Positions 1 to 64,000 of a stretch of 64,000 bases of DNA are shown piece after piece. Numbering within the stretch: the stretch's first letter is position 1; the number at the start of each line of letters is the position of its first letter. The notes under the pieces are model-generated. The model saw only the letters and a program-made list of their open reading frames with translations, did not search any database and was not told the origin of the DNA. The position numbers and the translations under genes were made by a program. Source of the DNA: Actinomycetota bacterium (lineage in GTDB: Bacteria > Actinomycetota > Acidimicrobiia > Acidimicrobiales > Ilumatobacteraceae). Location: contig JACQZZ010000048.1 of NCBI GenBank assembly GCA_016213625.1, positions 1 through 64,000 on the forward strand, given 5' to 3'.

Positions 1-1049
1 CTGTCGCAGCCGGGCGCGTACACCTCGACGTCGAAGCTGCGGTGGTGGCTCTGGCCCATGTCACCGGTGCAGATCTCGATGATCCGGTAGGGCAGCTCGA
101 GCGCGGCGATCAGCCGCTCGGCGCGTCCCACCATCTCCTGCAGCAGATCGGGCGCCTCCTCGGGCGCCGCAACGGCGAGGATCTCGACCTTGTCGAACTC
201 GTGGGCGCGCAGCATGCCGCGCGTGTCGCGGCCCGCCGAGCCGGCCTCACGTCGGTAGCAGGGCGTGTACGCCATCATCCGGATGGGCAACTGGTCGCTG
301 TCGATGACCTCGCCGCCGTAGATGGACGTGAGCGGCACCTCGGCCGTGGGGATGCACCACAGGTCGTCGCGCTCGATCGCGTAGGCGTCGTCGGCGAACT
401 TCGGCAGCTGGCCAGTGGCGGTGAGCGTCGCCGTGGTGACGAGCGACGGCGGACGGATCTCCTCGAACGCGTCGCTGTTCGAGTCGAGCGCGAACTGGCA
501 CAGCGCCCGGGCCAGCGTCGCACCGAGGCCGCGCTGCATGGTGAACATCGCGCCGCTGATCTTGGTGGCGCGCTCGTTGTCGAGGATGCCCAGGGCCGTC
601 GCGGTCTCCCAGTGCGGGACCCGCTGGTGCTCGGGGAACTCGGCCGGCATGTTGTTCGGGCCCACCACCACCGGATTGTCGTGGTCGTCCCGGCCGTCGG
701 GCGCGTCGGGGTGCGGCAGGTTGGGGATGCGCAGCAGCAGCTCACGCAGCGCGGCGTTCAGCTCGTCGGCTTCGGCAGCGAGCGCCCGTTCGTGGTCGCC
801 CAGCTCGCGGCTCGCGGCCTGCAGCGCCTCGGCCCCGGCGGCATCGCCGTCGCGACGCTTCGCACCCACCCGCTTCGACAGGTCGTTGACCTCGGCGCGC
901 ACGGTGTCGCGCTGGGACTGCAGCTCGCGGACCCGGCCCTCCAGCGAGATGGCCTCGCTCAGCTGCTCGAGCAGCTCGGGCTTGTTGCGGCGCGCCAAGG
1001 CGGCACGCACACCCTCGGGATCCTGGCGGAGCAGTCGGACATCGATCAC
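1..1049 (-). CDS. serS: Seryl-tRNA synthetase, C-terminal part cut by window start
   Basis: Class II aminoacyl-tRNA synthetase that charges tRNA-Ser in the cytoplasm. About 350 N-terminal residues are visible; the rest lies before base 1. The N-terminus (VIDVRLLRQDPEGVRAAL) is the typical start of the family's tRNA-binding coiled-coil arm, and class II motif 2 is clear around 230-275 (CYRREAGSAGRDTR). The GTG at 1049 is chosen because TAGCCT lies 7 nt upstream of it, so the mRNA is probably leaderless. The gene is divergent from the ABC exporter, with a twin palindrome between them. Identification is firm. Confidence 0.95.
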   Translation of the reverse strand, partial: MIDVRLLRQDPEGVRAALARRNKPELLEQLSEAISLEGRVRELQSQRDTVRAEVNDLSKRVGAKRRDGDAAGAEALQAASRELGDHERALAAEADELNAALRELLLRIPNLPHPDAPDGRDDHDNPVVVGPNNMPAEFPEHQRVPHWETATALGILDNERATKISGAMFTMQRGLGATLARALCQFALDSNSDAFEEIRPPSLVTTATLTATGQLPKFADDAYAIERDDLWCIPTAEVPLTSIYGGEVIDSDQLPIRMMAYTPCYRREAGSAGRDTRGMLRAHEFDKVEILAVAAPEEAPDLLQEMVGRAERLIAALELPYRIIEICTGDMGQSHHRSFDVEVYAPGCD

Positions 1050-1056
1050 GTCAGCC

Positions 1057-1062
1057 AGGCTA
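1057..1062 (-). promoter_or_regulatory. Predicted -10 element of serS (leaderless)
   Basis: TAGCCT on the minus strand ends 7 nt before the serS GTG. It matches TANNNT, and no Shine-Dalgarno sequence is present. This is inference from spacing and composition only. Confidence 0.5.
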
Positions 1063-1082
1063 GTGCGACCCCCCGTTCCGCC

Positions 1083-1114
1083 GAACTTAAGTTCCGACGT
1101 CGGAACTCAAGTTC
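1083..1114. promoter_or_regulatory. Twin palindromic operator between serS and ABC exporter
   Basis: GAACTTAAGTTC (1083-1094) is followed by GAACTCAAGTTC (1103-1114), with centres exactly 20 bp apart. The 32 bp together are almost a perfect inverted repeat because the middle is CCGACGTCGG. Each unit covers the position expected for the -35 of one of the two divergent promoters, whose -10 candidates are at 1057-1062 and 1129-1134. The same arrangement occurs at 51164-51195. This suggests two regulator dimers on one face of the helix. The regulator is unknown. Confidence 0.6.
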
Positions 1115-1128
1115 GCGTGCTTGGACGC

Positions 1129-1134
1129 TAGCGT
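1129..1134 (+). promoter_or_regulatory. Predicted -10 element of the ABC exporter operon
   Basis: TAGCGT ends 8 nt before the GTG at 1143, and no Shine-Dalgarno sequence precedes the start. This fits a leaderless transcript. Confidence 0.45.
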
Positions 1135-1142
1135 CGGGCGAC

Positions 1143-2051
1143 GTGACGGCGGTGGAGGTGATCGGGCTCTCGGTGCGCTACGGCGACCTGCAGGCGGTGC
1201 GCGACGTGTCGTTCACCGCCGAGCCCGGCCAGGTCACCGCAGTGCTCGGGCCGAACGGCGCCGGCAAGACCAGCACGATCGAGGTGTGCGAGGGCTATCG
1301 CCGCGCGGCCGCCGGCACCGTGCGGGTGCTCGGCCTCGACCCCGCCACGCACCAGCGACAGCTCGGCGAACGCATCGGCGTGATGCTGCAGGAGGGCGGG
1401 GTGTACCCGAGCGCACGGGTGCTCGACACCGTGCGCCACTACTGCGCGCTCTACGGCAAGGGCGCCGTGGCCGACGACCTGGTCGCGCAAGTGGGGCTCA
1501 CGTCGCGGGCCAAGGCCACCTGGCGACGCCTTTCGGGCGGCGAGCAGCAACGCCTGTCGCTGGCGCTCGCGATGGCGGCTCGACCCGAGGTGGCCTTCCT
1601 CGACGAACCCACCTCCGGGGTCGACGTGAACGGTCGCGACACCATCCGCGGCATCGTCCGCGATCTAGCCCGCGAGGGTTGCGCCGTGGTGCTGGCCACG
1701 CACGAACTCGACGAGGCCGAGCGGCTCGCCGACCGCGTGGTCATCTTCGACGGCGGCCAGGTCATCGCCAACGGCACGCTGGCCGAGCTGCGCAAGGGGC
1801 ACGACGAGATCCGCTTCCGCAGCGACCCGCACCTCGACCTGCCGGCGCTCGCCATCGCCATCGGCATGGTGGCCAGCCAGGTGGGCCCCGACGAATACGT
1901 CATCGACGCGCCGCCGCACCCACGCCTGATGGCTCAACTCACCGCGTGGCTCGCCGAGCAGGGCCACCCCATCGCCGACCTGCGCGCCGGAGGCCAGCGG
2001 CTGGAGGACGTCTTCCGGCGCCTCACCGCCAAGCAGGGTGACGCCCCGTGA
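1143..2051 (+). CDS. ABC exporter ATP-binding protein (DrrA-like)
   Basis: ATPase of an ABC-2-type exporter, 302 aa, cytoplasmic and membrane-associated through the permease encoded next. It shows Walker A (GPNGAGKTS, about residue 36), signature LSGGEQQRL, Walker B VAFLDEPTSG and the switch His in ATHELDEAE. The C-terminal 90 residues form the accessory domain usual in DrrA/NodI-type ATPases. The reading frame is open far upstream, but GTG at 1143 is preferred: it follows a TAGCGT hexamer and the protein then starts right at the nucleotide-binding domain. It overlaps the permease by 4 bp (GTGA). The substrate is unknown; DrrA relatives export drugs or lipids. Confidence 0.9.
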   Translation: MTAVEVIGLSVRYGDLQAVRDVSFTAEPGQVTAVLGPNGAGKTSTIEVCEGYRRAAAGTVRVLGLDPATHQRQLGERIGVMLQEGGVYPSARVLDTVRHYCALYGKGAVADDLVAQVGLTSRAKATWRRLSGGEQQRLSLALAMAARPEVAFLDEPTSGVDVNGRDTIRGIVRDLAREGCAVVLATHELDEAERLADRVVIFDGGQVIANGTLAELRKGHDEIRFRSDPHLDLPALAIAIGMVASQVGPDEYVIDAPPHPRLMAQLTAWLAEQGHPIADLRAGGQRLEDVFRRLTAKQGDAP

Positions 2052-2773
2052 GCCGTTTCCTCACCCAGCTGCGCACCGAGCTGCAGCTCACGTTGCGCAA
2101 CGGCGAGCAACTGCTGTTGACGCTGGGCATCCCGGTGATGCTGCTGGTGTTCTTCAGCCTGGTCGACGTGCTGCCCACCGGCACCGACGATCCGGTCGAC
2201 TTTCTCGCGCCCGGCATCCTGGCGTTGGCCGTGATGAGCACGTCGATGGTGGCCCTCGGCATCGCCACCGGCTTCGAGCGCAGCTATCACGTGCTGAAGC
2301 GCCTCGGGGTCACCCCGCTCGGCCGCCCGCGATTGGTGGCGGCCAAGATCGGCGCCGTCGCCGTGGTCGAGCTGGTGCAGTTCGCCGTGCTCGTGCCGGT
2401 GGCCTTCGCACTCGGGTGGTCGCCGTCGCCCGCCAACTGGGCCCTGGCGGTGTGCGCGGTGGTGTTGGGCACGACCGCCTTCGCCGGCATCGGACTCACG
2501 CTCGCTGGTCGGCTGCGAGGCGAGATCAACCTCGCCGCCCAGAACGGGCTGTATCTCGTCCTGCTGTTGCTGGGCGGCATGGTCATCCCGTTCGCCAAGC
2601 TGCCGAGCGGCATCCGGGCAGTGGCCCATGGCCTTCCCTCGGGTGCCCTCGCCGACGTGTTGCGCGAAACCCTCGGCGGGGCGGGCTCGCAGCCCACCAC
2701 GAGCTGGATCGTGCTCGCCGTGTGGGCCGTGGTGATGCCCGTGGTGGCCGCCGCCGTGTTCCGCTGGGACTGA
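2048..2773 (+). CDS. ABC-2 type exporter permease
   Basis: Membrane subunit of the exporter, 241 aa, translationally coupled to the ATPase by GTGA. About six hydrophobic segments are visible, beginning with the one at residues 20-40 (LLLTLGIPVMLLVFFSLVDV) and ending near the C-terminus. The motif region ending in GGMVIPFAKLP is typical of ABC-2 permeases. Two genes with one NBD and one membrane protein imply a 2+2 complex. It ends 10 bp before the convergent acyl-CoA dehydrogenase gene. Substrate cannot be told from sequence. Confidence 0.88.
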   Translation: MSRFLTQLRTELQLTLRNGEQLLLTLGIPVMLLVFFSLVDVLPTGTDDPVDFLAPGILALAVMSTSMVALGIATGFERSYHVLKRLGVTPLGRPRLVAAKIGAVAVVELVQFAVLVPVAFALGWSPSPANWALAVCAVVLGTTAFAGIGLTLAGRLRGEINLAAQNGLYLVLLLLGGMVIPFAKLPSGIRAVAHGLPSGALADVLRETLGGAGSQPTTSWIVLAVWAVVMPVVAAAVFRWD

Positions 2774-2782
2774 CCGGCGCGT

Positions 2783-4003
2783 TCAGCGCGACGGATTGCG
2801 CAACAGATCGCTGAAGGCGACATCGGCGTCGAGCACCGGTTCCTTCGCCAGACCCAGCACGCGTTCGCCGAGAGTGTTGCGCTGGATCTCGTCGGTGCCA
2901 CCACCCAACGACATGCCACGGCAGTTGAGCACGTGGTATTGCCAGTAGTCGGCTTCCACGTCATCGGCCTCCCAGCCGACCGCACCGGGGAACTGCAGCG
3001 ACGCGGCGATGTCGGCGGCGAGCCGACCCTGTCGGGTGCGCCACAGCTTGCCGATGCTCGGGTGAGCGCGGCGCTCGCCGAGCCAGCGCATGATCCGTTC
3101 GCCGGAGTACGCGAGCGCGAGCTGCTGGCGCACCACGGGATCGTCCTGGCGACCGACACGCTGAGCGAGCCGGACCAACTGCGGCACCGGCAGCGGATTG
3201 CGGCCGGTCTTGCGCTGCTCGTCGCGGCTGCCCATCACCGAGTTGGTGCCGGTGGCCACTCGCTCGTGCGCGAGCAACGCGGTGCCCATCCGCCAGCCGT
3301 CGTGCAGGTCGCCGACCACCCAGTCGACCGGCACGCGCGCCTCGTCGATGAACACCTCGTTGAACTCCGCCACACCGGTCATCTGCCGAAGCGGGCGCAC
3401 CGTGACACCCGGCTGGCCCATCGGCAGGACGAACATCGTGATCCCCCGATGCTTCGGCATCGACGGGTCGGTCCGCGCGAGCAGGATCGCCAGATCCGCG
3501 TGCTGCGCACCCGAGGTCCACACCTTCTGGCCCGTGATCACCCACTCGTCGCCGTCGCGTTCGGCACGTGTGGCCAACGAGGCGAGGTCGGACCCGGCGT
3601 TCGGCTCCGAGTAGAGCTGGCACCAGATCTCGTCACCGCGCAGGCCGGGCCGAAGGAATCGCTGCTGCAGCGCGGGCGCGCAGTGATCGCGCACCACCGG
3701 CAGTGCCATCCCGATGCCGATGCCGAACACGGCCTCGACGGAGGGCACTCGACCGCGGCTCTCCTCCTGATAGATGCGGTGCAACTCGGGCTGGTCGCCG
3801 AGACCGCCCGCCTCGACCGGGTAGCCGAAGCCGGCAAGACCCGCGTCGTAGAGCGCGGCGCGCCACGCCCTGGCGCGCGTGACCTGTCGAGGGTCGTCGT
3901 CGCCATCCGACGCACCCACAGGTTCATCGAGCAGCGAGGGGAGGTCGTCGAAGAAGCGCCGCACGTACGCGCGGAACGCGACGGGGTCGGCGGGTGCGTT
4001 CAC
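2783..4003 (-). CDS. Acyl-CoA dehydrogenase family protein
   Basis: FAD-dependent dehydrogenase that introduces a 2,3 double bond in an acyl-CoA, 406 aa, the normal family length. Visible family regions are LYSEPNAGSDLAS and VITGQKVWTSGA (FAD and substrate contacts) and the C-terminal GGGTDEIQRNTLGERVLGL. The frame stays open for 150 codons upstream, but GTG at 4003 overlaps the stop of the preceding enoyl-CoA hydratase by 4 bp (GTGA) and gives the usual N-terminus, so I start there. The Gly at the catalytic-base position of the short-chain enzymes is not resolved, so chain-length or steroid-type specificity is open. Confidence 0.9.
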   Translation of the reverse strand: MNAPADPVAFRAYVRRFFDDLPSLLDEPVGASDGDDDPRQVTRARAWRAALYDAGLAGFGYPVEAGGLGDQPELHRIYQEESRGRVPSVEAVFGIGIGMALPVVRDHCAPALQQRFLRPGLRGDEIWCQLYSEPNAGSDLASLATRAERDGDEWVITGQKVWTSGAQHADLAILLARTDPSMPKHRGITMFVLPMGQPGVTVRPLRQMTGVAEFNEVFIDEARVPVDWVVGDLHDGWRMGTALLAHERVATGTNSVMGSRDEQRKTGRNPLPVPQLVRLAQRVGRQDDPVVRQQLALAYSGERIMRWLGERRAHPSIGKLWRTRQGRLAADIAASLQFPGAVGWEADDVEADYWQYHVLNCRGMSLGGGTDEIQRNTLGERVLGLAKEPVLDADVAFSDLLRNPSR

Positions 4004-4707
4004 GGGCGATGGCCGGCGGCCAAGGCCGTGAACCATGCGTCCGGATCGTCGAGCTCGCCGCGGAGGTCGCGCCACACGGCGCGGACACCCTGCCGACCCG
4101 ACGCGGGATACCCGGCGATGCGATCGGCCAACTCCTGCGCACGCGACGCGACCTGATCGTCGGCCACCACCTCGGTGATCAGCCCGAGCCGCAGCGCCTC
4201 CGTCGACGGAATTCGGTCGGCGAGCAGCGTCACTCGATCGGCCACCGCCGGCGAGTGCCGCAGGTGCAACCACGCCTGGCACATCGGGGCGGGTACGCCC
4301 ATCGCCATCTCGGACACCTGCAGGAACGAGGACTCCCCGGCGACCACGACGTTGGCAGCCAACACCAGCGCGGCGCCAGCGTTGATGGCGAACCGCTCGA
4401 GCGCCACCACGATGGGGACCGGGCAGCGGTAGATGGCCGTGTGCACTTCCACCCACGCCGACACCGGCTCGGCCTTCAGGTCAGCGCCGGCCGCCTTCAG
4501 GTCCATGCCGGAACAGAACGAGCCGCCGGCGCCACGCAACACGATGCAGGCCACCGATGGATCGTCGCCGACGGAATGGATGGCGTCGCGCAGCTCCACG
4601 GCCATCTGTTGCACCACGGCGTTCTTCCGCTCGGGTCGGTGCAACACGATGTCGGCGCGTGCGCCGCACCGCTCGATGAGAATCGTCGGGTCGCTCACGC
4701 CCCGCAT
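4000..4707 (-). CDS. Enoyl-CoA hydratase/isomerase family protein
   Basis: Crotonase-fold protein, 235 aa, first gene of a two-gene operon with the acyl-CoA dehydrogenase, so probably part of one beta-oxidation-like route. The first oxyanion-hole region is GGSFCSGMDL. The second is AINAGAAL, where typical hydratases have GxAxGGG; the following SFLQVSEMAMGVPAP matches the segment that bears the second catalytic acid. The N-terminal ILIERCGARADIVLHRPERKNA is typical. The start is ATG 4707; an internal GTG at 4698 (VSDPT) has CAGGAT 7 nt upstream and is a good alternative. True hydratase, isomerase or hydrolase activity cannot be told apart here. Confidence 0.85.
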   Translation of the reverse strand: MRGVSDPTILIERCGARADIVLHRPERKNAVVQQMAVELRDAIHSVGDDPSVACIVLRGAGGSFCSGMDLKAAGADLKAEPVSAWVEVHTAIYRCPVPIVVALERFAINAGAALVLAANVVVAGESSFLQVSEMAMGVPAPMCQAWLHLRHSPAVADRVTLLADRIPSTEALRLGLITEVVADDQVASRAQELADRIAGYPASGRQGVRAVWRDLRGELDDPDAWFTALAAGHRP

Positions 4708-4711
4708 CCTG

Positions 4712-6073
4712 TCATTCCGCCGCGGCGGCGGGCAGTGTCAGGAGGAACGCTGCACCGTTGGTGACCTCCACCACGTCGAGCGTGCCACCGTGCGCTTCGG
4801 CGATGCGGCGAGCCAGCGACAGGCCGAGGCCGGCGCCGCCTTCGTCGCGGGCGCGGGCGTTGTCGAGCCGGGTGAAGGGTTCGAAGATGCGCTCCCGATC
4901 CTCGGCAGTGATCTCGTCGCCGTCGTTGTGCACGTGCATCGACGCGACACCGTCGCCGCCGCCCACGTTCACCGTCACCTTGGACACCGCGTGGCGACGT
5001 GCGTTGTCGAGCAGGTTCCGCACGGCACGCACCACCAGCGGGCGATCAGCCATCACCCACACCGGCGATTCCGAGTGCACGGCGAAGCGGTCGTCGGCAG
5101 TGCGCTGCACTTCGTCGAGCACGAGTGCTGCGAGATCGAACCGCGCCAACTGCACCGCACGCTCACCGCCCTCCACTCGAGCCAACGCCAACAACTCACC
5201 GGCGAGTTCCTGCAGACGGTCGACCTCGACCATCACCTCGCCGGCGGTGGCGGGCCAGTCGGTGCGATCCGGGTAGGCGAGACCGACCTCCAGCATCGTG
5301 CGCGCCGACGCGATGGGACTGCGCAGCTCGTGTGACGCGTCGGCGAGGAACTGACGACGACTGGCCTCCGACGCGCTGATTCGGTCGAGCATGCCGTTCA
5401 ACGTGCCGGCCAGCCGGTCGAGTTCGGCGGCGCGTTGATCGGCCGACAAGCGCTGGTCGGTGCGTCCGCCCTGGATGGCATCCACCTCGCGGCGCATCGC
5501 GTCGACGGGGCGCAGCGCGCGACCGGTGAGATACCACGTAGCCAGTGCCGACAGGAGCACGAGGATGGGCAGCACGATCCACAACCCGATGACCAGCGTG
5601 TGCACCACCTGGTCGGCCGCCTCCAACGACGACACGGCATAGATGGCCACCCAGTCGAACCCGTACCGAACGCTGCGCGCCACCACCCGGAAGCGGTCTT
5701 CGCCCTGAGCACCGAGTTCCGCGGCAGTGGTGGTGCGGGCCACCTGCGCACCCACCTCGGGGGGCATGAACACGTCGAGCCGCACCTCGGCCGCGAGCCC
5801 CGGCGAGTAGGACAGCACGGTGCGGTCGGGGGCGACCACCTGCACCTGTCCGGTGTTGAGTCCGGTGGGGTTGATCAGCTTGGGGATGACGCCTCGCTCG
5901 GCCAGGCCGGCCACCAGGTCCACCTGATCGCTCAGCGCAGCGTCGGCGTCGGTGATCTGCGATGCCTGCAGCCACTGCACGAGCGCGTACCCCGAGCCGA
6001 CGAGCACCACCGCGACGACGGCGGTGGCGAACACGGTGACCCGCAGTCGTAGTGATCGACGAGGGATGGCCAC
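4712..6073 (-). CDS. Membrane sensor histidine kinase
   Basis: Sensor of a two-component system, 453 aa. It has a membrane segment at about 12-32, an extracytoplasmic sensor of about 125 residues, a second membrane segment at 158-180, a HAMP region, and a HisKA domain with the phosphorylated His248 (FLADASHELRSP). The ATPase domain has an N box (VRNLLDNARRHA) and a G box (GGAGLGLSLARRI). GTG 6073 lies 1 nt after the response regulator stop; the regulator is transcribed first. The kinase-regulator pair is divergent from an HtrA protease, like mycobacterial MprAB with PepD, which suggests an envelope-stress sensor. Confidence 0.9.
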   Translation of the reverse strand: MAIPRRSLRLRVTVFATAVVAVVLVGSGYALVQWLQASQITDADAALSDQVDLVAGLAERGVIPKLINPTGLNTGQVQVVAPDRTVLSYSPGLAAEVRLDVFMPPEVGAQVARTTTAAELGAQGEDRFRVVARSVRYGFDWVAIYAVSSLEAADQVVHTLVIGLWIVLPILVLLSALATWYLTGRALRPVDAMRREVDAIQGGRTDQRLSADQRAAELDRLAGTLNGMLDRISASEASRRQFLADASHELRSPIASARTMLEVGLAYPDRTDWPATAGEVMVEVDRLQELAGELLALARVEGGERAVQLARFDLAALVLDEVQRTADDRFAVHSESPVWVMADRPLVVRAVRNLLDNARRHAVSKVTVNVGGGDGVASMHVHNDGDEITAEDRERIFEPFTRLDNARARDEGGAGLGLSLARRIAEAHGGTLDVVEVTNGAAFLLTLPAAAAE

Positions 6074-6074
6074 G

Positions 6075-6743
6075 TCAGGCGCCCCGCACTCGATAGCCGC
6101 CACCACGAATGGTCTCGATGACGTCGACCCCGAGCTTGCGACGCAGAGCGTGCACATGCACCTCCACCACGTTCTCCGGCCCCTCGAAGTCGTCCTCCCA
6201 CACGTTGGCGAGGATGTCGCGTTTCGGCACCACCTCACCCGCACGGCCCGTGAGGTACTCGAAGATCGCGAACTCGCGCGAGGTGAGGGTGACCTCCACC
6301 CCGTCGACCGTGCAGCGACGACTGGCGAGGTTCAATCGAACCGGACCAACCTCCACGTCGTTGCTGATCTGGCCGCGGGTGCGGCGCACCAGCGCGCGCA
6401 GCCGGGCCACCAGCACGACGTAGGAGAACGGCTTCGACAGGAAGTCGTCGGCGCCGGTGTCCAGCGCCTCGGCTTCGTCGAACTCACCGTCTTTCGCCGT
6501 CAGCATCAGGATGGGGGTGGCGACGCCGCGCTGGCGCAGCTCGGCACACACGCGGTATCCGTTCATGCCGGGCAACATGATGTCGAGGACGATGGCGTCG
6601 TAGGTCTGCTCCGTGGCGTGCCACAGGCCGTCGATGCCGTCGTGCGCGACGTCGACCGTGAAACCCTCGGCCTCCAGGCCCCGCTGCAGCGCGGCAGCGA
6701 GACGGACCTCGTCGTCGACCACCAGCACTCGCCTGCGCACCAT
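6075..6743 (-). CDS. OmpR-family response regulator
   Basis: DNA-binding response regulator, 222 aa. The receiver domain has the acidic pair at residues 10-11 (VLVVDDEV), phospho-acceptor Asp54 (IVLDIMLPG) and Lys in LSKPF. The C-terminal winged helix has TSREFAIFEYL and ETIRGGGYRVRGA, typical of the OmpR/PhoB class. It is the first gene of the pair with the histidine kinase. Direct repeats of CTTCAG in the intergenic region toward htrA are candidate binding sites. The start is ATG 6743. Confidence 0.93.
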   Translation of the reverse strand: MVRRRVLVVDDEVRLAAALQRGLEAEGFTVDVAHDGIDGLWHATEQTYDAIVLDIMLPGMNGYRVCAELRQRGVATPILMLTAKDGEFDEAEALDTGADDFLSKPFSYVVLVARLRALVRRTRGQISNDVEVGPVRLNLASRRCTVDGVEVTLTSREFAIFEYLTGRAGEVVPKRDILANVWEDDFEGPENVVEVHVHALRRKLGVDVIETIRGGGYRVRGA

Positions 6744-6778
6744 TGTCGCACCGGCGCCGTGCTGGTGTTCCGCTGTTC

Positions 6779-6817
6779 CTGAAGAACCGCTTCAGGCGTC
6801 TTCAGCGTGGCCTCAGG
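6779..6817. promoter_or_regulatory. Candidate response-regulator binding repeats
   Basis: CTTCAG occurs at 6790-6795 and 6800-6805, exactly 10 bp apart, followed by CTCAGG at 6812-6817. CTGAAG at 6779-6784 makes an inverted repeat with the first copy. One-turn spaced direct repeats are the usual target form of OmpR/PhoB-type regulators, and this intergenic region lies between such a regulator and htrA. Binding is inferred, not shown. Confidence 0.5.
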
Positions 6818-6839
6818 ATGGTTCGTGCATCATGCACCC

Positions 6840-8054
6840 ATGACGTTGCTCGACGGTCAAGTCTCCTCCCCTGATGAAGCGCCCGCAGAGGTCGACACCC
6901 ACGCCGGCCCTGCAGCGTCACCTCACAGCTCGCCGTTCCCACCACCTCCTCCCCCCGTGCTCGACGCCTCTCCCGTCCGGCGTCGCGGCAACGTGGTGGG
7001 AACGGCGGTGCTGTGCGCCGCTCTCTCCGCCGGTGTCGCCTACGGCACCGTGCAGCTCACCCAGGACGACTCGTCGTCCGTGAGCATCGTCCAGTCTGGG
7101 GCCGGTGGCAGCGTGGCCACCGGCTCCAGCGGGTACGACATCTACGCACTGCTCGAGAAGGTCGAACCTGCCGTCGCTGCCGTCGAGCTCGGTTCGGGCA
7201 ACGGCGACACGGTCACCCCCGTCGCCGCCGGCTCCGGCGTGGTCATCTCGTCCGACGGCCTGATGGTCACCAACGCTCATGTGGTGGAGGCCGTCGACGG
7301 TGCCGGCAACGCCATCGACAATCCGGTCATCACCGTGAAGATGTTCGACGGCACCGTTCGCTCGGCGAAGGTGCTCGGCTCGTCGCCCGACTACGACGTC
7401 GCCCTCCTGCAACTCGACGACACGAGCAACCTCACACCGCTGCCCCTGGCCGACGCTTCGACCTTCAGGGTCGGCGACGAAGTGGTGGCCATCGGCAACG
7501 CACTCGACCTGGGCGACATGCCCACGGTCACCCGGGGCATCATCTCTGCGCTCGATCGCACGCTGGCCACCACCAACACCACCACGCTGCGCGGGCTCAT
7601 CCAGACCGACGCCGCGATCAACCACGGCAACTCTGGTGGTGCACTGGTGAACGCGAACGGCGAACTGGTCGGCATCAACTCAGCCGGCATCCCCGATGCA
7701 CAGAACATCGGGTTCGCCATCAGTGTCGGCACCATCGAGCCACTGCTGGCCGACCTGAAGGCCGGCAAGGAAGTCAGCGCTGCCCCCATCGGCTACATCG
7801 GTGTCACGCTCTCGGAGACCCCCGCCGGCATCACGGTGGAGACGGTGCAGCCGAACACCCCGGCCTCCGGAGCCGGCATCGAGCCCGGCGACGTGATCCG
7901 CACGGTGAACGGCACCGACGTCTCCACCGCCGAGCAACTGTCGGTCGTGCTGCGTGGGCTGGCCCCCGGCACGAAGGTCGACATCGTGGTCGAGCGTGGC
8001 GGTAGCGAGCAGACCATCACGCTCACCCTCGCCGAGCGTCCCACCGACGGGTGA
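6840..8054 (+). CDS. HtrA/DegP-type serine protease with PDZ domain
   Basis: Membrane-anchored trypsin-like protease, 404 aa, acting outside the membrane on damaged proteins. A proline-rich cytoplasmic tail (about 30-45) is followed by a membrane segment at about 51-71. The catalytic triad is visible: His147 (VTNAHVV), Asp186 (SPDYDVALL) and Ser265 (INHGNSGGAL). One PDZ domain fills about 305-395. ATG 6840 is chosen; an upstream GTG at 6807 would put the response-regulator repeats inside the gene. It is probably controlled by the divergent two-component system, as with mycobacterial PepD. Confidence 0.93.
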   Translation: MTLLDGQVSSPDEAPAEVDTHAGPAASPHSSPFPPPPPPVLDASPVRRRGNVVGTAVLCAALSAGVAYGTVQLTQDDSSSVSIVQSGAGGSVATGSSGYDIYALLEKVEPAVAAVELGSGNGDTVTPVAAGSGVVISSDGLMVTNAHVVEAVDGAGNAIDNPVITVKMFDGTVRSAKVLGSSPDYDVALLQLDDTSNLTPLPLADASTFRVGDEVVAIGNALDLGDMPTVTRGIISALDRTLATTNTTTLRGLIQTDAAINHGNSGGALVNANGELVGINSAGIPDAQNIGFAISVGTIEPLLADLKAGKEVSAAPIGYIGVTLSETPAGITVETVQPNTPASGAGIEPGDVIRTVNGTDVSTAEQLSVVLRGLAPGTKVDIVVERGGSEQTITLTLAERPTDG

Positions 8055-8076
8055 TCGACGGCCCCCAGGAACGTCG

Positions 8077-9018
8077 CTAGCGGCGCTCGTCGGCGGTCGG
8101 TTCGGTGGGTGCCTCGGTGCGCCCGAACGCGTCGGCCACTTCGCCGTAGGTGAGCGGGAATTCATCGGTGCCCGTGATCTCGGCTGCGGGCATGCGGCCG
8201 GAGCGGCGGTAGCTGTTCTGGGCCTCGACGCCCTTGCCGAACCGACGGAAGAACATGAAGATCACGATGGTCCACAGGTACATGCCGCCGAAGATCTTCA
8301 TGATCACGGCGGCCAACTGTTGATCGTCGATGGGGCTCAGGCCCCAGACGCGCACCGGCTGCTCGCCGTAGTGCGAGTACACCACGCCGTCGGCGAAGGT
8401 GAGCCATGCGGCCGGCAGCGTGGGCACCACGCTCTGCAGGAAGAGATAGATCATCTTCCCGCCGTACGACATCTGCAGTTCGGGGAGCGGCCCCACCACC
8501 GGCATCCACATCAGCACCGCGGTGAGCACCACGAACAGGTGCAGTGAGAAGTGCAGCACTCCGTTGGTGGTGGAGGCGTTCACCACGCCCGGCACGTGCA
8601 ACACCATCACCATCAGGTTGAAGATGACCGCGGCCACCACCGGCTTGCTGAAGAAGCGGACCACGCGGTACGTGCGACCCTGTCCGACGAGCGCGCGCAG
8701 CAACCATTCGGGCGTCGCCAGCAGCACCAGCGGAGGCAGCACGTAGCTGAGCAGGAAGTGCTGCACCATGTGAGCCGAGTAGAGGTAGCCCTCACCGATC
8801 TGGTGCACCGGCCACGTGCTGGCGAAGAACAGGATGAGCATCGACGCGATGAAGCAGTTGCGTTGCCGCCGGGTGATGACGGGTGTGCCGGGCTCCACCG
8901 CGTTGGGACCGATGTTGCGGACCATGTAGATGTACGCGCCCACCAGGAAGGCGACGAGCACGTACACCTCGGGATTGGGCTCGAACGCCCACGGATCGGC
9001 GAAGGTCGCCGCCGGCAT
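8077..9018 (-). CDS. ctaG: Cytochrome c oxidase assembly protein, CtaG family
   Basis: Polytopic membrane protein, 313 aa, of the caa3-oxidase CtaG family, which helps copper or oxidase assembly. This family differs from the Cox11-type CtaG. It has about seven hydrophobic segments. Histidines in the membrane part (WPVHQIGEGYL, HMVQHFLLSY, VLHVPGV, HFSLHLFVV) are typical and likely metal-related. It is the last gene of the oxidase operon, 3 nt after ctaF. The C-terminal 60 residues are hydrophilic. Confidence 0.85.
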   Translation of the reverse strand: MPAATFADPWAFEPNPEVYVLVAFLVGAYIYMVRNIGPNAVEPGTPVITRRQRNCFIASMLILFFASTWPVHQIGEGYLYSAHMVQHFLLSYVLPPLVLLATPEWLLRALVGQGRTYRVVRFFSKPVVAAVIFNLMVMVLHVPGVVNASTTNGVLHFSLHLFVVLTAVLMWMPVVGPLPELQMSYGGKMIYLFLQSVVPTLPAAWLTFADGVVYSHYGEQPVRVWGLSPIDDQQLAAVIMKIFGGMYLWTIVIFMFFRRFGKGVEAQNSYRRSGRMPAAEITGTDEFPLTYGEVADAFGRTEAPTEPTADERR

Positions 9019-9021
9019 GAT

Positions 9022-9366
9022 CTACGGCCTGAAGAACTGGAAGGTGAAGAGGAAGACCAGATACACGCCGATTGCGAGCACCAACCCCATGTAGAACATG
9101 AGGCTGAAGATCTTGCTGTCGAACTTCAGGTGCATGAAGATCGACACGATCATGAAGAACTTGATGGCCATCATGATGAGCAGCGCCGGGGTGGCGAAGC
9201 TGTCCATGCTGTCCGGCCACCAGTAGGTGCTGGTCTCGAGCGCGGTGACGATGGCCAGGATGATGGCGATCTTGATGAAGTAGCCATCGCTGGGCACGTG
9301 TTCGTCGTGCGCGTGATGGTGCTCGACAGCGTCGGCCTGGGCGGCGTGATCGGTGGTGGCGCTCAT
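9022..9366 (-). CDS. ctaF: Cytochrome c oxidase subunit IV
   Basis: Small membrane subunit of the caa3 oxidase, 114 aa. A His-rich N-terminus (VEHHHAHDEH) is followed by three hydrophobic segments with the sequence IFMHLKFDSKIFSLMF, characteristic of the prokaryotic COX4/CtaF family. It lies 10 nt downstream of ctaE and 3 nt upstream of ctaG in the same operon. Confidence 0.85.
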   Translation of the reverse strand: MSATTDHAAQADAVEHHHAHDEHVPSDGYFIKIAIILAIVTALETSTYWWPDSMDSFATPALLIMMAIKFFMIVSIFMHLKFDSKIFSLMFYMGLVLAIGVYLVFLFTFQFFRP

Positions 9367-9376
9367 GGTGCGTACC

Positions 9377-10015
9377 TCAGGACGGGATCAGGTAGACGAG
9401 GGTGAAGATGATGACCCAGACGACGTCGACGAAGTGCCAGTACAGGCCCACCATCTCGACGACCTCGGCCTTGTCGCCCGTGACGCGGTTGCGGGTGATG
9501 GCACCCACCAGCGCGAGCAGCATGATCACACCGACGGTGACGTGCACACCGTGGAAGCCGGTGAGGGTGTAGAAGCTCGACCCGAACAGGCTGGTCGTGA
9601 AGCCCAGACCCTCCTGGTAGAACGCCGTGAACTCGTAGACCTGGCCACCCACGAACAGGGCACCCAGCAACGCGGTGACCACGAGCCACAGGTTGGTGTT
9701 GCGGTCGTCCTTGCGCTTGGCCGAGTTCACCGCGAGCACCATGGTGAGCGAGCTCATCAGCAGGATGAAGCTGCTGACCGACGTGAGCGGGATGTCGAAG
9801 ATCTGGCTGGGACCGGGGCCGCCCTCGTGGCGGCCGCGGTACAGCATGTAGGTGGAGATGAGACCACCGAACAGGAGGCACTCACTGCCGAGGAACAGCC
9901 ACATGGCCAGCTTGTTGTTGCTGAGCCCCGTGCTGGTGGCGTGCACGACGTGATCGTCGTAGCCACCGTGCTCGGTGTGGGCGTGGTCCTCTTCGTGGAC
10001 TGCGATGTCAGCCAA
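9377..10015 (-). CDS. ctaE: Cytochrome c oxidase subunit III
   Basis: Membrane subunit III, 212 aa, with about five helices. It has the family segments GFHGVHVTVGVIMLL and YWHFVDVVWVIIF. The only start fitting the N-terminus is TTG at 10015, inside the end of ctaD (8-nt overlap). An AAGGAG lies about 10 nt upstream, so translation is probably coupled to ctaD. It continues the operon to ctaF. Confidence 0.93.
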   Translation of the reverse strand: MADIAVHEEDHAHTEHGGYDDHVVHATSTGLSNNKLAMWLFLGSECLLFGGLISTYMLYRGRHEGGPGPSQIFDIPLTSVSSFILLMSSLTMVLAVNSAKRKDDRNTNLWLVVTALLGALFVGGQVYEFTAFYQEGLGFTTSLFGSSFYTLTGFHGVHVTVGVIMLLALVGAITRNRVTGDKAEVVEMVGLYWHFVDVVWVIIFTLVYLIPS

Positions 10016-12020
10016 GGGTCGCCAACTCCTTCGTCGAGTCCCCGCCGGCCGGCGGGTCGTAATCGCTGTCGTCCGCGACGGACGGCTCGAGGCACCAGCC
10101 GAAGATGGCCAGCAACACTAGTGCCGTGCCCACGATGGTCAGCAGCAGGTTGAAGATCACGCCGTAGGCGATGATGGGAAAGCCCAGTGCGAGCACGATG
10201 GGCCAGTACGACGGCGACGGCAGGTGGATGTGGTGGTCGGCGTTGGCCTCTTCTTCGGCCAGCACCTCCTCGGCCGTCTTCACCTTCACCAACTTCGGTC
10301 CGTTCTCGGTGTCGACCTCTTCGTACTTGCGATGGAAGAACTCGTCGAGCGAGTGCACCGTCGGGATCCGGTCGAAGTTGTGCTCCTTCGGCGGGCTCGA
10401 GGTGATCCACTCCAGCGTGCGGGCGTCCCACGGGTCGAGCGGCGCAGCGACCTTCTTCTTCGCGGTGTAGAAGATGTTGATCACGAAGAGCAGCACGCCG
10501 GCGGCGATGACGAACGAACCGACGGAGGCCACCTGGTTCCAGAAGGCCAGGTCGAAGAATCCGTCACCGGTGAGCTTCTCGGGCCACACCACCATTCGAC
10601 GGGGTTGACCCTGCATGCCGAGGATGTGCATCGGGCCGAACGTGAGGTTCACGCCGAAGAACATCAGCCAGAAGTTCCACTTGCCGAGGCGCTCGCTGAG
10701 CATCTGGCCGAACATCTTCGGCCACCAGAAGTAGAAGCCGGCGAACAGGCCCATCACGGCCCCACCGACGATGACGTAGTGGAAGTGCGCCACGATGTGA
10801 TACGTGTCGGTCTGCTGGGTGTCGGACGGCGCCACGGCGTGGGTCACGCCCGACACGCCGCCGATGGTGAACAGCACGATGACGCCGATGGAGAACAGCA
10901 TCGCGGTGCTGAACCACAGCTTGCCGCCCCACAGCGTGAGCGTCCAGTTGACGATCTTCACGCCGGTGGGGATGGCGATGAGCATCGTGGCCACCGAGAA
11001 CACCGCCACGCTCACCGGGCCGAGACCACTGGCGAACATGTGGTGGGCCCACACGCCCCATCCGACGAAGCCGATGGCCGCGCCGGAGAACACGACGAAC
11101 TTGTAACCGAAGAGCGGCTTCCGAGCGAACGTGGGCAGCACCTCGGAGATGATCCCGAAGGCCGGAAGGATGATGATGTACACCTCAGGGTGACCGAAGA
11201 TCCAGAACAGGTGTTGCCACAGCAACGGATCGGCACCTTGGTTCACGTCGAAGAACGTGGCGCCGAAGTTGCGCTGGAAGCTCAACAGGAACAGTGCCAC
11301 GGTGATGACCGGCATGGCGAAGAGCAGCAGGAACTGCACGACGAGCACCATCCAGGTGAACACCGGCATGTTCATCAGCTTCATGCCCGGCGCCCGCATG
11401 TTGAGCACGGTGACGATGAGGTTGATGGCGCCCACCAGCGAGGCGATACCCGTGATCTGCAGACCCATCACCCAGAAATCGATGCCGTGGCTGGGCGAGA
11501 ACAGCGCGCTGCTGTTCGGCGAGTACATGAACCAGCCACCGTCGGCAGCACCACCGAGGAACCACGACGTGTTGAGGAAGATGCCGCCGAAGAGGAACAG
11601 CCAGAAGCCCACCGCGTTGATGCGGGGGAACGCCACGTCGCGAGCACCGATCTGCAACGGCAGGAAGTAGTTGGCGAACGCAGCGGCCATGGGCATCACG
11701 AAGAGGAACACCATGGTGGTGGCGTGCATCGTGAACATCTCGTTGTACAGGCCTGCGCTGAGCACCGTGTTGTCCGGTGCCGCCAACTGCAGGCGGATGA
11801 GCAGCGCCTCGATGCCGCCGACCAGGAAGAAGAACAGCGACACCGCGCCGTACATGATGCCCAGCTTCTTGTGGTCGACCGTGAACAGCCACGACTTCCA
11901 ACCGGTGGTGGACACCGGTCGGCGGTACGCGCCCAGGGCACGCGACGGCGTGACCAACTCGGTCGTGCCGCCCGCGCCGACAGTGGCGGGGACAGCAGAG
12001 GGTCGTTCGATGATGGCCAT
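10008..12020 (-). CDS. ctaD: Cytochrome c oxidase subunit I, with C-terminal extension
   Basis: Catalytic subunit of the aa3/caa3 oxidase, 670 aa. All ligands are present: His99 and one of His412/His414 for haem a and a3 (FTMHATTM; AHFHYV), CuB ligands His277 and His326-His327 (FGHPEVY; WAHHMF), and the cross-linked Tyr281. The protein is longer than the usual 550 residues. After the conserved TLEWITSSPP it carries about 130 residues with two more hydrophobic segments, an extension that some actinobacterial CtaD proteins have. It is the reference against which the paralogue at 15022-16662 was compared. Confidence 0.97.
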   Translation of the reverse strand: MAIIERPSAVPATVGAGGTTELVTPSRALGAYRRPVSTTGWKSWLFTVDHKKLGIMYGAVSLFFFLVGGIEALLIRLQLAAPDNTVLSAGLYNEMFTMHATTMVFLFVMPMAAAFANYFLPLQIGARDVAFPRINAVGFWLFLFGGIFLNTSWFLGGAADGGWFMYSPNSSALFSPSHGIDFWVMGLQITGIASLVGAINLIVTVLNMRAPGMKLMNMPVFTWMVLVVQFLLLFAMPVITVALFLLSFQRNFGATFFDVNQGADPLLWQHLFWIFGHPEVYIIILPAFGIISEVLPTFARKPLFGYKFVVFSGAAIGFVGWGVWAHHMFASGLGPVSVAVFSVATMLIAIPTGVKIVNWTLTLWGGKLWFSTAMLFSIGVIVLFTIGGVSGVTHAVAPSDTQQTDTYHIVAHFHYVIVGGAVMGLFAGFYFWWPKMFGQMLSERLGKWNFWLMFFGVNLTFGPMHILGMQGQPRRMVVWPEKLTGDGFFDLAFWNQVASVGSFVIAAGVLLFVINIFYTAKKKVAAPLDPWDARTLEWITSSPPKEHNFDRIPTVHSLDEFFHRKYEEVDTENGPKLVKVKTAEEVLAEEEANADHHIHLPSPSYWPIVLALGFPIIAYGVIFNLLLTIVGTALVLLAIFGWCLEPSVADDSDYDPPAGGDSTKELATLG

Positions 12021-12034
12021 CGGTGAGGGCTCCC

Positions 12035-13279
12035 TTACTTCCGCTCGAGGAGGTAGGCGACGAGTTCGTCGATCTGGTTCTCATTGAGATTCAGCATCGG
12101 CATCCCGCGGTACTTACCACCGGTGGAATCGAGATTGTTGGGGTCGACGTACATGGGCTTCATGCCCGGAGGATTGCGCAGCCAGTCGCGCAGGGCGGCT
12201 TCGTCGAAGCAGTCGGGAGTGACGCCTGCGAGGTACATCGCACCGAACTCGTCGGGCGAGGCGGTCCACAGCGCATCGCGGCACTCCTCGTTGATGAGGT
12301 CGAAGGTCCAGCCGGCGATCGCGGTACGGGTCATCAGGTTGGTGATGTTCGGCGCCACACCCGACACGACGTAGAGGTCGGGGTCGGAGAGCACAGGTGT
12401 GCCGTCGGCGTTGGCGATGCCATTCACCTGGTGGCACTTGCTGCAGTTGGCGATGAAGGTCTGCTCGCCGGTGGCAGCAAGGGTGCCGGCTTCGGGCGCG
12501 GTGTACGGTTCGAGCTGGTTGTCGACCCAGGTCTGGAAGTCTGCCTGGTTCAGCGCCACCGCCGCCTGGCGCATGCGAGCGTGACTGAGGCCGCAGAACT
12601 CGGTGCACTGCCCCGTGTAGATGCCGGGCTCGTCGGCCTGCATGCGCAGCGTGTGCAGACGGCCGGGGACCGCATCGCGCTTACCGTTGAGGCGCGGGAT
12701 CCAGTAGCTGTGGATGACGTCGCGGCTGGTGACACGCAACAGCACCGGGGTGTCGGCGGGAATGACCAGTTCGCCGCTGGTGACGATGGGCTGAGAGATC
12801 TCGACGCCGCCGCACTCGCCGGTGGCGTAGTCGTACTCCCACCACCACTGCTGACCGGTGACGTTGATGATGCACTCCGTGTCGTCCTGCTTGTTCAGGT
12901 CGAACACGGTGACGACCGTGGGCACTGCGATACCGGCCAGGATGATGGCCGGCAGGATGGTGAGCGCGATCTCGAGCTTCGGATTGCCGTGGGACTGCTC
13001 GGGGATGTCCTGCCCCCGGTCCTTGAACTTGAACACGATGTAGCCGACGGCACCGATCACGATGAGAGCGACCACGCCGGCGATGTAGAACACCGGCCGC
13101 TGCAGCGTGTCGATCTTCTCCGCGTTGGGGCCCGCCGGGTCGAAGTAGTCCTGCGGGGCGTTCGATGCGCACGACGCGAGGAACGTGCCCGCGCTCACTG
13201 CGAGGGCAGCGAGGGGCCAACGACGACGGGTGGAGGACATCTCCCCGAGGGTAGTCACGGTTGCTTCACTCCGGTCCAT
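12035..13279 (-). CDS. ctaC: Cytochrome c oxidase subunit II fused to cytochrome c
   Basis: Electron-entry subunit of a caa3-type oxidase, 414 aa. A lipoprotein signal is visible (lipobox LASC followed by ASN), then a second membrane segment, then the CuA cupredoxin domain with DVIHSYWIP and the CuA loop QCTEFCGLSHARM. The C-terminal cytochrome c domain has the haem motif CSKCH and a candidate axial Met (RGMPMLN). The frame is open upstream. I start at ATG 13279, 2 nt after the preceding stop (coupled translation); ATG 13240 would give a shorter, more typical signal peptide. Confidence 0.93.
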   Translation of the reverse strand: MDRSEATVTTLGEMSSTRRRWPLAALAVSAGTFLASCASNAPQDYFDPAGPNAEKIDTLQRPVFYIAGVVALIVIGAVGYIVFKFKDRGQDIPEQSHGNPKLEIALTILPAIILAGIAVPTVVTVFDLNKQDDTECIINVTGQQWWWEYDYATGECGGVEISQPIVTSGELVIPADTPVLLRVTSRDVIHSYWIPRLNGKRDAVPGRLHTLRMQADEPGIYTGQCTEFCGLSHARMRQAAVALNQADFQTWVDNQLEPYTAPEAGTLAATGEQTFIANCSKCHQVNGIANADGTPVLSDPDLYVVSGVAPNITNLMTRTAIAGWTFDLINEECRDALWTASPDEFGAMYLAGVTPDCFDEAALRDWLRNPPGMKPMYVDPNNLDSTGGKYRGMPMLNLNENQIDELVAYLLERK

Positions 13280-13281
13280 GA

Positions 13282-14430
13282 TCAGGGCACCACCAGCGAG
13301 ATTTCTTGCCCTTCCACACCAGGCACGGTGAGGCGGTAGGGGGTGGTGCTGGCAGCTTGCGACTTGTCGAGCCTGAAGGTGAGGAACGCCACGCCGTCCT
13401 GGTTCACGGCAGTCGTGCAGTCGGCCTGCTCGCTGCCGGCGGTGCCGTCGGCAGCAGGGAACGTTCCCAGATGCACGGTGAGGCGGCGGGGTTCTTCGGT
13501 CTTGTTGGTGAACAGCACGTGGACCGTCGTGCTCCGAGGCACGGTGATCTCGTGGTATTCGGTGTCGGCGGTGCCGAGGTTGAACGCCACCAAGCGCCCG
13601 TCCTCGGTGAGCTCGACGTTGGAGATGACGTTGCTCTTCGCGGCCACGTCCTGTGACGCCTTGTCGTCGATCTCCTCGGTCTCGGCCTCGGTGGCAGTGC
13701 CCAGGCAGACCGCCGTGCTGATGTGCGGGTGCTCCTCGATGGTGCGCTGCCCCGACACGGCGGAGGCCACGCCGACACCCACCAGGGCCAACGCACCGAC
13801 GGCGACGATGCCGGCCGCAGTGCCCTTGCTGAGCCCACGCTTGGCGGCGAACAGGAAGCCGATGGCGACGATGATGGTGCCGAGGATGATGAACACCCAT
13901 CGGCCGGCGTCCTTGCTGATGCTGAGCATGATGCGCGAGAACGCGTAGACCACGGCGGCACCGATGAGGGCTCCCACGATGGGGAACTCGAGGGGATGCA
14001 GGAGCCGGCGGCGAATGCCCTCGTTGTAGGCACGATCGGCGCTGGCGCGCTCGCTCCAACCCTGGATCATCCATTCGACCACCGTGGCGAGCACGACGAT
14101 GAGTGACACCTTGAACACGACGGGCTGGCTGACCGCACCGACGGCGAGGCCGCCCACGCCCACCGCACCGACGATGGGCCACAGACTGCGACCGACCGGC
14201 GGTTGCGCAGCGGCCGAGGTGCGCTCGACACCCGGCTCGAGCGCCGCCACGTTGCCGTCGCGGGTGTAGAGGTTGATGCCGGCGAGGAAGCCGAACACGG
14301 ACGCCAACGACACGAGGCCGATGGTGCCGAGGACACCCGCCGGGCCACCGGTGGTGACGCCGAACGCGATGGCGCCGACGACCGACAGGACGGTGGCTCC
14401 GAGGAGCAGTTTTGAACCAGTGGTGAACAT
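13282..14430 (-). CDS. Unknown membrane protein of the oxidase operon
   Basis: I do not recognise the family. The protein is 382 aa. The first 230 residues have seven or eight hydrophobic segments (first at 5-25). Two are followed by a conserved-looking region RRLLHPLEFPIVGALIGA. The last 145 residues are hydrophilic, and their predicted strands and Cys residues (STAVCLGTA, QADCTTAV) suggest an extracytoplasmic beta-sandwich, somewhat like a cupredoxin but without the Cys-His-Met copper set. It is located between the subunit III-like gene (10 nt) and ctaC (2 nt), so it is probably made with the oxidase. It could be an accessory or electron-entry partner of the ligand-less subunit I-like protein; that is inference. 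Confidence 0.75.
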   Translation of the reverse strand: MFTTGSKLLLGATVLSVVGAIAFGVTTGGPAGVLGTIGLVSLASVFGFLAGINLYTRDGNVAALEPGVERTSAAAQPPVGRSLWPIVGAVGVGGLAVGAVSQPVVFKVSLIVVLATVVEWMIQGWSERASADRAYNEGIRRRLLHPLEFPIVGALIGAAVVYAFSRIMLSISKDAGRWVFIILGTIIVAIGFLFAAKRGLSKGTAAGIVAVGALALVGVGVASAVSGQRTIEEHPHISTAVCLGTATEAETEEIDDKASQDVAAKSNVISNVELTEDGRLVAFNLGTADTEYHEITVPRSTTVHVLFTNKTEEPRRLTVHLGTFPAADGTAGSEQADCTTAVNQDGVAFLTFRLDKSQAASTTPYRLTVPGVEGQEISLVVP

Positions 14431-14440
14431 CGGCTCCCCG

Positions 14441-15022
14441 TTACTTCGTCACGTAGACCACGAACCACACCACAGCGAAGATCACGCTGTAGGCGTACCA
14501 ATACAGGGCGTGCGCCGACACGACCTCACGGTCGGTGGTGCGTCCGCCGAGGTAGCGGAACGCGGTGACGGCGCTGAAGACGACACCGACGATGGCGAGC
14601 AACATGCTCACGCCGGTGACGGAATAGAACATGACGCTGTAGGTGCCCTGGTTGGCGGGCAGCCCGATGGTGGCGTAGATGAACGCCTGGGCGTTGATGA
14701 GGGCGAGCCCGATGAGCGCGGTGAGCAGCAGCGCCAACCCGGTGTGCGGCTTGTCGTCGCGCTTGGCGGAGTAGACCGCCCACTGGGCGAAGATGCAGAT
14801 GGGAATGAGGGCGAGGAGCATCACGTTGGCGGCGACCATCGAGATCTTCGCCTCGCTGGGCATCCAGGTGCCATCGACCGCGCTGAGCGCCTCGTTGCGC
14901 ATGCGCAGGTACAGCGCCACCATGCCGCCGGTGAGGGCAGCCGCGGCAGCGACGGTGACAGCCGTGCCCACGAACACCTGGCGACGGGGTTCGGGGGCGG
15001 GAGCCGAGGGAAGTGCGAGCAT
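14441..15022 (-). CDS. Cytochrome oxidase subunit III-like protein (second copy)
   Basis: Membrane protein of 193 aa with five hydrophobic segments, related to subunit III but diverged. Where ctaE has GFHGVHVTVG and YWHFVDVV, this protein has MFYSVTGVSM and YWYAYSVI, so the conserved His residues are lost. Its ATG overlaps the stop of the subunit I-like gene by 1 nt (TGATG), so the two are translationally coupled and likely form a complex. It is not a redundant oxidase subunit III by sequence. Confidence 0.75.
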   Translation of the reverse strand: MLALPSAPAPEPRRQVFVGTAVTVAAAAALTGGMVALYLRMRNEALSAVDGTWMPSEAKISMVAANVMLLALIPICIFAQWAVYSAKRDDKPHTGLALLLTALIGLALINAQAFIYATIGLPANQGTYSVMFYSVTGVSMLLAIVGVVFSAVTAFRYLGGRTTDREVVSAHALYWYAYSVIFAVVWFVVYVTK

Positions 15023-16662
15023 CAGGCGTCACTCCGATTCGAAGACTTGAGGTCGAGCAGGGGCTCGGCCGAGCGCACGATGTGCACCTCGGCGAAGTTG
15101 TACTCAGGAGCCGGCGACGTGGTGGCCCACTCCAGGGTCTGGCCGTCCCAGGGGTCGTCACCGGCGTGGTCACCCTTGAGGAACGCGCGCAGGGCGAGCG
15201 CCACGAAGGCCAACACGGTGAGCAGGACGACCGCGTGGCCGATGGCGCTGAGTGCGTTCCACAGTTCCTGCGGACCGGAGTACTCGAACTTCACCACACC
15301 GTCGGTGCCGGGATCGACGGACGGGAACACCCCGCCCGGCTGATCGGCGAAGCCGGCGATGAACAGCGGCACGCTGGCAAGCGCTGCACCAACGAATCCC
15401 AGCAGGGCGAGCGGCAGGGTGGCCTTCAGCGCCATGGTGCGCCCCCACCACTTCGGACCCCAGTGCGCCACGGCGCCGAGTCCGGCGAGGACGCCTCCGT
15501 ACACCACGGCCAGCCACGCGCCCTCTTCGAAGACGGTGTCCATCAGGGCCGCGTCGCCGATGTGCTGCAGTGCGCTGGCCGCGAGGCCGAGGAGCACGAG
15601 GAGCGAGCCGAACAGCGCGAACACCAGCGGCGCACCGACCGTGGGCTTCTTCTTCAGCGCCGTGGCCGTGAGGGCCACGGCGAGGAAGGCGCCGATGAGC
15701 GGGAGGACGTGGACCAACGCGAACGGGATGAGGTCGGAGAACTTGTCGCTTCCCGACAGTGCGCTGAACCCGCTGCGGATGACGACCGGCTGTTGGACGG
15801 CCGAGGCGAACACTGCCGTGCCCACCAACCCGATGGCAGCGAAGATGCTGCCGCGAGGCGTGAGGCGAGCCCGGGTGCCCGTGGCCACGGTGTCGGCGAG
15901 GAAGCCGAACACGGGGATGGCGAAGATGGCCGTGGTGGGCTGCGTGAAGCCGAAGCCCGCCCAGTCGCTGATGGCCCGGTTGCCGCTGAACTCGCTGAGC
16001 GAGGGGTAGCGGTGACCGACGAACAAGTAGATCAGGTTGCCCACCAGCACCGGCAGCGCCGCGACCAGCGCCACCGACATGACGAGCGCCGACCAGGTGA
16101 ACCACGGCACGCGGCGCAGGTTCATCCCGGGAGCCCGGGTGGTGAGGATGGTGGTGGCCAGCGAGACCGTGGTGGCCAGCAGACCGACGATGGCCATCGA
16201 GCACGACAGGTAGAACAGATCGACGAACAGTGCGTTGCCACCGTTGGGTCCGCCATTGGCGACGATGGACACGATGGACACGATGGAGCCGATGAGCCAC
16301 GCCCAGAACCCGGCGGCGGCGAGCCGCGGGAAGGCGATGGACCGGGCGCCCACCTGCAGCGGCACGACCGCCGTGGCGACACCGATGACGAGCGGCAGCA
16401 GCACCACGTAGGTGAGGCCGAATCGGTAGATCGAGAACAGCTGCGTCAGCGATTCGATGGGCAGCACCGTGCCACCCGTGTCGACGCGCTCGAACGCGAG
16501 CAGCGCAGCCACGACGACCGACCCGATGAGTGCCACGGCCGCTGAACCGAGGTACAGGCGGCCGATCTTCTTGTGGTCGGTCGTGGTGACCCAGTCGGCG
16601 ACGCACGCCAACCCGGCGCTTGCCGGAGCAGCGCTGGTTGCGTGGGTATCGATGGTGGTCAT
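15022..16662 (-). CDS. Haem-copper oxidase subunit I-like protein lacking metal ligands
   Basis: 546 aa, clearly homologous to CtaD of this window: shared TTDHKKIG, PLQVGARSIAFPR, TRAPGMNL and TLEWATTSP in the same order. Yet the ligands are gone: haem a His99 of CtaD is Tyr79, CuB His277 is Gln241, cross-linked Tyr281 is Ala245, the CuB pair His326-His327 is Gln290-Gln291, and the HFH motif is missing near 380-387. The frame is intact over full length, so this is not simple decay. ATG 16662 is preferred over a TTG at 16668. It is first in the oxidase operon; a TAATGT hexamer at 16753-16758 is a weak promoter candidate. It cannot be an oxidase in the known sense; role unknown. Confidence 0.85.
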   Translation of the reverse strand: MTTIDTHATSAAPASAGLACVADWVTTTDHKKIGRLYLGSAAVALIGSVVVAALLAFERVDTGGTVLPIESLTQLFSIYRFGLTYVVLLPLVIGVATAVVPLQVGARSIAFPRLAAAGFWAWLIGSIVSIVSIVANGGPNGGNALFVDLFYLSCSMAIVGLLATTVSLATTILTTRAPGMNLRRVPWFTWSALVMSVALVAALPVLVGNLIYLFVGHRYPSLSEFSGNRAISDWAGFGFTQPTTAIFAIPVFGFLADTVATGTRARLTPRGSIFAAIGLVGTAVFASAVQQPVVIRSGFSALSGSDKFSDLIPFALVHVLPLIGAFLAVALTATALKKKPTVGAPLVFALFGSLLVLLGLAASALQHIGDAALMDTVFEEGAWLAVVYGGVLAGLGAVAHWGPKWWGRTMALKATLPLALLGFVGAALASVPLFIAGFADQPGGVFPSVDPGTDGVVKFEYSGPQELWNALSAIGHAVVLLTVLAFVALALRAFLKGDHAGDDPWDGQTLEWATTSPAPEYNFAEVHIVRSAEPLLDLKSSNRSDA

Positions 16663-16787
16663 AGGCAACGAACTCGTTTCGTCTCGGGCGCGCGCACGGC
16701 AAAGCCCTCACATGACAGGTCGGTTGGTGGAACTTCTCGAACTACAGGAGCGACATTACCCATAGGCAACCCGTCCGCAGGAAATCC

Positions 16788-17735
16788 TCATGCACCGTGC
16801 TGCACGAGGACGTCGATGGTCATCGCGGCGAACAGCAGGGTGACATAGGTGATGGAGTACCCGAACACCCGCATCGAACGCTGCGGCGTGGGGTTCCGAC
16901 CGAGGTCGATGGTGCCCACGAGGAACAGCAGACCGAGCACGATGGCCGTGATGCCGTAGATGAGCCCGAGTCCGGCGACGGGCCACAGCACCAGGGTGCT
17001 CACCACCATCAGCGCGGTGTACAGCACCATCTTGCGCACGGTGACCTCCATCGAGGCCACGGCCGGCAGCATGGGCACGTTGGCCGCGCGATAGTCGTCG
17101 GCGTAGCGGATGGCCAGCGCCCAGAAGTGCGGCGGTGTCCACAGGAACATCACCACGAAGAGCACCACCGGCGTCCAGGTGACGTTGTTCTGCACGGCCG
17201 ACCAGCCCACGAGCACCGGCACGGCACCGGCGGCGCCGCCGATGACGATGTTCTGCGTGCTGGTGCGCTTCAGCCAGAGCGTGTAGACGAACACGTAGAA
17301 CAACGTGGCCGACAGTGCGAGGACCGCAGAGAGGAAGTTCGCCCACGTCCACAGCACGGCGAACGCGACGACCTCGAGGGCGATGGCGAACACCAGCGCT
17401 TCCCGTGGCTGCACGAGCCCGGTGACCAGCGGCCGTCCTTGCGTACGCGGCATGAGCTTGTCGATGTCGCGGTCGACCACCATGTTGATCGCGTTCGCAC
17501 CGCCGGCGGCGAGCGTGCCACCGATGAGCGTGACCAGCACGAGCCACGTGGCCGGCCAACCCTGCTCGGCCAACACCCTGGTGGGCACCGTGGTGATGAG
17601 CAGCAGCTCGATGATGCGCGGCTTGGTGAGCGCGATGAAGCCGCCGACGCGAGAGGTGGGAGTACGACGCGACCCGTGCGACACGCCACCGGGCGCGAGC
17701 CTCGAGGGCACGATGGGACGGGCGCCGACTGCCAT
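16788..17735 (-). CDS. ctaB: Protohaem IX farnesyltransferase (haem O synthase)
   Basis: UbiA-type prenyltransferase that adds a farnesyl group to haem B, the first step to haem A for the oxidase encoded downstream. 315 aa, about nine hydrophobic segments. The first Asp-rich motif is NMVVDRDIDKLMPRT followed by QGRPL; the second region is YADDYRAANVPMLP. ATG 17735 is chosen; TACGAT 9 nt upstream is a plausible -10. The frame is open further upstream. No haem A synthase (ctaA) is in the window. Confidence 0.93.
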   Translation of the reverse strand: MAVGARPIVPSRLAPGGVSHGSRRTPTSRVGGFIALTKPRIIELLLITTVPTRVLAEQGWPATWLVLVTLIGGTLAAGGANAINMVVDRDIDKLMPRTQGRPLVTGLVQPREALVFAIALEVVAFAVLWTWANFLSAVLALSATLFYVFVYTLWLKRTSTQNIVIGGAAGAVPVLVGWSAVQNNVTWTPVVLFVVMFLWTPPHFWALAIRYADDYRAANVPMLPAVASMEVTVRKMVLYTALMVVSTLVLWPVAGLGLIYGITAIVLGLLFLVGTIDLGRNPTPQRSMRVFGYSITYVTLLFAAMTIDVLVQHGA

Positions 17736-17818
17736 AACGGCCCCATCGTACGGGTCGCTCGGCACGCGCACCACCTGAGCGCCCACCCGTTCCCCGTCGG
17801 CGACGGCAGAATGTCGCC

Positions 17819-18115
17819 ATGGCACCGACGACGGCACCCGTTCGAGTGGAGGAACACGACACCGATCAGTCCGTCGCGCCCGATCGCCCGTGGATCGTCC
17901 TGGTCTGGAACGACCCCATCAACCTGATGAGCTACGTCACGATGGTGCTGCAGAAGGTGTTCGGCTACAGCCTCGAGAAGGCGACGTCGTTGATGCTCGA
18001 CGTGCACCACAAGGGACGAGCGGTGGTCAGCAACGGCACCCGCGAGAAGGCCGAGATCGACGTGTTCCGTCTGCACGAGCACGGGTTGTGGGCCACGATG
18101 CAACAGGACGACTGA
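17819..18115 (+). CDS. clpS: ATP-dependent Clp protease adaptor ClpS
   Basis: Adaptor that binds N-degron substrates and delivers them to ClpC/ClpA-ClpP, 98 aa. The substrate pocket segment [17 protein letters not shown] and the conserved VHHKGRAVV are visible. No Shine-Dalgarno precedes ATG 17819; CAGAAT 6 nt upstream may be a -10 of a leaderless mRNA. Its stop overlaps the next start (TGATG), so it forms an operon with the ribosome-rescue factor gene. Confidence 0.93.
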
Positions 18116-18537
18116 TGGAGCCGGTCGACGGCCACCACGTCACGCCGCGAGGCCGACGCATACGGGCCGACGCGGTGGAGTGGCAGGCCTCGCGCAGCGG
18201 CGGGCCCGGCGGCCAGCACGCGAACACCTCCGACACCGCGGTCACCGTCACCATTCACGTCGACCGCTGCGGGCTGCCGCCGGTGGTGCAGCAGCGAGTG
18301 CTCGACACGGTGGGGCCCGTGGTGGTGGCCTCGTCGTCGCGCACACGGTCGCAGTGGCGCAACCGACAGTTGGCCTGGACCGAGGCCCTCACCCGTCTCG
18401 ACGAGGCCGCCCAGCCCCCGCCGGCCCCACGTGCCCGCACTCGACCGAGCCGTGGCGCGCGGGAGGAGCGGCTGTCCGACAAGCGACGCGCCGCCGAACG
18501 CAAGCGAGATCGTCGGCGCCCGCACGCCGACGACTGA
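18115..18537 (+). CDS. arfB: Peptidyl-tRNA hydrolase ArfB-like ribosome rescue factor
   Basis: RF-1-type domain protein of 140 aa that can hydrolyse peptidyl-tRNA on stalled ribosomes. The GGQ motif is in SRSGGPGGQHANTSDTAV. The C-terminal tail is rich in Arg and Lys (RRAAERKRDRRR), as in ArfB/YaeJ, where it enters the empty mRNA channel. It starts at ATG 18115 in the clpS stop codon, placing rescue and N-degron degradation in one operon. It ends before a strong hairpin terminator. Confidence 0.88.
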   Translation: MEPVDGHHVTPRGRRIRADAVEWQASRSGGPGGQHANTSDTAVTVTIHVDRCGLPPVVQQRVLDTVGPVVVASSSRTRSQWRNRQLAWTEALTRLDEAAQPPPAPRARTRPSRGAREERLSDKRRAAERKRDRRRPHADD

Positions 18538-18557
18538 ACGTCTCTCGGACGCGACGA

Positions 18558-18579
18558 GGCCCCCGCCGAAGCGGGGGCC
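18558..18579. terminator. Hairpin terminator between arfB and the minus-strand gene
   Basis: Perfect 9-bp stem GGCCCCCGC / GCGGGGGCC with a CGAA tetraloop, lying between convergent stops at 18537 and 18634. It can serve both strands. No T-run follows. Confidence 0.75.
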
Positions 18580-18633
18580 CGTGTCGCACATCTGGGGGAA
18601 TGTGATGCCCGCAGAGGGCACGAGGTCAGCGGA

Positions 18634-19305
18634 TCAGACCTGCGCCATGTCCTTGTCGTGCTCGTGGTGCTCGACTGCGAGGATCACGTTGTCGGCCTTC
18701 TTCGAAGCGAAGGCGTGGACGAATCCGGCGATCGACAGCACCATGATGGCGATGGCGGCGACCCAGCAGACCCACATGGCCACTTCGGCCTTCTCACCGA
18801 AGACGCTGAAGCCGTAGACCGTCAGCAGCAGACCACGAAGGGTCTCGCCCTTGAACATCGTCTCACGCAGACCGTTCACCTTGTCGAAGGCAGCCTGTGC
18901 CTCGGCGATGGCGTCTTCGTCGCCGCCTTCCTTGGCGTCGGCGAGTGCGGTGCGGGCTTCGCCGACCGGGCCACCGAGGCTGGCGTACGTCGCACCCTCG
19001 AAGCCGGCGTCAGTGGCGCTGTGCATCATGTGGGTGGCGATGTAGTAGCGGGCGTAGCACTCGGCCTCGGCGCCGGTGTTCAGGGCCTGGCCGGCGAAGC
19101 CGACGAGGCAGTCACTACCAGCGACTTCGGTCTCACCGCGGTCGTAGGTCTCGGGGAAGCTGATCTGCTGAGCTGACAATTCACGGTCGACGTACTCAGT
19201 GGCGAAGTCCGCCTGCTGCTTGAGCACGAAACCAAGAACGAACAGCGCGACGGCGACGATGACGCCACCAACGCTGAACGCGATGTCGAGTGTGCGACGC
19301 TTCAT
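18634..19305 (-). CDS. Unknown two-TM membrane protein
   Basis: I do not recognise a family. 223 aa: a membrane segment at about 10-32, an extracytoplasmic region of about 125 residues with Cys in SDCLVGFAG and AECYARYYIATHMMHSA, then a second membrane segment near 185-207 and a charged, His-containing tail (EHHEHDKDMAQV). The extracytoplasmic part includes an Ala/Glu-rich helical stretch. ATG 19305 has a good Shine-Dalgarno (GGAGGG, about 10 nt upstream). It is single, divergent from the FtsH-like gene. The shared intergenic region suggests, but does not prove, co-regulation. Confidence 0.7.
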   Translation of the reverse strand: MKRRTLDIAFSVGGVIVAVALFVLGFVLKQQADFATEYVDRELSAQQISFPETYDRGETEVAGSDCLVGFAGQALNTGAEAECYARYYIATHMMHSATDAGFEGATYASLGGPVGEARTALADAKEGGDEDAIAEAQAAFDKVNGLRETMFKGETLRGLLLTVYGFSVFGEKAEVAMWVCWVAAIAIMVLSIAGFVHAFASKKADNVILAVEHHEHDKDMAQV

Positions 19306-19622
19306 GATTGGTATCCCTCCCTGCGACCGCTCATTCGGGATCGATCGCAAGGCCCATGGTGCGCCCGGGTCCAATTCGTCACTAGGGCACAATGTTCCCG
19401 ACCCGGTGGGACTTTCGGAGGGATTGCGCGCGCAATTGGTCCGTCGACGCACCGATATCGCCGCTGACCAGGGCTGACGCGCTTCAAGGAACCGTCAATC
19501 GGTCCTGCCAAGGGCGAAGGGTCCGCCACCCTCGGTGACATTGGGTGTCGATGTTGACACGCAGAGTGAAGCCGCGCTACGGTGCCGAGGTTGCCCGGGG
19601 TGGGCACACGGGAGAGGGCGAC
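19306..19622. other. 317-bp divergent intergenic region
   Basis: No gene is seen here. It holds the Shine-Dalgarno of the minus-strand gene, a sigma70-like promoter for the plus-strand FtsH-like gene at 19554-19583, and no strong repeats. Codon-like composition is absent. Confidence 0.6.
19554..19583 (+). promoter_or_regulatory. Sigma70-like promoter of the FtsH-like gene
   Basis: TTGACA at 19554-19559 and TACGGT at 19578-19583 are separated by 18 bp. The leader to the ATG at 19623 would be about 35 nt and contains GGGAGAGGG as ribosome binding site. Confidence 0.6.
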
Positions 19623-21362
19623 ATGGACATCCTTCGGTTGCAGCACGGCGAGGTCGTGCGCAGCGAACACACCGACACCAACTCGCATCGCGAGCACCAA
19701 CGGCGGCGCCGACTGTGGAAGCTGGTCGTGTTCCTCGGCATCCCGCTCGGCTGGATCTGGTACCGGGAGCTGGCCGGCGATCCTGTGAGCTTCGGATTCC
19801 CGGCGATCATCCGCGAGAGCCCCGAGCTGGCGCTGCTCGTGGTGATGATGGTCGTGATGATGTCGATGATGCTCATCCCGTTCATCGGTGCCGGCCGCTC
19901 GCCGCACACCCTGTTGCGTCCCGAGGACTCGAAGACCCGTCTGAAGGACGTCGTCGGTGCGCATGGCACCAAGCGCGAGGCCATCGACACGCTCAACATC
20001 TTCCTCAACCACGAGACCTTCCTGAACGAGATGGGCGGCAGCGCTCGCCGCGGCGTGCTGTTCGAGGGGCCTCCCGGCACCGGCAAGACCCACCTCGCGA
20101 AGGCGCTCGCGGCCGAGGCCGGCGTGCCCTTCCTGTTCGTGTCGGCCAGCGAGTTCCAGTCGATGTTCTACGGCCAGACCAATCGCAAGATCCGTTCGTT
20201 CTTCAAGGCGTTGCGCAAGGCCGCTCGCGCCGAGGGCGGCGCGATCGGCTTCATCGAGGAGTTCGACGCCATCGGCGGGGCTCGCTCCGGCATGGGCACG
20301 AACACCAGCCGCGAAGGCGGCTCGGGCGTCGTGAACGAACTGCTCGTGCAGATGCAGAGCTTCGAACTGCCCACCGGCTGGCAGAAGTTCAAGGCGTGGT
20401 TCACCGATCGCCTGAACCGCTTGCTGCCCGGACATCGCAACATGAAGCGAGCCCCGCTGAAGACCGCCAACGTGTTGGTCATCGCCGCCACGAACCGGGC
20501 CTCCGAGCTCGATCCCGCCCTGCTCCGTCCGGGTCGCTTCGACCGCACCATCCACTTCGACCTGCCGCCGCGCGCCGACCGTCTGGAGATCGCCGAGTAC
20601 TACCTCGCCCGCAAGGCGCACGACCACACACTGGGCGCCGCGTACGTGGCCGACCTCACCGCCGGCTACACGCCGGTGCGCATCGAGAAGCTGCTCGACG
20701 AAGCATTGGTCGTGGCGCTGCGCGACGGCCGCAAGCAGATGAACTACCACGACGTACTGGCCGCGCAACTGGTCACCGAGATCGGCGTGTCGCACGACGT
20801 GGGCTATCACCCCGACGAGCGCCGCCGCGTCGCGGTGCACGAGGCCGGGCACGCGCTGCTCGCCGCACTCACCGGTCGCGATGTGAAGGTGGCGTCCATC
20901 CTGCGCCGCTCCGGCTCGCTGGGCCTGGTCGCCCACGGCGAGATGGAGGAGCGCTACCTGAAGACGCCGGCGGAGGCCACCGATCTGATGGCCGTCGCAC
21001 TCGCCGGACGTGCAGCAGAGATCCAGGAGTTCGGCGAGGCGTCGAGCGGCATCTCCAGCGACCTCGCCGCAGCCACCAACATGGCGGCGCAACTGGTGGG
21101 CATGCTGGGCGCAGGTGGCAGCCTGCTCAGCCTGGAAGCCGCACACATGCCAGGAGCGGGCAACCTCGTGGCGAAGGTGTTCCACGACGAGAAGGCGCGG
21201 TCGCGCGCCGACGAGTACATGAACACGGCCGCCGACCGAGCCGCGTGCGCGGTGCTCGAGCATCGTCGTGCGCTCCTGGCACTGGCCGACGCGCTGTGCG
21301 ACCAGGACGAGCTGAACGGCGACGAGGTGCACGCCATCGTCGCCGGGGCGATGGCCACCTGA
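19623..21362 (+). CDS. FtsH-like membrane AAA+ metalloprotease
   Basis: 579 aa. Two membrane segments (about 33-48 and 68-90) are separated by only about 20 residues, so the usual FtsH periplasmic domain is nearly absent. The AAA domain has Walker A GPPGTGKTH (149-157), Arg fingers in LLRPGRFDR, and Walker B FIEEFD with Glu212 where FtsH has Asp. The protease domain has HEAGH (406-410) and a third zinc-ligand candidate Asp in GISSDLAAAT. An insert (about 240-275, TGWQKFKAWFTDRLNR) before the second region of homology is unusual. It acts at the membrane in protein turnover. It may be a second FtsH rather than the housekeeping one. Confidence 0.85.
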   Translation: MDILRLQHGEVVRSEHTDTNSHREHQRRRRLWKLVVFLGIPLGWIWYRELAGDPVSFGFPAIIRESPELALLVVMMVVMMSMMLIPFIGAGRSPHTLLRPEDSKTRLKDVVGAHGTKREAIDTLNIFLNHETFLNEMGGSARRGVLFEGPPGTGKTHLAKALAAEAGVPFLFVSASEFQSMFYGQTNRKIRSFFKALRKAARAEGGAIGFIEEFDAIGGARSGMGTNTSREGGSGVVNELLVQMQSFELPTGWQKFKAWFTDRLNRLLPGHRNMKRAPLKTANVLVIAATNRASELDPALLRPGRFDRTIHFDLPPRADRLEIAEYYLARKAHDHTLGAAYVADLTAGYTPVRIEKLLDEALVVALRDGRKQMNYHDVLAAQLVTEIGVSHDVGYHPDERRRVAVHEAGHALLAALTGRDVKVASILRRSGSLGLVAHGEMEERYLKTPAEATDLMAVALAGRAAEIQEFGEASSGISSDLAAATNMAAQLVGMLGAGGSLLSLEAAHMPGAGNLVAKVFHDEKARSRADEYMNTAADRAACAVLEHRRALLALADALCDQDELNGDEVHAIVAGAMAT

Positions 21363-21375
21363 GCCGACTGGCACC

Positions 21376-21381
21376 TAACCT
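21376..21381 (+). promoter_or_regulatory. Predicted -10 element of mtfA-like gene
   Basis: TAACCT ends 6 nt before GTG 21388; no Shine-Dalgarno is visible. Fits a leaderless transcript. Confidence 0.45.
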
Positions 21382-21387
21382 TCCCGA

Positions 21388-22161
21388 GTGGGCTTCCTCT
21401 CCTTCCGACGCCGTCGGGCCGACACGCTGCCCACCGATCGCCTCCGCCGCCTCGTGCAGCGCTGGCTCGCACCCTGGCCGCACCTCGCGCCCGACGAGCG
21501 CGAGCTGCTCCTGGCCTACACCGACACGTTGGTGCACGAGCTCCGTTGGGAGACCGCACGCGGGTTCAGCCTCACCGACGAGATGCGCGCCAACGTCGCC
21601 GCCCATGCATCACTGCTCGTGCTCGCGTTCGACGATGGGTTGGCGAGCTACCGCGACGTGACCTCGGTGATCGTGCACCCCAGCACCATCGTGCGCACCG
21701 GCGTGCACTATCTGGGCGACGGGCTGTACACCGATGCCGACGACCCGATCATCGGCGAGGCGTTCCATCGCGGACCCGTGATGGTGTCGTGGGACGCAGC
21801 CGCGTTCCAGGCGCGGAACCCCGAGCGTGGCGAGAACGTGCTGTTGCACGAGTTCGCCCACCGGCTCGACATGCTCGACGGGCTCAGCGACGGCACTCCC
21901 CCGCTGCGCGACGAGGCAGCCATGGCCGAGTGGGTCCGCGTGTGCACGAGCTCGCTGCGCGTGCTGCGCGCACACGAGGAACCGTCGGTGCTCCGCTCGT
22001 ACGCGGCCACCAATCCCGCGGAGTTCTTCGCCGTCGCCACCGAGGTGTTCTTCACCCGGCCGACAGCGCTGCGTCAAGAGAACGCCCCGCTGTACGCAGT
22101 GCTGCGCGACTACTTCGGCCAGGACCCCGCGAGACGCTGGCCGCAGCCGATCACGCCGTGA
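21388..22161 (+). CDS. mtfA: MtfA-like zinc-dependent peptidase
   Basis: Cytoplasmic M90-family protein, 257 aa. The zinc motif is HEFAHRLDMLDG, and a downstream acidic segment YAATNPAEFFAVATEVFF provides the third ligand, as in E. coli MtfA, which binds the Mlc repressor. The N-terminal region LPWPHLAPDERELLL is like the family. GTG 21388 is chosen from the TAACCT hexamer. Its end overlaps the convergent ABC ATPase gene by 11 bp. No mlc homologue is visible nearby. Confidence 0.85.
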   Translation: MGFLSFRRRRADTLPTDRLRRLVQRWLAPWPHLAPDERELLLAYTDTLVHELRWETARGFSLTDEMRANVAAHASLLVLAFDDGLASYRDVTSVIVHPSTIVRTGVHYLGDGLYTDADDPIIGEAFHRGPVMVSWDAAAFQARNPERGENVLLHEFAHRLDMLDGLSDGTPPLRDEAAMAEWVRVCTSSLRVLRAHEEPSVLRSYAATNPAEFFAVATEVFFTRPTALRQENAPLYAVLRDYFGQDPARRWPQPITP

Positions 22162-22840
22162 CGGTGCCGGCGTCGAGCCGGCCGTCGACGATGTGCACGG
22201 TGCGGTCCGCGTAGTGGGTCATGCGCGTGTCGTGGGTGACGATGATGGCGGCGGTGTCGCGGGCCTTCATCTCGGTACGGATGAGCTCCATCACCTGTTC
22301 GCCGATCTTGGTGTCGAGCGCCGACGTGGGCTCGTCGAAGAGCACCAGCTTCGGGTTGTTGAAGAGCGCCCGCCCGATGGCCACACGCTGACGCTCGCCA
22401 CCGCTGAGCTGACCGGGGAGGTTCTTCACCCGATGACCCAGGCCGAGCTCCTCGAGCAGTGATCGCGCGCGACCCTTGGCGGCCTTGCCACCCTTGTTGC
22501 CGCCCAACTCGTCGACGACCAACAGGTTCTCCTCGGCGGTGAGGAACGGCACGAGGTTCACCGACTGGAAGACGAACCCGACGTTCTCGCGCCGGAACTC
22601 GGTGAGCTGCTTGGCGTTGTACTCCGAGATGTCGTGGCCACCGACCACGACCGTGCCTTCGGTGGGCGTGAGCAGTCCGCCGGCGATGGACAACAGCGTG
22701 GTCTTGCCCGAACCCGACGGTCCGAGCAACGCGACGATCTCGCCGTGGTCGACCTGCACGGTGGCATGGTCGAGCGCCACGATGTCGATGTCGCCGCTGC
22801 GATACACCTTGCGGATGTCGCGCATGTCGAGCACCGTCAT
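22151..22840 (-). CDS. ABC transporter ATP-binding protein, LolD/MacB type
   Basis: ATPase for the two FtsX-like permeases upstream, 229 aa. Walker A GPSGSGKTT, signature LSGGERQRVAIGRALF, Walker B LVLFDEPTSALD and switch VTHD are clear. ATG 22840 is chosen because AAAGAGG lies at proper distance; an in-frame ATG at 22894 would add a His-rich leader (MHHDHSTSEQ) overlapping the permease end. As the MacB/LolCDE class does, the complex likely moves or extracts a substrate at the outer face of the membrane by mechanotransmission. Confidence 0.9.
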   Translation of the reverse strand: MTVLDMRDIRKVYRSGDIDIVALDHATVQVDHGEIVALLGPSGSGKTTLLSIAGGLLTPTEGTVVVGGHDISEYNAKQLTEFRRENVGFVFQSVNLVPFLTAEENLLVVDELGGNKGGKAAKGRARSLLEELGLGHRVKNLPGQLSGGERQRVAIGRALFNNPKLVLFDEPTSALDTKIGEQVMELIRTEMKARDTAAIIVTHDTRMTHYADRTVHIVDGRLDAGTVTA

Positions 22841-22883
22841 TGCTGCACCTCTTTCCGAAGTTGGCTGTTCAGAAGTCGAATGG

Positions 22884-23975
22884 TCATGATGCATTCCCGA
22901 TGGCGGAGGCCGGGTCGACCTTGGTGACCTTGCGCAGCGACACCGCGCTGCCCAGCACCGCAGCCACGACGAGGCCGATGAACGTGGAAAGGAACCGGGC
23001 CGGCGTGAGCTGCAGCGGCACGGCGGCCGGCAACGCCGCTGCGGCACCTATGGCGAGCAGCGACCCGATGACGAACGCGACGACGGCGACGATGACCGCC
23101 TGCAACACCACGCCGGCGAAGAGCCTGCGGGTGGAGGCACCGATGGCCTTCAGCACGCCGTAGAGGCCGAGTCGCTCGAGCGTGAGCAGACTGAAGAACA
23201 GTCCCACCACGGCGAGCACCACCACGAGCGTGGAGTAGATGATCTGGTTGAAGGTGTCGCCCTGCTGCTTGACGCCAGGCAGCGCCAACACGGCGTCGTC
23301 CTTCGTGAGCGTGGAGGTCGCGCCTGCGGTGGCCGTGTCGATGGAGGTGACGAGGTCGCCGGTGCCCGACACCACCAACGCCTGCACGATGTCGTCGCTC
23401 ACCGTCGAGTCGGGTCGGTTCGCGTTCTGCACTGCACGCCACGTGGGCAGGTTCACCCACACCGAACTCTGCTGGAGGTAGCTGGTGTCGTCGACGAAAC
23501 CGATGATCTCGATGGGGGTCTGCTGGGGACCGACGAGGATGACATCGCCCGTCGAGGCGCCCGCGTCCTCCAGCCGCGTGTCGGCGATGCCCTGACCGTC
23601 GGGCGGTGGCGCAGGGACGCCCTTGGGCGGGGTCTCGTAGCCGGCGACGGCGACGTTGGCGATGTCGGTCTCGCCAGGAACCTGCGCGCCGAGCAGGACG
23701 AAGCCGATGCCTCCCACTTCCTCCACGCCTTCGGCCGCCTCGACCTGAGCTCGCTGCTCGCTGGTGATGCGGCTGCGCAGGAACGAGTCGCGGGCACTCT
23801 CGGAGTAGACGATGACATCGGCTTGCTGCGCACGGATGGCGCCCGTGGAGCCGAGGTACAAGCCGTCGAGCAGACCACCGAGGAACATGAGCAGCGTGGC
23901 CAGGAACGACAGCACCACCGTGGCCACGATGAAGCGGCTGGGCTGTCGGCGCAGCTCGAGCAGCGGCAGGTTCAT
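22884..23975 (-). CDS. FtsX-like ABC permease (second)
   Basis: 363 aa. One N-terminal membrane segment (about 15-38), a large extracytoplasmic domain, then three C-terminal segments from about 245, the FtsX/MacB topology. ATGA overlap of 4 bp with the preceding permease. The two permeases differ in sequence, so a heterodimer is likely. Substrate unknown. Confidence 0.85.
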   Translation of the reverse strand: MNLPLLELRRQPSRFIVATVVLSFLATLLMFLGGLLDGLYLGSTGAIRAQQADVIVYSESARDSFLRSRITSEQRAQVEAAEGVEEVGGIGFVLLGAQVPGETDIANVAVAGYETPPKGVPAPPPDGQGIADTRLEDAGASTGDVILVGPQQTPIEIIGFVDDTSYLQQSSVWVNLPTWRAVQNANRPDSTVSDDIVQALVVSGTGDLVTSIDTATAGATSTLTKDDAVLALPGVKQQGDTFNQIIYSTLVVVLAVVGLFFSLLTLERLGLYGVLKAIGASTRRLFAGVVLQAVIVAVVAFVIGSLLAIGAAAALPAAVPLQLTPARFLSTFIGLVVAAVLGSAVSLRKVTKVDPASAIGNAS

Positions 23976-25090
23976 ACGTGCACCCCTCCGCCGGTGGTGG
24001 CCGACAGCGGATCGAGCCGCAGCACGCGGCGCACCGCGATGGCCGACGTGACGAGTGCGAGCACCAGCACCACCAACGACGTGATGACGACCGGCTGCAC
24101 CTCCACGCGCACCCCGAGGTTCTTCACGCCCTGCAGTGCTCCCGCGTAGAGACCGAAGGCGATGACCGACCCGGTGAGCATGACCACGACCACTTGGATG
24201 AGCAGGCTCGTCACCAACGTGCGCGACGACGCGCCGATGGCTCGCAGCAACGTGAGCGCCGACGCCTTCTGGAACGTGACGATGAGGAAGAACAGCCCGG
24301 TGACGAGCGGGACCACCAGGTAGAAGAGCCCGAGGATGATGGCGAAGCTGGACCGGACGCTGCTCACACCGGGCGAGCCGTCGACCGCCTGCTGGCGCGT
24401 GAGCGCCTCGACACCGTCGACCTGGTCGTTGATGGCGGTCGCGACCGACTCGGGCGACGACCCGGATGCCACCTGCACGGCGACGACGGAGGGGAGGATG
24501 GTGGTGGCGTCGGGGTTGCGGGTGCGCTTGGCCGCCTCGAACGTGGCGAAGTCGACGAACAGCACCGGGGAGACGGAGTAGTTGATGTCTCGGGCGACGC
24601 CGACGACGGTGATCTCGACGCCGTCGGGCTGCACCTGCACCACGTCGCCGATGTCGAACCCGTCGGCGCGATCCTTCTCGCTCGCGACGGCTTCGCCCCC
24701 CTGTTCCGGCAGACGGCCTTCGATGAGCGTGGTGGGTGCTCCAGGGCGGCCGAGCTCGTAGCCGAACACGACGGCGTCGCGTTCCTCGCCGCCGGCGGTG
24801 ACGGTGAACGTGGACTCACCGAGCGGCGCTGCATCGGCGACACCCTCGACCGTGGCCACCTGCGCCAGCTGGTCGGGGGGGATGATCGAACCCTCGAGGT
24901 TCTTGCGCGCCTGGTCGCTGTACACCAGCACGTCGGCCGACTGGTTCTTCAGCGCGCCGATGAACTGATTGATGAGCCCGCCGAGCAGCGCCTGCTGGAA
25001 CAGGATGAGGAACACGAGCAGACCGACGGCACCCGCGAGGAGGCCGAAGCGGAGCTTCGCCCGCTGCATCTCCTTCAGTGCCAGGAACAT
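23972..25090 (-). CDS. FtsX-like ABC permease (first)
   Basis: 372 aa with the same layout as its partner: one membrane segment near 14-36, an extracytoplasmic domain (about 40-250) and three C-terminal membrane segments. First gene of a three-gene ABC operon (permease, permease, ATPase). The N-terminal cytoplasmic MFLALKEMQRAKLRF is typical. The stop overlaps the next start. Confidence 0.85.
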   Translation of the reverse strand: MFLALKEMQRAKLRFGLLAGAVGLLVFLILFQQALLGGLINQFIGALKNQSADVLVYSDQARKNLEGSIIPPDQLAQVATVEGVADAAPLGESTFTVTAGGEERDAVVFGYELGRPGAPTTLIEGRLPEQGGEAVASEKDRADGFDIGDVVQVQPDGVEITVVGVARDINYSVSPVLFVDFATFEAAKRTRNPDATTILPSVVAVQVASGSSPESVATAINDQVDGVEALTRQQAVDGSPGVSSVRSSFAIILGLFYLVVPLVTGLFFLIVTFQKASALTLLRAIGASSRTLVTSLLIQVVVVMLTGSVIAFGLYAGALQGVKNLGVRVEVQPVVITSLVVLVLALVTSAIAVRRVLRLDPLSATTGGGVHV

Positions 25091-25145
25091 GGCCGTAAGG
25101 ATGCCCGAGACTTCGCACTAAATACAAGTCGGCGCTTCGGAAATC

Positions 25146-26225
25146 TCAGGGCCGTCCCGGATTGGCGGTGAGGTGATCGAATCGGCCCGTCGGCCGGATG
25201 CGTCGGTACGCCTCCACCACCGGCGCCAGTTCGGTGGGCGAGGCACCGTGGAGGATGACGCTGTCGGCCCCCAGGTCGAACTGGTGCAGCACGGCGGCCG
25301 CGCACTCGTCGGGGCTGCCGGTGGCGGCCGGCGCCAGCCACTCCGCGGGGATGAGCGTCGCCACGTGTTCGAGTTCTTCTGTGGTGGCCTTCTGATCGAG
25401 CGCACCCCGGAAGCCGGCCACGAACGGGTCGGCGCGGAACCGCTCGAGCACGGTGGGATCCCAGTCGTTGGTGCGCACCATCAGGTCGCCGTAGGCCTGC
25501 AGGTACGTGGCCATCCGGCCGACGGTCTTCTTCAGGCGGAGGTCGTGCGGCAGCCAGTCGCCCACCACGGCGAAGCAGCTCCACACCCGCACCGCCGCCG
25601 GATCGCGACCGGCCTGCTCGGCGCTGGACCGCACCGTCTGCGCGCACCGTTGCAGCGTGGCGTCGGTGAAGAAGGTGTGCAGCAGCACGGCATCGAACGC
25701 GCGTCCCGCAAGGCGCAGGCTCTGCGGCCCGAACGCGCTCATCAGCAGCGGGATGTCCTCGCGGAACTCGGGGTCGAGTGCCAACACCGGCCACTTCCCC
25801 GCGGGCCCGTCGTGGCCCATCACCACTTCGCCGTGCCACAGGCGACGCATGAGGCCGGCGAAGTCCTCCATCTGCGCCGTGGTGATCCGCGGGATGCCGA
25901 ACGCGTCGAACATGCGGTCCATACCGCGCCCGAGGCCGAGCGCGAACCGCCCACCGGTGAGGCGATGCATCGTGGTGGCGTAACTGGCGGTGACGATGGG
26001 GTGCCGCGTGTTGTGGTTGGTGACGCCCGTGGTGATACCCAGCGACTGCGTGACCGCTGCCGCCGCACCCGAGAGCGTGACCGCTTCCTTGATGTTGAAG
26101 CGCTCGCTCAGGAACACCGAGCCGAAGCCGAGCTCCTCGCCTGCGCGACATTCGGTGAGCAGGTCGGCGGGCGAGCGGGGAGCGCCGGCCAAACCGTAGA
26201 AGCCGAGTTCGTTCATCTGTTCCAC
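25146..26225 (-). CDS. LLM-class F420-dependent oxidoreductase
   Basis: Luciferase-like (beta/alpha) barrel oxidoreductase, 359 aa, probably using coenzyme F420 as in actinobacterial relatives. Visible features are LGFGSVFLSERF near the N-terminus, GITTGVTNHNTRHP, the LTGGRFALGLGRG loop and IPLLMSAFGPQSLRLAG. GTG 26225 is chosen because TACGGT ends 6 nt upstream; ATG 26216 is the alternative. It is a single gene, and the substrate cannot be predicted. Confidence 0.85.
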   Translation of the reverse strand: MEQMNELGFYGLAGAPRSPADLLTECRAGEELGFGSVFLSERFNIKEAVTLSGAAAAVTQSLGITTGVTNHNTRHPIVTASYATTMHRLTGGRFALGLGRGMDRMFDAFGIPRITTAQMEDFAGLMRRLWHGEVVMGHDGPAGKWPVLALDPEFREDIPLLMSAFGPQSLRLAGRAFDAVLLHTFFTDATLQRCAQTVRSSAEQAGRDPAAVRVWSCFAVVGDWLPHDLRLKKTVGRMATYLQAYGDLMVRTNDWDPTVLERFRADPFVAGFRGALDQKATTEELEHVATLIPAEWLAPAATGSPDECAAAVLHQFDLGADSVILHGASPTELAPVVEAYRRIRPTGRFDHLTANPGRP

Positions 26226-26231
26226 GGCGCC

Positions 26232-26237
26232 ACCGTA
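26232..26237 (-). promoter_or_regulatory. Predicted -10 element of the LLM oxidoreductase
   Basis: TACGGT on the minus strand ends 6 nt before GTG 26225; no Shine-Dalgarno sequence is present. Confidence 0.5.
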
Positions 26238-26257
26238 GGTGTCGGCCGAAAACGACA

Positions 26258-26295
26258 GCGACCCGGGCCGATCACGATGATCGGACCCGGGTCGC
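26258..26295 (-). terminator. Long hairpin terminator after the sigma/partner operon
   Basis: GCGACCCGGGCCGATCA and its complement form a 17-bp stem with a single bulged A and a 3-nt loop (CGA). It lies 20 nt downstream of the stop at 26316 and just upstream of the oxidoreductase promoter, so it separates two minus-strand units. Confidence 0.8.
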
Positions 26296-26315
26296 GAGTT
26301 CCCGCCAAGGAACTG

Positions 26316-27242
26316 TCAGGGGTTGCTGGAGGAGGTGGAGCTGTCGCTCCCGCCCTTGCCCTTGCCGTTCTGGCCCTTGCCACTGCCGTCGTCGACCGAC
26401 GTGTCGGGGGCCGAGGCGCCCGGCGCGGAGTTCGACGGATTGCTCACACTGGCCGGCGTGCTGACGCTGCTGGCCGTGTCGTCGGCACCATGGCCGCCGC
26501 CGTTCTTGCCACCATTGTCGTCGGCGCTGTTGGAGGTGCTGTTGCCGGTGCTGTTCGACGTGGCCGTGTCGTCACCGTGGTCGCCGTTGGCATCGTGTGC
26601 CGACACGACGTCGAGGCAGTAGTCATCGACGCTCTTGCCGGCGACCGAGGCCTCGGTGGCCAGGCTGCTGAACGTGGGATTGTCGGTGTTCTTGGTGGTG
26701 CCGTTGCTCCAGGCGGTGCACAGGCCGAAGTCGCGCTCCGGGAACGAGGTGGACGTGCTGTCGTCGAGGCCTTCGTTCTCCACGCTGGTCTCGGTGGAGC
26801 TGGTGGACTCCTCGAGGCTGCTCTTCGAGCTCTCGGTGGCCTCCGAGGAGGACGACTCGAGGCTCACCGTGGGCGTCGAGTGACGCTCGGAGCTGGAGAA
26901 GGGGGTGGGCAGGACGCCGCCGGCGGCAGCAGCCGCCGTACCGGCGAAGAGCACGGTGGCGCCGACGATGATGGCGGCCCGCTTGGTGATTCGAGTTCCG
27001 AACATTGCAATGACTCCCGAGGTCGTAGCGCCCGCATCAGCGGCCGCGGGTGAGGTGGTGACGGCAGCGGTGAACTGCTGCACGACGGCGGCCATCCCGG
27101 CCAGTTCGGCGCCCGATGCGGGTTGGTGCGCCGCAGCGAACACCTCGGCCACGCCACGAAACTCTGTGGGCAGCGACGAGATGTCGGCAGTGCCGTCGAC
27201 GAGGCCGTTGGCCAGGTCGTCGGGGAGGATGGGGTCGGTCAC
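26316..27242 (-). CDS. Membrane partner of ECF sigma factor, Ser/Gly-rich
   Basis: 308 aa, starting with GTG 4 nt after the sigma gene stop. Residues 1-80 are hydrophilic and likely cytoplasmic (the region where an anti-sigma domain would be), one membrane segment lies at about 87-107, and the outer part is a low-complexity Ser/Thr/Glu then Asn/Gly/Lys-rich tail. Between these is a short ordered part with two Cys (FGLCTAWSNG, DDYCLDVV). There is no HxxxCxxC zinc motif, so it is not a ZAS-type anti-sigma factor. An anti-sigma role is inferred from position and topology. Confidence 0.7.
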   Translation of the reverse strand: MTDPILPDDLANGLVDGTADISSLPTEFRGVAEVFAAAHQPASGAELAGMAAVVQQFTAAVTTSPAAADAGATTSGVIAMFGTRITKRAAIIVGATVLFAGTAAAAAGGVLPTPFSSSERHSTPTVSLESSSSEATESSKSSLEESTSSTETSVENEGLDDSTSTSFPERDFGLCTAWSNGTTKNTDNPTFSSLATEASVAGKSVDDYCLDVVSAHDANGDHGDDTATSNSTGNSTSNSADDNGGKNGGGHGADDTASSVSTPASVSNPSNSAPGASAPDTSVDDGSGKGQNGKGKGGSDSSTSSSNP

Positions 27243-27247
27243 GGGGG

Positions 27248-27877
27248 TCAGATCGCCTGGGGAGGGTCGGTCATTACCGAATCGTCGACATTTCCCGAAA
27301 ACTTTTCGGCGAGCTTGCGCAACGCGCGGTGCTGGGTGACGCGCACCCAGTTCGGGGTGCGGTCCAACACCTCGGCCACATGAGCCACGTCGAGGTCACC
27401 CACCACCCGCAACAGCAGCACCTCGGCCTGGTCGGGGGGCAGCGAGCTCGAGATGAGGTCCACTGCCTCCTGTGCGGACAGGCGACCGATGACCGCCGTG
27501 GCCGTGTCGGCCCGGGCGCCGTCGATGGTGGCGGGGTCCGGCTGCAGACGGAAGTGCTCGTGCGGGTCCACCGGATCGGTGGCACGTCGGCCGGCGGTGC
27601 GCCGGTGATCTGCCAGGCGGCGACGGGCGATGGTGAACACCCACGCGCGGAAGCCGGTCAGATCGCCCTCGAACGTCGAAAGGCCCTGGGCGATGCCGAG
27701 CCACACCTCGCCGGCCAGGTCGTCGGCGGCACGCGGCTCCACACTGCGCAGGAACCGGAGCAACCGCGGCTGCAGATCCACGAACAGCACCTCTGCCGCC
27801 CACTGGTCGCCGGCGCGCGCCGCCACCAACACACTGGCGAACGACACGTCGTCGAGCGGGCCGGGCGGCGGAGACAC
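27248..27877 (-). CDS. ECF-family RNA polymerase sigma factor
   Basis: About 209 aa. Region 2 is FRAWVFTIARRRLADHRR preceded by DDLAGEVWLGIAQGL. Region 4 is LPPDQAEVLLLRVVGDLDVAHVAEVLDRTPNWVRV with a helix-turn-helix. GTG 27877 is chosen (GATACT lies 6 nt upstream); the frame allows GTG 27904 and 27925 as well. It forms an operon with the membrane partner and is divergent from a GNAT gene. The palindrome GGGCCGAACGGCCC at 27930-27943 lies in the divergent promoter. Confidence 0.88.
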   Translation of the reverse strand: MSPPPGPLDDVSFASVLVAARAGDQWAAEVLFVDLQPRLLRFLRSVEPRAADDLAGEVWLGIAQGLSTFEGDLTGFRAWVFTIARRRLADHRRTAGRRATDPVDPHEHFRLQPDPATIDGARADTATAVIGRLSAQEAVDLISSSLPPDQAEVLLLRVVGDLDVAHVAEVLDRTPNWVRVTQHRALRKLAEKFSGNVDDSVMTDPPQAI

Positions 27878-27950
27878 CTGGGAAGTATCCGCCGCTCCTG
27901 CCACGCCGTCACCACAGAAAAGCACAAAAGGGCCGAACGGCCCACCGAAC

Positions 27951-27956
27951 TACGGT
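27951..27956 (+). promoter_or_regulatory. Predicted -10 element of the tandem GNAT gene
   Basis: TACGGT ends 7 nt before ATG 27964, without Shine-Dalgarno; fits leaderless transcription. Confidence 0.5.
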
Positions 27957-27963
27957 CTCTCGG

Positions 27964-28923
27964 ATGACGACCATCGAACTGCGCCCGGTGCGACCGGGCG
28001 ACTTCGGCGAGATCTGTGCGCTCCATCAGGGTGCGCAGCGATTCGACGGAGTGCCCCAGGTGCTCGAGCTCGACGAGCTGGAAGGGGACCTCGATGACGA
28101 GCACGTGGTGCTCGCCACCGACACCCGGCTCGCCGAGGTCGACGGCGAGCTCGCCGGCTACGCGTACACGTTCCATCTCCCGAGCGAGGTGAAGGAGGAA
28201 CGCTGCTACGTCTTCGGCGAGGTCGACCCAGCGCATCGCCGGCGCGGTGTGGGCACCGCGCTGATGGAATGGGCCGTCGAGCGCGCTGCCCAGCAGCTGC
28301 GCTCGTCGGAGCGGTCACTTCCCTGTTTCGTGCGCGCCGACTCGTACGACTTCATCGAGGGAGCGCACCGCTTGTTCGCGAACGTCGGCATGGCGCCCGT
28401 GCGCTACAACGACGAACTGCTCCGCCCCCTCGACCCTCTCCCCGAACGGCGCACCGTGCCCGGGGTGCGGATCGTGCCGTGGCCGGATGACCGCGACGAG
28501 GAGATCCGTCTCGCCAAGAACGCTGCCTTCGCCGACCACTGGGGCTCCACGCCCACGTCGCCACACCATTGGGAGCAGATGGTGCACGGCTACGGCGCCC
28601 GGCCCGATCTGTCGTTCATCGCGATCGACGACGCCGGCCGGGTGGTGGGCCACTGCGTGAACACTCGCATGGAGGCCGACGACGCCGTCGTGGGCCGGAG
28701 CGACGGTTGGATCGACAACCTGGGCACCGTGCGCGAGTGGAGGGGCCGAGGAATCGCCTCGGCCCTCATCGTCGAGTCGCTGCACGCGTTCGCCGGTGCC
28801 GGTTTCACCCACGCCTCGATCGAGGTGGACTCGGAGAACCCCACCGGTGCCGCACGCCTGTATCGCAGCCTCGGGTTCGAACCCGTGCACCGCAAGATCA
28901 CGCACCAGATCGAGTTGGGCTGA
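27964..28923 (+). CDS. Tandem GNAT acetyltransferase
   Basis: 319 aa with two GNAT folds. The first has an acetyl-CoA loop RRRGVGTALMEWA near residue 95, the second RGRGIASALIVESL near 262 followed by ENPTGAARLYRSLGF. The tandem layout is shared with mycothiol synthase MshD, but I see nothing that proves this role, and no other mycothiol gene is near. It stands alone, upstream of the aldehyde dehydrogenase gene by 34 nt, which has its own predicted promoter. Confidence 0.82.
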   Translation: MTTIELRPVRPGDFGEICALHQGAQRFDGVPQVLELDELEGDLDDEHVVLATDTRLAEVDGELAGYAYTFHLPSEVKEERCYVFGEVDPAHRRRGVGTALMEWAVERAAQQLRSSERSLPCFVRADSYDFIEGAHRLFANVGMAPVRYNDELLRPLDPLPERRTVPGVRIVPWPDDRDEEIRLAKNAAFADHWGSTPTSPHHWEQMVHGYGARPDLSFIAIDDAGRVVGHCVNTRMEADDAVVGRSDGWIDNLGTVREWRGRGIASALIVESLHAFAGAGFTHASIEVDSENPTGAARLYRSLGFEPVHRKITHQIELG

Positions 28924-28945
28924 CCGACCTCCGACCGCGCGCGCC

Positions 28946-28951
28946 TATCGT
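28946..28951 (+). promoter_or_regulatory. Predicted -10 element of the aldehyde dehydrogenase gene
   Basis: TATCGT ends 6 nt before ATG 28958, without Shine-Dalgarno. Confidence 0.5.
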
Positions 28952-28957
28952 GCGGCC

Positions 28958-30415
28958 ATGGAGTTCATCACCACACCGCTCTCCGACATCGCCCCCAAGG
29001 TGACCGAGGCTCGTCGGGCGTTCGACGACGGCCGCACCAAGCCGTACGCCTGGCGCGTCGCCACACTCGAGCGCCTGCGCGACCTGCTCGTGGAACGCGA
29101 AGACCGCTTCCTCGACGCGCTCGCCGCCGACTTCGGCAAGCCCCGTGCCGAGGCGTGGCTCACGGAGATCGGGTTCACCGTCAACGACGTGAACCACACG
29201 CTCGCCCATCTGCCGTTGTGGATGAAGCCCGACAAGGTCGCCACGCCGGTGGCCTTCAAGCCGGGCAAGTCGTACATCGTGAGCGAACCCGTCGGGGTCA
29301 CGTGCGTCATCGCGCCGTGGAACTACCCGGTGCAGTTGCTGCTCGTCCCCGTCGTGGCGGCCATCGCCGCCGGCAACGCCGTGCTGGCCAAGCCGAGCGA
29401 GCTCGCGCCGCACACCGCCGCCGAACTCGTGTCGCTGCTCGACGATCTGGGCGACCCTGCCATCGCCTCCGTCCAGGGCGGGGTGGCCGAGACGACGGAG
29501 TTGCTGGCGCAGCGCTTCGACCACATCCTGTACACCGGCAACAGTCGGGTCGCCCGCATCGTCATGCGAGCCGCGGCCGAACACCTCACGCCGGTCACGC
29601 TCGAACTCGGCGGCAAGAGTCCCGCCATCGTCAGTCGCAACGCCAACATCGATGTCGCGGCCAAGCGCATCGCGTGGGGCAAGTTCGTCAACGCCGGCCA
29701 GACCTGCATCGCACCCGACTACGTGCTCGTCGAGCGATCGGTCCACGATCAACTGGTGCGCGCCCTGGGCACGAGCATCGAGTCGTTCTACGGCAGCGAC
29801 CCCCAGGCCAGTCCCGACTTCACCCGCATCGTCAACGAGCCGCACTTCCACCGCATCGAGAAGCTCCTGCACAACGGCACGGTGGCCATCGGCGGGCAGT
29901 CCGACCCCGACACCCGCTACATCGCCCCCACCGTGCTCACCGGTATCACCAAGGACGACCCGGTGATGGGTGAGGAGATCTTCGGGCCGGTGCTCCCCGT
30001 CATCGCCGTCGACTCGCTCGACGAGGCGATTCGGTTCGTGAACGACGGCGCGGCCAAGGGCGACAAGCCACTCGCGCTCTACACGTTCAGCGAGAGCGAC
30101 GACGAGAACGACACGGTGCTCGCCAACGCCACCAGCGGCGGCGCCTGTGTGAACGGCACGCTCCTCCACATCAGCAACCCGGCCCTGCCGTTCGGTGGCG
30201 TGGGAGAGAGCGGGATGGGCGCCTACCACGGCAAGTTCGGCTTCGACACGTTCAGCCACCAGCGGTCGGTGCACACCCGCAGCACGAAGATCGACCCCGC
30301 GCTGATGTACCCGCCGTACACGCCGAAGAAGGAGAAGCTGTTGCGCAAGGGCATGGTCATGCCCGATCCGCGCGACGTGGCCGCCAAGGCCCGCAGCTAC
30401 TTCCACAAGCCCTGA
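28958..30415 (+). CDS. Aldehyde dehydrogenase, class 3 type
   Basis: NAD(P)-dependent oxidation of aldehydes to acids, 485 aa. The family motifs APWNYPVQLLLVP, catalytic Glu in TLELGGKSP and Cys in FVNAGQTCIAPDYV, and EEIFGPVLPV are visible. The FGGVGESGMGAYHGKFGFDTFSH C-terminal region places it with the class 3/fatty aldehyde group. It starts at ATG 28958 and carries a basic C-terminal extension typical of the membrane-near group. It is convergent with engB, with a hairpin overlapping both stops. Confidence 0.92.
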   Translation: MEFITTPLSDIAPKVTEARRAFDDGRTKPYAWRVATLERLRDLLVEREDRFLDALAADFGKPRAEAWLTEIGFTVNDVNHTLAHLPLWMKPDKVATPVAFKPGKSYIVSEPVGVTCVIAPWNYPVQLLLVPVVAAIAAGNAVLAKPSELAPHTAAELVSLLDDLGDPAIASVQGGVAETTELLAQRFDHILYTGNSRVARIVMRAAAEHLTPVTLELGGKSPAIVSRNANIDVAAKRIAWGKFVNAGQTCIAPDYVLVERSVHDQLVRALGTSIESFYGSDPQASPDFTRIVNEPHFHRIEKLLHNGTVAIGGQSDPDTRYIAPTVLTGITKDDPVMGEEIFGPVLPVIAVDSLDEAIRFVNDGAAKGDKPLALYTFSESDDENDTVLANATSGGACVNGTLLHISNPALPFGGVGESGMGAYHGKFGFDTFSHQRSVHTRSTKIDPALMYPPYTPKKEKLLRKGMVMPDPRDVAAKARSYFHKP

Positions 30416-30441
30416 CGCGCGAACGTCGGCCCCCGTCAGGG
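30410..30441. terminator. Bidirectional terminator between ALDH and engB
   Basis: CCCTGACG (30410-30417) pairs with CGTCAGGG (30434-30441). The stem covers both stop codons, 21 bp apart. Eight-base stem, loop of 16 nt; moderate strength. Confidence 0.5.
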
Positions 30442-31014
30442 GGTGAGCATCATCAGGACGTGTTGGGCGAGCTCGGGAATGCCCGTGCCCTTCGAGGCGC
30501 TCACCCACATGATGTCGCCGGGCTCGAGCTCGGCGCGGGCGGCCAGGTCCTTCTTGCGTGTGGCGCGCTTGGCGGACTTCACCTTGTCGAACTTGGTGGC
30601 CACCACGGTGTGCGGCACGTCGTTGGCGCGCAGCCAGTCGAGCATCTGCACGTCGAGCGGCGTGGGCCCGATCTCGCCGTCGACCAGCACGAACACCAAC
30701 TCGAGACCCTCGCGCTCGAGCAGGTAGCCCTCGATCATGCGCTGCCACCCGGCCCGCTCCTTCGCCGGCACGCGCGCATAGCCGTAGCCGGGCAGGTCGA
30801 CCACCGAGCCACCGTTGGGCAGGACGAACATGTTCAGCAGTTGCGTGCGGCCAGGCGTGTTCGACACTCGGGCCAGCTGCCGTTGATTCGCGAGGGCGTT
30901 GATGAGCGAACTCTTGCCCACGTTGCTGCGCCCGACGAACGCCACCTCGTGCTGCGCGTCGGGGAGATCGACGTGTCGTTTCGCGGACGTGACGAACTTC
31001 AGTTGCAGCGGCAC
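30436..31014 (-). CDS. engB: Ribosome biogenesis GTP-binding protein EngB/YsxC
   Basis: Small GTPase, 192 aa, needed for large ribosomal subunit assembly. G1 GRSNVGKSSLINAL, G3 DLPGYGYARVP and G4 TKFDK are present in order. GTG 31014 start; the N-terminus PLQLKFVTSAKR is usual for the family. It lies 4 nt after a lipoprotein gene stop, so both may share a transcript. Confidence 0.95.
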   Translation of the reverse strand: MPLQLKFVTSAKRHVDLPDAQHEVAFVGRSNVGKSSLINALANQRQLARVSNTPGRTQLLNMFVLPNGGSVVDLPGYGYARVPAKERAGWQRMIEGYLLEREGLELVFVLVDGEIGPTPLDVQMLDWLRANDVPHTVVATKFDKVKSAKRATRKKDLAARAELEPGDIMWVSASKGTGIPELAQHVLMMLTP

Positions 31015-31018
31015 GGGC

Positions 31019-32032
31019 TCATTGTGCCAGCGCGAACGTGAATGCGCCGATGGCGGTGTCGAGCGACGCGGTGTCGGTGGAGATGGCCCACATCAACAGG
31101 TTCGCGGCCTCGGGTGTGTCGGTGCCCAGGAAGTAGAACTTGTCGCCATCGGTGTAGCTGACACCGGCGAGGATGCCGTACGTCCCCGGCGTCGTGGGGT
31201 TGCCGTCGGTGACGATGGGCAGCAACTCGTCGGGAGTACCGGCCGGCAGCGTGGTCTCCGGCAGATAGATGAAGATACGCGTCGTGGTGATGCCACTGCT
31301 GTCGACGACGTCGACACCCGCCACCATTCCCGGGACTGCCGCGATGGTGGGCGACGAGTCGATGACCGAGATGAACGTCTCCACGACCGCCTGGTCGGAC
31401 TCGACGAAGGTGAATCCCTGTGCAGGCGCGAGGTCGGCTGCCAACGGCTCGATGGTCTTGTTGGTGCTCGACACCGGCGTGGTGGGCGCCGGGGTGGTGT
31501 CGACCGGGGTGGTGTCGACGGGCTCGGTCACCGGTGGATCGGTCACCGGCGGCGCCACTTCGAAGGCGAACAGCGGATCCAACGCACAGCGCTCGGCACC
31601 CAATCCTTCGGCGAGATCCGCGTTGTCGGTACTGAGGGTCTCGAACGTGGCGATGTTGCTGTCGATGGTGGCCTGGTCGTCGGCGGTGGCTGCGGCCGCG
31701 ATGTCGTCGAGCGTGGTGACCTGATCGTCGAAGTTGGCCACGAGCCCCTTGGCGTCGGCGACGACCGCGTCGTCGGACGGCACCTCCAGTGCCTTCATGT
31801 CGGCCAGTGCGTTCTCGTACGCCTTGGAGGCACCCGAAGCGAACGGGGCGAGCTCGGCGTTCGACGTGGGCGTGGTGAGGTCGCTGAGATCGTTGTCGAG
31901 CGTGCGACAGATCTCGTTCACGCGGTCGACGAAGTCGGACGAGGTGGGTCCGTCGTCACCACCGCACGACGCGGCCACGGTGCTCAACACCAATGCGGCG
32001 ACCGTCGCCAACCGCTTCGAACTCGCCCTCAT
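31019..32032 (-). CDS. Uncharacterised lipoprotein
   Basis: 337 aa. The N-terminus has a signal with lipobox VAASC-GG, so the protein is lipid-anchored outside the membrane. A helical, Asp/Ala-rich part (about 30-140) is followed by a Thr/Pro-rich linker (TDPPVTEPVDTTPVDTTPAP) and a C-terminal beta-rich domain. No family is recognised. ATG 32032 is chosen because GGAG lies 8 nt upstream; a GTG at 32062 has none. TACGGT at about 32063-32068 may be the -10. Confidence 0.75.
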   Translation of the reverse strand: MRASSKRLATVAALVLSTVAASCGGDDGPTSSDFVDRVNEICRTLDNDLSDLTTPTSNAELAPFASGASKAYENALADMKALEVPSDDAVVADAKGLVANFDDQVTTLDDIAAAATADDQATIDSNIATFETLSTDNADLAEGLGAERCALDPLFAFEVAPPVTDPPVTEPVDTTPVDTTPAPTTPVSSTNKTIEPLAADLAPAQGFTFVESDQAVVETFISVIDSSPTIAAVPGMVAGVDVVDSSGITTTRIFIYLPETTLPAGTPDELLPIVTDGNPTTPGTYGILAGVSYTDGDKFYFLGTDTPEAANLLMWAISTDTASLDTAIGAFTFALAQ

Positions 32033-32132
32033 CCCAACGCTCCGATCCTCAGGTTGGGCCACACCGTAGACCCTGCATGCCCCACCACCGCAGAATGGAC
32101 GGCGGTTCGCCGGATTGGATGGGTCGCCGCGG

Positions 32133-32897
32133 TCAGGCGACGACGAGCGAGTCGAACAGGTCGGTGCTGAAGAGCTGTTCGTCCCACGTCATCACGCACC
32201 CGCCATAGCCCGGGTGACGCTGCAGCCACGCCAGCCCTTCCACGCCCATCACGTACACCGTGGTGGCGAAGGCGTCGGCCTCGGCGATCGACGGACCGAC
32301 CACCGTGACAGCGGCGACCTCCGTCGAGGGAAGGTCCACCCGCGGGTCGTGGATGTGTGCGCCTCGCTCATAGCTCCCCGACGTCGCGATGCCCATGCGG
32401 CCCGTACCGGACAACACCAGCGCCACTGCATCGGCGTCGGGCCGGCGGATGCCGATGCGCCAGGGCTCGCCGTCGTGGTTGAGCCCCCCGAGCGCGATGT
32501 CGCCACCGGCGTTGATGCAGAAGTCCTCCACGCCATGGCCCACGAGCAACTGGCGGGCACGCTCGACCGACCAGCCCTTCACGTAGCCACACGGATCGAA
32601 GCGCGTGCCGTTGGGCGAGGGCAGGTTCCAGACGTCGAACACGCCGCCGGTGTCGACCACCAGCTGCTCACAGCGACCCAGCACTTCCAGCACGTCGGCG
32701 GTGAGGCACGGGTCGCCGGGACCCACTTCGCCTCGCCCGATTCGGCTGATGGTGCTCTGCTCCTTGTACGGGCTGAACACCTCGTCGACCTCGTGGAACC
32801 AGCTGACGAGCTCGTCGATGAGCGATCGGTCGTGCGAGTCGACGATGTCGATGCTGATGGACGTTCCCATCACCGCTTCCACGTGGTGCAGCGCCAT
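32133..32897 (-). CDS. apbE: FAD:protein FMN transferase ApbE
   Basis: 254 aa. Transfers FMN from FAD to a Thr/Ser of a target protein. Visible: MGTSISIDIVD start, FSPYKEQSTISRI, VDTGGVFDVW, the FAD site INAGGDIALGG and the metal/substrate region GIATSGSYERGAHIHDPR. No signal peptide or lipobox is seen, so the enzyme may stay in the cytoplasm or be exported otherwise. The next gene up encodes an FMN-binding domain protein, its likely substrate (10 nt apart). Confidence 0.92.
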   Translation of the reverse strand: MALHHVEAVMGTSISIDIVDSHDRSLIDELVSWFHEVDEVFSPYKEQSTISRIGRGEVGPGDPCLTADVLEVLGRCEQLVVDTGGVFDVWNLPSPNGTRFDPCGYVKGWSVERARQLLVGHGVEDFCINAGGDIALGGLNHDGEPWRIGIRRPDADAVALVLSGTGRMGIATSGSYERGAHIHDPRVDLPSTEVAAVTVVGPSIAEADAFATTVYVMGVEGLAWLQRHPGYGGCVMTWDEQLFSTDLFDSLVVA

Positions 32898-32906
32898 GAG
32901 GGTGAC

Positions 32907-33752
32907 TCAGCCGGTGATGCCCGAGGCGGACTTCGCCGCGTCGATCGCCGACTGCAGCGAGGCGACGTAGCTGTTGTAGGTGTAGGTCGCACCCGACACA
33001 CCGTTGATGTCGGCGCTCTGGGCCGTGATGGCTTCGGAGATCAGCGTGGGAAGCGCCCGCTGGTTGATGCGGACGCTCTTGTTGTCGCCGTCGGGGTAGG
33101 AGAGGATCTGCACGTCGACCAGCTGACCACCGCTGTAGACCGCCTGCACCTGCACGGTGCCCCAACGGTTCTGCGATGCGGCACCGACGTAGGTGCCGTC
33201 GAGGATCGTCGTGTTGGCGGGGGGCGTCGTGGCGACCGCCGTGGTCGACGTGTCGCCTGCGGCCGTGGTGGACGTGTCGCCGACAGCGGCGACCACTGTC
33301 GTGGCGGTGGTGGCTGCCGTGGCGGCGACGGTGGTGTCGGCCGCGGCGACGGTGCCGCCGGTGAGGATGACCGAATCGGTGCTCGACTCGTTGTTGGCGA
33401 ACATCGCCGCGAGACCGGCGGTGGTGACCACGCTCAAGGCGAGCGAGGCGGCCTTCGCACCGCGAGCCGGCTTGGCCCGACGACCGGCGGACCTGGCGCC
33501 GGCGCGGGCCGCCTGCGAACGAGCGGTCGCTGCGGCGAGCTGCTGCTGCTGGGCGGCGTTCGTGCCCTGCAGGGGGATGCGGGTGGATGCGGAGCCCGCC
33601 GAAGGAGCAGCGGCGGCAACCGGCGGGGGCAGCGGGCTGCCCGGACGGCGCGAGTTCAACTGCTCGAGGCGCTGGGCCAGCAACGGATCGATGGGCTGAC
33701 GACCTGCGGGCTTCGCCTGGGGCTTCGACGGTGGCTTCGACTGCTTCGACAT
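32907..33752 (-). CDS. FMN-binding domain protein, exported
   Basis: 281 aa. Basic, Pro/Ala-rich cytoplasmic N-terminus, one membrane segment at about 98-116, a Thr/Ala-rich linker, then an FMN-binding domain (about 185-281). The predicted flavinylation site is the Thr in DINGVSGATYTYNSY, matching the ApbE consensus D-x-x-SGAT. ApbE is encoded just downstream, and a ferric-reductase-like membrane protein upstream, so electrons may pass from the membrane to a covalently bound flavin outside the cell membrane. Inference from family and operon. Confidence 0.85.
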   Translation of the reverse strand: MSKQSKPPSKPQAKPAGRQPIDPLLAQRLEQLNSRRPGSPLPPPVAAAAPSAGSASTRIPLQGTNAAQQQQLAAATARSQAARAGARSAGRRAKPARGAKAASLALSVVTTAGLAAMFANNESSTDSVILTGGTVAAADTTVAATAATTATTVVAAVGDTSTTAAGDTSTTAVATTPPANTTILDGTYVGAASQNRWGTVQVQAVYSGGQLVDVQILSYPDGDNKSVRINQRALPTLISEAITAQSADINGVSGATYTYNSYVASLQSAIDAAKSASGITG

Positions 33753-33770
33753 GATGACTGCTTCCGGGGG

Positions 33771-34316
33771 TCAGAGGACGGCCGGGCGACGGCGCTGCGC
33801 CAGCCCGATGAGGCGGATGGTGACGGGGTAGACGGCGATCCCGACGAGGAGGGCCAACACCTTGGTGAAGACCGAGGTGGTGGCGTCGGAACCGGATCGG
33901 TACGCGTGGACCGCCGTGAGGACGGTGGCGGGGATCGAGATCAGGTGCACGACGTGCCATGCCCTGCGGGGCAACCGGCGGCGGATGCGGGCCATGGACG
34001 GCACCACGACGATGACGAACATCCAGAACGCGACGACGCCCCAGCCGATGGCCCAACCGATGGCGCCACTGGGGATGAACAGGTCGACGAGACCGATGCC
34101 CGTGTTCGTGTCGAGGAACGAGAACAGCATGTGCAGCCCGATGAACACCAGGGTGAGGCCGCCGAGCCAGTTGTGGAGGGCGAGCCACCAGTTCGGCTTC
34201 AGGCGGTTGCCGGTGTTGCGAGCGGAGAAGAACAATCCCCACACCAACGCCGCCACGGCGAGCACGGCAGCGACGATGCCGGTCGACCGGGTGAGGTGGT
34301 ACCACCAGGAACTCAT
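33771..34316 (-). CDS. Ferric-reductase-like haem membrane protein
   Basis: 181 aa, about six hydrophobic segments, similar to the transmembrane b-type haem domain of ferric reductases. Histidines that could be haem ligands are in ALHNWLGGL, GLHMLF, WHVVHLI and AVHAYRS. It has no cytoplasmic FAD/NAD(P)H domain, so electrons must come from another source (for example the quinone pool). First gene of the three-gene FMN electron transfer operon. Confidence 0.8.
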   Translation of the reverse strand: MSSWWYHLTRSTGIVAAVLAVAALVWGLFFSARNTGNRLKPNWWLALHNWLGGLTLVFIGLHMLFSFLDTNTGIGLVDLFIPSGAIGWAIGWGVVAFWMFVIVVVPSMARIRRRLPRRAWHVVHLISIPATVLTAVHAYRSGSDATTSVFTKVLALLVGIAVYPVTIRLIGLAQRRRPAVL

Positions 34317-34373
34317 GGATCACATGCTGACGGACCTGGTTGAAGTGCGTGTCGCGGAAAGGTGAGAGTTCTG

Positions 34374-36524
34374 TTAGAGCACCAGCCGGTTCGCTGCGGC
34401 CTCGATCTCGTCCTCGCTGAGCAGCACGAGCTTGGCGGCGTCACCCAGCGGAATGAAGCTGTCCTTGCTCGTCACCCGCGCCATCCGGCCCGTGTACCCG
34501 GCATCGACGAGCACCGAGAGCACGCCTTCTGCCACTCCGCCCGAGCGACGTGTCTCGTCGACCACCAGGGTGCGTCCGGTGGCAGTGGCTTCCCGGACGA
34601 TGTCGTCCACCGGCAGCGGGCTCACCCAGCGCAGGTCGACCACTCGGGCGAAGATACCCCGCGCCTGCAGCCGGCGAGCCACTCGCAACGACATCAGCAA
34701 CCCGTTGCCGAAGGTGAGGATGGTGAGGTGGGCGCCGTCGCCGTAGGTGCGCGCCCGACCGATGGGCACGTGCACCAGCGGATCCGGCGCTGCCAACCAG
34801 AGCTTGTCGCCCGGCTCGAACAGGTCGGCGGTGTGATACCTGGCGATCGGCTCGACGAACACCCCCACCGTGCCGTCGACGTGCGCGGCGGCCACCATGG
34901 TGCGCAACATCGCCGCGGCGTCGTCGGGACGAGCGGGCACACCCACCACCACCCCCGGCAGGTCGCGCAGCACCGTCAGCGAGTCGTCGTTGTGGAAGTG
35001 CCCGCCGAATCCCTCCTGGTACCCCAGGCCGGCGATGCGGACGACCATTCCGTTGCGGTACTGGCCGTTGGAGAAGAACGACAACGTGGCGGCCTCGCCA
35101 CGCAGTTGGTCTTCCGCATTGTGCAGATACGCCAGGTACTCGATCTCGGCGATCGGCAGGAAACCGCTGACGGCGGCGCCGATGGCCAGGCCGAGAATCG
35201 CCGTTTCGTCGAGCAGGGTGTCGAACACCCGGGCGGCGCCGGCCTGGGCCAGCAACCCCTTGGTGACGCCGTACACGCCACCTTTGGCGGCCACGTCCTC
35301 GCCGAAGACGATGACGTCGGGGCGTTCGCGCAACAGGTCGGCGAGCGTGCTGTTCACGGCTTGCGCGAGGGTCAGGGGCGTCGATGCAGCGGTGGGGTCG
35401 GGCGTGACGCGCAGGGCCACCCGCGCCACATCGTCGGGCCGGCGAGGAGCCAGCGGCGCCATGACCTCGTCGGCGGTGGCCAACTGCGGCCGCTCGGCCA
35501 CCCGACCGGCGGTGCGGTAGACCAGGTCGCGCAGTTCGTCGTGGCGAGCCACCAGCTGATCCACGGTGCGACCGGCGGCCACCAGCCACGCGGCGGTGGC
35601 GGCGATGGGGTCCAACGCAGCATCGGCGCGGATCTCCGCGGCCGTGCGGTAGGCAGCCTCCACGTCGGTGCCGGCGTGTCCGCCGTACCGAACCGTGCGC
35701 AGGTGCAGGAACACCGGCCGTCGCTGGGTGCGCACCCAGTCGCCCAGTTCCTCGGTGAGGCGCAACACTCCCGCCGGGTCGGTGCCATCGATCGCCTCGT
35801 AGCGCAGCCCCGGCCGGTCGCCGTACGCCGACCTGATCCAGCCACCGGGCGTGCGCACGCTGATGCCGAGACCGTTGTCCTCGCAGAGGAAGAGCAGCGG
35901 CAACGGCAACCGTTGATGTGCACAGTGCAGCGCCGTGTTCACGGCACCGGTGGCCACCGAGTGGTTGGCCGACGCGTCGCCGAACGAGCACACCACGGCG
36001 GCGTCCTCCGGCCACGGCGATGGCACGCCGAGGCGCGCTGCACGGCCGATGGCGAACGCAACTCCGACGGCGCGGGGCAGGTGCGACGCGATGGTGGAGG
36101 TCTGTGGAATGACCGCCAGGTCGTGACGCCCGAACACCTTGTGGCGACCGCCGGAGATCGGCTCATCGGACGCAGCCACCACGCCGGCCAGGATGTCGCC
36201 GACGCCGTCGAGCCCTGCGCGGGCGAGGTAGAAGCCGCCGCTGCGGTAGTGCAGCAGTGCCGGGTCGGTGCGGCGGAGGCCCATCGCCACCGCGGCGTTG
36301 CTCTCGTGACCCGACGAACCGATGGTGTAATACCCCTTGCCCTGGCCACGCAGCCAGCGGGCCGCGAGATCGGAGTGACGGCTCGCCACCTGCACGTCGA
36401 AGAGCTCGGACATCGTCGCCACCGCCGGCGGGGGCGGGTTGGTGGGCGCAGGCGGCGCGACGCGGAGTGCGTCGAGGGCGGCGAGGAGCTGCGCTTCCAG
36501 CGCAGGACGGTCGGCGGGCGGCAC
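34374..36524 (-). CDS. Fused E1 alpha-beta of a 2-oxoacid dehydrogenase
   Basis: 716 aa. The N-terminal half is an E1 alpha-type thiamine diphosphate domain (SSGHESNAAVA, pyrophosphate/Mg motif GDASANHSVATGAVNTA); the C-terminal half, from about 400, is E1 beta-type (FGEDVAAKGGVYGVTKGL, IAEIEYLAY). Fused E1 proteins are known in some branched-chain or 2-oxoacid dehydrogenases. No E2 or E3 genes are near, so the partner complex is elsewhere. GTG 36524 start; CACACT ends 7 nt upstream. It decarboxylates a 2-oxoacid; specificity unclear. Confidence 0.88.
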   Translation of the reverse strand: MPPADRPALEAQLLAALDALRVAPPAPTNPPPPAVATMSELFDVQVASRHSDLAARWLRGQGKGYYTIGSSGHESNAAVAMGLRRTDPALLHYRSGGFYLARAGLDGVGDILAGVVAASDEPISGGRHKVFGRHDLAVIPQTSTIASHLPRAVGVAFAIGRAARLGVPSPWPEDAAVVCSFGDASANHSVATGAVNTALHCAHQRLPLPLLFLCEDNGLGISVRTPGGWIRSAYGDRPGLRYEAIDGTDPAGVLRLTEELGDWVRTQRRPVFLHLRTVRYGGHAGTDVEAAYRTAAEIRADAALDPIAATAAWLVAAGRTVDQLVARHDELRDLVYRTAGRVAERPQLATADEVMAPLAPRRPDDVARVALRVTPDPTAASTPLTLAQAVNSTLADLLRERPDVIVFGEDVAAKGGVYGVTKGLLAQAGAARVFDTLLDETAILGLAIGAAVSGFLPIAEIEYLAYLHNAEDQLRGEAATLSFFSNGQYRNGMVVRIAGLGYQEGFGGHFHNDDSLTVLRDLPGVVVGVPARPDDAAAMLRTMVAAAHVDGTVGVFVEPIARYHTADLFEPGDKLWLAAPDPLVHVPIGRARTYGDGAHLTILTFGNGLLMSLRVARRLQARGIFARVVDLRWVSPLPVDDIVREATATGRTLVVDETRRSGGVAEGVLSVLVDAGYTGRMARVTSKDSFIPLGDAAKLVLLSEDEIEAAANRLVL

Positions 36525-36555
36525 GCTGTTCAGTGTGGCAGACCGCCACAGGGCG

Positions 36556-37065
36556 TCACACGTCGATGCGGTAGCGCACCACGAGCGGATCGCCGCTGCG
36601 CTGGATGACCGCTCGGTAGCGGTTGACGAGCGTGCGCATGCCGGTGTTCTCGCGCAGCACGTCGGCGATGATGCGCCGCACTCCCCGCTTGCGGGCGAGC
36701 GCGAGCAGCGAGTCCATCAGGCGAGTGCCCACGCCCATGCCCTGGTACGCGTCGATCACCGTGACCGACAGCTCCGGCGGTCCCTCGGGGCTGGCCATCC
36801 ACCGGGCGACGCCGATCGGCTTGCCATCGGGATGGTCGGGGCGCGCCAGCGCCGCATCGAAGGCCACGACCGCTGCGTTGCGGAAGCCGTCGACGTCGGC
36901 GAGTCGCTCACGCACGTTCTCCGGCAGCTCGCGCACCGCGGTGAAGAAGCGGAGATGGCGCGACTCGGCCGACAGCTCTTGGAAGGCTTCGTCGAAGTAC
37001 CGCTCGAAGTCTCCGGGCACCGCTTCGCGGGTGACGATGGCAGGGATGTGGTCGATGGGCTCCAT
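36556..37065 (-). CDS. GNAT family acetyltransferase
   Basis: 169 aa with a single GNAT fold. It shows VTREAVPGDFERYFD at the start and the acetyl-CoA loop GMGVGTRLMDSLLALARKRGV. The segment ESRHLRFF near residue 35 resembles GNAT domains fused to acyl-CoA synthetases (Pat-type protein acetyltransferases). ATG 37065 is chosen; a GTG at 37104 is the alternative and neither has a clear Shine-Dalgarno. Substrate unknown. Confidence 0.8.
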   Translation of the reverse strand: MEPIDHIPAIVTREAVPGDFERYFDEAFQELSAESRHLRFFTAVRELPENVRERLADVDGFRNAAVVAFDAALARPDHPDGKPIGVARWMASPEGPPELSVTVIDAYQGMGVGTRLMDSLLALARKRGVRRIIADVLRENTGMRTLVNRYRAVIQRSGDPLVVRYRIDV

Positions 37066-37185
37066 GATGCCCGACCGCCGATCGCTCGGGGCGGGGTGCG
37101 ACACACGCCACCCCGGTCACCCGTCACAGCACCGGGCCGCCCGGCAGAATCTGGCATCCAGGGGAATAAACGTTGCGACTCCAAC

Positions 37186-37191
37186 TATTGT
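37186..37191 (+). promoter_or_regulatory. Predicted -10 element of PPOX-like gene
   Basis: TATTGT ends 8 nt before ATG 37200; no Shine-Dalgarno sequence in between. Confidence 0.4.
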
Positions 37192-37199
37192 GTTCCTCC

Positions 37200-37592
37200 A
37201 TGACCATTCCCCCCTCCCACATCGACCTGCTCTCCTCCACCGCACTCGCCCACGTGGCCACCATCGGTCCCGACGGCGCCCCCCAGAACAACCCGGTGTG
37301 GTTCGGCTGGGACGGCACCCACGTGCTGTTCAGCCAGACCACCGGTCGCCAGAAGTACCGCAACCTCCAGAAGTCGCCCGCCGTTGCCCTGTCGATCGTC
37401 GACAACGCCAACCCGTACCGCTACCTCGAGGTGCGCGGCACCGTGGCCGAGATCGTCGACGATCCCGACAACGCGTTCATCAACTCGATGGCCAAGAAGT
37501 ACATGGGCGAGGACGTCTACCCGTGGCACCAGCCCGGCGACCACCGCGTCGTCGTCAAGGTGCTGCCGGCGAAGACCACCCAGATGGGCTGA
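37200..37592 (+). CDS. PPOX-class F420-dependent enzyme
   Basis: 130 aa, split beta-barrel flavin/F420-binding fold of the pyridoxamine phosphate oxidase superfamily. It has the N-terminal HVATIGPDGAPQNNPVWFGW, RQKYRNLQKSP and the acidic RGTVAEIVDDPD loop, as in F420-dependent actinobacterial proteins. It probably binds F420 rather than FMN, but this needs the structure. Stop codon TGA directly abuts the convergent stop of the next gene (TGATCA). Confidence 0.82.
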   Translation: MTIPPSHIDLLSSTALAHVATIGPDGAPQNNPVWFGWDGTHVLFSQTTGRQKYRNLQKSPAVALSIVDNANPYRYLEVRGTVAEIVDDPDNAFINSMAKKYMGEDVYPWHQPGDHRVVVKVLPAKTTQMG

Positions 37593-38834
37593 TCACCGTC
37601 GCTCGGTCGCCTCGACCGAGCGGAGATCGAAGCCGGCCGTCTGCCGGTACGTCGCCGCGATGCCTTCCAACTCGCCGGGCGCGAACACGTCGGCGACATC
37701 GTCGAAGCCCCCGGGGGCTCGATCCTCCGCGAGATCGAGCACCCGCTCGGGCCCGTGCTGGCGGTTCGACCGCACGATCTGCGCCGTCTTCGGACGGCGA
37801 TCGTCGTCGTACCGCAGCAGTGCGTCCTCCACTCCGCCCGTCGACAACTCATCGGCGAGCGTCAACGCATCGATGATCGCCTGCGACGCACCGTTCGACC
37901 CGATGGGGTACATCGGGTGCGCGGCGTCGCCGAGCAGGGTGACCCGGCCGTGTGTCCATCGGGGCAGCGGGTCGCGATCCACCATCGGGAACTCGAACGT
38001 GGCCTCCGCCGCGCGGCACATGGCCGGAATGTCCAGCCAGTCGAACACCCAGTCGTCGAACCGGGGAAGGAAGTCGGCCAGGTCACCTCGACGGTTCCAG
38101 TCCTCGCGCTGGGCCAACCCGACGTCGGTGCGGTCGAGTTCGGCGATCCAGTTCACCGTCACCTTGCCGTCGTCACCCACCTCGGTGAGCGGGTAGGCGA
38201 CGAACTTGTGCGGCCGGTGGCCCGCCATGAACATCGACCGCCCCGTGAGGAACGGCTGCCAACGAGTGACCGCCCGCCAGAGCACGTTGCCCGACCACTG
38301 CGGCAGTCCTTCGTCGGGATGGAACGCGGATCGCACGGTGGAGTGAATGCCGTCGGCACCGACCAACACGTCGGCCTCGTCGGTCACTGCGGTGTCGGTG
38401 CGCCGGTCCACGAGTTCCACCCGCACCCGACGTCCGTCGTCGACGAAGGAGCGCAACGCGTGCCCGGTGCGCACGGCGTCGTCACCCAGCCGACGGCGGG
38501 TCTCGGCGAGCAGCGCCATGTGGAACTGCCCGCGATGCACCGACAACTGCGGCACCGGGTAACCCGCGGCCAGGCCCCGCGGCTCGCGCCAGATGAGTTG
38601 ACCATGGCGATTGAAGAAGCACAGCTCGGCGGTGGCCACACCGAGCGGCAGCAGTTGGTCCATCAGGTCCAGACGGTGCAGTTGCGCCATCGCGTGCGGC
38701 AGCACGTTGATGCCCACGCCGAGCGGCTGCAGTTCGGTGACCGCCTCGTACACCTGCACGTCGATCCCCTTGGCGTGCAGCGCCATCGCGGCGGTGAGCC
38801 CTCCGATGCCGCCCCCTGCGATGACCACTCTCAT
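37593..38834 (-). CDS. FAD-dependent monooxygenase (PHBH/PhzS-like)
   Basis: Group A flavoprotein monooxygenase, 413 aa. FAD fold GGGIGGLTAAMAL at the N-terminus, DG motif LVGADGIHSTVR and GDAAHPMYPIGSNGAS at about 290. It hydroxylates or oxidises an aromatic or similar substrate using NAD(P)H and O2. TACGAT (38841-38846) lies 6 nt before ATG 38834, so the mRNA is probably leaderless. It is divergent from an MFS transporter gene, which might move its substrate or product; speculative. Confidence 0.88.
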   Translation of the reverse strand: MRVVIAGGGIGGLTAAMALHAKGIDVQVYEAVTELQPLGVGINVLPHAMAQLHRLDLMDQLLPLGVATAELCFFNRHGQLIWREPRGLAAGYPVPQLSVHRGQFHMALLAETRRRLGDDAVRTGHALRSFVDDGRRVRVELVDRRTDTAVTDEADVLVGADGIHSTVRSAFHPDEGLPQWSGNVLWRAVTRWQPFLTGRSMFMAGHRPHKFVAYPLTEVGDDGKVTVNWIAELDRTDVGLAQREDWNRRGDLADFLPRFDDWVFDWLDIPAMCRAAEATFEFPMVDRDPLPRWTHGRVTLLGDAAHPMYPIGSNGASQAIIDALTLADELSTGGVEDALLRYDDDRRPKTAQIVRSNRQHGPERVLDLAEDRAPGGFDDVADVFAPGELEGIAATYRQTAGFDLRSVEATERR

Positions 38835-38840
38835 GTGGCG

Positions 38841-38846
38841 ATCGTA
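38841..38846 (-). promoter_or_regulatory. Predicted -10 element of the FAD monooxygenase
   Basis: TACGAT on the minus strand, 6 nt before ATG 38834, no Shine-Dalgarno. Confidence 0.5.
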
Positions 38847-38909
38847 GAACGCGTCGATGCCGTGGAGGACACCTCGGGAATCGACCGGAGCGAAGCGGCC
38901 CTGCCCCCG

Positions 38910-38915
38910 TAGGGT
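38910..38915 (+). promoter_or_regulatory. Predicted -10 element of the MFS transporter
   Basis: TAGGGT ends 8 nt before GTG 38924, no Shine-Dalgarno. It forms a compact divergent promoter region of 89 bp with the monooxygenase promoter. Confidence 0.45.
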
Positions 38916-38923
38916 GGCTGCTC

Positions 38924-40174
38924 GTGGCAGTGACGGAACCAGCGACCGGGCTCGAGAACTCGGAGGCCCGACCGAAGGGCGTGGCCACCGGGCGCGAGTT
39001 CATCGCCCTGGTCACCGCACTGATGGCGACGTCGGCCCTCGGCATCGATCTGATGCTGCCCGCGTTCCCCGACATGCGCGAACAGTTCGGCATGCCCGCC
39101 GACAGCACGCAGGTGACGTGGATCGTCACCGCCTACTTCCTGGGCATGGCGGCCGGGCCATGGATGTACGGACCGGCATCCGATCGTTTCGGCCGGCGAA
39201 CGCCGCTGCTGGCCGGGCTGGCGCTGTACGCCGTGGCCGCCACGACTGCGGCGCTGGCGCCCACCTGGGAACTCATCGTCATCTCCCGCTTCGTGTGGGG
39301 CCTCGGTGCGGCCGGTCCACGATCGCTGAGCGTGGCCATGATCCGCGACCGCCACGAGGGCGACACCATGGCCCGCCTGATGTCGATGATCATGGCCGTC
39401 TTCCTGCTGGTGCCCATCGCCGCCCCAGGCGTGGGCGCCAGCCTCATCGCGATCTTCCCATGGCGCGTGGTGTTCTGGTTCCCGGCCCTTGCGGCCGTGG
39501 TGCTGATGGTGTGGTCGCGTCGACTCCCGGAGACCCTGGATGTCGACAAGCGGCGGCCGTTCACCTGGCGATCGGTCGCCGATGCGGGAAAGGAAGTGAT
39601 CACGCATCGTCAGACCATGGGGCTCACCATCGCGATGACGTTCCTGTTCGGCATCATGACGGTGTACCTCGCCGGGTCCGAGATCATCCTCGGCGACGTG
39701 TACGGCTACAGCAGCTGGTTCCCCGTGTTCTTCGCGGGGGTGGCCGTGCTGCTGGCCATCAACTCGCTGAACAACGCCCGCATGGTGCAGCGGCTCGGCG
39801 TCACACGGCTCCTGCGCCGCACCACCCTCATCGGCATGGCGGCTGCGGGGGCACTGTTCGGTGTGTCGTTCCTGCACGACGGGGTGCCGGACTTCTGGCT
39901 GTTCACACTGTTCGTGTGCCTGGTGATTCCTGCGGTGCAGGGCCTCTCGCCCAACTGCAACGCGGCAGCGATGACGCCGCTCCCCCACGTGGCCGGCACC
40001 GCGTCGGCCATCATCGCCACCATCACGTCGGCCGGTGGCGCGATCCTCGGCGCGGTCGCGAGCGGCGCATTCGACGGCACCGTGCATCCGTTCGCGACGT
40101 ACATCCTCGGCTACCTCGCGGTGGCGACCGTGCTCATCTGGTGGGCCACCGCTCGAGGGCGCTCATCGCACTGA
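38924..40174 (+). CDS. MFS exporter, DHA1/Bcr-CflA type
   Basis: 416 aa, twelve predicted membrane segments. Motif A-type region GPASDRFGRRTPLL follows the second segment. The N-terminal segment ALGIDLMLPAFPDMREQFG is typical of the Bcr/CflA drug-exporter group. GTG 38924 start. It is convergent with the toxin gene (14 bp between stops). Likely a proton-driven exporter of small molecules; substrate unknown. Confidence 0.87.
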   Translation: MAVTEPATGLENSEARPKGVATGREFIALVTALMATSALGIDLMLPAFPDMREQFGMPADSTQVTWIVTAYFLGMAAGPWMYGPASDRFGRRTPLLAGLALYAVAATTAALAPTWELIVISRFVWGLGAAGPRSLSVAMIRDRHEGDTMARLMSMIMAVFLLVPIAAPGVGASLIAIFPWRVVFWFPALAAVVLMVWSRRLPETLDVDKRRPFTWRSVADAGKEVITHRQTMGLTIAMTFLFGIMTVYLAGSEIILGDVYGYSSWFPVFFAGVAVLLAINSLNNARMVQRLGVTRLLRRTTLIGMAAAGALFGVSFLHDGVPDFWLFTLFVCLVIPAVQGLSPNCNAAAMTPLPHVAGTASAIIATITSAGGAILGAVASGAFDGTVHPFATYILGYLAVATVLIWWATARGRSSH

Positions 40175-40187
40175 CCGCACCGGCGCG

Positions 40188-40901
40188 TCATCGTCGCCGG
40201 GAGCGCTCCGACAGTTGTTGCACCGATGGCTCGCCCGGACCATGCCAGGAGAACCGGAAGCGGGCACCGCGACGAACGTGGTTCACGGTGGCGGGACGAA
40301 AGCACGCGACCGCCTCACCGCCGGGATGTCGAACGGCCGGGTACACCACCCCCAGCGAGCCCGACTCGACCAGGTCGAGCGCCAGCGCCTGACTGCGCTC
40401 GTACGACGCAGGATGCAGACAAGCACGTGCTCGCCGATCGCCGGTGCCGCGCAGGTCGTGGAAGTGGCCGTGCAGATCGGAGAGGAAGTCGGCGTAGTCG
40501 AGCTGCAGGTCGAACCAGCCGGTCTCGTGCAGTTCCACACTGCGGTGAAACGCCACTTCGGCGATGGACGTGGCGACATCGCGCCCGGCGTACCATGCGC
40601 CGCGGTGCGGACCGTTGAAGCGGGACCCCTGAGGCTGCGGGTAGCAGAACGCGGCGTTGACGACCTCCCACTCCGGAACGCCGAAGACGAGTTCGTCGGC
40701 ATGGATGCCACTGGGCACTGCCCCCTGCTGCACCAGCACTCGGCGGCTGGTGGCCTGCGCGAGCGCGGTGAGCAACGCGACGTCGTCACCCTGCGCCAGT
40801 GATGCGAGCACCGGCGTGGCCGAGTGTGCGTAGGCATCGGGGATGAGGCGATGTGTGTCGTCCCATCGCAGTTCGGCCAACGGTGGCCACGAACGGCTCA
40901 T
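40188..40901 (-). CDS. RES-domain toxin
   Basis: 237 aa. RES domain residues are visible: Arg in GSRFNGPHRGAWYAG, Glu in SIAEVAFHR and the later GSLGVVYPAVRHPGG. RES toxins modify or degrade NAD+. It is encoded directly after an Xre/MbcA-type antitoxin with a 4-bp ATGA overlap, the usual order of this toxin-antitoxin family. ATG 40901 start. The RES part occupies about residues 80-215, with a 75-residue N-terminal part that could be a family-specific extension. Confidence 0.88.
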   Translation of the reverse strand: MSRSWPPLAELRWDDTHRLIPDAYAHSATPVLASLAQGDDVALLTALAQATSRRVLVQQGAVPSGIHADELVFGVPEWEVVNAAFCYPQPQGSRFNGPHRGAWYAGRDVATSIAEVAFHRSVELHETGWFDLQLDYADFLSDLHGHFHDLRGTGDRRARACLHPASYERSQALALDLVESGSLGVVYPAVRHPGGEAVACFRPATVNHVRRGARFRFSWHGPGEPSVQQLSERSRRR

Positions 40902-41341
40902 GCGCCGCCGCGTCGGGCGTCGAGCAACGACCGCACGTGGTCCATCGCGGTGATGCCGCCGGCGAGCAGGATGTCGAGCGGGCGCTGCCCGCCGAACAGC
41001 ACATTGGTGTTGGTGCGGGTGACCCACTGGTCGGCGAGGGGACTGTTCGGGTACAGCACGTGGAGCGCCGAGTAGATGCCCAGCAGGTACGACACCCGTG
41101 TCAACCGATCGACGCCCAGGTCGCGCGGTGGGCGCTTCACCCACGCGTGCCAGGTGCTGGGCGGCACGCCACCGAGCAGTGTGCAGAGTTGTTCGATGGT
41201 GAGCCCCCACGCCTGCGCGAGCGAACCCATGCTGCGCACCGCCGCGCCGGACAACCGCACCCGCTCGGCGGGGCGCTGCAGATCCACCCACGGCGAGTGC
41301 TCGAAGCGACTCACCGGGTACCGCACTGCTGCGAGGGTCAT
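40898..41341 (-). CDS. Antitoxin, Xre/MbcA/ParS type
   Basis: 147 aa. An N-terminal DNA-binding part (SLAQAWGLTIEQLCTLLGGVPPSTWHAW) is followed by the toxin-binding domain with the typical LLGIYSALHVLYPN and FGGQRPLDILLAGGI. ATG 41341 has AAGGAG about 7 nt upstream. It precedes and overlaps the RES toxin by 4 bp. It probably represses its own promoter through the inverted repeats at 41367-41393. Confidence 0.9.
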   Translation of the reverse strand: MTLAAVRYPVSRFEHSPWVDLQRPAERVRLSGAAVRSMGSLAQAWGLTIEQLCTLLGGVPPSTWHAWVKRPPRDLGVDRLTRVSYLLGIYSALHVLYPNSPLADQWVTRTNTNVLFGGQRPLDILLAGGITAMDHVRSLLDARRGGA

Positions 41342-41366
41342 GGAAGGCTCCTTCCCGTGGTCGATT

Positions 41367-41393
41367 TCTGGAGACAGTGTACTCCAGATCTGG
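41367..41393. promoter_or_regulatory. Candidate autoregulatory operator of the RES/Xre pair
   Basis: TCTGGAG (41367-41373) and CTCCAGA (41382-41388) form an inverted repeat with an 8-bp spacer, and the perfect palindrome CCAGATCTGG (41384-41393) overlaps the second arm. They lie 26-52 nt upstream of the antitoxin ATG. On the minus strand a TACACT hexamer (a possible -10) lies in the spacer, so binding would block transcription. Operator role is inferred. Confidence 0.5.
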
Positions 41394-41469
41394 ATCATTG
41401 CGATCGGCCGCGCCGAACGGGGACGTACGCCCCTAGCCCCACCACCCACCAACGGCGCATGGTGAAGTC

Positions 41470-42600
41470 GTGAACCACCCCGATCTCGCGGGCGTGGACG
41501 CCCTTCGCGGCCGCAGCCTGCTCACCACCCACGACTGGCCCATCCACGACCTGGCGGCGTTGCTCGACGCGGCGGCTCGGCTCGAAACGCTCGACCGCGC
41601 CGGCGCCGACCTCACCTGGCTCCGGGGAGAGCTCGCCTACGCGATGTTCTTCGACAACTCCACTCGCACGAAGTCGGCGTGGGCCGGCGCGGCGGCGAGG
41701 CTGGGTATGCATCCGGTCATCGTCGACGGCACGTCCACCCAGGTGTCACACGGCGAGACCGCCGAGGAGACCGGTGCCATGCTCGGGATGAACGCCCACG
41801 CCCTGGGCGTGCGCCACGACCTGATCCTGGGCGAGGGCAACGCGTTCATGCGCGACGTGCAGCGGGGCATCGACCAGTACCGGGCCGCCACGGGCGACGA
41901 GCGGGTGGTGCCGGTCGTGAACCTGCAGTGCGACGTCGACCACCCCACCCAGTCGCTGGCCGACCTGCTGTGGCTGCGCGAGCACTTCGGTGGTGATGTC
42001 GCGGGTCGGCGCATCACGATGAGTTGGGCCTACTCGCCGAGCTACGCGAAGCCGTTGTCGGTGCCCCAGGGAGTGGTGTCGCTCCTCACCCGTTTCGGTG
42101 CTCACGTCACGCTGGCGCATCCCCCCGGCTACGAGTTGCTGCCCGAGCCGATGGCGTGGGCCGCGGAGGGCGCGGCCGCCTCGGGAGGCTCGTTCCGTGT
42201 GACGCACGACATGGACGACGCGTTCGCCCATGCCGAGGCCGTGTACCCCAAGTCGTGGGGGCCACATGCACTGATGCTGCAGCGCGTGCAGGCCAATCGG
42301 GCAGGTGACAGCGCGGCGATGAAGGACATCGAACAGCGTGCACTGGCCCACAACGCGCAGTACCGCGACTGGATCTGCGACGAACGACGGATGGCCCTCA
42401 CCGATGACGCGCTCTACCTGCACTGCCTGCCGGCCGACATCGGTGCCGAGGTGAGCCCCGGGGTGATGGACCGATTCCGTGTGGACGTCGCCCGCGAAGC
42501 CAACAAGAAGGTCTACGTGGTGATGGCGCTGCTCGCCGCGGCGAAAGTGCCCGATCTGGCCCGTGTGCTGCACCACACCCCACTGGGAGGTACCCCGTGA
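41470..42600 (+). CDS. ygeW: Knotted carbamoyltransferase, YgeW type
   Basis: 376 aa, aspartate/ornithine carbamoyltransferase superfamily. The carbamoyl-phosphate motif is STRT (64-67, in FFDNSTRTKS) and the HCLP motif is LHCLPADIG. The segments NLQCDVDHPTQSLADLLWLR and WAYSPSYAKPLSVPQG closely match my memory of E. coli YgeW, which uses a different amino substrate from ornithine. It may run in the phosphorolytic direction to give carbamoyl phosphate. GTG 41470 start, with CATGGT 6 nt upstream and no Shine-Dalgarno. It overlaps the next gene by 4 bp (GTGA). Confidence 0.9.
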   Translation: MNHPDLAGVDALRGRSLLTTHDWPIHDLAALLDAAARLETLDRAGADLTWLRGELAYAMFFDNSTRTKSAWAGAAARLGMHPVIVDGTSTQVSHGETAEETGAMLGMNAHALGVRHDLILGEGNAFMRDVQRGIDQYRAATGDERVVPVVNLQCDVDHPTQSLADLLWLREHFGGDVAGRRITMSWAYSPSYAKPLSVPQGVVSLLTRFGAHVTLAHPPGYELLPEPMAWAAEGAAASGGSFRVTHDMDDAFAHAEAVYPKSWGPHALMLQRVQANRAGDSAAMKDIEQRALAHNAQYRDWICDERRMALTDDALYLHCLPADIGAEVSPGVMDRFRVDVAREANKKVYVVMALLAAAKVPDLARVLHHTPLGGTP

Positions 42601-44180
42601 CATCCACCGCTGGCCCCGCACCAACGCTCGCGACCTTCGACCTCCGGGTGGCCGAGCTGGCCGAGCGGTACCTGCCGCTCGCAGTGAGCATCCTCCAGGA
42701 AGCCATTCGCATTCCTGCCGACGAGGTGGACCGACCCGCCGAGGACGGCGGTGATCCGCGCTCGGGCCTGTCGAACCACGAACGAGCCCGGCTCACCTTC
42801 CTGCGCGACACCATCATCGACGTGCAGGCGGTGCGACACGCCGACGATGTCTGGTTCGACGACTTCGGGAACCTCGTGTGGGTGGCTCGCGATCCGTTCG
42901 ACGGCGTGGCACCGGAGCACCAGCGGGTGATCTACTTCGACGGCCACTCCGACACGGTGCAGGCACTGCGCGAGCAGTGGCACGCGAAGCTCGGCGGTGC
43001 GGTGGACCCGTACGACGGGTTGTTGCACCCTGATGCGCTCGATGGCGCGGCGCTGCGACGCGAGCTCGGGTGGGTGCCACCCGAGTCCGAGTGGGAGCAC
43101 CTGATCTTCGGGCGCGGTTCGGCCGATCAGCTGGCCGGCGTGGTCGCGGAGATCATCGCCACGAAGATCCTGCTCGAACTCGTCGACGAAGGGGCGCTGC
43201 ACGGATGCACGGTGCGCGCCTACGCCACCGCTGCCGAGGAGGACAACGACGGTGGCGGACCACGCCATGTGATCGCCCAGATCCTTCCGGGGGCCGGACC
43301 CGAGCTCGTGCCCGACGTGGTGGTGCTCACCGAGGGAACGGGCGACGCGGTGAAGGGCGCGCTCGGCATCTACCGAGGCCAACGAGGCCGCATGCAGATC
43401 GAGGTCACCGTGGTGGGCCGGTCGTGCCACGGATCGATGCCGTTCGAGGGCCTCAACCCGCTCGAGCACGGCGCGGCCATCATCGCCGAGGCCGCGCGAC
43501 GCCACGTCGACGGCGAAGGATTCGCGACTCACCCGTTTATCGGACGAGGCACGCGCACGGCATCGTGGGCCGACCTACAGACGCCCAGCGACTGTGCCGT
43601 CCCCGATCGCTTCACGTTCCGGTTCGACCGCCGACTCACTGTCGGTGAGACCCCGGAGGCGGCCGTGGCCGACGTCGACAGCCTCGACGCGGTGGCCGTT
43701 GCGAGAGCGGCGGGTCTCACCGTCACCGTCGACGTCCCCCGCTATCGGGAGCGCACGTGGCGGGGCCATCAGGTCGACAACGCGCAGATCTATCCGGGCT
43801 GGATCACGCCCGACGATCACCCGGCCGTCCAGGCCGCGGTCGCTGCCTATCGAGCGGTGGTGTCGCCGCATGTCGAGGAACCCGAGGGCGGTGCACGCGG
43901 CGCGACGTTGCGACGAGAACCGCGCGTCGACAAGTGGATCTTCTCCACCGACGGTGTCGGCTTCCCCGTCCCCCTCGACGACACCACCATCGCGGTCGGA
44001 CCCGACAAGCGATGGGTGGTCTCGGGCACGGTTCGTCACCCCGCGATGTTCGGCATCGGCGCAGGCGTCGAACAGAACACGCACCGCATCGGCGAGTTCG
44101 TCGACAGTCGCGAACTGCGTCACGCCATCGCAGTGCTCGCCCGCTTCCCTCGCGCCTACGCCGACCTCACCGGCGGCTGA
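42597..44180 (+). CDS. ygeY: M20-family hydrolase, YgeY-like
   Basis: 527 aa. Zinc-dependent amidohydrolase/peptidase fold. Metal-site residues are His in YFDGHSDTVQ, Asp in GRGSADQLAG, and Glu-Glu in TAAEEDNDGGG. Longer than the roughly 400-residue YgeY, with extra segments around 140-160 and in the dimerisation part. In E. coli ygeY lies with ygeW and yqeA, as here, and the genes belong to a purine/amino acid catabolism group. GTG start overlapping the ygeW stop. The exact substrate is unknown. Confidence 0.83.
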   Translation: MTSTAGPAPTLATFDLRVAELAERYLPLAVSILQEAIRIPADEVDRPAEDGGDPRSGLSNHERARLTFLRDTIIDVQAVRHADDVWFDDFGNLVWVARDPFDGVAPEHQRVIYFDGHSDTVQALREQWHAKLGGAVDPYDGLLHPDALDGAALRRELGWVPPESEWEHLIFGRGSADQLAGVVAEIIATKILLELVDEGALHGCTVRAYATAAEEDNDGGGPRHVIAQILPGAGPELVPDVVVLTEGTGDAVKGALGIYRGQRGRMQIEVTVVGRSCHGSMPFEGLNPLEHGAAIIAEAARRHVDGEGFATHPFIGRGTRTASWADLQTPSDCAVPDRFTFRFDRRLTVGETPEAAVADVDSLDAVAVARAAGLTVTVDVPRYRERTWRGHQVDNAQIYPGWITPDDHPAVQAAVAAYRAVVSPHVEEPEGGARGATLRREPRVDKWIFSTDGVGFPVPLDDTTIAVGPDKRWVVSGTVRHPAMFGIGAGVEQNTHRIGEFVDSRELRHAIAVLARFPRAYADLTGG

Positions 44181-44189
44181 GGTGACGCC

Positions 44190-45104
44190 GTGAGGATCGT
44201 CGTCGCGCTCGGAGGCAACGCGCTGTTGCACCGCGGAGAACGACCCGACGCGGAACCTCAACGCCGCAACGTGTTGCACGCGGCCGAAGCACTGGTGTCA
44301 CTCGCCGGCGAACACGAGCTGATCGTCACTCACGGCAACGGGCCCCAGGTGGGCGTGCTGGCGATGGAATCGGCTGCCGATCCGATGCTCAGCCGCCCCT
44401 TCCCCCTCGACCCGCTGGGCGCCGAGACCCATGGTCTCATCGGCTACTGGTTGATGCAGAGCCTGCACAACGTGCTGCCACACCGTCGGGTCGTCGCACT
44501 CCTCACCCAATGCGTGGTCGACTGCGCCGATCCGGCATTCACCCATCCGACCAAGTTCGTCGGACCCACCTACGACGAAGCCGCGGCCAGGGCGCTGGCC
44601 ACCGAGCGGAACTGGGTGGTCGCGCCCGACGGTGACGCGTGGCGACGCGTGGTCGCATCGCCCGAACCACTCGAGGTGGTGGAGGAGTCGGTCATCCGCA
44701 CGCTCACCGACAACGGCGTGCTGGTGGTGTGTGCCGGCGGGGGTGGAGTCCCGGTGTTGCGCCACGCCGACGGCACGTTGGAGGGCGTCGAAGCCGTGAT
44801 CGACAAGGACCTCACCGCAGCACTCCTGGCCGAGCGGTTGGGAGCCGATGCGCTCTTGTTGCTCACCGATGTGTCCGCGGTGGAGACGAACTACGGCCAC
44901 GCCGACTCGTCGCCCATCGCCGTCGCCACGGCGGAAGAGCTCCGATCGTTCGGCTTCGCCACCGGTTCCATGGGACCGAAGGTGGAAGCTGCGTGCCGCT
45001 TCGCCGACCGCACGGGCGGGGTGGCGGCGATCGGCTCGCTCACCGATGCCGCCGCGGTGCTGGCCGGAGCGGCCGGCACCCGCGTCATCGCATCGCGAGG
45101 ATGA
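44190..45104 (+). CDS. Carbamate kinase
   Basis: 304 aa, amino acid kinase fold; converts carbamoyl phosphate and ADP to ATP, carbamate then giving CO2 and ammonia. N-terminal VVALGGNALLHRGER and VTHGNGPQVGVLA, GAETHGLIGYWL, and CAGGGGVPV with DKDLTAALLAERLGADALLLLTDV are typical of ArcC/YqeA. Third gene of the ygeW-ygeY operon (9 nt after it), so the route would yield ATP from a carbamoylated compound. The end overlaps the convergent decarboxylase gene by 20 bp. Confidence 0.93.
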   Translation: MRIVVALGGNALLHRGERPDAEPQRRNVLHAAEALVSLAGEHELIVTHGNGPQVGVLAMESAADPMLSRPFPLDPLGAETHGLIGYWLMQSLHNVLPHRRVVALLTQCVVDCADPAFTHPTKFVGPTYDEAAARALATERNWVVAPDGDAWRRVVASPEPLEVVEESVIRTLTDNGVLVVCAGGGGVPVLRHADGTLEGVEAVIDKDLTAALLAERLGADALLLLTDVSAVETNYGHADSSPIAVATAEELRSFGFATGSMGPKVEAACRFADRTGGVAAIGSLTDAAAVLAGAAGTRVIASRG

Positions 45105-46452
45105 TCGCGTCGATGTCGTCGACCGTGGTGGTGGGGTTGACGAAGCAGAACCGGAACATGGTCTCGCCCGCGTAGACCGTCGGCACCACCAGTGCCAGCC
45201 CTTCGTCGAGCGCCCGATCGCTCCAGGCCTGGTACTGGCCGGCGTCCCACCCACGACGGCGGAACAACACGACCGAGAGTTCCGGCTCCATCACCAACTC
45301 GAGGTGATCCGTGGCCTCCACGCGACGGGCGGCTGCAGCGGCGAGCTCGATGCCACGGGTGACCGCCGCGTCGTATGCCGCGGACCCATGCGCGGTGAGC
45401 GAGAACCACAGGGGCAGGCCCCGCACTCGACGAGTCATGTGGATGCCGAGATCGCTGGGGTTCAACGACGCGGTGGGATTCAAGGTCTCCAGGTATCCCG
45501 CGTGCTGGGCGAGCGCCGCACGTGCGAGGCCAGGTTCGCGGTAGAGCAGCGCCGCACAGTCGAACGGCGCGAACAACCACTTGTGCGGGTCGACGACGAA
45601 CGAGTCGGCGCGTTCGATGCCGGCGAACAGTGGTCGAGCCCGCGACGATGCCATGGCGGCGCCGCCGTACGCGCAGTCGACGTGCATCCACAGTCCGCGT
45701 TCGGCACACACCTCTGCCACACCGGCGAGATCGTCGACCACTCCCGTGTTGGTGGCGCCACCGGTGGCCACCACCGCGAACACCTCGTGCTCGGTGTGAT
45801 CGAGCACCTCGCGGAGGTGTTCACCCGTGAGCCGGCCACGGGCGTCGGGCGGCACTGCGACGAGCGGCACGTCGATGACCATCGCCGCCAACTGCACCGA
45901 CGAATGGGAACTGGGTCCCGCCACCACGGCCGCGGTGCGGGTGGTGTCGTGGCGTCGGCGCCAGGTCTGACGGGCGACGGTGAGGGCGGTGAGGTTGCCG
46001 GCGGTGCCACCGCTGAGGAACACGCCCTCCGCGCCGGCCGGGAACCCGGCGAGGTCGGCGATCCACCGGAGCGTCTGCATCTCCGCGTAGATGGCGCCGG
46101 CGCCCTCCAGCCACCAGTCGCCGTAGATGTTCGCGGCCGACACCACGAGGTCGAAGAACGTGGCGGCCTCGGTGGGTGCGGTGGGGACGAAGGCGAGGTA
46201 GCGCGGGTGGTCGCTGGAGATGCACGCCGGAGCGAGCACGTCGTTGAACAGTGCCAACGCGGCGGCGGGACCGATGCCCTGTTCGGTGATCATCGTCCCC
46301 GTCGCCGCCGCCAGATCCTCCAGCGGACGCGGGCCGTCGAGTGGAGGCGGCGCCTGGCGCAGACGATCCACGACGTAGTCGAAGATGAGGCGTGCGAGCC
46401 GTTCGTTGTCGGCGTGGAATCCGTGCATCGACGACGTGTGCATGGCCGTCAT
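45085..46452 (-). CDS. PLP-dependent group II decarboxylase
   Basis: 455 aa, type I fold, aromatic-L-amino-acid / diaminobutyrate decarboxylase family. PLP Lys is in SFVVDPHKWLFAPFD. FLSGGTAGNLTALTVAR and MHVDCAYGGAAMAS are present. ATG 46452 is chosen; the stop of the GTPase gene is only 4 nt away, so both are on one transcript. The substrate could be an aromatic or diamino acid; a connection to the carbamoyl operon is possible because the genes converge, but unproven. Confidence 0.88.
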   Translation of the reverse strand: MTAMHTSSMHGFHADNERLARLIFDYVVDRLRQAPPPLDGPRPLEDLAAATGTMITEQGIGPAAALALFNDVLAPACISSDHPRYLAFVPTAPTEAATFFDLVVSAANIYGDWWLEGAGAIYAEMQTLRWIADLAGFPAGAEGVFLSGGTAGNLTALTVARQTWRRRHDTTRTAAVVAGPSSHSSVQLAAMVIDVPLVAVPPDARGRLTGEHLREVLDHTEHEVFAVVATGGATNTGVVDDLAGVAEVCAERGLWMHVDCAYGGAAMASSRARPLFAGIERADSFVVDPHKWLFAPFDCAALLYREPGLARAALAQHAGYLETLNPTASLNPSDLGIHMTRRVRGLPLWFSLTAHGSAAYDAAVTRGIELAAAAARRVEATDHLELVMEPELSVVLFRRRGWDAGQYQAWSDRALDEGLALVVPTVYAGETMFRFCFVNPTTTVDDIDAIILAMR

Positions 46453-46456
46453 CAGA

Positions 46457-47791
46457 TCACGCCGACCACCGGACGATCCACGGTTCGAGCAACGCTGCCA
46501 GCTGCGCCTTGGTGCCCTCGTCGAGGTCGTAGGCGACGTGCCGGATCGGACGGTCGGGCGCACCGGCCACCTGCAGCGCTGCCGTGAGGTCGATGGGGGT
46601 GCCCGACACCACCACGTCGCACGGTGTGGCCGCGATGGTGGCAGCGAGTTCACGCAGCTGTTCGTCGCCATAGCCCATGGCCGGCAACACGGCGCCGATG
46701 TGCGGGTACTTCTCGTACACGCCACGCAAGGATCCCACTGCGTAGGGACGTGGGTCCACCAACTCTGCGGCCCCGTGCGCTCGCGCGGCCACGGTGCCGG
46801 CGCCGAAGGGCATGCCACCGTGGGTGATGGTGGGGCCGTCCTCCACCACCAGCACCCGCATGCCCTCGATGGAGGGACCGGCCTCCAGCGTGGCGGGGCT
46901 CTTCGCCAACAGCAGCGTCGCGTCGGGGTTCAGACCCTGCAGTCCCGCGACCGCCTTCGCCACGTCGAGCTCGGCCGCGGAGTCCACCTTGTTCACCGCG
47001 AGCACATCGGCGAGGTGCACGTTGGCCTCGCTCGGATGGTACGCGGTCTCATGCCCTGGCCGCAGGGCATCGGCGACCACGATCATCAGATCGGGCACGT
47101 AGAACGGCAGATCGTTGTTGCCGCCGTCCCACAGCACCACGTCGGCGTCCTCCTCCGCGAGCGCCAGGATGTCGCCGTAGTCGACGCCGGCGTACACGGT
47201 GACGCCCTCGCGCACCGGCAGCTCGTACTCCTCGCGCTCCTCGATGGTGGGATGACTGGCGTCGATCTCCTCGAGTGTGCGGAAGCGCTGCACCCGCATG
47301 TCGTGCAGGTTGCCGTAGGGCATCGGATGTCGCACCAGCGCGACCTTCAGGCCGCGCTCCTGCAGGATGCGCGCGACGGTACGACTCGTCTGGCTCTTGC
47401 CGCAGCCCGTGCGGGTGGCGCACACGGCCACCACCGGTTTCGTCGATGCCAACGCCGACGCCTTCATGCCCACGAGCCGGAAGTCGGGACCGGCGGCGAG
47501 CACCTTCTCGGCGAGGTGCATCAGGTCGGGGTAGGCGATGTCGGAGTAGGCGAACACCACTTCGTCCACCGCGTGGTCGCGGATCAGCGCGAGCAATTCG
47601 CTCTCAGGGACGATGGGGATGCCGTCGGGGTAGCCCGGCCCCGCCAGATCGGGCGGGTAGGTGCGGTGGTCGATGTTGGGGATCTGGGCGGCGGTGAACG
47701 CCACGACCTTCACATCGGTGTCGCCTCGGAAGACGACGTTGAATGTGTGGAAGTCGCGTCCGCCGGCGCCGACGATGACGACGTTCTTCAT
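46457..47791 (-). CDS. Predicted GTPase, cyclic 2,3-diphosphoglycerate synthetase-like
   Basis: 444 aa. A Rossmann-like N-terminus (VVIVGAGGRDFHTFNVVF) is followed by a P-loop CATRTGCGKSQTSRTVA at about 137 and a LAVNKVDSA G4-like motif. The family is annotated as GTPases or cyclic 2,3-diphosphoglycerate synthetases; the latter is known from hyperthermophilic archaea, so a bacterial role is unsettled. GGAGG precedes ATG 47791. It is the first gene of an operon with the PLP decarboxylase. Confidence 0.8.
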   Translation of the reverse strand: MKNVVIVGAGGRDFHTFNVVFRGDTDVKVVAFTAAQIPNIDHRTYPPDLAGPGYPDGIPIVPESELLALIRDHAVDEVVFAYSDIAYPDLMHLAEKVLAAGPDFRLVGMKASALASTKPVVAVCATRTGCGKSQTSRTVARILQERGLKVALVRHPMPYGNLHDMRVQRFRTLEEIDASHPTIEEREEYELPVREGVTVYAGVDYGDILALAEEDADVVLWDGGNNDLPFYVPDLMIVVADALRPGHETAYHPSEANVHLADVLAVNKVDSAAELDVAKAVAGLQGLNPDATLLLAKSPATLEAGPSIEGMRVLVVEDGPTITHGGMPFGAGTVAARAHGAAELVDPRPYAVGSLRGVYEKYPHIGAVLPAMGYGDEQLRELAATIAATPCDVVVSGTPIDLTAALQVAGAPDRPIRHVAYDLDEGTKAQLAALLEPWIVRWSA

Positions 47792-47836
47792 GCCTCCAAT
47801 GTCGCACCGCGTCGACGGAGCCGACAGGGCAGAAGG

Positions 47837-49039
47837 TCAGGACCGGTCGGGCACCTGTTCGACGACGAGCGGACGCGTCACCCCAGCGAGCAGCAGACCC
47901 ACCACCAACATGCCGCCGGTGACCGTGAGGGCACGCAGCACGCCGGTGTGGTTGCCGATCAGACCGACCAGCGCCGGACCGGCGAGGAACGCCACGTAGC
48001 CGATGGTGGCGACCACGCTGACGCGGCCGGCGGCGTGACGCTCGTCGTCGGCAGCAGCGCTCATGCCCACCGGGAAGCCCAGCGCCACACCCACGCCCCA
48101 CAGCACGGTGCCCACCATCGCCGTGGCGAGCGAGGGCCCGAACACGACGATCGCGAGGCCGACCAGCGAACAGGCTGCACCGGCTCGGAGCACCAGCACG
48201 CGGCCGTGGCGATCGAGCAGGCCGGGGCCGAACCAACGACCGAGCGTCATCGACGCGACGAACAGCACGTAGGCCAGGCCGCCGAGCGTGTCGCTGGCGC
48301 CGTAGCCGTCGATCGCCGCGACCCCGAGCCAGTCGTTGCCCGTGCCCTCGGTGAACGCCATCGTCAGCACGAACAGTCCGATGAGCAGTGTGCGCGGTTC
48401 CTTCCAGGCGGCGAACGGGCTGTGCGCGGTCTCGTCGCCCGCCTGCTCCTGACCGGTGGACGGCAGGAACGATCGGGTGCCCCATGGCACTGCGGTCGCG
48501 ACGACGGCCATCACCACCAGCAAGTGGATGGTCACCGAGACGTCGAGCGCGTTCATCCCGGCACCGACCAGGGCACCGGCGACGGTGCCCACGCTGAACG
48601 CGGCGTGGAAGCGCGACATGACGGAACGACCCAGCCGCTGCTCGACGGCCGCGGCCTCGACGTTCATCGCGACGTCCCACGTGCCCGTGCCGAAGCCGGC
48701 CGCGATCAGACCGATCGCGACCATCGGGGCCCCGACCATCACGCCGATGGCAGCGATGGAGATGCCGGTGGCGAACACCATCGACAGGAGGAAGACCGCC
48801 CGGCCGGCGCCCAGTCGATGCACGATCAGCCCGGCGAGCGGCAGCGCGATGAGCGAGCCGATCGCCAGCATCAGCAACAACACGCCGAGTGCGGCCGGCG
48901 TGAGCTCGAGTTCGTCCCTGACCTGCGGGATACGCGACAACCAACTGGACACACCGGCGCCTGCGCCGATGAAGGCGATGTACACACCCCGCGTGGCAGC
49001 GCGGAGTTCAGGGGCGACGATCGGAGCCTCGGGGGTCAC
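47837..49039 (-). CDS. MFS transporter
   Basis: 400 aa with about twelve membrane segments. PLAGLIVHRLGAGRAVFLL resembles motif A between segments 2 and 3. TACCCT (49047-49052) lies 7 nt before GTG 49039, which suggests a leaderless mRNA and supports this start. Substrate unknown. Confidence 0.85.
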   Translation of the reverse strand: MTPEAPIVAPELRAATRGVYIAFIGAGAGVSSWLSRIPQVRDELELTPAALGVLLLMLAIGSLIALPLAGLIVHRLGAGRAVFLLSMVFATGISIAAIGVMVGAPMVAIGLIAAGFGTGTWDVAMNVEAAAVEQRLGRSVMSRFHAAFSVGTVAGALVGAGMNALDVSVTIHLLVVMAVVATAVPWGTRSFLPSTGQEQAGDETAHSPFAAWKEPRTLLIGLFVLTMAFTEGTGNDWLGVAAIDGYGASDTLGGLAYVLFVASMTLGRWFGPGLLDRHGRVLVLRAGAACSLVGLAIVVFGPSLATAMVGTVLWGVGVALGFPVGMSAAADDERHAAGRVSVVATIGYVAFLAGPALVGLIGNHTGVLRALTVTGGMLVVGLLLAGVTRPLVVEQVPDRS

Positions 49040-49046
49040 CCGTCAG

Positions 49047-49052
49047 AGGGTA
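49047..49052 (-). promoter_or_regulatory. Predicted -10 element of the second MFS gene
   Basis: TACCCT on the minus strand, 7 nt before GTG 49039, no Shine-Dalgarno. Confidence 0.45.
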
Positions 49053-49068
49053 GATGGTTCCCTCGCGC

Positions 49069-51120
49069 TCAGCGGTAGTAGTAGCAGCCGTACTGGTCGG
49101 GGGTTCCCCACGCGGTGGAGTCGCGGGCGACCAGGGTTGCGAGGTCGGAGAACTTCACCTGATCGAGTCCGATGGTCACGAGTTCGTCGCCGATCACCAT
49201 CGACCGCTGCAGCGGGTTCCAGCACCCGCTGTTCTCTCGCTGCTCGTGCTGCACGGTGCCCCGAAGCGTGATCTCGGTGCCCTCCAGTTGGGCGACCACC
49301 ACACCGCCGGCCGGGCTGGTGATGGAGTTGCTGGCACAGTCGACGGCGAATCCGCACGGCCCCCAGAACGGGGAGACCGGGATCACGATGGTGCCGTCCT
49401 CGGGCCAGTACAGGAACGCCTTGTGGTCCCACTCCGCGTCGCTGTGACCACCGATGGGCAGCACCGACAGTTGCTTCGGTGCGGACGGATCGCTCACGTC
49501 GAACAGCGAGAGTTGGGTCCCGGTGGTCTGACCGGTGTCGGTGGCCGACTGACCCACGCCGAGCAGCAGACCCTCACCCACCGGGTGGAGGTACGCGGAG
49601 TAGCCGGGGATCTTCAGTTCGCCGGTCACGACCGGCGCGGTGGGGTCCGTCAGGTTCACCACGTACAGCGGGTCGGTCTGGCGGAAGGTCACCACGTATG
49701 CCTGGGAGCCGAGGAACCGCACGGCCTGGATCTGCTCGCCGAGACCGAGTCCGCCGACCGAGCCGATGGTCACCAGGTCGGTGCCTTCCGGCCGCAGCAC
49801 CTTCACGAACGACTCGCTGGCATTGATGCCACCGGTGTTCGACCAGTCGTCGACCGTGGTGGCGACCCGCAGGTCGCCGCCGAGCTCGCTCATCGCGAAC
49901 TGGTTGAGCAGCCGCCCTTCCACCTCGCCGGAGGCCACGTAGTTGGCCGAACCGTCGGCGCCCAACGCGAACTCGTGGATCAACGTGGGGGGTGGGCCGT
50001 CGTTCGCCGTGGTGCCGGACCGCTCGCCGAAGTACCAGTCCCACGGCATGGTCGCGACGTAGATGTTGGAGGTGCTCGCGTAGACGGTCTCACCCGACGA
50101 CACCACGCCGGCCGCTCCCAGCGGCACGCCGTCGCCACGCAGGTCGATGGAGGCGATCCATGAGATGCCCAGACCGCTGAACTCGTTCGGCGCGGCGACG
50201 CTCGAGCAGTCGAGCGAGGCCGTCATCTCGTCGAAGGATCCGTCACCCATCTCGTCGAACATGCGCGGCATCCACTGGTCGATCGTCGACTCGCGGATCA
50301 CCCGCTCGTTCTCCGCCTGAGCGCTGTCCTCGTTCATCCCGAACCGGTCGGGGGTCACGAACGGAAGCCGATTCGCGATCGCGGCGGTCAGCACCAGGCG
50401 AGCCATGCCGTCGATGGACCGGCTGGCCACCAACTGACCCTCCAGATGGCTGCGGTGCAGCAGCGTCGCGTCGCTCACGTCGCCGACGTCGAACAACGAC
50501 ACGATCGTGTCCTGGTAGCTGGTGTACTGCTGGGTGATCACGAGCAACCGCGTGCCGTCGAGCAGCAGTTGATGATTGCCCTGCTGCACGTCCAGCGTGT
50601 TGACCACCGTCGCCGAGTCCACTGCGACGATGCGCACGCCATCGGCCCCGGCGATGTACAGGTGCGTGCCGTCGGTCTCGACGACGTCGCCCTCGTCGAC
50701 GCCCACTTCCTGGGTGTTGGTCCCCGAGTAGTCGGGCGGGGCGGCGACGCCGGCAGCCGTGGTCTCCGTGGCGGCGCTTGCGCGCCCGCCCGAGCTGTCC
50801 TCCATCGCGAACATCGGCCCACCCCATGGGCCGTAGTAGCCGCCACCCAATCCCCAGGGGCCGACGCGTGCGAGCGATTCATCGCGCAGGTAGCCCAGCA
50901 GTGCCGGGCAGTCGTCGAAGAAGCGGAGCCGGCTGGAGCCGAAGCCGCCGGTGCGCGGCAACGAGTGCGCACGGGTGGTGCTGGTCTCCTTGTCGTTCGG
51001 GACGCTCGAACGCGACGTGGTCTCGTTCGAGCGAGTGGTGACGGTGGCCGTTCCCCGGTCGGCACTGCATCCGGCGAGCGCCACCACCGACGCGAGGGCA
51101 ATGGTGAGAGTGCGCTTCAT
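49069..51120 (-). CDS. Beta-propeller domain lipoprotein
   Basis: 683 aa. Lipobox VALAGC-SAD at about 13-18 marks a lipid-anchored outer-face protein. A Ser/Thr linker follows, then a large beta-propeller domain (about 110-680) with repeated strands such as LYIAGADGVRIVAVDS and TQLSLFDVSDPSAPKQL, like the C-terminal beta-propeller family (PF09826). Putative Ca- or copper-type sites are not recognisable. It begins at ATG 51120 with the twin palindrome 44-75 bp upstream, so it may share a regulator with the serS/ABC region. Confidence 0.85.
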   Translation of the reverse strand: MKRTLTIALASVVALAGCSADRGTATVTTRSNETTSRSSVPNDKETSTTRAHSLPRTGGFGSSRLRFFDDCPALLGYLRDESLARVGPWGLGGGYYGPWGGPMFAMEDSSGGRASAATETTAAGVAAPPDYSGTNTQEVGVDEGDVVETDGTHLYIAGADGVRIVAVDSATVVNTLDVQQGNHQLLLDGTRLLVITQQYTSYQDTIVSLFDVGDVSDATLLHRSHLEGQLVASRSIDGMARLVLTAAIANRLPFVTPDRFGMNEDSAQAENERVIRESTIDQWMPRMFDEMGDGSFDEMTASLDCSSVAAPNEFSGLGISWIASIDLRGDGVPLGAAGVVSSGETVYASTSNIYVATMPWDWYFGERSGTTANDGPPPTLIHEFALGADGSANYVASGEVEGRLLNQFAMSELGGDLRVATTVDDWSNTGGINASESFVKVLRPEGTDLVTIGSVGGLGLGEQIQAVRFLGSQAYVVTFRQTDPLYVVNLTDPTAPVVTGELKIPGYSAYLHPVGEGLLLGVGQSATDTGQTTGTQLSLFDVSDPSAPKQLSVLPIGGHSDAEWDHKAFLYWPEDGTIVIPVSPFWGPCGFAVDCASNSITSPAGGVVVAQLEGTEITLRGTVQHEQRENSGCWNPLQRSMVIGDELVTIGLDQVKFSDLATLVARDSTAWGTPDQYGCYYYR

Positions 51121-51163
51121 GCACGTCGGACGCCGCTCCCCCCGCTCCGGTTCCCACCCACGC

Positions 51164-51195
51164 GAACTTAAGTTCGCGCGTTGGAACTTAAGTTC
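51164..51195. promoter_or_regulatory. Second twin palindromic operator, upstream of beta-propeller gene
   Basis: GAACTTAAGTTC occurs at 51164-51175 and again at 51184-51195, centres 20 bp apart, just as at 1083-1114; both copies are flanked by CGC/GCG. The second copy contains the TAA stop of folP. The element is 44-75 bp upstream of the beta-propeller ATG. Confidence 0.6.
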
Positions 51196-52003
51196 GCGTG
51201 ATGGCGTGCCAGAGGCGAAGGGCTTGCACGTGCTCGGCGACGTCGTGGACCCGCACGATGCGTGCGCCGCGATCCACCGCGGCCAGCGCGGCGGCCACGC
51301 TGCCAGGGCCGCGCTCGGCGGGCGGCACGTCGCCGGCGAGCTCGCCGATGAACCGTTTGCGCGACACCCCGACGAGCACGGGGCACCCGAGATCGGCGTA
51401 CCGATGCAGCTGGTTCAGCAGCTCCAGGTTGTGAGCCGTGGTCTTGCCGAAGCCGATGCCGGGGTCGACCACGATGTCGTTGATGCCCGCCTCGCGGCAC
51501 TCGAGCACTCGGCGGACGAAGAACGCGCGCACCTCGGCCACGACGTCGTGGTAGTGGGCGTGCGCCTGCATGGTGCGGGGGTCGTCGGTGGGCATGTGGT
51601 TCACCACGGCGGCCACCGCCGCGGCGGCGGTGACGGCGCGCATCGCCGGGTCGCCGAACCCGGTGACGTCGTTCACGACCACAGCGCCGGCCGCAACGGC
51701 GTGTTCGGCGGTGACCGCGTTGCGCGTGTCGATGCTCACCTTCACCCCTGCGGCGGCCAGTTCCCGCACGACGGGGAGCACTCGGGCCATCTCCTCGTCG
51801 GCATTCACTGGGGCGGCGCCGGGGCGGGTGGATTCGCCGCCCACGTCGACGAGGTGTGCTCCCTGCGCGGCGAGCGTCAAGCCGTGCTGCACTGCCGCGT
51901 CCACGCGTTCGAATCGACCACCGTCGGAGAACGAGTCGGGGGTGACGTTGACGATGCCCATCACCACGGTCGGCTGCGCCGCATCACCGGTGTCCCAGAT
52001 CAT
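51188..52003 (-). CDS. folP: Dihydropteroate synthase
   Basis: 271 aa. Joins p-aminobenzoate to the pterin diphosphate in folate synthesis. Family motifs VMGIVNVTPDSFSDGGRF, VDVGGESTRPGA, SIDTRNAVTAEHA and GIGFGKTTAHNLELL are all present. ATG 52003 overlaps the preceding stop by 4 bp (ATGA), so folP follows pabB-pabC in one operon: both steps lead to dihydropteroate. Stop codon is TAA in the second unit of the twin palindrome. Confidence 0.96.
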   Translation of the reverse strand: MIWDTGDAAQPTVVMGIVNVTPDSFSDGGRFERVDAAVQHGLTLAAQGAHLVDVGGESTRPGAAPVNADEEMARVLPVVRELAAAGVKVSIDTRNAVTAEHAVAAGAVVVNDVTGFGDPAMRAVTAAAAVAAVVNHMPTDDPRTMQAHAHYHDVVAEVRAFFVRRVLECREAGINDIVVDPGIGFGKTTAHNLELLNQLHRYADLGCPVLVGVSRKRFIGELAGDVPPAERGPGSVAAALAAVDRGARIVRVHDVAEHVQALRLWHAITRT

Positions 52004-53748
52004 CCGGTCACCCACTCGACTCGGCGACGACCCCGGAGCGCGCTGACCACCTGGAGTTCGTCGACACGGTGCAGGTCGGCCACCGGCAGGACCCGCTCGG
52101 TCACGTCGCCCGCGAGGAGCAACACCTGCCGACCCACGCCGGCGAGCCCCCCGGACGAGAGCGGAGGAGTGAACCACTGCGCCCCGATGCGGAAGAGCAC
52201 GTTGGCCTTGCAGGTCTCGGTGACCTCGCCGCGCTCGTTCCACAGCACCACGTCGTCGGCCTCGGGGTGTGCGGCCGCCGCACGGTCGTACACCGCGCGG
52301 TGGGTGGTCTTGTGGCACGTGAACACGTCGTCGCTGCGCACCGGCTGATCGGCGACCACCACCGTGACCACCGACGGCATGCTGTCCATGCGGTCGAACG
52401 TGGTGGTGCACGTGCCATCGCGCGCGACGAGCAGTCGAAGCCGGCCGGCCTCGGTGTGGTCCTCCGCGGTCACCGAGCACAGCAACTCGCGCGCGTCGTC
52501 GCGCCGGAAGGCGAATCCGAACCACTCGGCCGAAGCCTGCACACGGTCGAGGTGCAGGGAGAGGTGGAGGGGCACACCCGCTTCCACACGAATGGTCTCG
52601 AGCAGCTCGAACTCGGGGCGATCGGTCATCAGCACTGCCGACTTCGCCTGCAGTTCGCGGTTCTCCGAGTCGCCGCAGCTGTCGGTGGTGATGCCGCCGC
52701 CGGCGCCGTACACCAACCTCCCATTGCTGTGCACCACCGCGGTGCGAATGGCGACGTTGAACGTGGCGTGGGGACGGATGTGCCCGGCGACGAGCGGACG
52801 GATGAGGCCGATCGCGCCGCAGTAGATGCCACGCGGCCACGGCTCCATCCGCTGGATGTGCTGCATGGCCGACACCTTCGGCGCTCCCGTGATGCTGCCG
52901 CACGGGAACAGCGCATCGAACAGCTGCACGAGACGCACCGACGGAGCGATCTCTCCCTGGACCGTGCTGGTGAGCTGCCACACGGTCTCGTACCGCTCCA
53001 ACGACAACAACGCGGGCACCGTGACCGACCCGACACTGGCGACACGGCCGATGTCGTTGCGCAACAGGTCGACGATCATCACGTTCTCTGCTCGATCCTT
53101 GACGGAGGCCGACAGCCACGCCGCCGCGTCGCGATCGTCGTCGGACCGAGGGGCGCGGGCGACGGTGCCCTTCATCGGACGGGTGGTGACGACCGGTCCG
53201 TGCACGTCGAAGAACAGCTCCGGGGACGCGCTCACCACGGCGAGGTCGCCCGTGTCGATGAACACGTTGAACGGGCCGCGCTGAGCGTGCGCCATGCGCG
53301 CGTAGAGGTCGAGTGCGTCACCCTCCAGCAGACCGTCGAGGCGATCGGTGAGGTTCACCTGGTACACGTCGCCGGCCGCGATGGCGTCGCGCACCTCGCC
53401 GACGTGGCGGCCGTACCAGTCCCACCCCCCACGGCGCTCCAGATCGTGCACCCGCACCGATTCGCCGGGCTGCACGGCGGGAAGCATGTCGGCCCGCGGA
53501 AATGCCGCGAACCAGGCCAGCGGCGTGTCGGGTGACGGCGACGCGGTGCGCTGCGCCGCATCGAATGCCGGGCCGGCCTCGTAGGCCACCATCAGCGCGA
53601 CCCAGTGTCCCTCGCGAGCGGCGGACTCAGCAGCGCCGATCAACGGACGCACCTGGTCGAGGGTGACGGCCTGCTGCACGGCGATGGGGTTGCGCAACAC
53701 CACCGCCGTACCCGACGTCAGGTCGTCGAACCGAGCCTGCACCCCCAC
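52000..53748 (-). CDS. pabBC: Aminodeoxychorismate synthase component I fused to lyase (PabB-PabC)
   Basis: 582 aa. The N-terminal about 365 residues are PabB-like (chorismate-binding: ELFFDVHG, TRPMKGTVAR, CGSITGAPK, IYCGAIGLI). The C-terminal about 200 are PabC-like: a PLP Lys in TCHKTTHRAVYD and NERGEVTETCKANVLF. The two enzymes that make p-aminobenzoate are thus joined. No pabA (glutaminase) is in the window. GTG 53748 is supported by TAACCT (53756-53761) 7 nt upstream. Confidence 0.9.
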   Translation of the reverse strand: MGVQARFDDLTSGTAVVLRNPIAVQQAVTLDQVRPLIGAAESAAREGHWVALMVAYEAGPAFDAAQRTASPSPDTPLAWFAAFPRADMLPAVQPGESVRVHDLERRGGWDWYGRHVGEVRDAIAAGDVYQVNLTDRLDGLLEGDALDLYARMAHAQRGPFNVFIDTGDLAVVSASPELFFDVHGPVVTTRPMKGTVARAPRSDDDRDAAAWLSASVKDRAENVMIVDLLRNDIGRVASVGSVTVPALLSLERYETVWQLTSTVQGEIAPSVRLVQLFDALFPCGSITGAPKVSAMQHIQRMEPWPRGIYCGAIGLIRPLVAGHIRPHATFNVAIRTAVVHSNGRLVYGAGGGITTDSCGDSENRELQAKSAVLMTDRPEFELLETIRVEAGVPLHLSLHLDRVQASAEWFGFAFRRDDARELLCSVTAEDHTEAGRLRLLVARDGTCTTTFDRMDSMPSVVTVVVADQPVRSDDVFTCHKTTHRAVYDRAAAAHPEADDVVLWNERGEVTETCKANVLFRIGAQWFTPPLSSGGLAGVGRQVLLLAGDVTERVLPVADLHRVDELQVVSALRGRRRVEWVTG

Positions 53749-53755
53749 CGGGACG

Positions 53756-53761
53756 AGGTTA
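53756..53761 (-). promoter_or_regulatory. Predicted -10 element of pabBC-folP
   Basis: TAACCT on the minus strand lies 7 nt before GTG 53748. Confidence 0.45.
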
Positions 53762-53816
53762 CCCGCCGCTCGGACGAGCCGACTCCGAGGGACGGGAGGC
53801 GACGCGAAGGAAAAAC

Positions 53817-53826
53817 GAAACGTTTC
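53817..53826. promoter_or_regulatory. Palindrome upstream of the peroxidase gene
   Basis: GAAACGTTTC, a perfect 10-bp palindrome, lies 62-71 bp upstream of ATG 53888. With flanks it reads CGAAACGTTTCCG, which resembles LacI-type operators. Operator role is inference. Confidence 0.35.
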
Positions 53827-53887
53827 CGGAACGCGCTCGCCGCACGGTGGAACGAATCAACCCCGATGACCAAGGAGCAGGTCCCCG

Positions 53888-56800
53888 ATGAACCAGTTCA
53901 CCGAGCCGCCGACCCGTACGCGGGCGGCGGTGCCCTCACGACGCCGCAGAGCGTTCTTCGCACTGCTGGCGACCCTTCTGGCGGCGCCGATGGTGGCAGC
54001 CAGCATTCCCACCCCGACCGCGCAGGCAGCACCGGTCGGTCAGGGATTCGCCGTGACCGCCGCAGATCTCTCGTACATCCTCGAGCAGATCCAGATCGGC
54101 GAGTGGCACGTGGCCAACACCACCTCCACCACTGGGCCGTGCGGCGCGCTCGTCGGTCCCGGCGCGCACCAGATCGCGAACCCGTTGCTGTCGTTCGGCA
54201 TTCGCACGGTCGACGGTTCGTGCAACAACCTGCAGGCCGGTCAGGAGACGTTCGGCGCGTCCGACCAGGCGTTCCCGCGGTTGACCCAGCCGTCGTTCCA
54301 GCCGGCCGAGGACATCACCCCCTCGCTGCCGGTCGGCCCGCCCGGCCCCACGTCGTACGCGCAGACGACCGGCTCGGTCGTGGACAGCGAACCGCGCACC
54401 GTCAGCAACCTGATCGTGGACCAGACCTCCGACAACCCCGCCGCTGTGGCGGCGGCCGGGTTCCCCGTGCGCACGCAGGGCAACGAGGGCGTCGTCGTCT
54501 GCACGGATCCGCCCACCATCGATCCGGCGACGAATCAACCCGTGCCGTGTGTGCCCGAGCACGAGACCCTCTTCATCCCGAACGTGACCACCGACGTCGG
54601 CCTCTCGCCGCCGTTCAACGGACTGTTCGCGATCTTCGGGCAGTTCTTCGACCACGGTCTCGACAAGATCACCAACGGCGGAGCGGGCACGGTGTTCGTC
54701 CCCCTGAAGGACGACGACCCGCTGGTGACTCGCGGCCCCGACGGGATCGCCGGCAACGGTGACGAGGTGCCGCCCGGCCTGCGGTTCATGACGCTCAGCC
54801 GCGGCACCATCGTGACCGGCCCCGACGGGTTCCGCAGCGCCCTGAACACGGACACCCCGTTCGTCGACCAGAGCCAGACCTACACGTCGCACGGCTCGCA
54901 CCAGTTCTTCCTCCGCGAATACCAGCCGGCGGTCGATGGCCACCCGGTGACCACCGGCAAGTTCCTCAGCTCGGCCGACGACGGCCATGGCATGGCGGAC
55001 TGGAATCAGATCAGGGCGCAGGCATCGGCAGTGCTCGGCATGCAGTTGGTCGACACCGACGTGAACGACATCCCACTGATCGCCACCGACCCCTACGGCA
55101 ACTTCATCCCGGGCACGCGCGGCTTCCCGCAAGCAGTGTTCCCTGGCAACGTGCTCGTCGAAGGCGACCCCTCGGCCAACGGCGGCGCGGGCATCAGCCT
55201 CGTCGGCGCGGTCCGCATCGGTACGGCGTTCCTCAACGACATCGCGCACAGCGCGGGTCCTGGCTCCACCAGCCAACCGAAGCTCCCCGATGCCGTCGGC
55301 GTCGCTGGTGGCAGCCTCGACCCGGTGGCTCCGGGCGAGTACGACGACGAGTTGCTCGGCCTGCACGCCATCTGTGGCGACGGCCGTTGCAACGAGAACA
55401 TCGCCCTCCAGGCCGTGCACCAGATCTTCCACTCCGAGCACGACCGACTGGTCGACGACATCCTCGGCACCCTGCATCAGCCGGGCAACGAAGCGCTGCT
55501 GGCACGGTACGAGGCCATCGACCTCGCCACCGGCCCGAACCAGACGTTCGAGTTCGGCGAGCGCATCTTCCAGGCCGCACGTTTCGTGACGGAGATGGAG
55601 TACCAGCACCTCGTGTTCGAGGAGTTCGCCCGCAAGGTGCAGCCGGCCATCAACCCGTTCGAGCCCTTCGCGTTCAACCAGACCGACGTGAACCCGGCGA
55701 TCACCGCCGAGTTCGCTCACGCCGTCTACCGCTTCGGCCACTCGATGTTGACCGAGACCATCGACCGGGTGAACGCCGACGGCAGCCGCAACGACATCCT
55801 GCTGCTCGACGGGTTCCTGAACCCGGCCGAGTACTTCCGGGACGGAAGCGGCGGAACGCTGACGTCGCGCGACGCCGCGACGTCGATCTTCATGGGCATG
55901 TCCGATCAGGTGGGCAACGAGATCGATGAGTTCGTGACCAACACGCTGCGCAACAACCTGCTCGGCCTTCCGCTCGACCTCGCATCGCTCAACATGGCAC
56001 GTGCCCGCAGCGAGGGCATCCCCTCGCTGAACAACGTGCGCAAGCAGATCTACGCATCCACCAATGATGGCCAGCTCGCTCCGTACGAGAACTGGGTGGC
56101 GTTCGGACAGGGTCTGAAGCACCCCGAGTCGCTGATCAACTTCGTGGCGGCCTACGGCACCCACCCGACGATTCTCTTCGCCGACGGCGGACTCGACCTC
56201 GACTTCGCGACCATCGGCGACAACGCACCGGCCACCCTCGCCTCCAGGCGAGCGGCCGCGACGCTCATCGTCGCCCCGGGCACCACCGACGTGCCGCCCG
56301 TCGATGCGGCCGACTTCCTCTTCAGCACCGGAGCCTGGGCCAACCAGGGCAACAGCTCCACGACGGGCCTCGACGACGTCGACCTGTGGGTGGGCGGGCT
56401 CGCGGAGAACACCAACGTGTTCGGTGGCCTGTTGGGATCGACGTTCAACTACGTCTTCGAGAATCAGCTCACCAACCTGCAGAACGGCGATCGCTTCTAC
56501 TATCTCGCCCGCACACCGGGCATGAACCTGCGCACACAACTCGAGGGCAACTCGTTCTCCGAACTCGTGATGCGCAACACCGATGCTTACGCGCTCAAGG
56601 CGGACCCGTTCGCCACGGCCGACTGCAAGTTCCAGTTGGGTGACCTCACCTGGCCGGCCGCCAGTGGCAGCTTCATCACCGGCCCTGGCTCGGTGAACGA
56701 CGTCATCGGATCGGACTGCGACGAGAACCGCCTGCTCCTCCGTCAGCCCACGGGTCGGGTGGAGTACCGCTCCATCAACAGCGTGGATCCCTCCGGCATC

Positions 56801-59482
56801 AACGGACAGAGCGTCTACGACGGCACGGCCGGCGTGGACCGCATCTACGGCGGCAACGACAACGACACCTTCTGGGGCCGCGAGAGCAACGACATCATCG
56901 ACGGTCGTGGCGGCGACGACATCGTCCTCGGCGGCGAGGGTGACGACATCATCACCGACTTCGCCGGCTTCGACGTGCTGAAGGGCGGCCCCGGCAACGA
57001 CGCCATCGACGGTGGCATCAACGATGACATCCTGATGGCCGGTGAGGGCAACGACTTCACCAACGGTGGAGCGAACCTCAACGAGACGTTCCTGGGTGAT
57101 GGCGACGACTTCGCCATCGCCGGCCAGGGCCTCGACGCCGTGTTCGGTGACTCCGGCGACGACTGGGAGGAGGGCGGCGACATGGCCGACCTGCTCATGG
57201 GCGACAGCTCGTCACTGTTCTTCGACGACCACAACCTGCCGGGCCACGACGTGACCATCGGTCTGGGCGGCGACGACGACTACGACGCCGAGGGCGGCGA
57301 CGACATCCTCGTCGCCGGACCCGGTGTGGAGAAGAACGCCGGAGCCTCCGGCTACGACTGGTCGATCGGCGTCAACGATCCGCAGCGACAGGTCGCCGAC
57401 CTGAACCTGAAGATCCTGCCCAACGGCCAGCCGGCCATCGAGGTGCGCGATCGATTCAACGAGGTCGAGGCACTCAGCGGTTGGAACATGGACGACGAAC
57501 TGCACGGCGACGACCTCGCCCCGTCGGGGGTGGCCGGCGCGGGTGCGATCGGCTGCGACGTGCTGAACCAGGCAGGGCTCGACCGCATCAGCGGACTCGA
57601 CGCACTGGTGCCCACGCTGGCGACGCCGGCGGCAGGGATCCTGGACTCCACGACGACCCGGTACTGCCTGATCGACCGGAACGAGAACGTCTGGGGCGAT
57701 GGCAACATCCTCCTCGGTGGCGCCGGCAACGACATCCTCGAAGGGCGCGGCGCCGACGACATCCTCGACGGCGACAAGTTCCTCAACGTGAGGATCAGCG
57801 TGCGCGAGCCGGGCAACCCGGCGGCCGAGATCGGTTCGACCGACCTCATGGAGCACACGCCACTCAGCGGCAACTTCGGCCCGAACACCACGGGCATGAC
57901 GTTGCAGCAGGCAGTGTTCGCCGGACTGGTCAACCCCGGCCAGCTGGTGATCGTCCGTGAGATCCTGAACCCCGGTCCGGGCACCTCCGTCGACGTGGCC
58001 TGGTTCTCCGGGCCGTCGGCCGACTACGACATCACCTGGAACACCGACGGCAGCGTGACCGTCGCCCACACTCGTGGTACTGCCGCCGACGGCATCGACA
58101 CCCTGTGGAACATCGAGCAGTTCGGATTCTGCGAGCTGCCGGGTGCCGCCGGAGTGTGCGATCAGCGAGTGCCGGTCGACAACATCCCACCGCCGCCTGC
58201 ACCGGTCGCCGAGATCAGCGTCCCCGCCGGTCTCACCACGTTCCTCACGCTCACCGGCACCAGCACGGCACCGGAGATCGTGACCGTGACCAACACGGGC
58301 AACCTCGATCTCGTGATCAGCGCCGTGGCGTTGATGGGCGGAGACCCTGGCGACTTCACCATCGTCAGCGATCTGTGCACCGGAGTCGTGGCACCAGGGG
58401 CTTCGTGCGACATCGGCATCGCCTTCACTCCCGGCACCCCCGGCTTGAAGGTGGCGCTGCTCGACATCGCCCACAACGCCGATGGCGGCGACCTCCAGGC
58501 GGTGCTCCTCGGCACCGCCACCGCACCCGTGGCCACGGTCACGGCACCGGCAGCGGTGACGGCGTTCACGGCGATCGTGGGCACCACGTCGGCGGCACAG
58601 GTGGTCACCGTCACCAACGACGGCGATGCCCTGCTGAACGTGAGCTCCGCCACCGTGGGCGGCACCGACCCGACCCAGTTCACGATCCCCAGCAACGGCT
58701 GCACGGTCGTGGCGCCGGGCGCCAGCTGCGCCATCACGGTTGCCTTCCGGCCCACCACGGCCGGGGCCAAGGCCGCACAGTTGGTTATCGCCCATGATGC
58801 AGGAGCGGATTCGGTGGTGGCACTTGCCGGCACCGGCACCGCGCCGATCGCCTCGATCACCGCACCAGCAGCGCTGACCACCTTCACCGCGGCGGTGGGT
58901 GGCACGTCGACTTCGGTCAATGTGACGGTCACCAACACCGGCACGGCCAACCTGCAGGTGAACGGAGCGACGCTGGGCGGGACCAACCCGACCAACTTCG
59001 CGATCACCAACAACTGCACCGTGGCCATCGCTCCGGCGGGCAGCTGCACGATCGCTGTCGTGTTCCGGCCGCTCACCACGGGTCCCAAGTCGGCGCAGCT
59101 GACCATCAGCCACAACGCCGGGGCCAACTCGGTGGTGGCGTTGGCCGGGACCACCTTGGCCGGGCCGCCGGCTCCCGCACCGGTGATGGTCCTGCCGGCC
59201 ACGACCGACTTCGGCACGCGGCGTGTCGGAACGACTCGCACCCAGGCGGTTCGCATCACCAATCAAGGCCCCGGAGTGCTGACCATCGGCACACCCACGG
59301 CCACCGGTCGATTCACCGTGAACCGCGGCACCTGCGGGGCGACGCTGGCGGTCGGCAGGTCGTGCAAACTCAACGTCACCTTCGCCCCCAATGCGGTCGG
59401 ACCCACGTCCGGCACGCTGACGGTGCCGAGCAACGCCGTTGGCAACCCGCGCACCGCAGGGTTGACGGGCACCGGTCGCTGA
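53888..59482 (+). CDS. Secreted haem peroxidase with RTX repeats and HYDIN-like domains
   Basis: 1864 aa. Signal peptide to about residue 47 (TPTAQA-APV). Residues about 50-960 form an animal-type haem peroxidase: distal pair Asp255-His256 (FFDHGLD), catalytic Arg520 (HSEHDRLVDD) and proximal His618 (YRFGHSML). Residues about 977-1295 hold GGxGxD-type calcium-binding repeats (GGNDNDTFWG, GGDDIVLGGEGDD). About 1437-1864 are four repeats of 100 residues of an Ig-like choice-of-anchor-D (HYDIN-like) domain. AAGGAG is 10 nt before ATG 53888. No C-terminal sorting motif is seen, so it is probably secreted freely or held by the repeats. Bacterial peroxidases of this type oxidise halides or phenols; substrate unknown. 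Confidence 0.88.
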   Translation: MNQFTEPPTRTRAAVPSRRRRAFFALLATLLAAPMVAASIPTPTAQAAPVGQGFAVTAADLSYILEQIQIGEWHVANTTSTTGPCGALVGPGAHQIANPLLSFGIRTVDGSCNNLQAGQETFGASDQAFPRLTQPSFQPAEDITPSLPVGPPGPTSYAQTTGSVVDSEPRTVSNLIVDQTSDNPAAVAAAGFPVRTQGNEGVVVCTDPPTIDPATNQPVPCVPEHETLFIPNVTTDVGLSPPFNGLFAIFGQFFDHGLDKITNGGAGTVFVPLKDDDPLVTRGPDGIAGNGDEVPPGLRFMTLSRGTIVTGPDGFRSALNTDTPFVDQSQTYTSHGSHQFFLREYQPAVDGHPVTTGKFLSSADDGHGMADWNQIRAQASAVLGMQLVDTDVNDIPLIATDPYGNFIPGTRGFPQAVFPGNVLVEGDPSANGGAGISLVGAVRIGTAFLNDIAHSAGPGSTSQPKLPDAVGVAGGSLDPVAPGEYDDELLGLHAICGDGRCNENIALQAVHQIFHSEHDRLVDDILGTLHQPGNEALLARYEAIDLATGPNQTFEFGERIFQAARFVTEMEYQHLVFEEFARKVQPAINPFEPFAFNQTDVNPAITAEFAHAVYRFGHSMLTETIDRVNADGSRNDILLLDGFLNPAEYFRDGSGGTLTSRDAATSIFMGMSDQVGNEIDEFVTNTLRNNLLGLPLDLASLNMARARSEGIPSLNNVRKQIYASTNDGQLAPYENWVAFGQGLKHPESLINFVAAYGTHPTILFADGGLDLDFATIGDNAPATLASRRAAATLIVAPGTTDVPPVDAADFLFSTGAWANQGNSSTTGLDDVDLWVGGLAENTNVFGGLLGSTFNYVFENQLTNLQNGDRFYYLARTPGMNLRTQLEGNSFSELVMRNTDAYALKADPFATADCKFQLGDLTWPAASGSFITGPGSVNDVIGSDCDENRLLLRQPTGRVEYRSINSVDPSGINGQSVYDGTAGVDRIYGGNDNDTFWGRESNDIIDGRGGDDIVLGGEGDDIITDFAGFDVLKGGPGNDAIDGGINDDILMAGEGNDFTNGGANLNETFLGDGDDFAIAGQGLDAVFGDSGDDWEEGGDMADLLMGDSSSLFFDDHNLPGHDVTIGLGGDDDYDAEGGDDILVAGPGVEKNAGASGYDWSIGVNDPQRQVADLNLKILPNGQPAIEVRDRFNEVEALSGWNMDDELHGDDLAPSGVAGAGAIGCDVLNQAGLDRISGLDALVPTLATPAAGILDSTTTRYCLIDRNENVWGDGNILLGGAGNDILEGRGADDILDGDKFLNVRISVREPGNPAAEIGSTDLMEHTPLSGNFGPNTTGMTLQQAVFAGLVNPGQLVIVREILNPGPGTSVDVAWFSGPSADYDITWNTDGSVTVAHTRGTAADGIDTLWNIEQFGFCELPGAAGVCDQRVPVDNIPPPPAPVAEISVPAGLTTFLTLTGTSTAPEIVTVTNTGNLDLVISAVALMGGDPGDFTIVSDLCTGVVAPGASCDIGIAFTPGTPGLKVALLDIAHNADGGDLQAVLLGTATAPVATVTAPAAVTAFTAIVGTTSAAQVVTVTNDGDALLNVSSATVGGTDPTQFTIPSNGCTVVAPGASCAITVAFRPTTAGAKAAQLVIAHDAGADSVVALAGTGTAPIASITAPAALTTFTAAVGGTSTSVNVTVTNTGTANLQVNGATLGGTNPTNFAITNNCTVAIAPAGSCTIAVVFRPLTTGPKSAQLTISHNAGANSVVALAGTTLAGPPAPAPVMVLPATTDFGTRRVGTTRTQAVRITNQGPGVLTIGTPTATGRFTVNRGTCGATLAVGRSCKLNVTFAPNAVGPTSGTLTVPSNAVGNPRTAGLTGTGR

Positions 59483-59489
59483 CGACGGC

Positions 59490-59522
59490 CGGCCGATGCT
59501 GCTACCCGTTCAGCATCGGCCG
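59490..59522. terminator. Terminator of the peroxidase gene
   Basis: Perfect 12-bp stem CGGCCGATGCTG / CAGCATCGGCCG with a 9-nt loop, beginning 7 nt after the stop. Confidence 0.8.
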
Positions 59523-59527
59523 ATGAA

Positions 59528-59561
59528 CCGGGGGGAGGGGCTCCGCACCCCCTCCCCCCGG
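59528..59561. terminator. Second hairpin after the peroxidase gene
   Basis: Perfect 13-bp stem CCGGGGGGAGGGG / CCCCTCCCCCCGG, loop 8 nt. It lies 5 bp after the first hairpin. Confidence 0.7.
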
Positions 59562-59602
59562 ACCTTCGAGTACGGGCTCCCACACGCACGTACACGCGAG
59601 AG

Positions 59603-59631
59603 CACCCGGGTCCGGTCGCACGGTCCGGGTG
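59603..59631. terminator. Third hairpin in the convergent region
   Basis: CACCCGG (59603-59609) pairs with CCGGGTG (59625-59631), with an inner CCG/CGG pair. Moderate stem, between convergent genes. Confidence 0.5.
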
Positions 59632-59672
59632 TTCCCGCGTCTGGATGGATGTCGTGCGGTGGACGTCGTGGG

Positions 59673-59694
59673 CCGTACGTCGGAGGTCGTACGG
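59673..59694. terminator. Terminator hairpin next to the SARP gene stop
   Basis: CCGTACG / CGTACGG stem of 7 bp with 8-nt loop, ending one base before the stop codon of the minus-strand regulator gene at 59695. Confidence 0.6.
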
Positions 59695-60489
59695 TCAGAC
59701 GAGCGCTGAGGTCAACGACACGATGAGCTCGGCGGCGGGCGCCCCGGCATCGATGGCCGACGCGATGTCGACCGTGGCCGAGGTCGGGTCCACGCCCAGC
59801 CCTTGTGCCAGTTCGATCCGGCACCGGTGGAACGTGCTGCGGGCCATGTCGCTCAGCCCGAGCGCGTGGTACGCCACCATCTGCAGTCGAACCGCGTACT
59901 CGCAGTGCGGTGCGAACCGCTGGGCCTCCTCGGCGTGCCGCAACGCGGCGCGCACGTCGCCGTCGGCGAGCAGGTCGCCGGACAACCACACGTGGCTGCG
60001 AGCGATGCGGTCGCGGTAGAGGTAGCGATCTGCCTCCGCCCAAGGGGCGAAGGGCGCGTCCTCCAGCACGTCACCGCGGGCGAGGTCCACGGCCTGCTGC
60101 AGCAACTCGCGCCGCAGGACGGGAGGCGCCTGCTCGGCTTCGATCAGCAACCGATCGAAACGGTCGAGGTCGATGTCGAAGTGCTCGGGGTTCAACCGAT
60201 ACGAATTCGTGCCGGTGACGATGACCACACGTGCCTCGTCGCGATGGGCGCTCAGTCGGGCGCGCAACCAGCACACGTACTGCTCGAGCGTGCGATTCGC
60301 ATCTCGGGGCGGGTTCGGGTGTCCGTCCCACAGCGCATGCGCGAGCGCGTCCTTGGTGACCGGGCGCCCTCGCGCCAGCAGCAACAGCTCGAGAACGGCA
60401 CGCCGCTTGGCCGCGCCGAGATCGCGACCCTGCAGCACCGCCCCGTGACACTCGATGGACAACACGCCGAACATCTGGACCGGCATCAT
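59695..60489 (-). CDS. SARP/BTAD-type transcriptional regulator
   Basis: 264 aa. An OmpR-type winged helix at about 5-100 (LLLLARGRPVTKDALAHALWDG, VVIVTGTNSYRLN) is followed by a bacterial transcriptional activation domain (BTAD) with helical repeats (about 110-245). This two-domain form is that of SARP regulators. ATG 60489 has GGAG 7 nt upstream; the frame is open further upstream. No second regulatory domain. It is convergent with the peroxidase, divergent from the DUF2520 gene; target unknown. Confidence 0.85.
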   Translation of the reverse strand: MMPVQMFGVLSIECHGAVLQGRDLGAAKRRAVLELLLLARGRPVTKDALAHALWDGHPNPPRDANRTLEQYVCWLRARLSAHRDEARVVIVTGTNSYRLNPEHFDIDLDRFDRLLIEAEQAPPVLRRELLQQAVDLARGDVLEDAPFAPWAEADRYLYRDRIARSHVWLSGDLLADGDVRAALRHAEEAQRFAPHCEYAVRLQMVAYHALGLSDMARSTFHRCRIELAQGLGVDPTSATVDIASAIDAGAPAAELIVSLTSALV

Positions 60490-60778
60490 CGTGTCGCTCC
60501 GAACCCGCGCCGGAGGACATACCGTGTTGTGATCGCCGCCGCAGCCGAAGGGGCGCGCGTCATCAGCGCATCTCTCCCGCCACCGCGAAGATCGAGAGGG
60601 GGGTGCGCCCGCAGTCCCTGCATGATCTCGCCTCGTCAGTTGTATGGTCTCCCGCCAACCACGAGTCAAGCAGTAGTACCCCACCGCCACAAGATGACCT
60701 TCGGCGTAGGACCTCCGCGCTAGGACTGTGCGAGGCAGTGGGCAGCGAATTCCTGCACCGAGTACGAGGAGGATGTCG
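60490..60778. other. Divergent intergenic region between SARP and DUF2520 genes
   Basis: 289 bp with no supported gene. It holds a Shine-Dalgarno on each side. I see no clear -10/-35 pair or long repeat. Confidence 0.4.
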
Positions 60779-61525
60779 ATGTCCGAACACGTGGGCACGC
60801 CCGACACCCCGGTTCCGCGCATCGCCGTCGTGGGCCGAGGCCGCATGGGCAGGGCACTCGCGGCTGCCCTCGCTGCGCGCACGGACATCGGTGTGACCGA
60901 GGGTCCCTTCGGACGGGGATTCGACGGGACGGGGTTCGATCTCGTCCTCCTCGCGGTGCCGGACGCACAGATCGCTACCGCTGCGGCCGTGGTGGTCCAG
61001 GGACCCATCGTCGGCCACTGCGCCGGCGCGCTCGGACTCGACGTCCTGGGTGACCGAGCGGCACTCGGGCTGCACCCGCTGATGACCGTCACCCGCCAGG
61101 GTGCCGACTTCGTCGGGTGTGCGGCCGCAGTGGCAGGCACCACCCCGCGGGCCGAACAACTGGCGCGCGATCTCGCGGTGGCGTTGGGGATGCACCCGTT
61201 CCATGTGGCCGACGCGGATCGCGGGGCGTACCACGCGGCTGCGTCCATCGCCTCGAACTTCCTGGTCACTCTGGAGGACGCGGCGGAGCAACTGCTCGCC
61301 ACCACCGGCAACGACCGATCGGTGCTGGTGCCGCTGGTGCGCGCGGCGGTGGAGAACTGGGCCGCGCTCGGCGGACGAGCCGCCATCACCGGCCCCATCG
61401 CGCGGGGCGACGACGCGAGCGTGGCCCGTCAGCGAGCAGCGCTGGCCAGTCGCACTCCGGAGTTGTTGGCGCTGTTCGACGCGATGTGTGCCGCCACGAG
61501 ATCGTTGGTCGTTCGCGACGAGTGA
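60779..61525 (+). CDS. Rossmann-fold DUF2520 domain protein
   Basis: 248 aa. N-terminal NAD(P)-binding fold (RIAVVGRGRMGRALAAAL) and a C-terminal helical DUF2520-like half (YHAAASIASNFLVTL, ITGPIARGDDASVARQR). The family often lies by panC and may be a 2-dehydropantoate-like reductase, but no pan gene is visible here. ATG 60779 is chosen because AGGAGG lies 6 nt upstream; ATG 60773 is too near it. Confidence 0.8.
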   Translation: MSEHVGTPDTPVPRIAVVGRGRMGRALAAALAARTDIGVTEGPFGRGFDGTGFDLVLLAVPDAQIATAAAVVVQGPIVGHCAGALGLDVLGDRAALGLHPLMTVTRQGADFVGCAAAVAGTTPRAEQLARDLAVALGMHPFHVADADRGAYHAAASIASNFLVTLEDAAEQLLATTGNDRSVLVPLVRAAVENWAALGGRAAITGPIARGDDASVARQRAALASRTPELLALFDAMCAATRSLVVRDE

Positions 61526-61579
61526 GCGCGGCGGGTGCGCCTAGCATCCGCGGACCATCCCGATCCCCCGGAGGTCCAC

Positions 61580-62542
61580 ATGCCGACCCATGAACCGCTC
61601 GATGTCGCCCCGTTGCTGGACCCGGAGGTGAAGGCGGCACTCGCCCAGATCCCCATCGACATCGGTTCGATCATGGGGTCGCTCACCGATGACTCGATCG
61701 CTCTCGTGCCCGAGCTGTTCGGCGCGACTCCCGCACCGCCGCTGTCCGACGCCGTCACCCGCGAGTGGCACGACGTGCCCGGCACCGAGGGCGTGACGGT
61801 GCGGGTGCATCGGCCGGTCGGCGTCGACGGCGCGCTGCCGTGCCTGGTGTGGATGCACGGTGGTGGCCTCGTGCTCGGTTCCGCGCTCGGTGACGACGCT
61901 CGGTTCGACGCGTGGTGCGCCCGGTTCGGCTGCGTGGGCGTCTCGGTGGAGTACCGGCTGTCACCGGAGACGCCGTACCCCGGCCCACACGACGACTGCT
62001 ACGCCGCACTCACCTGGGTGCGCGACCATGCCGACGAGCTCGGCGTGGACCCGGATCACATCGGCATCGGCGGGGCCAGCGCCGGCGGAGGTCTGGCGGC
62101 CGGCGTCGGGCTACGCGCCCGCGACGAGCGGCTACCCGTGGCCTTCCAGCTGTTGATCTATCCGATGATCGACGACCGGCAGATCACCACATCCAGCGCG
62201 TGGATCGACCCCATCTGGCCACCTGCGGCCAACACGTACGGCTGGACGGCCTATCTCGGTGCGACGAAGGGTGGGCCCGACGTGTCGCCCTACGCGGCTG
62301 CCGCCCGGGCGACCGACCTCACCGGACTGCCACCGACGTTCGTGTGCGTGGGTGCACTCGACGGGTTCTCCGACGAGGACATCGACTTCGCCGTCCGACT
62401 GCGACACGCCGGCGTGCCCACCGAGCTCCACGTCTACGACGGGGCACCGCACGGATTCGACAGCCTGTTGGCGACCACCGGCGTCGCGCAGCGATGCGTG
62501 ACCGACATGGAGGAGTGGTTGGCCATCCAGTTCGGGGGCTGA
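61580..62542 (+). CDS. Alpha/beta hydrolase, HSL family
   Basis: 320 aa, hormone-sensitive-lipase-like esterase. Oxyanion motif MHGGGLVLG, nucleophile Ser in GGASAGGG, Asp in CVGALDGFSDED and His in DGAPHGFDS make a full catalytic set. CCGGAGG precedes ATG 61580. Substrate unknown; short-chain esters are typical. It is convergent with a small carbohydrate-binding protein (stops 2 bp apart). Confidence 0.9.
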   Translation: MPTHEPLDVAPLLDPEVKAALAQIPIDIGSIMGSLTDDSIALVPELFGATPAPPLSDAVTREWHDVPGTEGVTVRVHRPVGVDGALPCLVWMHGGGLVLGSALGDDARFDAWCARFGCVGVSVEYRLSPETPYPGPHDDCYAALTWVRDHADELGVDPDHIGIGGASAGGGLAAGVGLRARDERLPVAFQLLIYPMIDDRQITTSSAWIDPIWPPAANTYGWTAYLGATKGGPDVSPYAAAARATDLTGLPPTFVCVGALDGFSDEDIDFAVRLRHAGVPTELHVYDGAPHGFDSLLATTGVAQRCVTDMEEWLAIQFGG

Positions 62543-62544
62543 CA

Positions 62545-62844
62545 TCACACCCGCAGGACGGAGTTCACCTCGGCGAATTCGTTGGGTTCGTAGTCGTCGG
62601 CTTCCGGGTCGCAGAACCAGGAGCCGTTGTCGGCCAGGTATTTGAAGTGGTAGCTGGCACCGGCCGGCACCTCCACGGTGGCGCTGCGGGTGCCGTTGCT
62701 CCGCTTCTTCAGCGGGTGCGCCAACGGGTCCCACCCGTTGAAGTCACCCACCACCGAGGTGGGCAGGTCCGCGTCGGCGACGGGCAGCACGAACGTCACC
62801 TTCACCGTCGGGGGGTCCTCACTGGTCAGGCTGCGCTTCAGCAC
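62545..62844 (-). CDS. Small CBM48/AMPK-type glycogen-binding domain protein
   Basis: 99 aa and nearly all one domain: FVLPVADADLPTSVVGDFNGWDPLAHPLKK and YHFKYLADNGSWFCDPEADDYEPNEF match the early-set (isoamylase N-terminal/AMPK beta) fold that binds glycogen-like glucans. No catalytic domain. GTG 62844 has AAGGAGG 6 nt upstream. Its role alone is unknown; stand-alone copies are common in actinobacteria and cyanobacteria. Confidence 0.85.
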   Translation of the reverse strand: MLKRSLTSEDPPTVKVTFVLPVADADLPTSVVGDFNGWDPLAHPLKKRSNGTRSATVEVPAGASYHFKYLADNGSWFCDPEADDYEPNEFAEVNSVLRV

Positions 62845-63189
62845 GGCATCCTCCTTGCGTGTGGCCTCGAGGGCACGTCCACATTGTCGCGCCGGTTCGC
62901 CACCACGACGACGGTGCAACGGAGTCGTCGCCGAGCGTTCACATCCTGGTCACCGCCCCGCGTCGGGACCTTCGGCCCTAGTCGGACGAGTCTGACGTCG
63001 GGCAGGATTTCGTCAACGCCATCGCTCATGGTTCCCGCCTTCCTGCGATGCGCTTCACATGATGAGCGTCGTTCCCGTCGATGCTCTCGAACTTCGACGA
63101 AGGGTGCCGTTCCCGTCGGTGCCCTTCGTCGGCGTTCTCGGCACGTTTCGCGGCGAGGATTCCCGGGGGGCACAACTAACGTGGCCCAC
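62845..63189. other. 345-bp divergent intergenic region before icmF
   Basis: No supported gene. It contains an inverted repeat CGACGAAGGG (63095-63104) / CCCTTCGTCG (63122-63131), a short direct repeat CGTTCCCGTCG (about 63070 and 63108), and the predicted icmF -10 at 63177-63182. Confidence 0.5.
63177..63182 (+). promoter_or_regulatory. Predicted -10 element of icmF
   Basis: TAACGT ends 7 nt before ATG 63190, no Shine-Dalgarno. Confidence 0.5.
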
Positions 63190-64000
63190 ATGGACGAACC
63201 TCGCTCGCCGCTGCACGTGCCGGCCCACCCGGTGAGGTTCGTCACCGCGGCCAGCCTGTTCGACGGGCACGACGCGTCCATCAACATCATGCGCCGGATC
63301 CTGCAGTCGCAGGGGGCCGAGGTCATCCACCTCGGCCACAACCGCAGCGTCGACGACGTGGTGCGCGCGGCCGTGCAGGAAGACGTGCAGGGCATCGCCG
63401 TCAGCTCGTATCAAGGCGGGCACGTGGAGTACTTCTCGTACCTGCTGGACCGACTGCGCGAACAGGGCCGCGGCGACATCAAGGTCTATGGCGGGGGCGG
63501 AGGTGTCATCGTGCCGGCCGAGATCGAGGAACTGCACCGCCGTGGCGTCGCTCGCATCTTCTCGCCCCAGGACGGCCAGCAACTCGGCCTGGCGCGCATG
63601 ATCAACACGATGATCGAGGCGTGCGACGTGCCGCCGCATCGCGACGGCACCGTGGATCTTCCGGCGCTGTTCGCCGGCAGCGAACGCGAGCTGGCTCGTG
63701 CCATCTCGGTCATCGAGTCCGGTGTGCCCGACCAACACCTGCTCGGCGAGTTGGCGCGTGCCGCCGGCACACGTGCCGTGCCGGTCGTCGGCATCACCGG
63801 CACCGGTGGTTCCGGCAAGTCGTCGCTCACCGACGAACTCCTGCGTCGCTTCCGCTTGGACCAGGCCGACAAGGTGCGCATCGCGGTCATCGCCATCGAC
63901 CCCACTCGCCGTCGCGGCGGCGGGGCGCTGCTGGGCGATCGAATCCGCATGAACACGCTCGACAGTGCCCAGGTGTTCTTCCGCTCGCTCGCCACCCGCC
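63190..64000 (+). CDS. icmF: Fused isobutyryl-CoA mutase IcmF, N-terminal part (cut by window end)
   Basis: 270 residues visible. An N-terminal B12-binding domain (FDGHDASINIMRRIL, LGHNRSVDDVV and the SYQGGHVEYF loop) is followed by a MeaB-like G-protein chaperone (P-loop GITGTGGSGKSS, then GGALLGDRIRM). In IcmF the B12 domain, chaperone and substrate TIM barrel are joined; the barrel lies beyond base 64000. It interconverts isobutyryl- and n-butyryl-CoA. ATG 63190 is chosen from the TAACGT hexamer. Confidence 0.93.
   Translation, partial: MDEPRSPLHVPAHPVRFVTAASLFDGHDASINIMRRILQSQGAEVIHLGHNRSVDDVVRAAVQEDVQGIAVSSYQGGHVEYFSYLLDRLREQGRGDIKVYGGGGGVIVPAEIEELHRRGVARIFSPQDGQQLGLARMINTMIEACDVPPHRDGTVDLPALFAGSERELARAISVIESGVPDQHLLGELARAAGTRAVPVVGITGTGGSGKSSLTDELLRRFRLDQADKVRIAVIAIDPTRRRGGGALLGDRIRMNTLDSAQVFFRSLATR

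Follow-up and report, generated by a model that had tools for sequence, protein, structure and literature searches.

The window, by which we mean the whole 64,000 nt stretch analysed here, carries a normal caa3 oxidase operon on its minus strand and, tightly linked to it, a module of three further genes. The catalytic subunit I, CtaD (10008..12020, (-)), scores 691.9 bits with TIGR02891, above the cut-off, and has all ligands; its C-terminus additionally shows a match to subunit IV (PF12270) at residues 596-646. It is preceded by caa3 subunit II, CtaC (12035..13279, (-); TIGR02866, 4.9e-57), which combines a CuA motif with a fused haem c domain, its motifs reading CTEFCGLSHARM and CSKCH, and is followed by subunit III of the functional oxidase, CtaE (9377..10015, (-); Pfam COX3, 1.6e-21), subunit IV, CtaF (9022..9366, (-); Pfam COX4_pro, 1.7e-07), and the caa3 assembly factor CtaG (8077..9018, (-); Pfam Caa3_CtaG, 2.6e-45). 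Haem o synthase, CtaB (16788..17837, (-)), which exceeds the cut-off of the NCBIfam heme o synthase model with 395.4 bits, lies at the far end, and the three module genes, COX1L, COX3L and G3, fill the space between CtaB and CtaC. The original prediction had made COX1L the first gene of the operon, which is nearly right, except that ctaB sits on the same strand 125 bp upstream. Haem A synthase (PF02628) gave no match in the window's assembly G000 and is present in 9/10 genomes tested; it may simply be missing from G000, since this assembly is 92% complete. Near the operon, a frame at 19545-21362 (+) resembles an FtsH-like AAA protease, its motifs being recognised by eye.

COX1L (15022..16662, (-); Pfam COX1, E=1.7e-29) is a ligand-less paralogue of haem-copper oxidase subunit I, which reads 546 aa from an ATG start to a single stop, so that the frame is intact as originally described. 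The full-length alignment with CtaD, also encoded on the minus strand, was reproduced by BLASTP over residues 23-542 with 28% identity (E=3e-44). With the A-type subunit I CtaD (TIGR02891, NF050116) COX1L shares full-length homology, a 12-helix fold and the motifs DHK, PLQxGAR, RAPGM and TLEW, but unlike CtaD it lacks the haem and copper ligand set and the proton-channel residues, and it scores far under the CtaD family cut-offs (180.9 against 670.75 and 153.2 against 880). An AlphaFold2 model, computed from 31 aligned sequences (24 close family members, that of the window among them, plus L024 and six CtaD-like rows; L026, L027 and L032 from these six were confirmed with all ligands), reached a pLDDT of 82.3 and a pTM of 0.87 with 12 membrane helices. 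Every one of the 50 Foldseek matches shown for this model is a haem-copper oxidase, with query TM-scores of 0.69-0.83, the top value being reached with the caa3 oxidase 2yev, and 40/40 sequence matches in the PDB are to oxidase subunit I, either as a chain by itself or as part of a fusion. By sequence and by fold, COX1L therefore belongs to haem-copper oxidase subunit I.

Alignment with CtaD confirmed most of the substitutions that had been read from the sequence beforehand: the haem a His is Tyr79, the first CuB His is Gln241, the cross-link Tyr is Ala245, HFH is missing and the C-terminal TLEW is retained. One assignment has to be revised, as the CuB His pair corresponds to Ser287-Ala288 in the BLASTP alignment and not to Gln290-Gln291, which lie one helical turn further on. 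We extended the comparison to 47 distinct sequences of the window's family (55 loci, with those identical over residues 61-400 removed) and 31 CtaD sequences. Among the ligands, the first CuB His and the haem a3 His are each kept in 0/47 COX1L versus 31/31 CtaD; the same counts apply to the Asp of the D channel, the Lys of the K channel and the Glu on helix VI, and of the Arg pair the first residue is kept by 1/47 and the second by 0/47. None of the six canonical His is left in 32/47 sequences, one is left in 14/47 and two in 1/47. The low-spin haem His pair never occurs together in this family (0/47), the haem a His of helix II being found in 3/47 and that of helix X in 1/47. A His stands in the loosely aligned CuB H3 column in 12/47, and the cross-link Tyr column holds a Tyr in 14/47 relatives, none of which has the partner His CuB H1. 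Gln290 and Gln241 are conserved in 42/47 and 37/47 sequences, respectively. The original prediction had allowed for His residues elsewhere filling the haem and CuB sites. Across the 47 sequences only H30, which is part of the DHK motif common to CtaD, and H217 (74%) are conserved at a level of at least 70%; with no further conserved His, hidden relocated ligands were rejected. Conserved polar residues specific to the family are E58, R59, R80, N136, Q290, E379, E380 and D440, each present in 38 to 45 of the 47 sequences.

The two genes downstream of COX1L, which the original prediction had overlooked as degenerate partners of subunit III and IV type, complete the module; the earlier interpretation is supported in part. 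COX3L (14441..15022, (-)), whose ATG shares one base with the COX1L stop, encodes a degenerate subunit III paralogue of 193 aa (Pfam COX3, 9.5e-07), its sole NCBIfam match being aa3_CtaE_Actin, the actinobacterial aa3 subunit III, at 3.9e-14 and below cut-off. G3 (13282..14430, (-)) starts 10 bases past COX3L, and CtaC starts 2 bases past the G3 stop. G3 consists of a subunit-IV-like membrane part (about residues 1-235) with seven long helices and a C-terminal cupredoxin fold (about 265-382). PF12270 (Cyt_c_ox_IV) matches 17/24 members of the G3 family at the lenient limit of E<=1, with a best value of 3.9e-08, and gives no match at E<=1 in the G3 of the window itself. The whole G3 model is poor (pLDDT 66.5, pTM 0.37), with a pLDDT of 69-88 in the C-terminal block, for which the best Foldseek hits are cupredoxins. 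A motif search for the His-Cys-His-Met ligands of type-1 copper was positive in 0/21 loci of the window's family. Two Cys of G3, C242 and C338, show no variation among 24 family members and possibly form a disulphide in place of a copper site. COX1L, COX3L and G3 hence represent oxidase subunits I, III and IV, with subunit II missing and no cofactors, i.e. a "ghost" oxidase. With the actinobacterial bcc-aa3 oxidase (CtaD/CtaE/CtaF) the module has in common the aa3_CtaE_Actin match of COX3L and the PF12270 matches of the G3 relatives, unlike that supercomplex oxidase it comes without subunit II.

The module is widely kept in its genomic setting. COX1L was found at E<=1e-40 in 174/200 genomes of the window's family and in 73/79 of the good assemblies. 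Among five inspected genomes of the 26 negative ones, two had no COX1 match at all, in two the contig ended inside G3, and in the fifth the COX1L frame was split. In genome G074, COX1L is present as two overlapping frames (L188, 2625-4120, (-)), reflecting either an assembly error or a recent loss. The order CtaB-COX1L-COX3L-G3-CtaC on one strand is preserved in 39/40 fetched loci, which had been selected because G3 or COX1L matched, the exception being L116; all nine genes through CtaG are in order in 27/40. In six loci (L115, L121, L128, L129, L135 and L140) the stretch or contig ends before the operon does, and in another six (L103, L105, L108, L110, L112 and L122) a CtaG match is absent although the stretch continues. 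G3 and CtaC are separated by 5.0 kb in L115, and CtaB and COX1L by 3.6 kb in L124. In the associated operons, CtaC has both the CuA and the haem c motif in 9/9 loci checked, and the CtaD ligands are retained in every full-length row read. The CtaD frame is broken in L137 (12023-14006, (+), genome G078), where it is spread over several overlapping frames next to a whole COX1L, probably due to an assembly error. Genome G038 contains a second CtaD (L182, 9700 onward, (-); 1116 bits) without adjoining CtaC, CtaE or module.

For the order as a whole G3 was chosen as the marker of the module, since it cannot be confused with CtaD. Of 96 order genomes, 60 have both the operon CtaD and G3, none has CtaD only, two have G3 only and 34 have neither, a co-occurrence for which the Fisher P overstates independence because the genomes are related; in both G3-only genomes CtaD is interrupted by a contig end. 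Outside the order, 92 genomes of the class carry CtaD at E<=1e-200, G3 being found in G209 only, and neither COX1L nor COX3L was seen in 20 fetched caa3 operons of other class orders, some of them incomplete. As COX1L is thus missing from the related caa3 operons fetched from these orders, the module is dispensable for caa3 chemistry. In 9/20 of these operons (L163, L165, L169, L170, L171, L173, L174, L177 and L178) a membrane-anchored cupredoxin follows CtaG, and all nine display a copper-type Cys/His/Met motif by eye; this cupredoxin may be an electron donor and the source of the G3 C-terminus.

COX1L is under purifying selection, with dN/dS values of 0.031-0.087 in eight close pairs, of which seven are distinct (L089 and L135 are identical) and some have a sequence in common. 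COX3L (0.05-0.27) and G3 (0.08-0.17) are less constrained than COX1L; CtaC gave 0.046-0.094 in six pairs and CtaD 0.012-0.143 in three computable pairs. Together with the presence in 174/200 genomes and the conserved gene order, these values bear out the description of COX1L as a maintained, non-oxidase protein, and the conservation across relatives is unlike that of a pseudogene. At the same time COX1L is fast-evolving, with a mean evolutionary distance of 1.44 versus 0.46 for CtaD. Its constraint is also distributed differently: mean pair identity is 0.56 in cytosolic segments, 0.42 in periplasmic segments and 0.36-0.42 in TM6-9, compared to 0.76, 0.80 and 0.80-0.93 in CtaD, where we take the sides of the COX1L segments from the canonical topology. 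Helices VI-IX, the old catalytic helices, are the least conserved helices of COX1L. Exceptions to the cytosolic pattern are the periplasmic segment P3, which is the most conserved (0.73), and the cytosolic segments N6 and N8, which are low (0.33 and 0.34). Constraint in COX1L has moved away from helices VI-IX, and the cytosolic segments now show the highest average.

In a tree of 89 rows, computed by a quick method with SH-aLRT support only and leaving aside roughly half the CtaD rows as well as L137 and further family loci, 39 COX1L fall together on the same side of a branch supported at 100 (midpoint root, long-branch warning), and COX1L looks like one clade. The copies from L115, L117 and L121 attach nearest CtaD. 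Haem and copper ligands are present among these relatives, a feature that had escaped the original prediction. Across the order, the low-spin haem His pair occurs in 4/40 loci (L115, L117, L118 and L121). In L117 and L121 the His on helix II and the helix-X HxH are both still there, the first CuB His being replaced by Arg, and L115 and L118 keep of the ligands only the low-spin pair; CuB H1 is found in 0/40 module copies. By motif search the G3 of L115, L117 and L121 carries a type-1 copper motif, which was detected at no other COX1L locus. In the other 12 families of the order (16 loci read), 0-35 residues are left at the position of the G3 cupredoxin, and in the window's family the cupredoxin fold is retained with the copper ligands gone. 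Since the members nearest CtaD have the His pair and the copper motif and the others are mostly without, it seems that an electron-transfer module shed its cofactors and retained its protein. No relatives of the L117 protein were found in viral contigs. L116 was also positive in the type-1 copper motif search; its COX1-cupredoxin fusion was set aside as a candidate for the ancestral form and is read as a different, CcoN-like protein.

QcrC_actin was detected at E<=1e-40, a limit which we chose from the match listing, in 10/62 G3-bearing order genomes versus 33/34 without G3, and in the window's own genome it matches at E=1.3e-7 only, short of this limit. A pseudo-complex IV within a bcc supercomplex was consequently dropped, as most module-bearing genomes have no QcrC_actin at this limit. 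Cytochrome b gave a match in 16/16 genomes tested, which in 15 of them, including that of the window, is partial and in a short frame; we read these partial matches as a b6-like form. From the QcrC_actin distribution and the cytochrome b matches, the caa3 operon and the ghost module seem to be part of a second type of respiratory chain and not of the bcc-aa3 supercomplex. Alternative complex III was rejected as a partner, its marker ActD (PF11821) being present in 0/296 genomes of the class.

With its metal-binding residues lost and selection preserving it, the look-alike subunit set is probably a structural partner and not an enzyme. On the basis of operon linkage, co-occurrence and distance tracking, the balance tips slightly towards the ghost module being a membrane partner, itself non-catalytic, of the caa3 oxidase with which it shares an operon; it would be lodged within that oxidase or lie against it. 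Evolutionary distances correlate with partial r values, given CtaB (34 loci), of 0.59 for COX1L-CtaD and 0.62 for COX1L-COX3L, comparable to 0.59 for CtaD-CtaE, and more weakly for G3 (0.40 with COX1L, 0.15 with CtaE); such rate correlation is weak evidence for partnership, as it is confounded by the shared species tree. A more specific proposal, which we put forward tentatively, is an asymmetric pseudo-dimer of a catalytic caa3 protomer and a cofactor-less I/III/IV protomer, reached stepwise from a copper/haem relay of which intermediates would persist in certain lineages. The ancestor would have been an electron-transfer module working with caa3 and passing electrons from type-1 copper to low-spin haem. 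Its redox centres could have been lost once electron input ran via the cytochrome c domain fused to CtaC, leaving a unit that stabilises or docks, anchored probably through its cytosolic face and COX3L. In the resulting asymmetric complex a working protomer would be paired with a dead one.

The main rival to the partner reading is an assembly scaffold, in which the module would, during biogenesis, hold nascent CtaD/CtaE or hand haem or copper on to them and would be absent from the finished enzyme. Biogenesis genes are indeed close by, with ctaB adjoining in 39/40 loci and ctaG in the window operon, and the module co-occurs with the caa3 CtaD. However, related caa3 operons of other orders manage without it, a joint duplicate of subunits I, III and IV resembles a complex more than a chaperone, and redox ligands are found in the relatives nearest CtaD, so that we assign this rival about one chance in several. 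Less probable still is an independent channel or transporter, in which the old oxidase scaffold would conduct protons, another ion, copper or a small molecule. The family-specific set of conserved polar residues in COX1L would suit such a role, whereas helices VI-IX are the least conserved and the module is tied to oxidase genes; the proton channel, one of the functions originally envisaged, is weakened in particular, since 47/47 sequences have lost the Asp of the D channel, the Lys of the K channel and the Glu of helix VI.

Continued electron carriage through haem or copper bound by other residues appears very unlikely to us. It could draw on the low-spin His pair of the four order-wide loci and on the His found in the CuB H3 column in 12/47 family sequences, but that pair is present in none of the window-family sequences, H217 is the only His beyond H30 conserved at a level of at least 70%, and the cupredoxin is without a copper motif in 21/21 family loci read. 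Scarcely credible is a passenger decaying en route to a pseudogene: COX1L diverges fast, its frame is split in two in G074, and among the matches listed seven COX1L read across one TGA, yet the remaining ones among these matches have no inner stop, dN/dS in close pairs lies well below 1, and the gene is present throughout most of the family. For the family as a whole, the dN/dS values reject a pseudogene.

Cofactor-poor relatives of a redox subunit which act as structural partners exist in CydB of cytochrome bd and in ActF of alternative complex III, the folds of both being unrelated to those of the haem-copper oxidase module. Its haems and copper are what define subunit I of the haem-copper oxidases, and yet a full-length relative is kept order-wide, together with partners of subunit III and IV type, mostly without the defining chemistry of its family. 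The natural series from haem and type-1 copper to nothing offers a way to ask what the oxidase scaffold does besides chemistry, and it raises the question whether respiratory oxidases can be heterodimers of a working and a dead half. In the open-access papers searched, including passages of PMC8239418 and PMC9145763, no prior description of the ghost module was found.

Other orders of the class contain a second, CcoN-like COX1 family, in which HH/HxH is missing in all four members read: L152 (6367-8361, (-)), L159 (7108-9240, (+)), L157 (6984-8711, (+)) and L116 (7093-9219, (-)). The L116 protein finds matches at E<=1e-12 in 83/296 genomes, some of them via its cupredoxin part only. Several of these proteins are fusions, L152 and L159 with a haem c motif and L116 with a cupredoxin.
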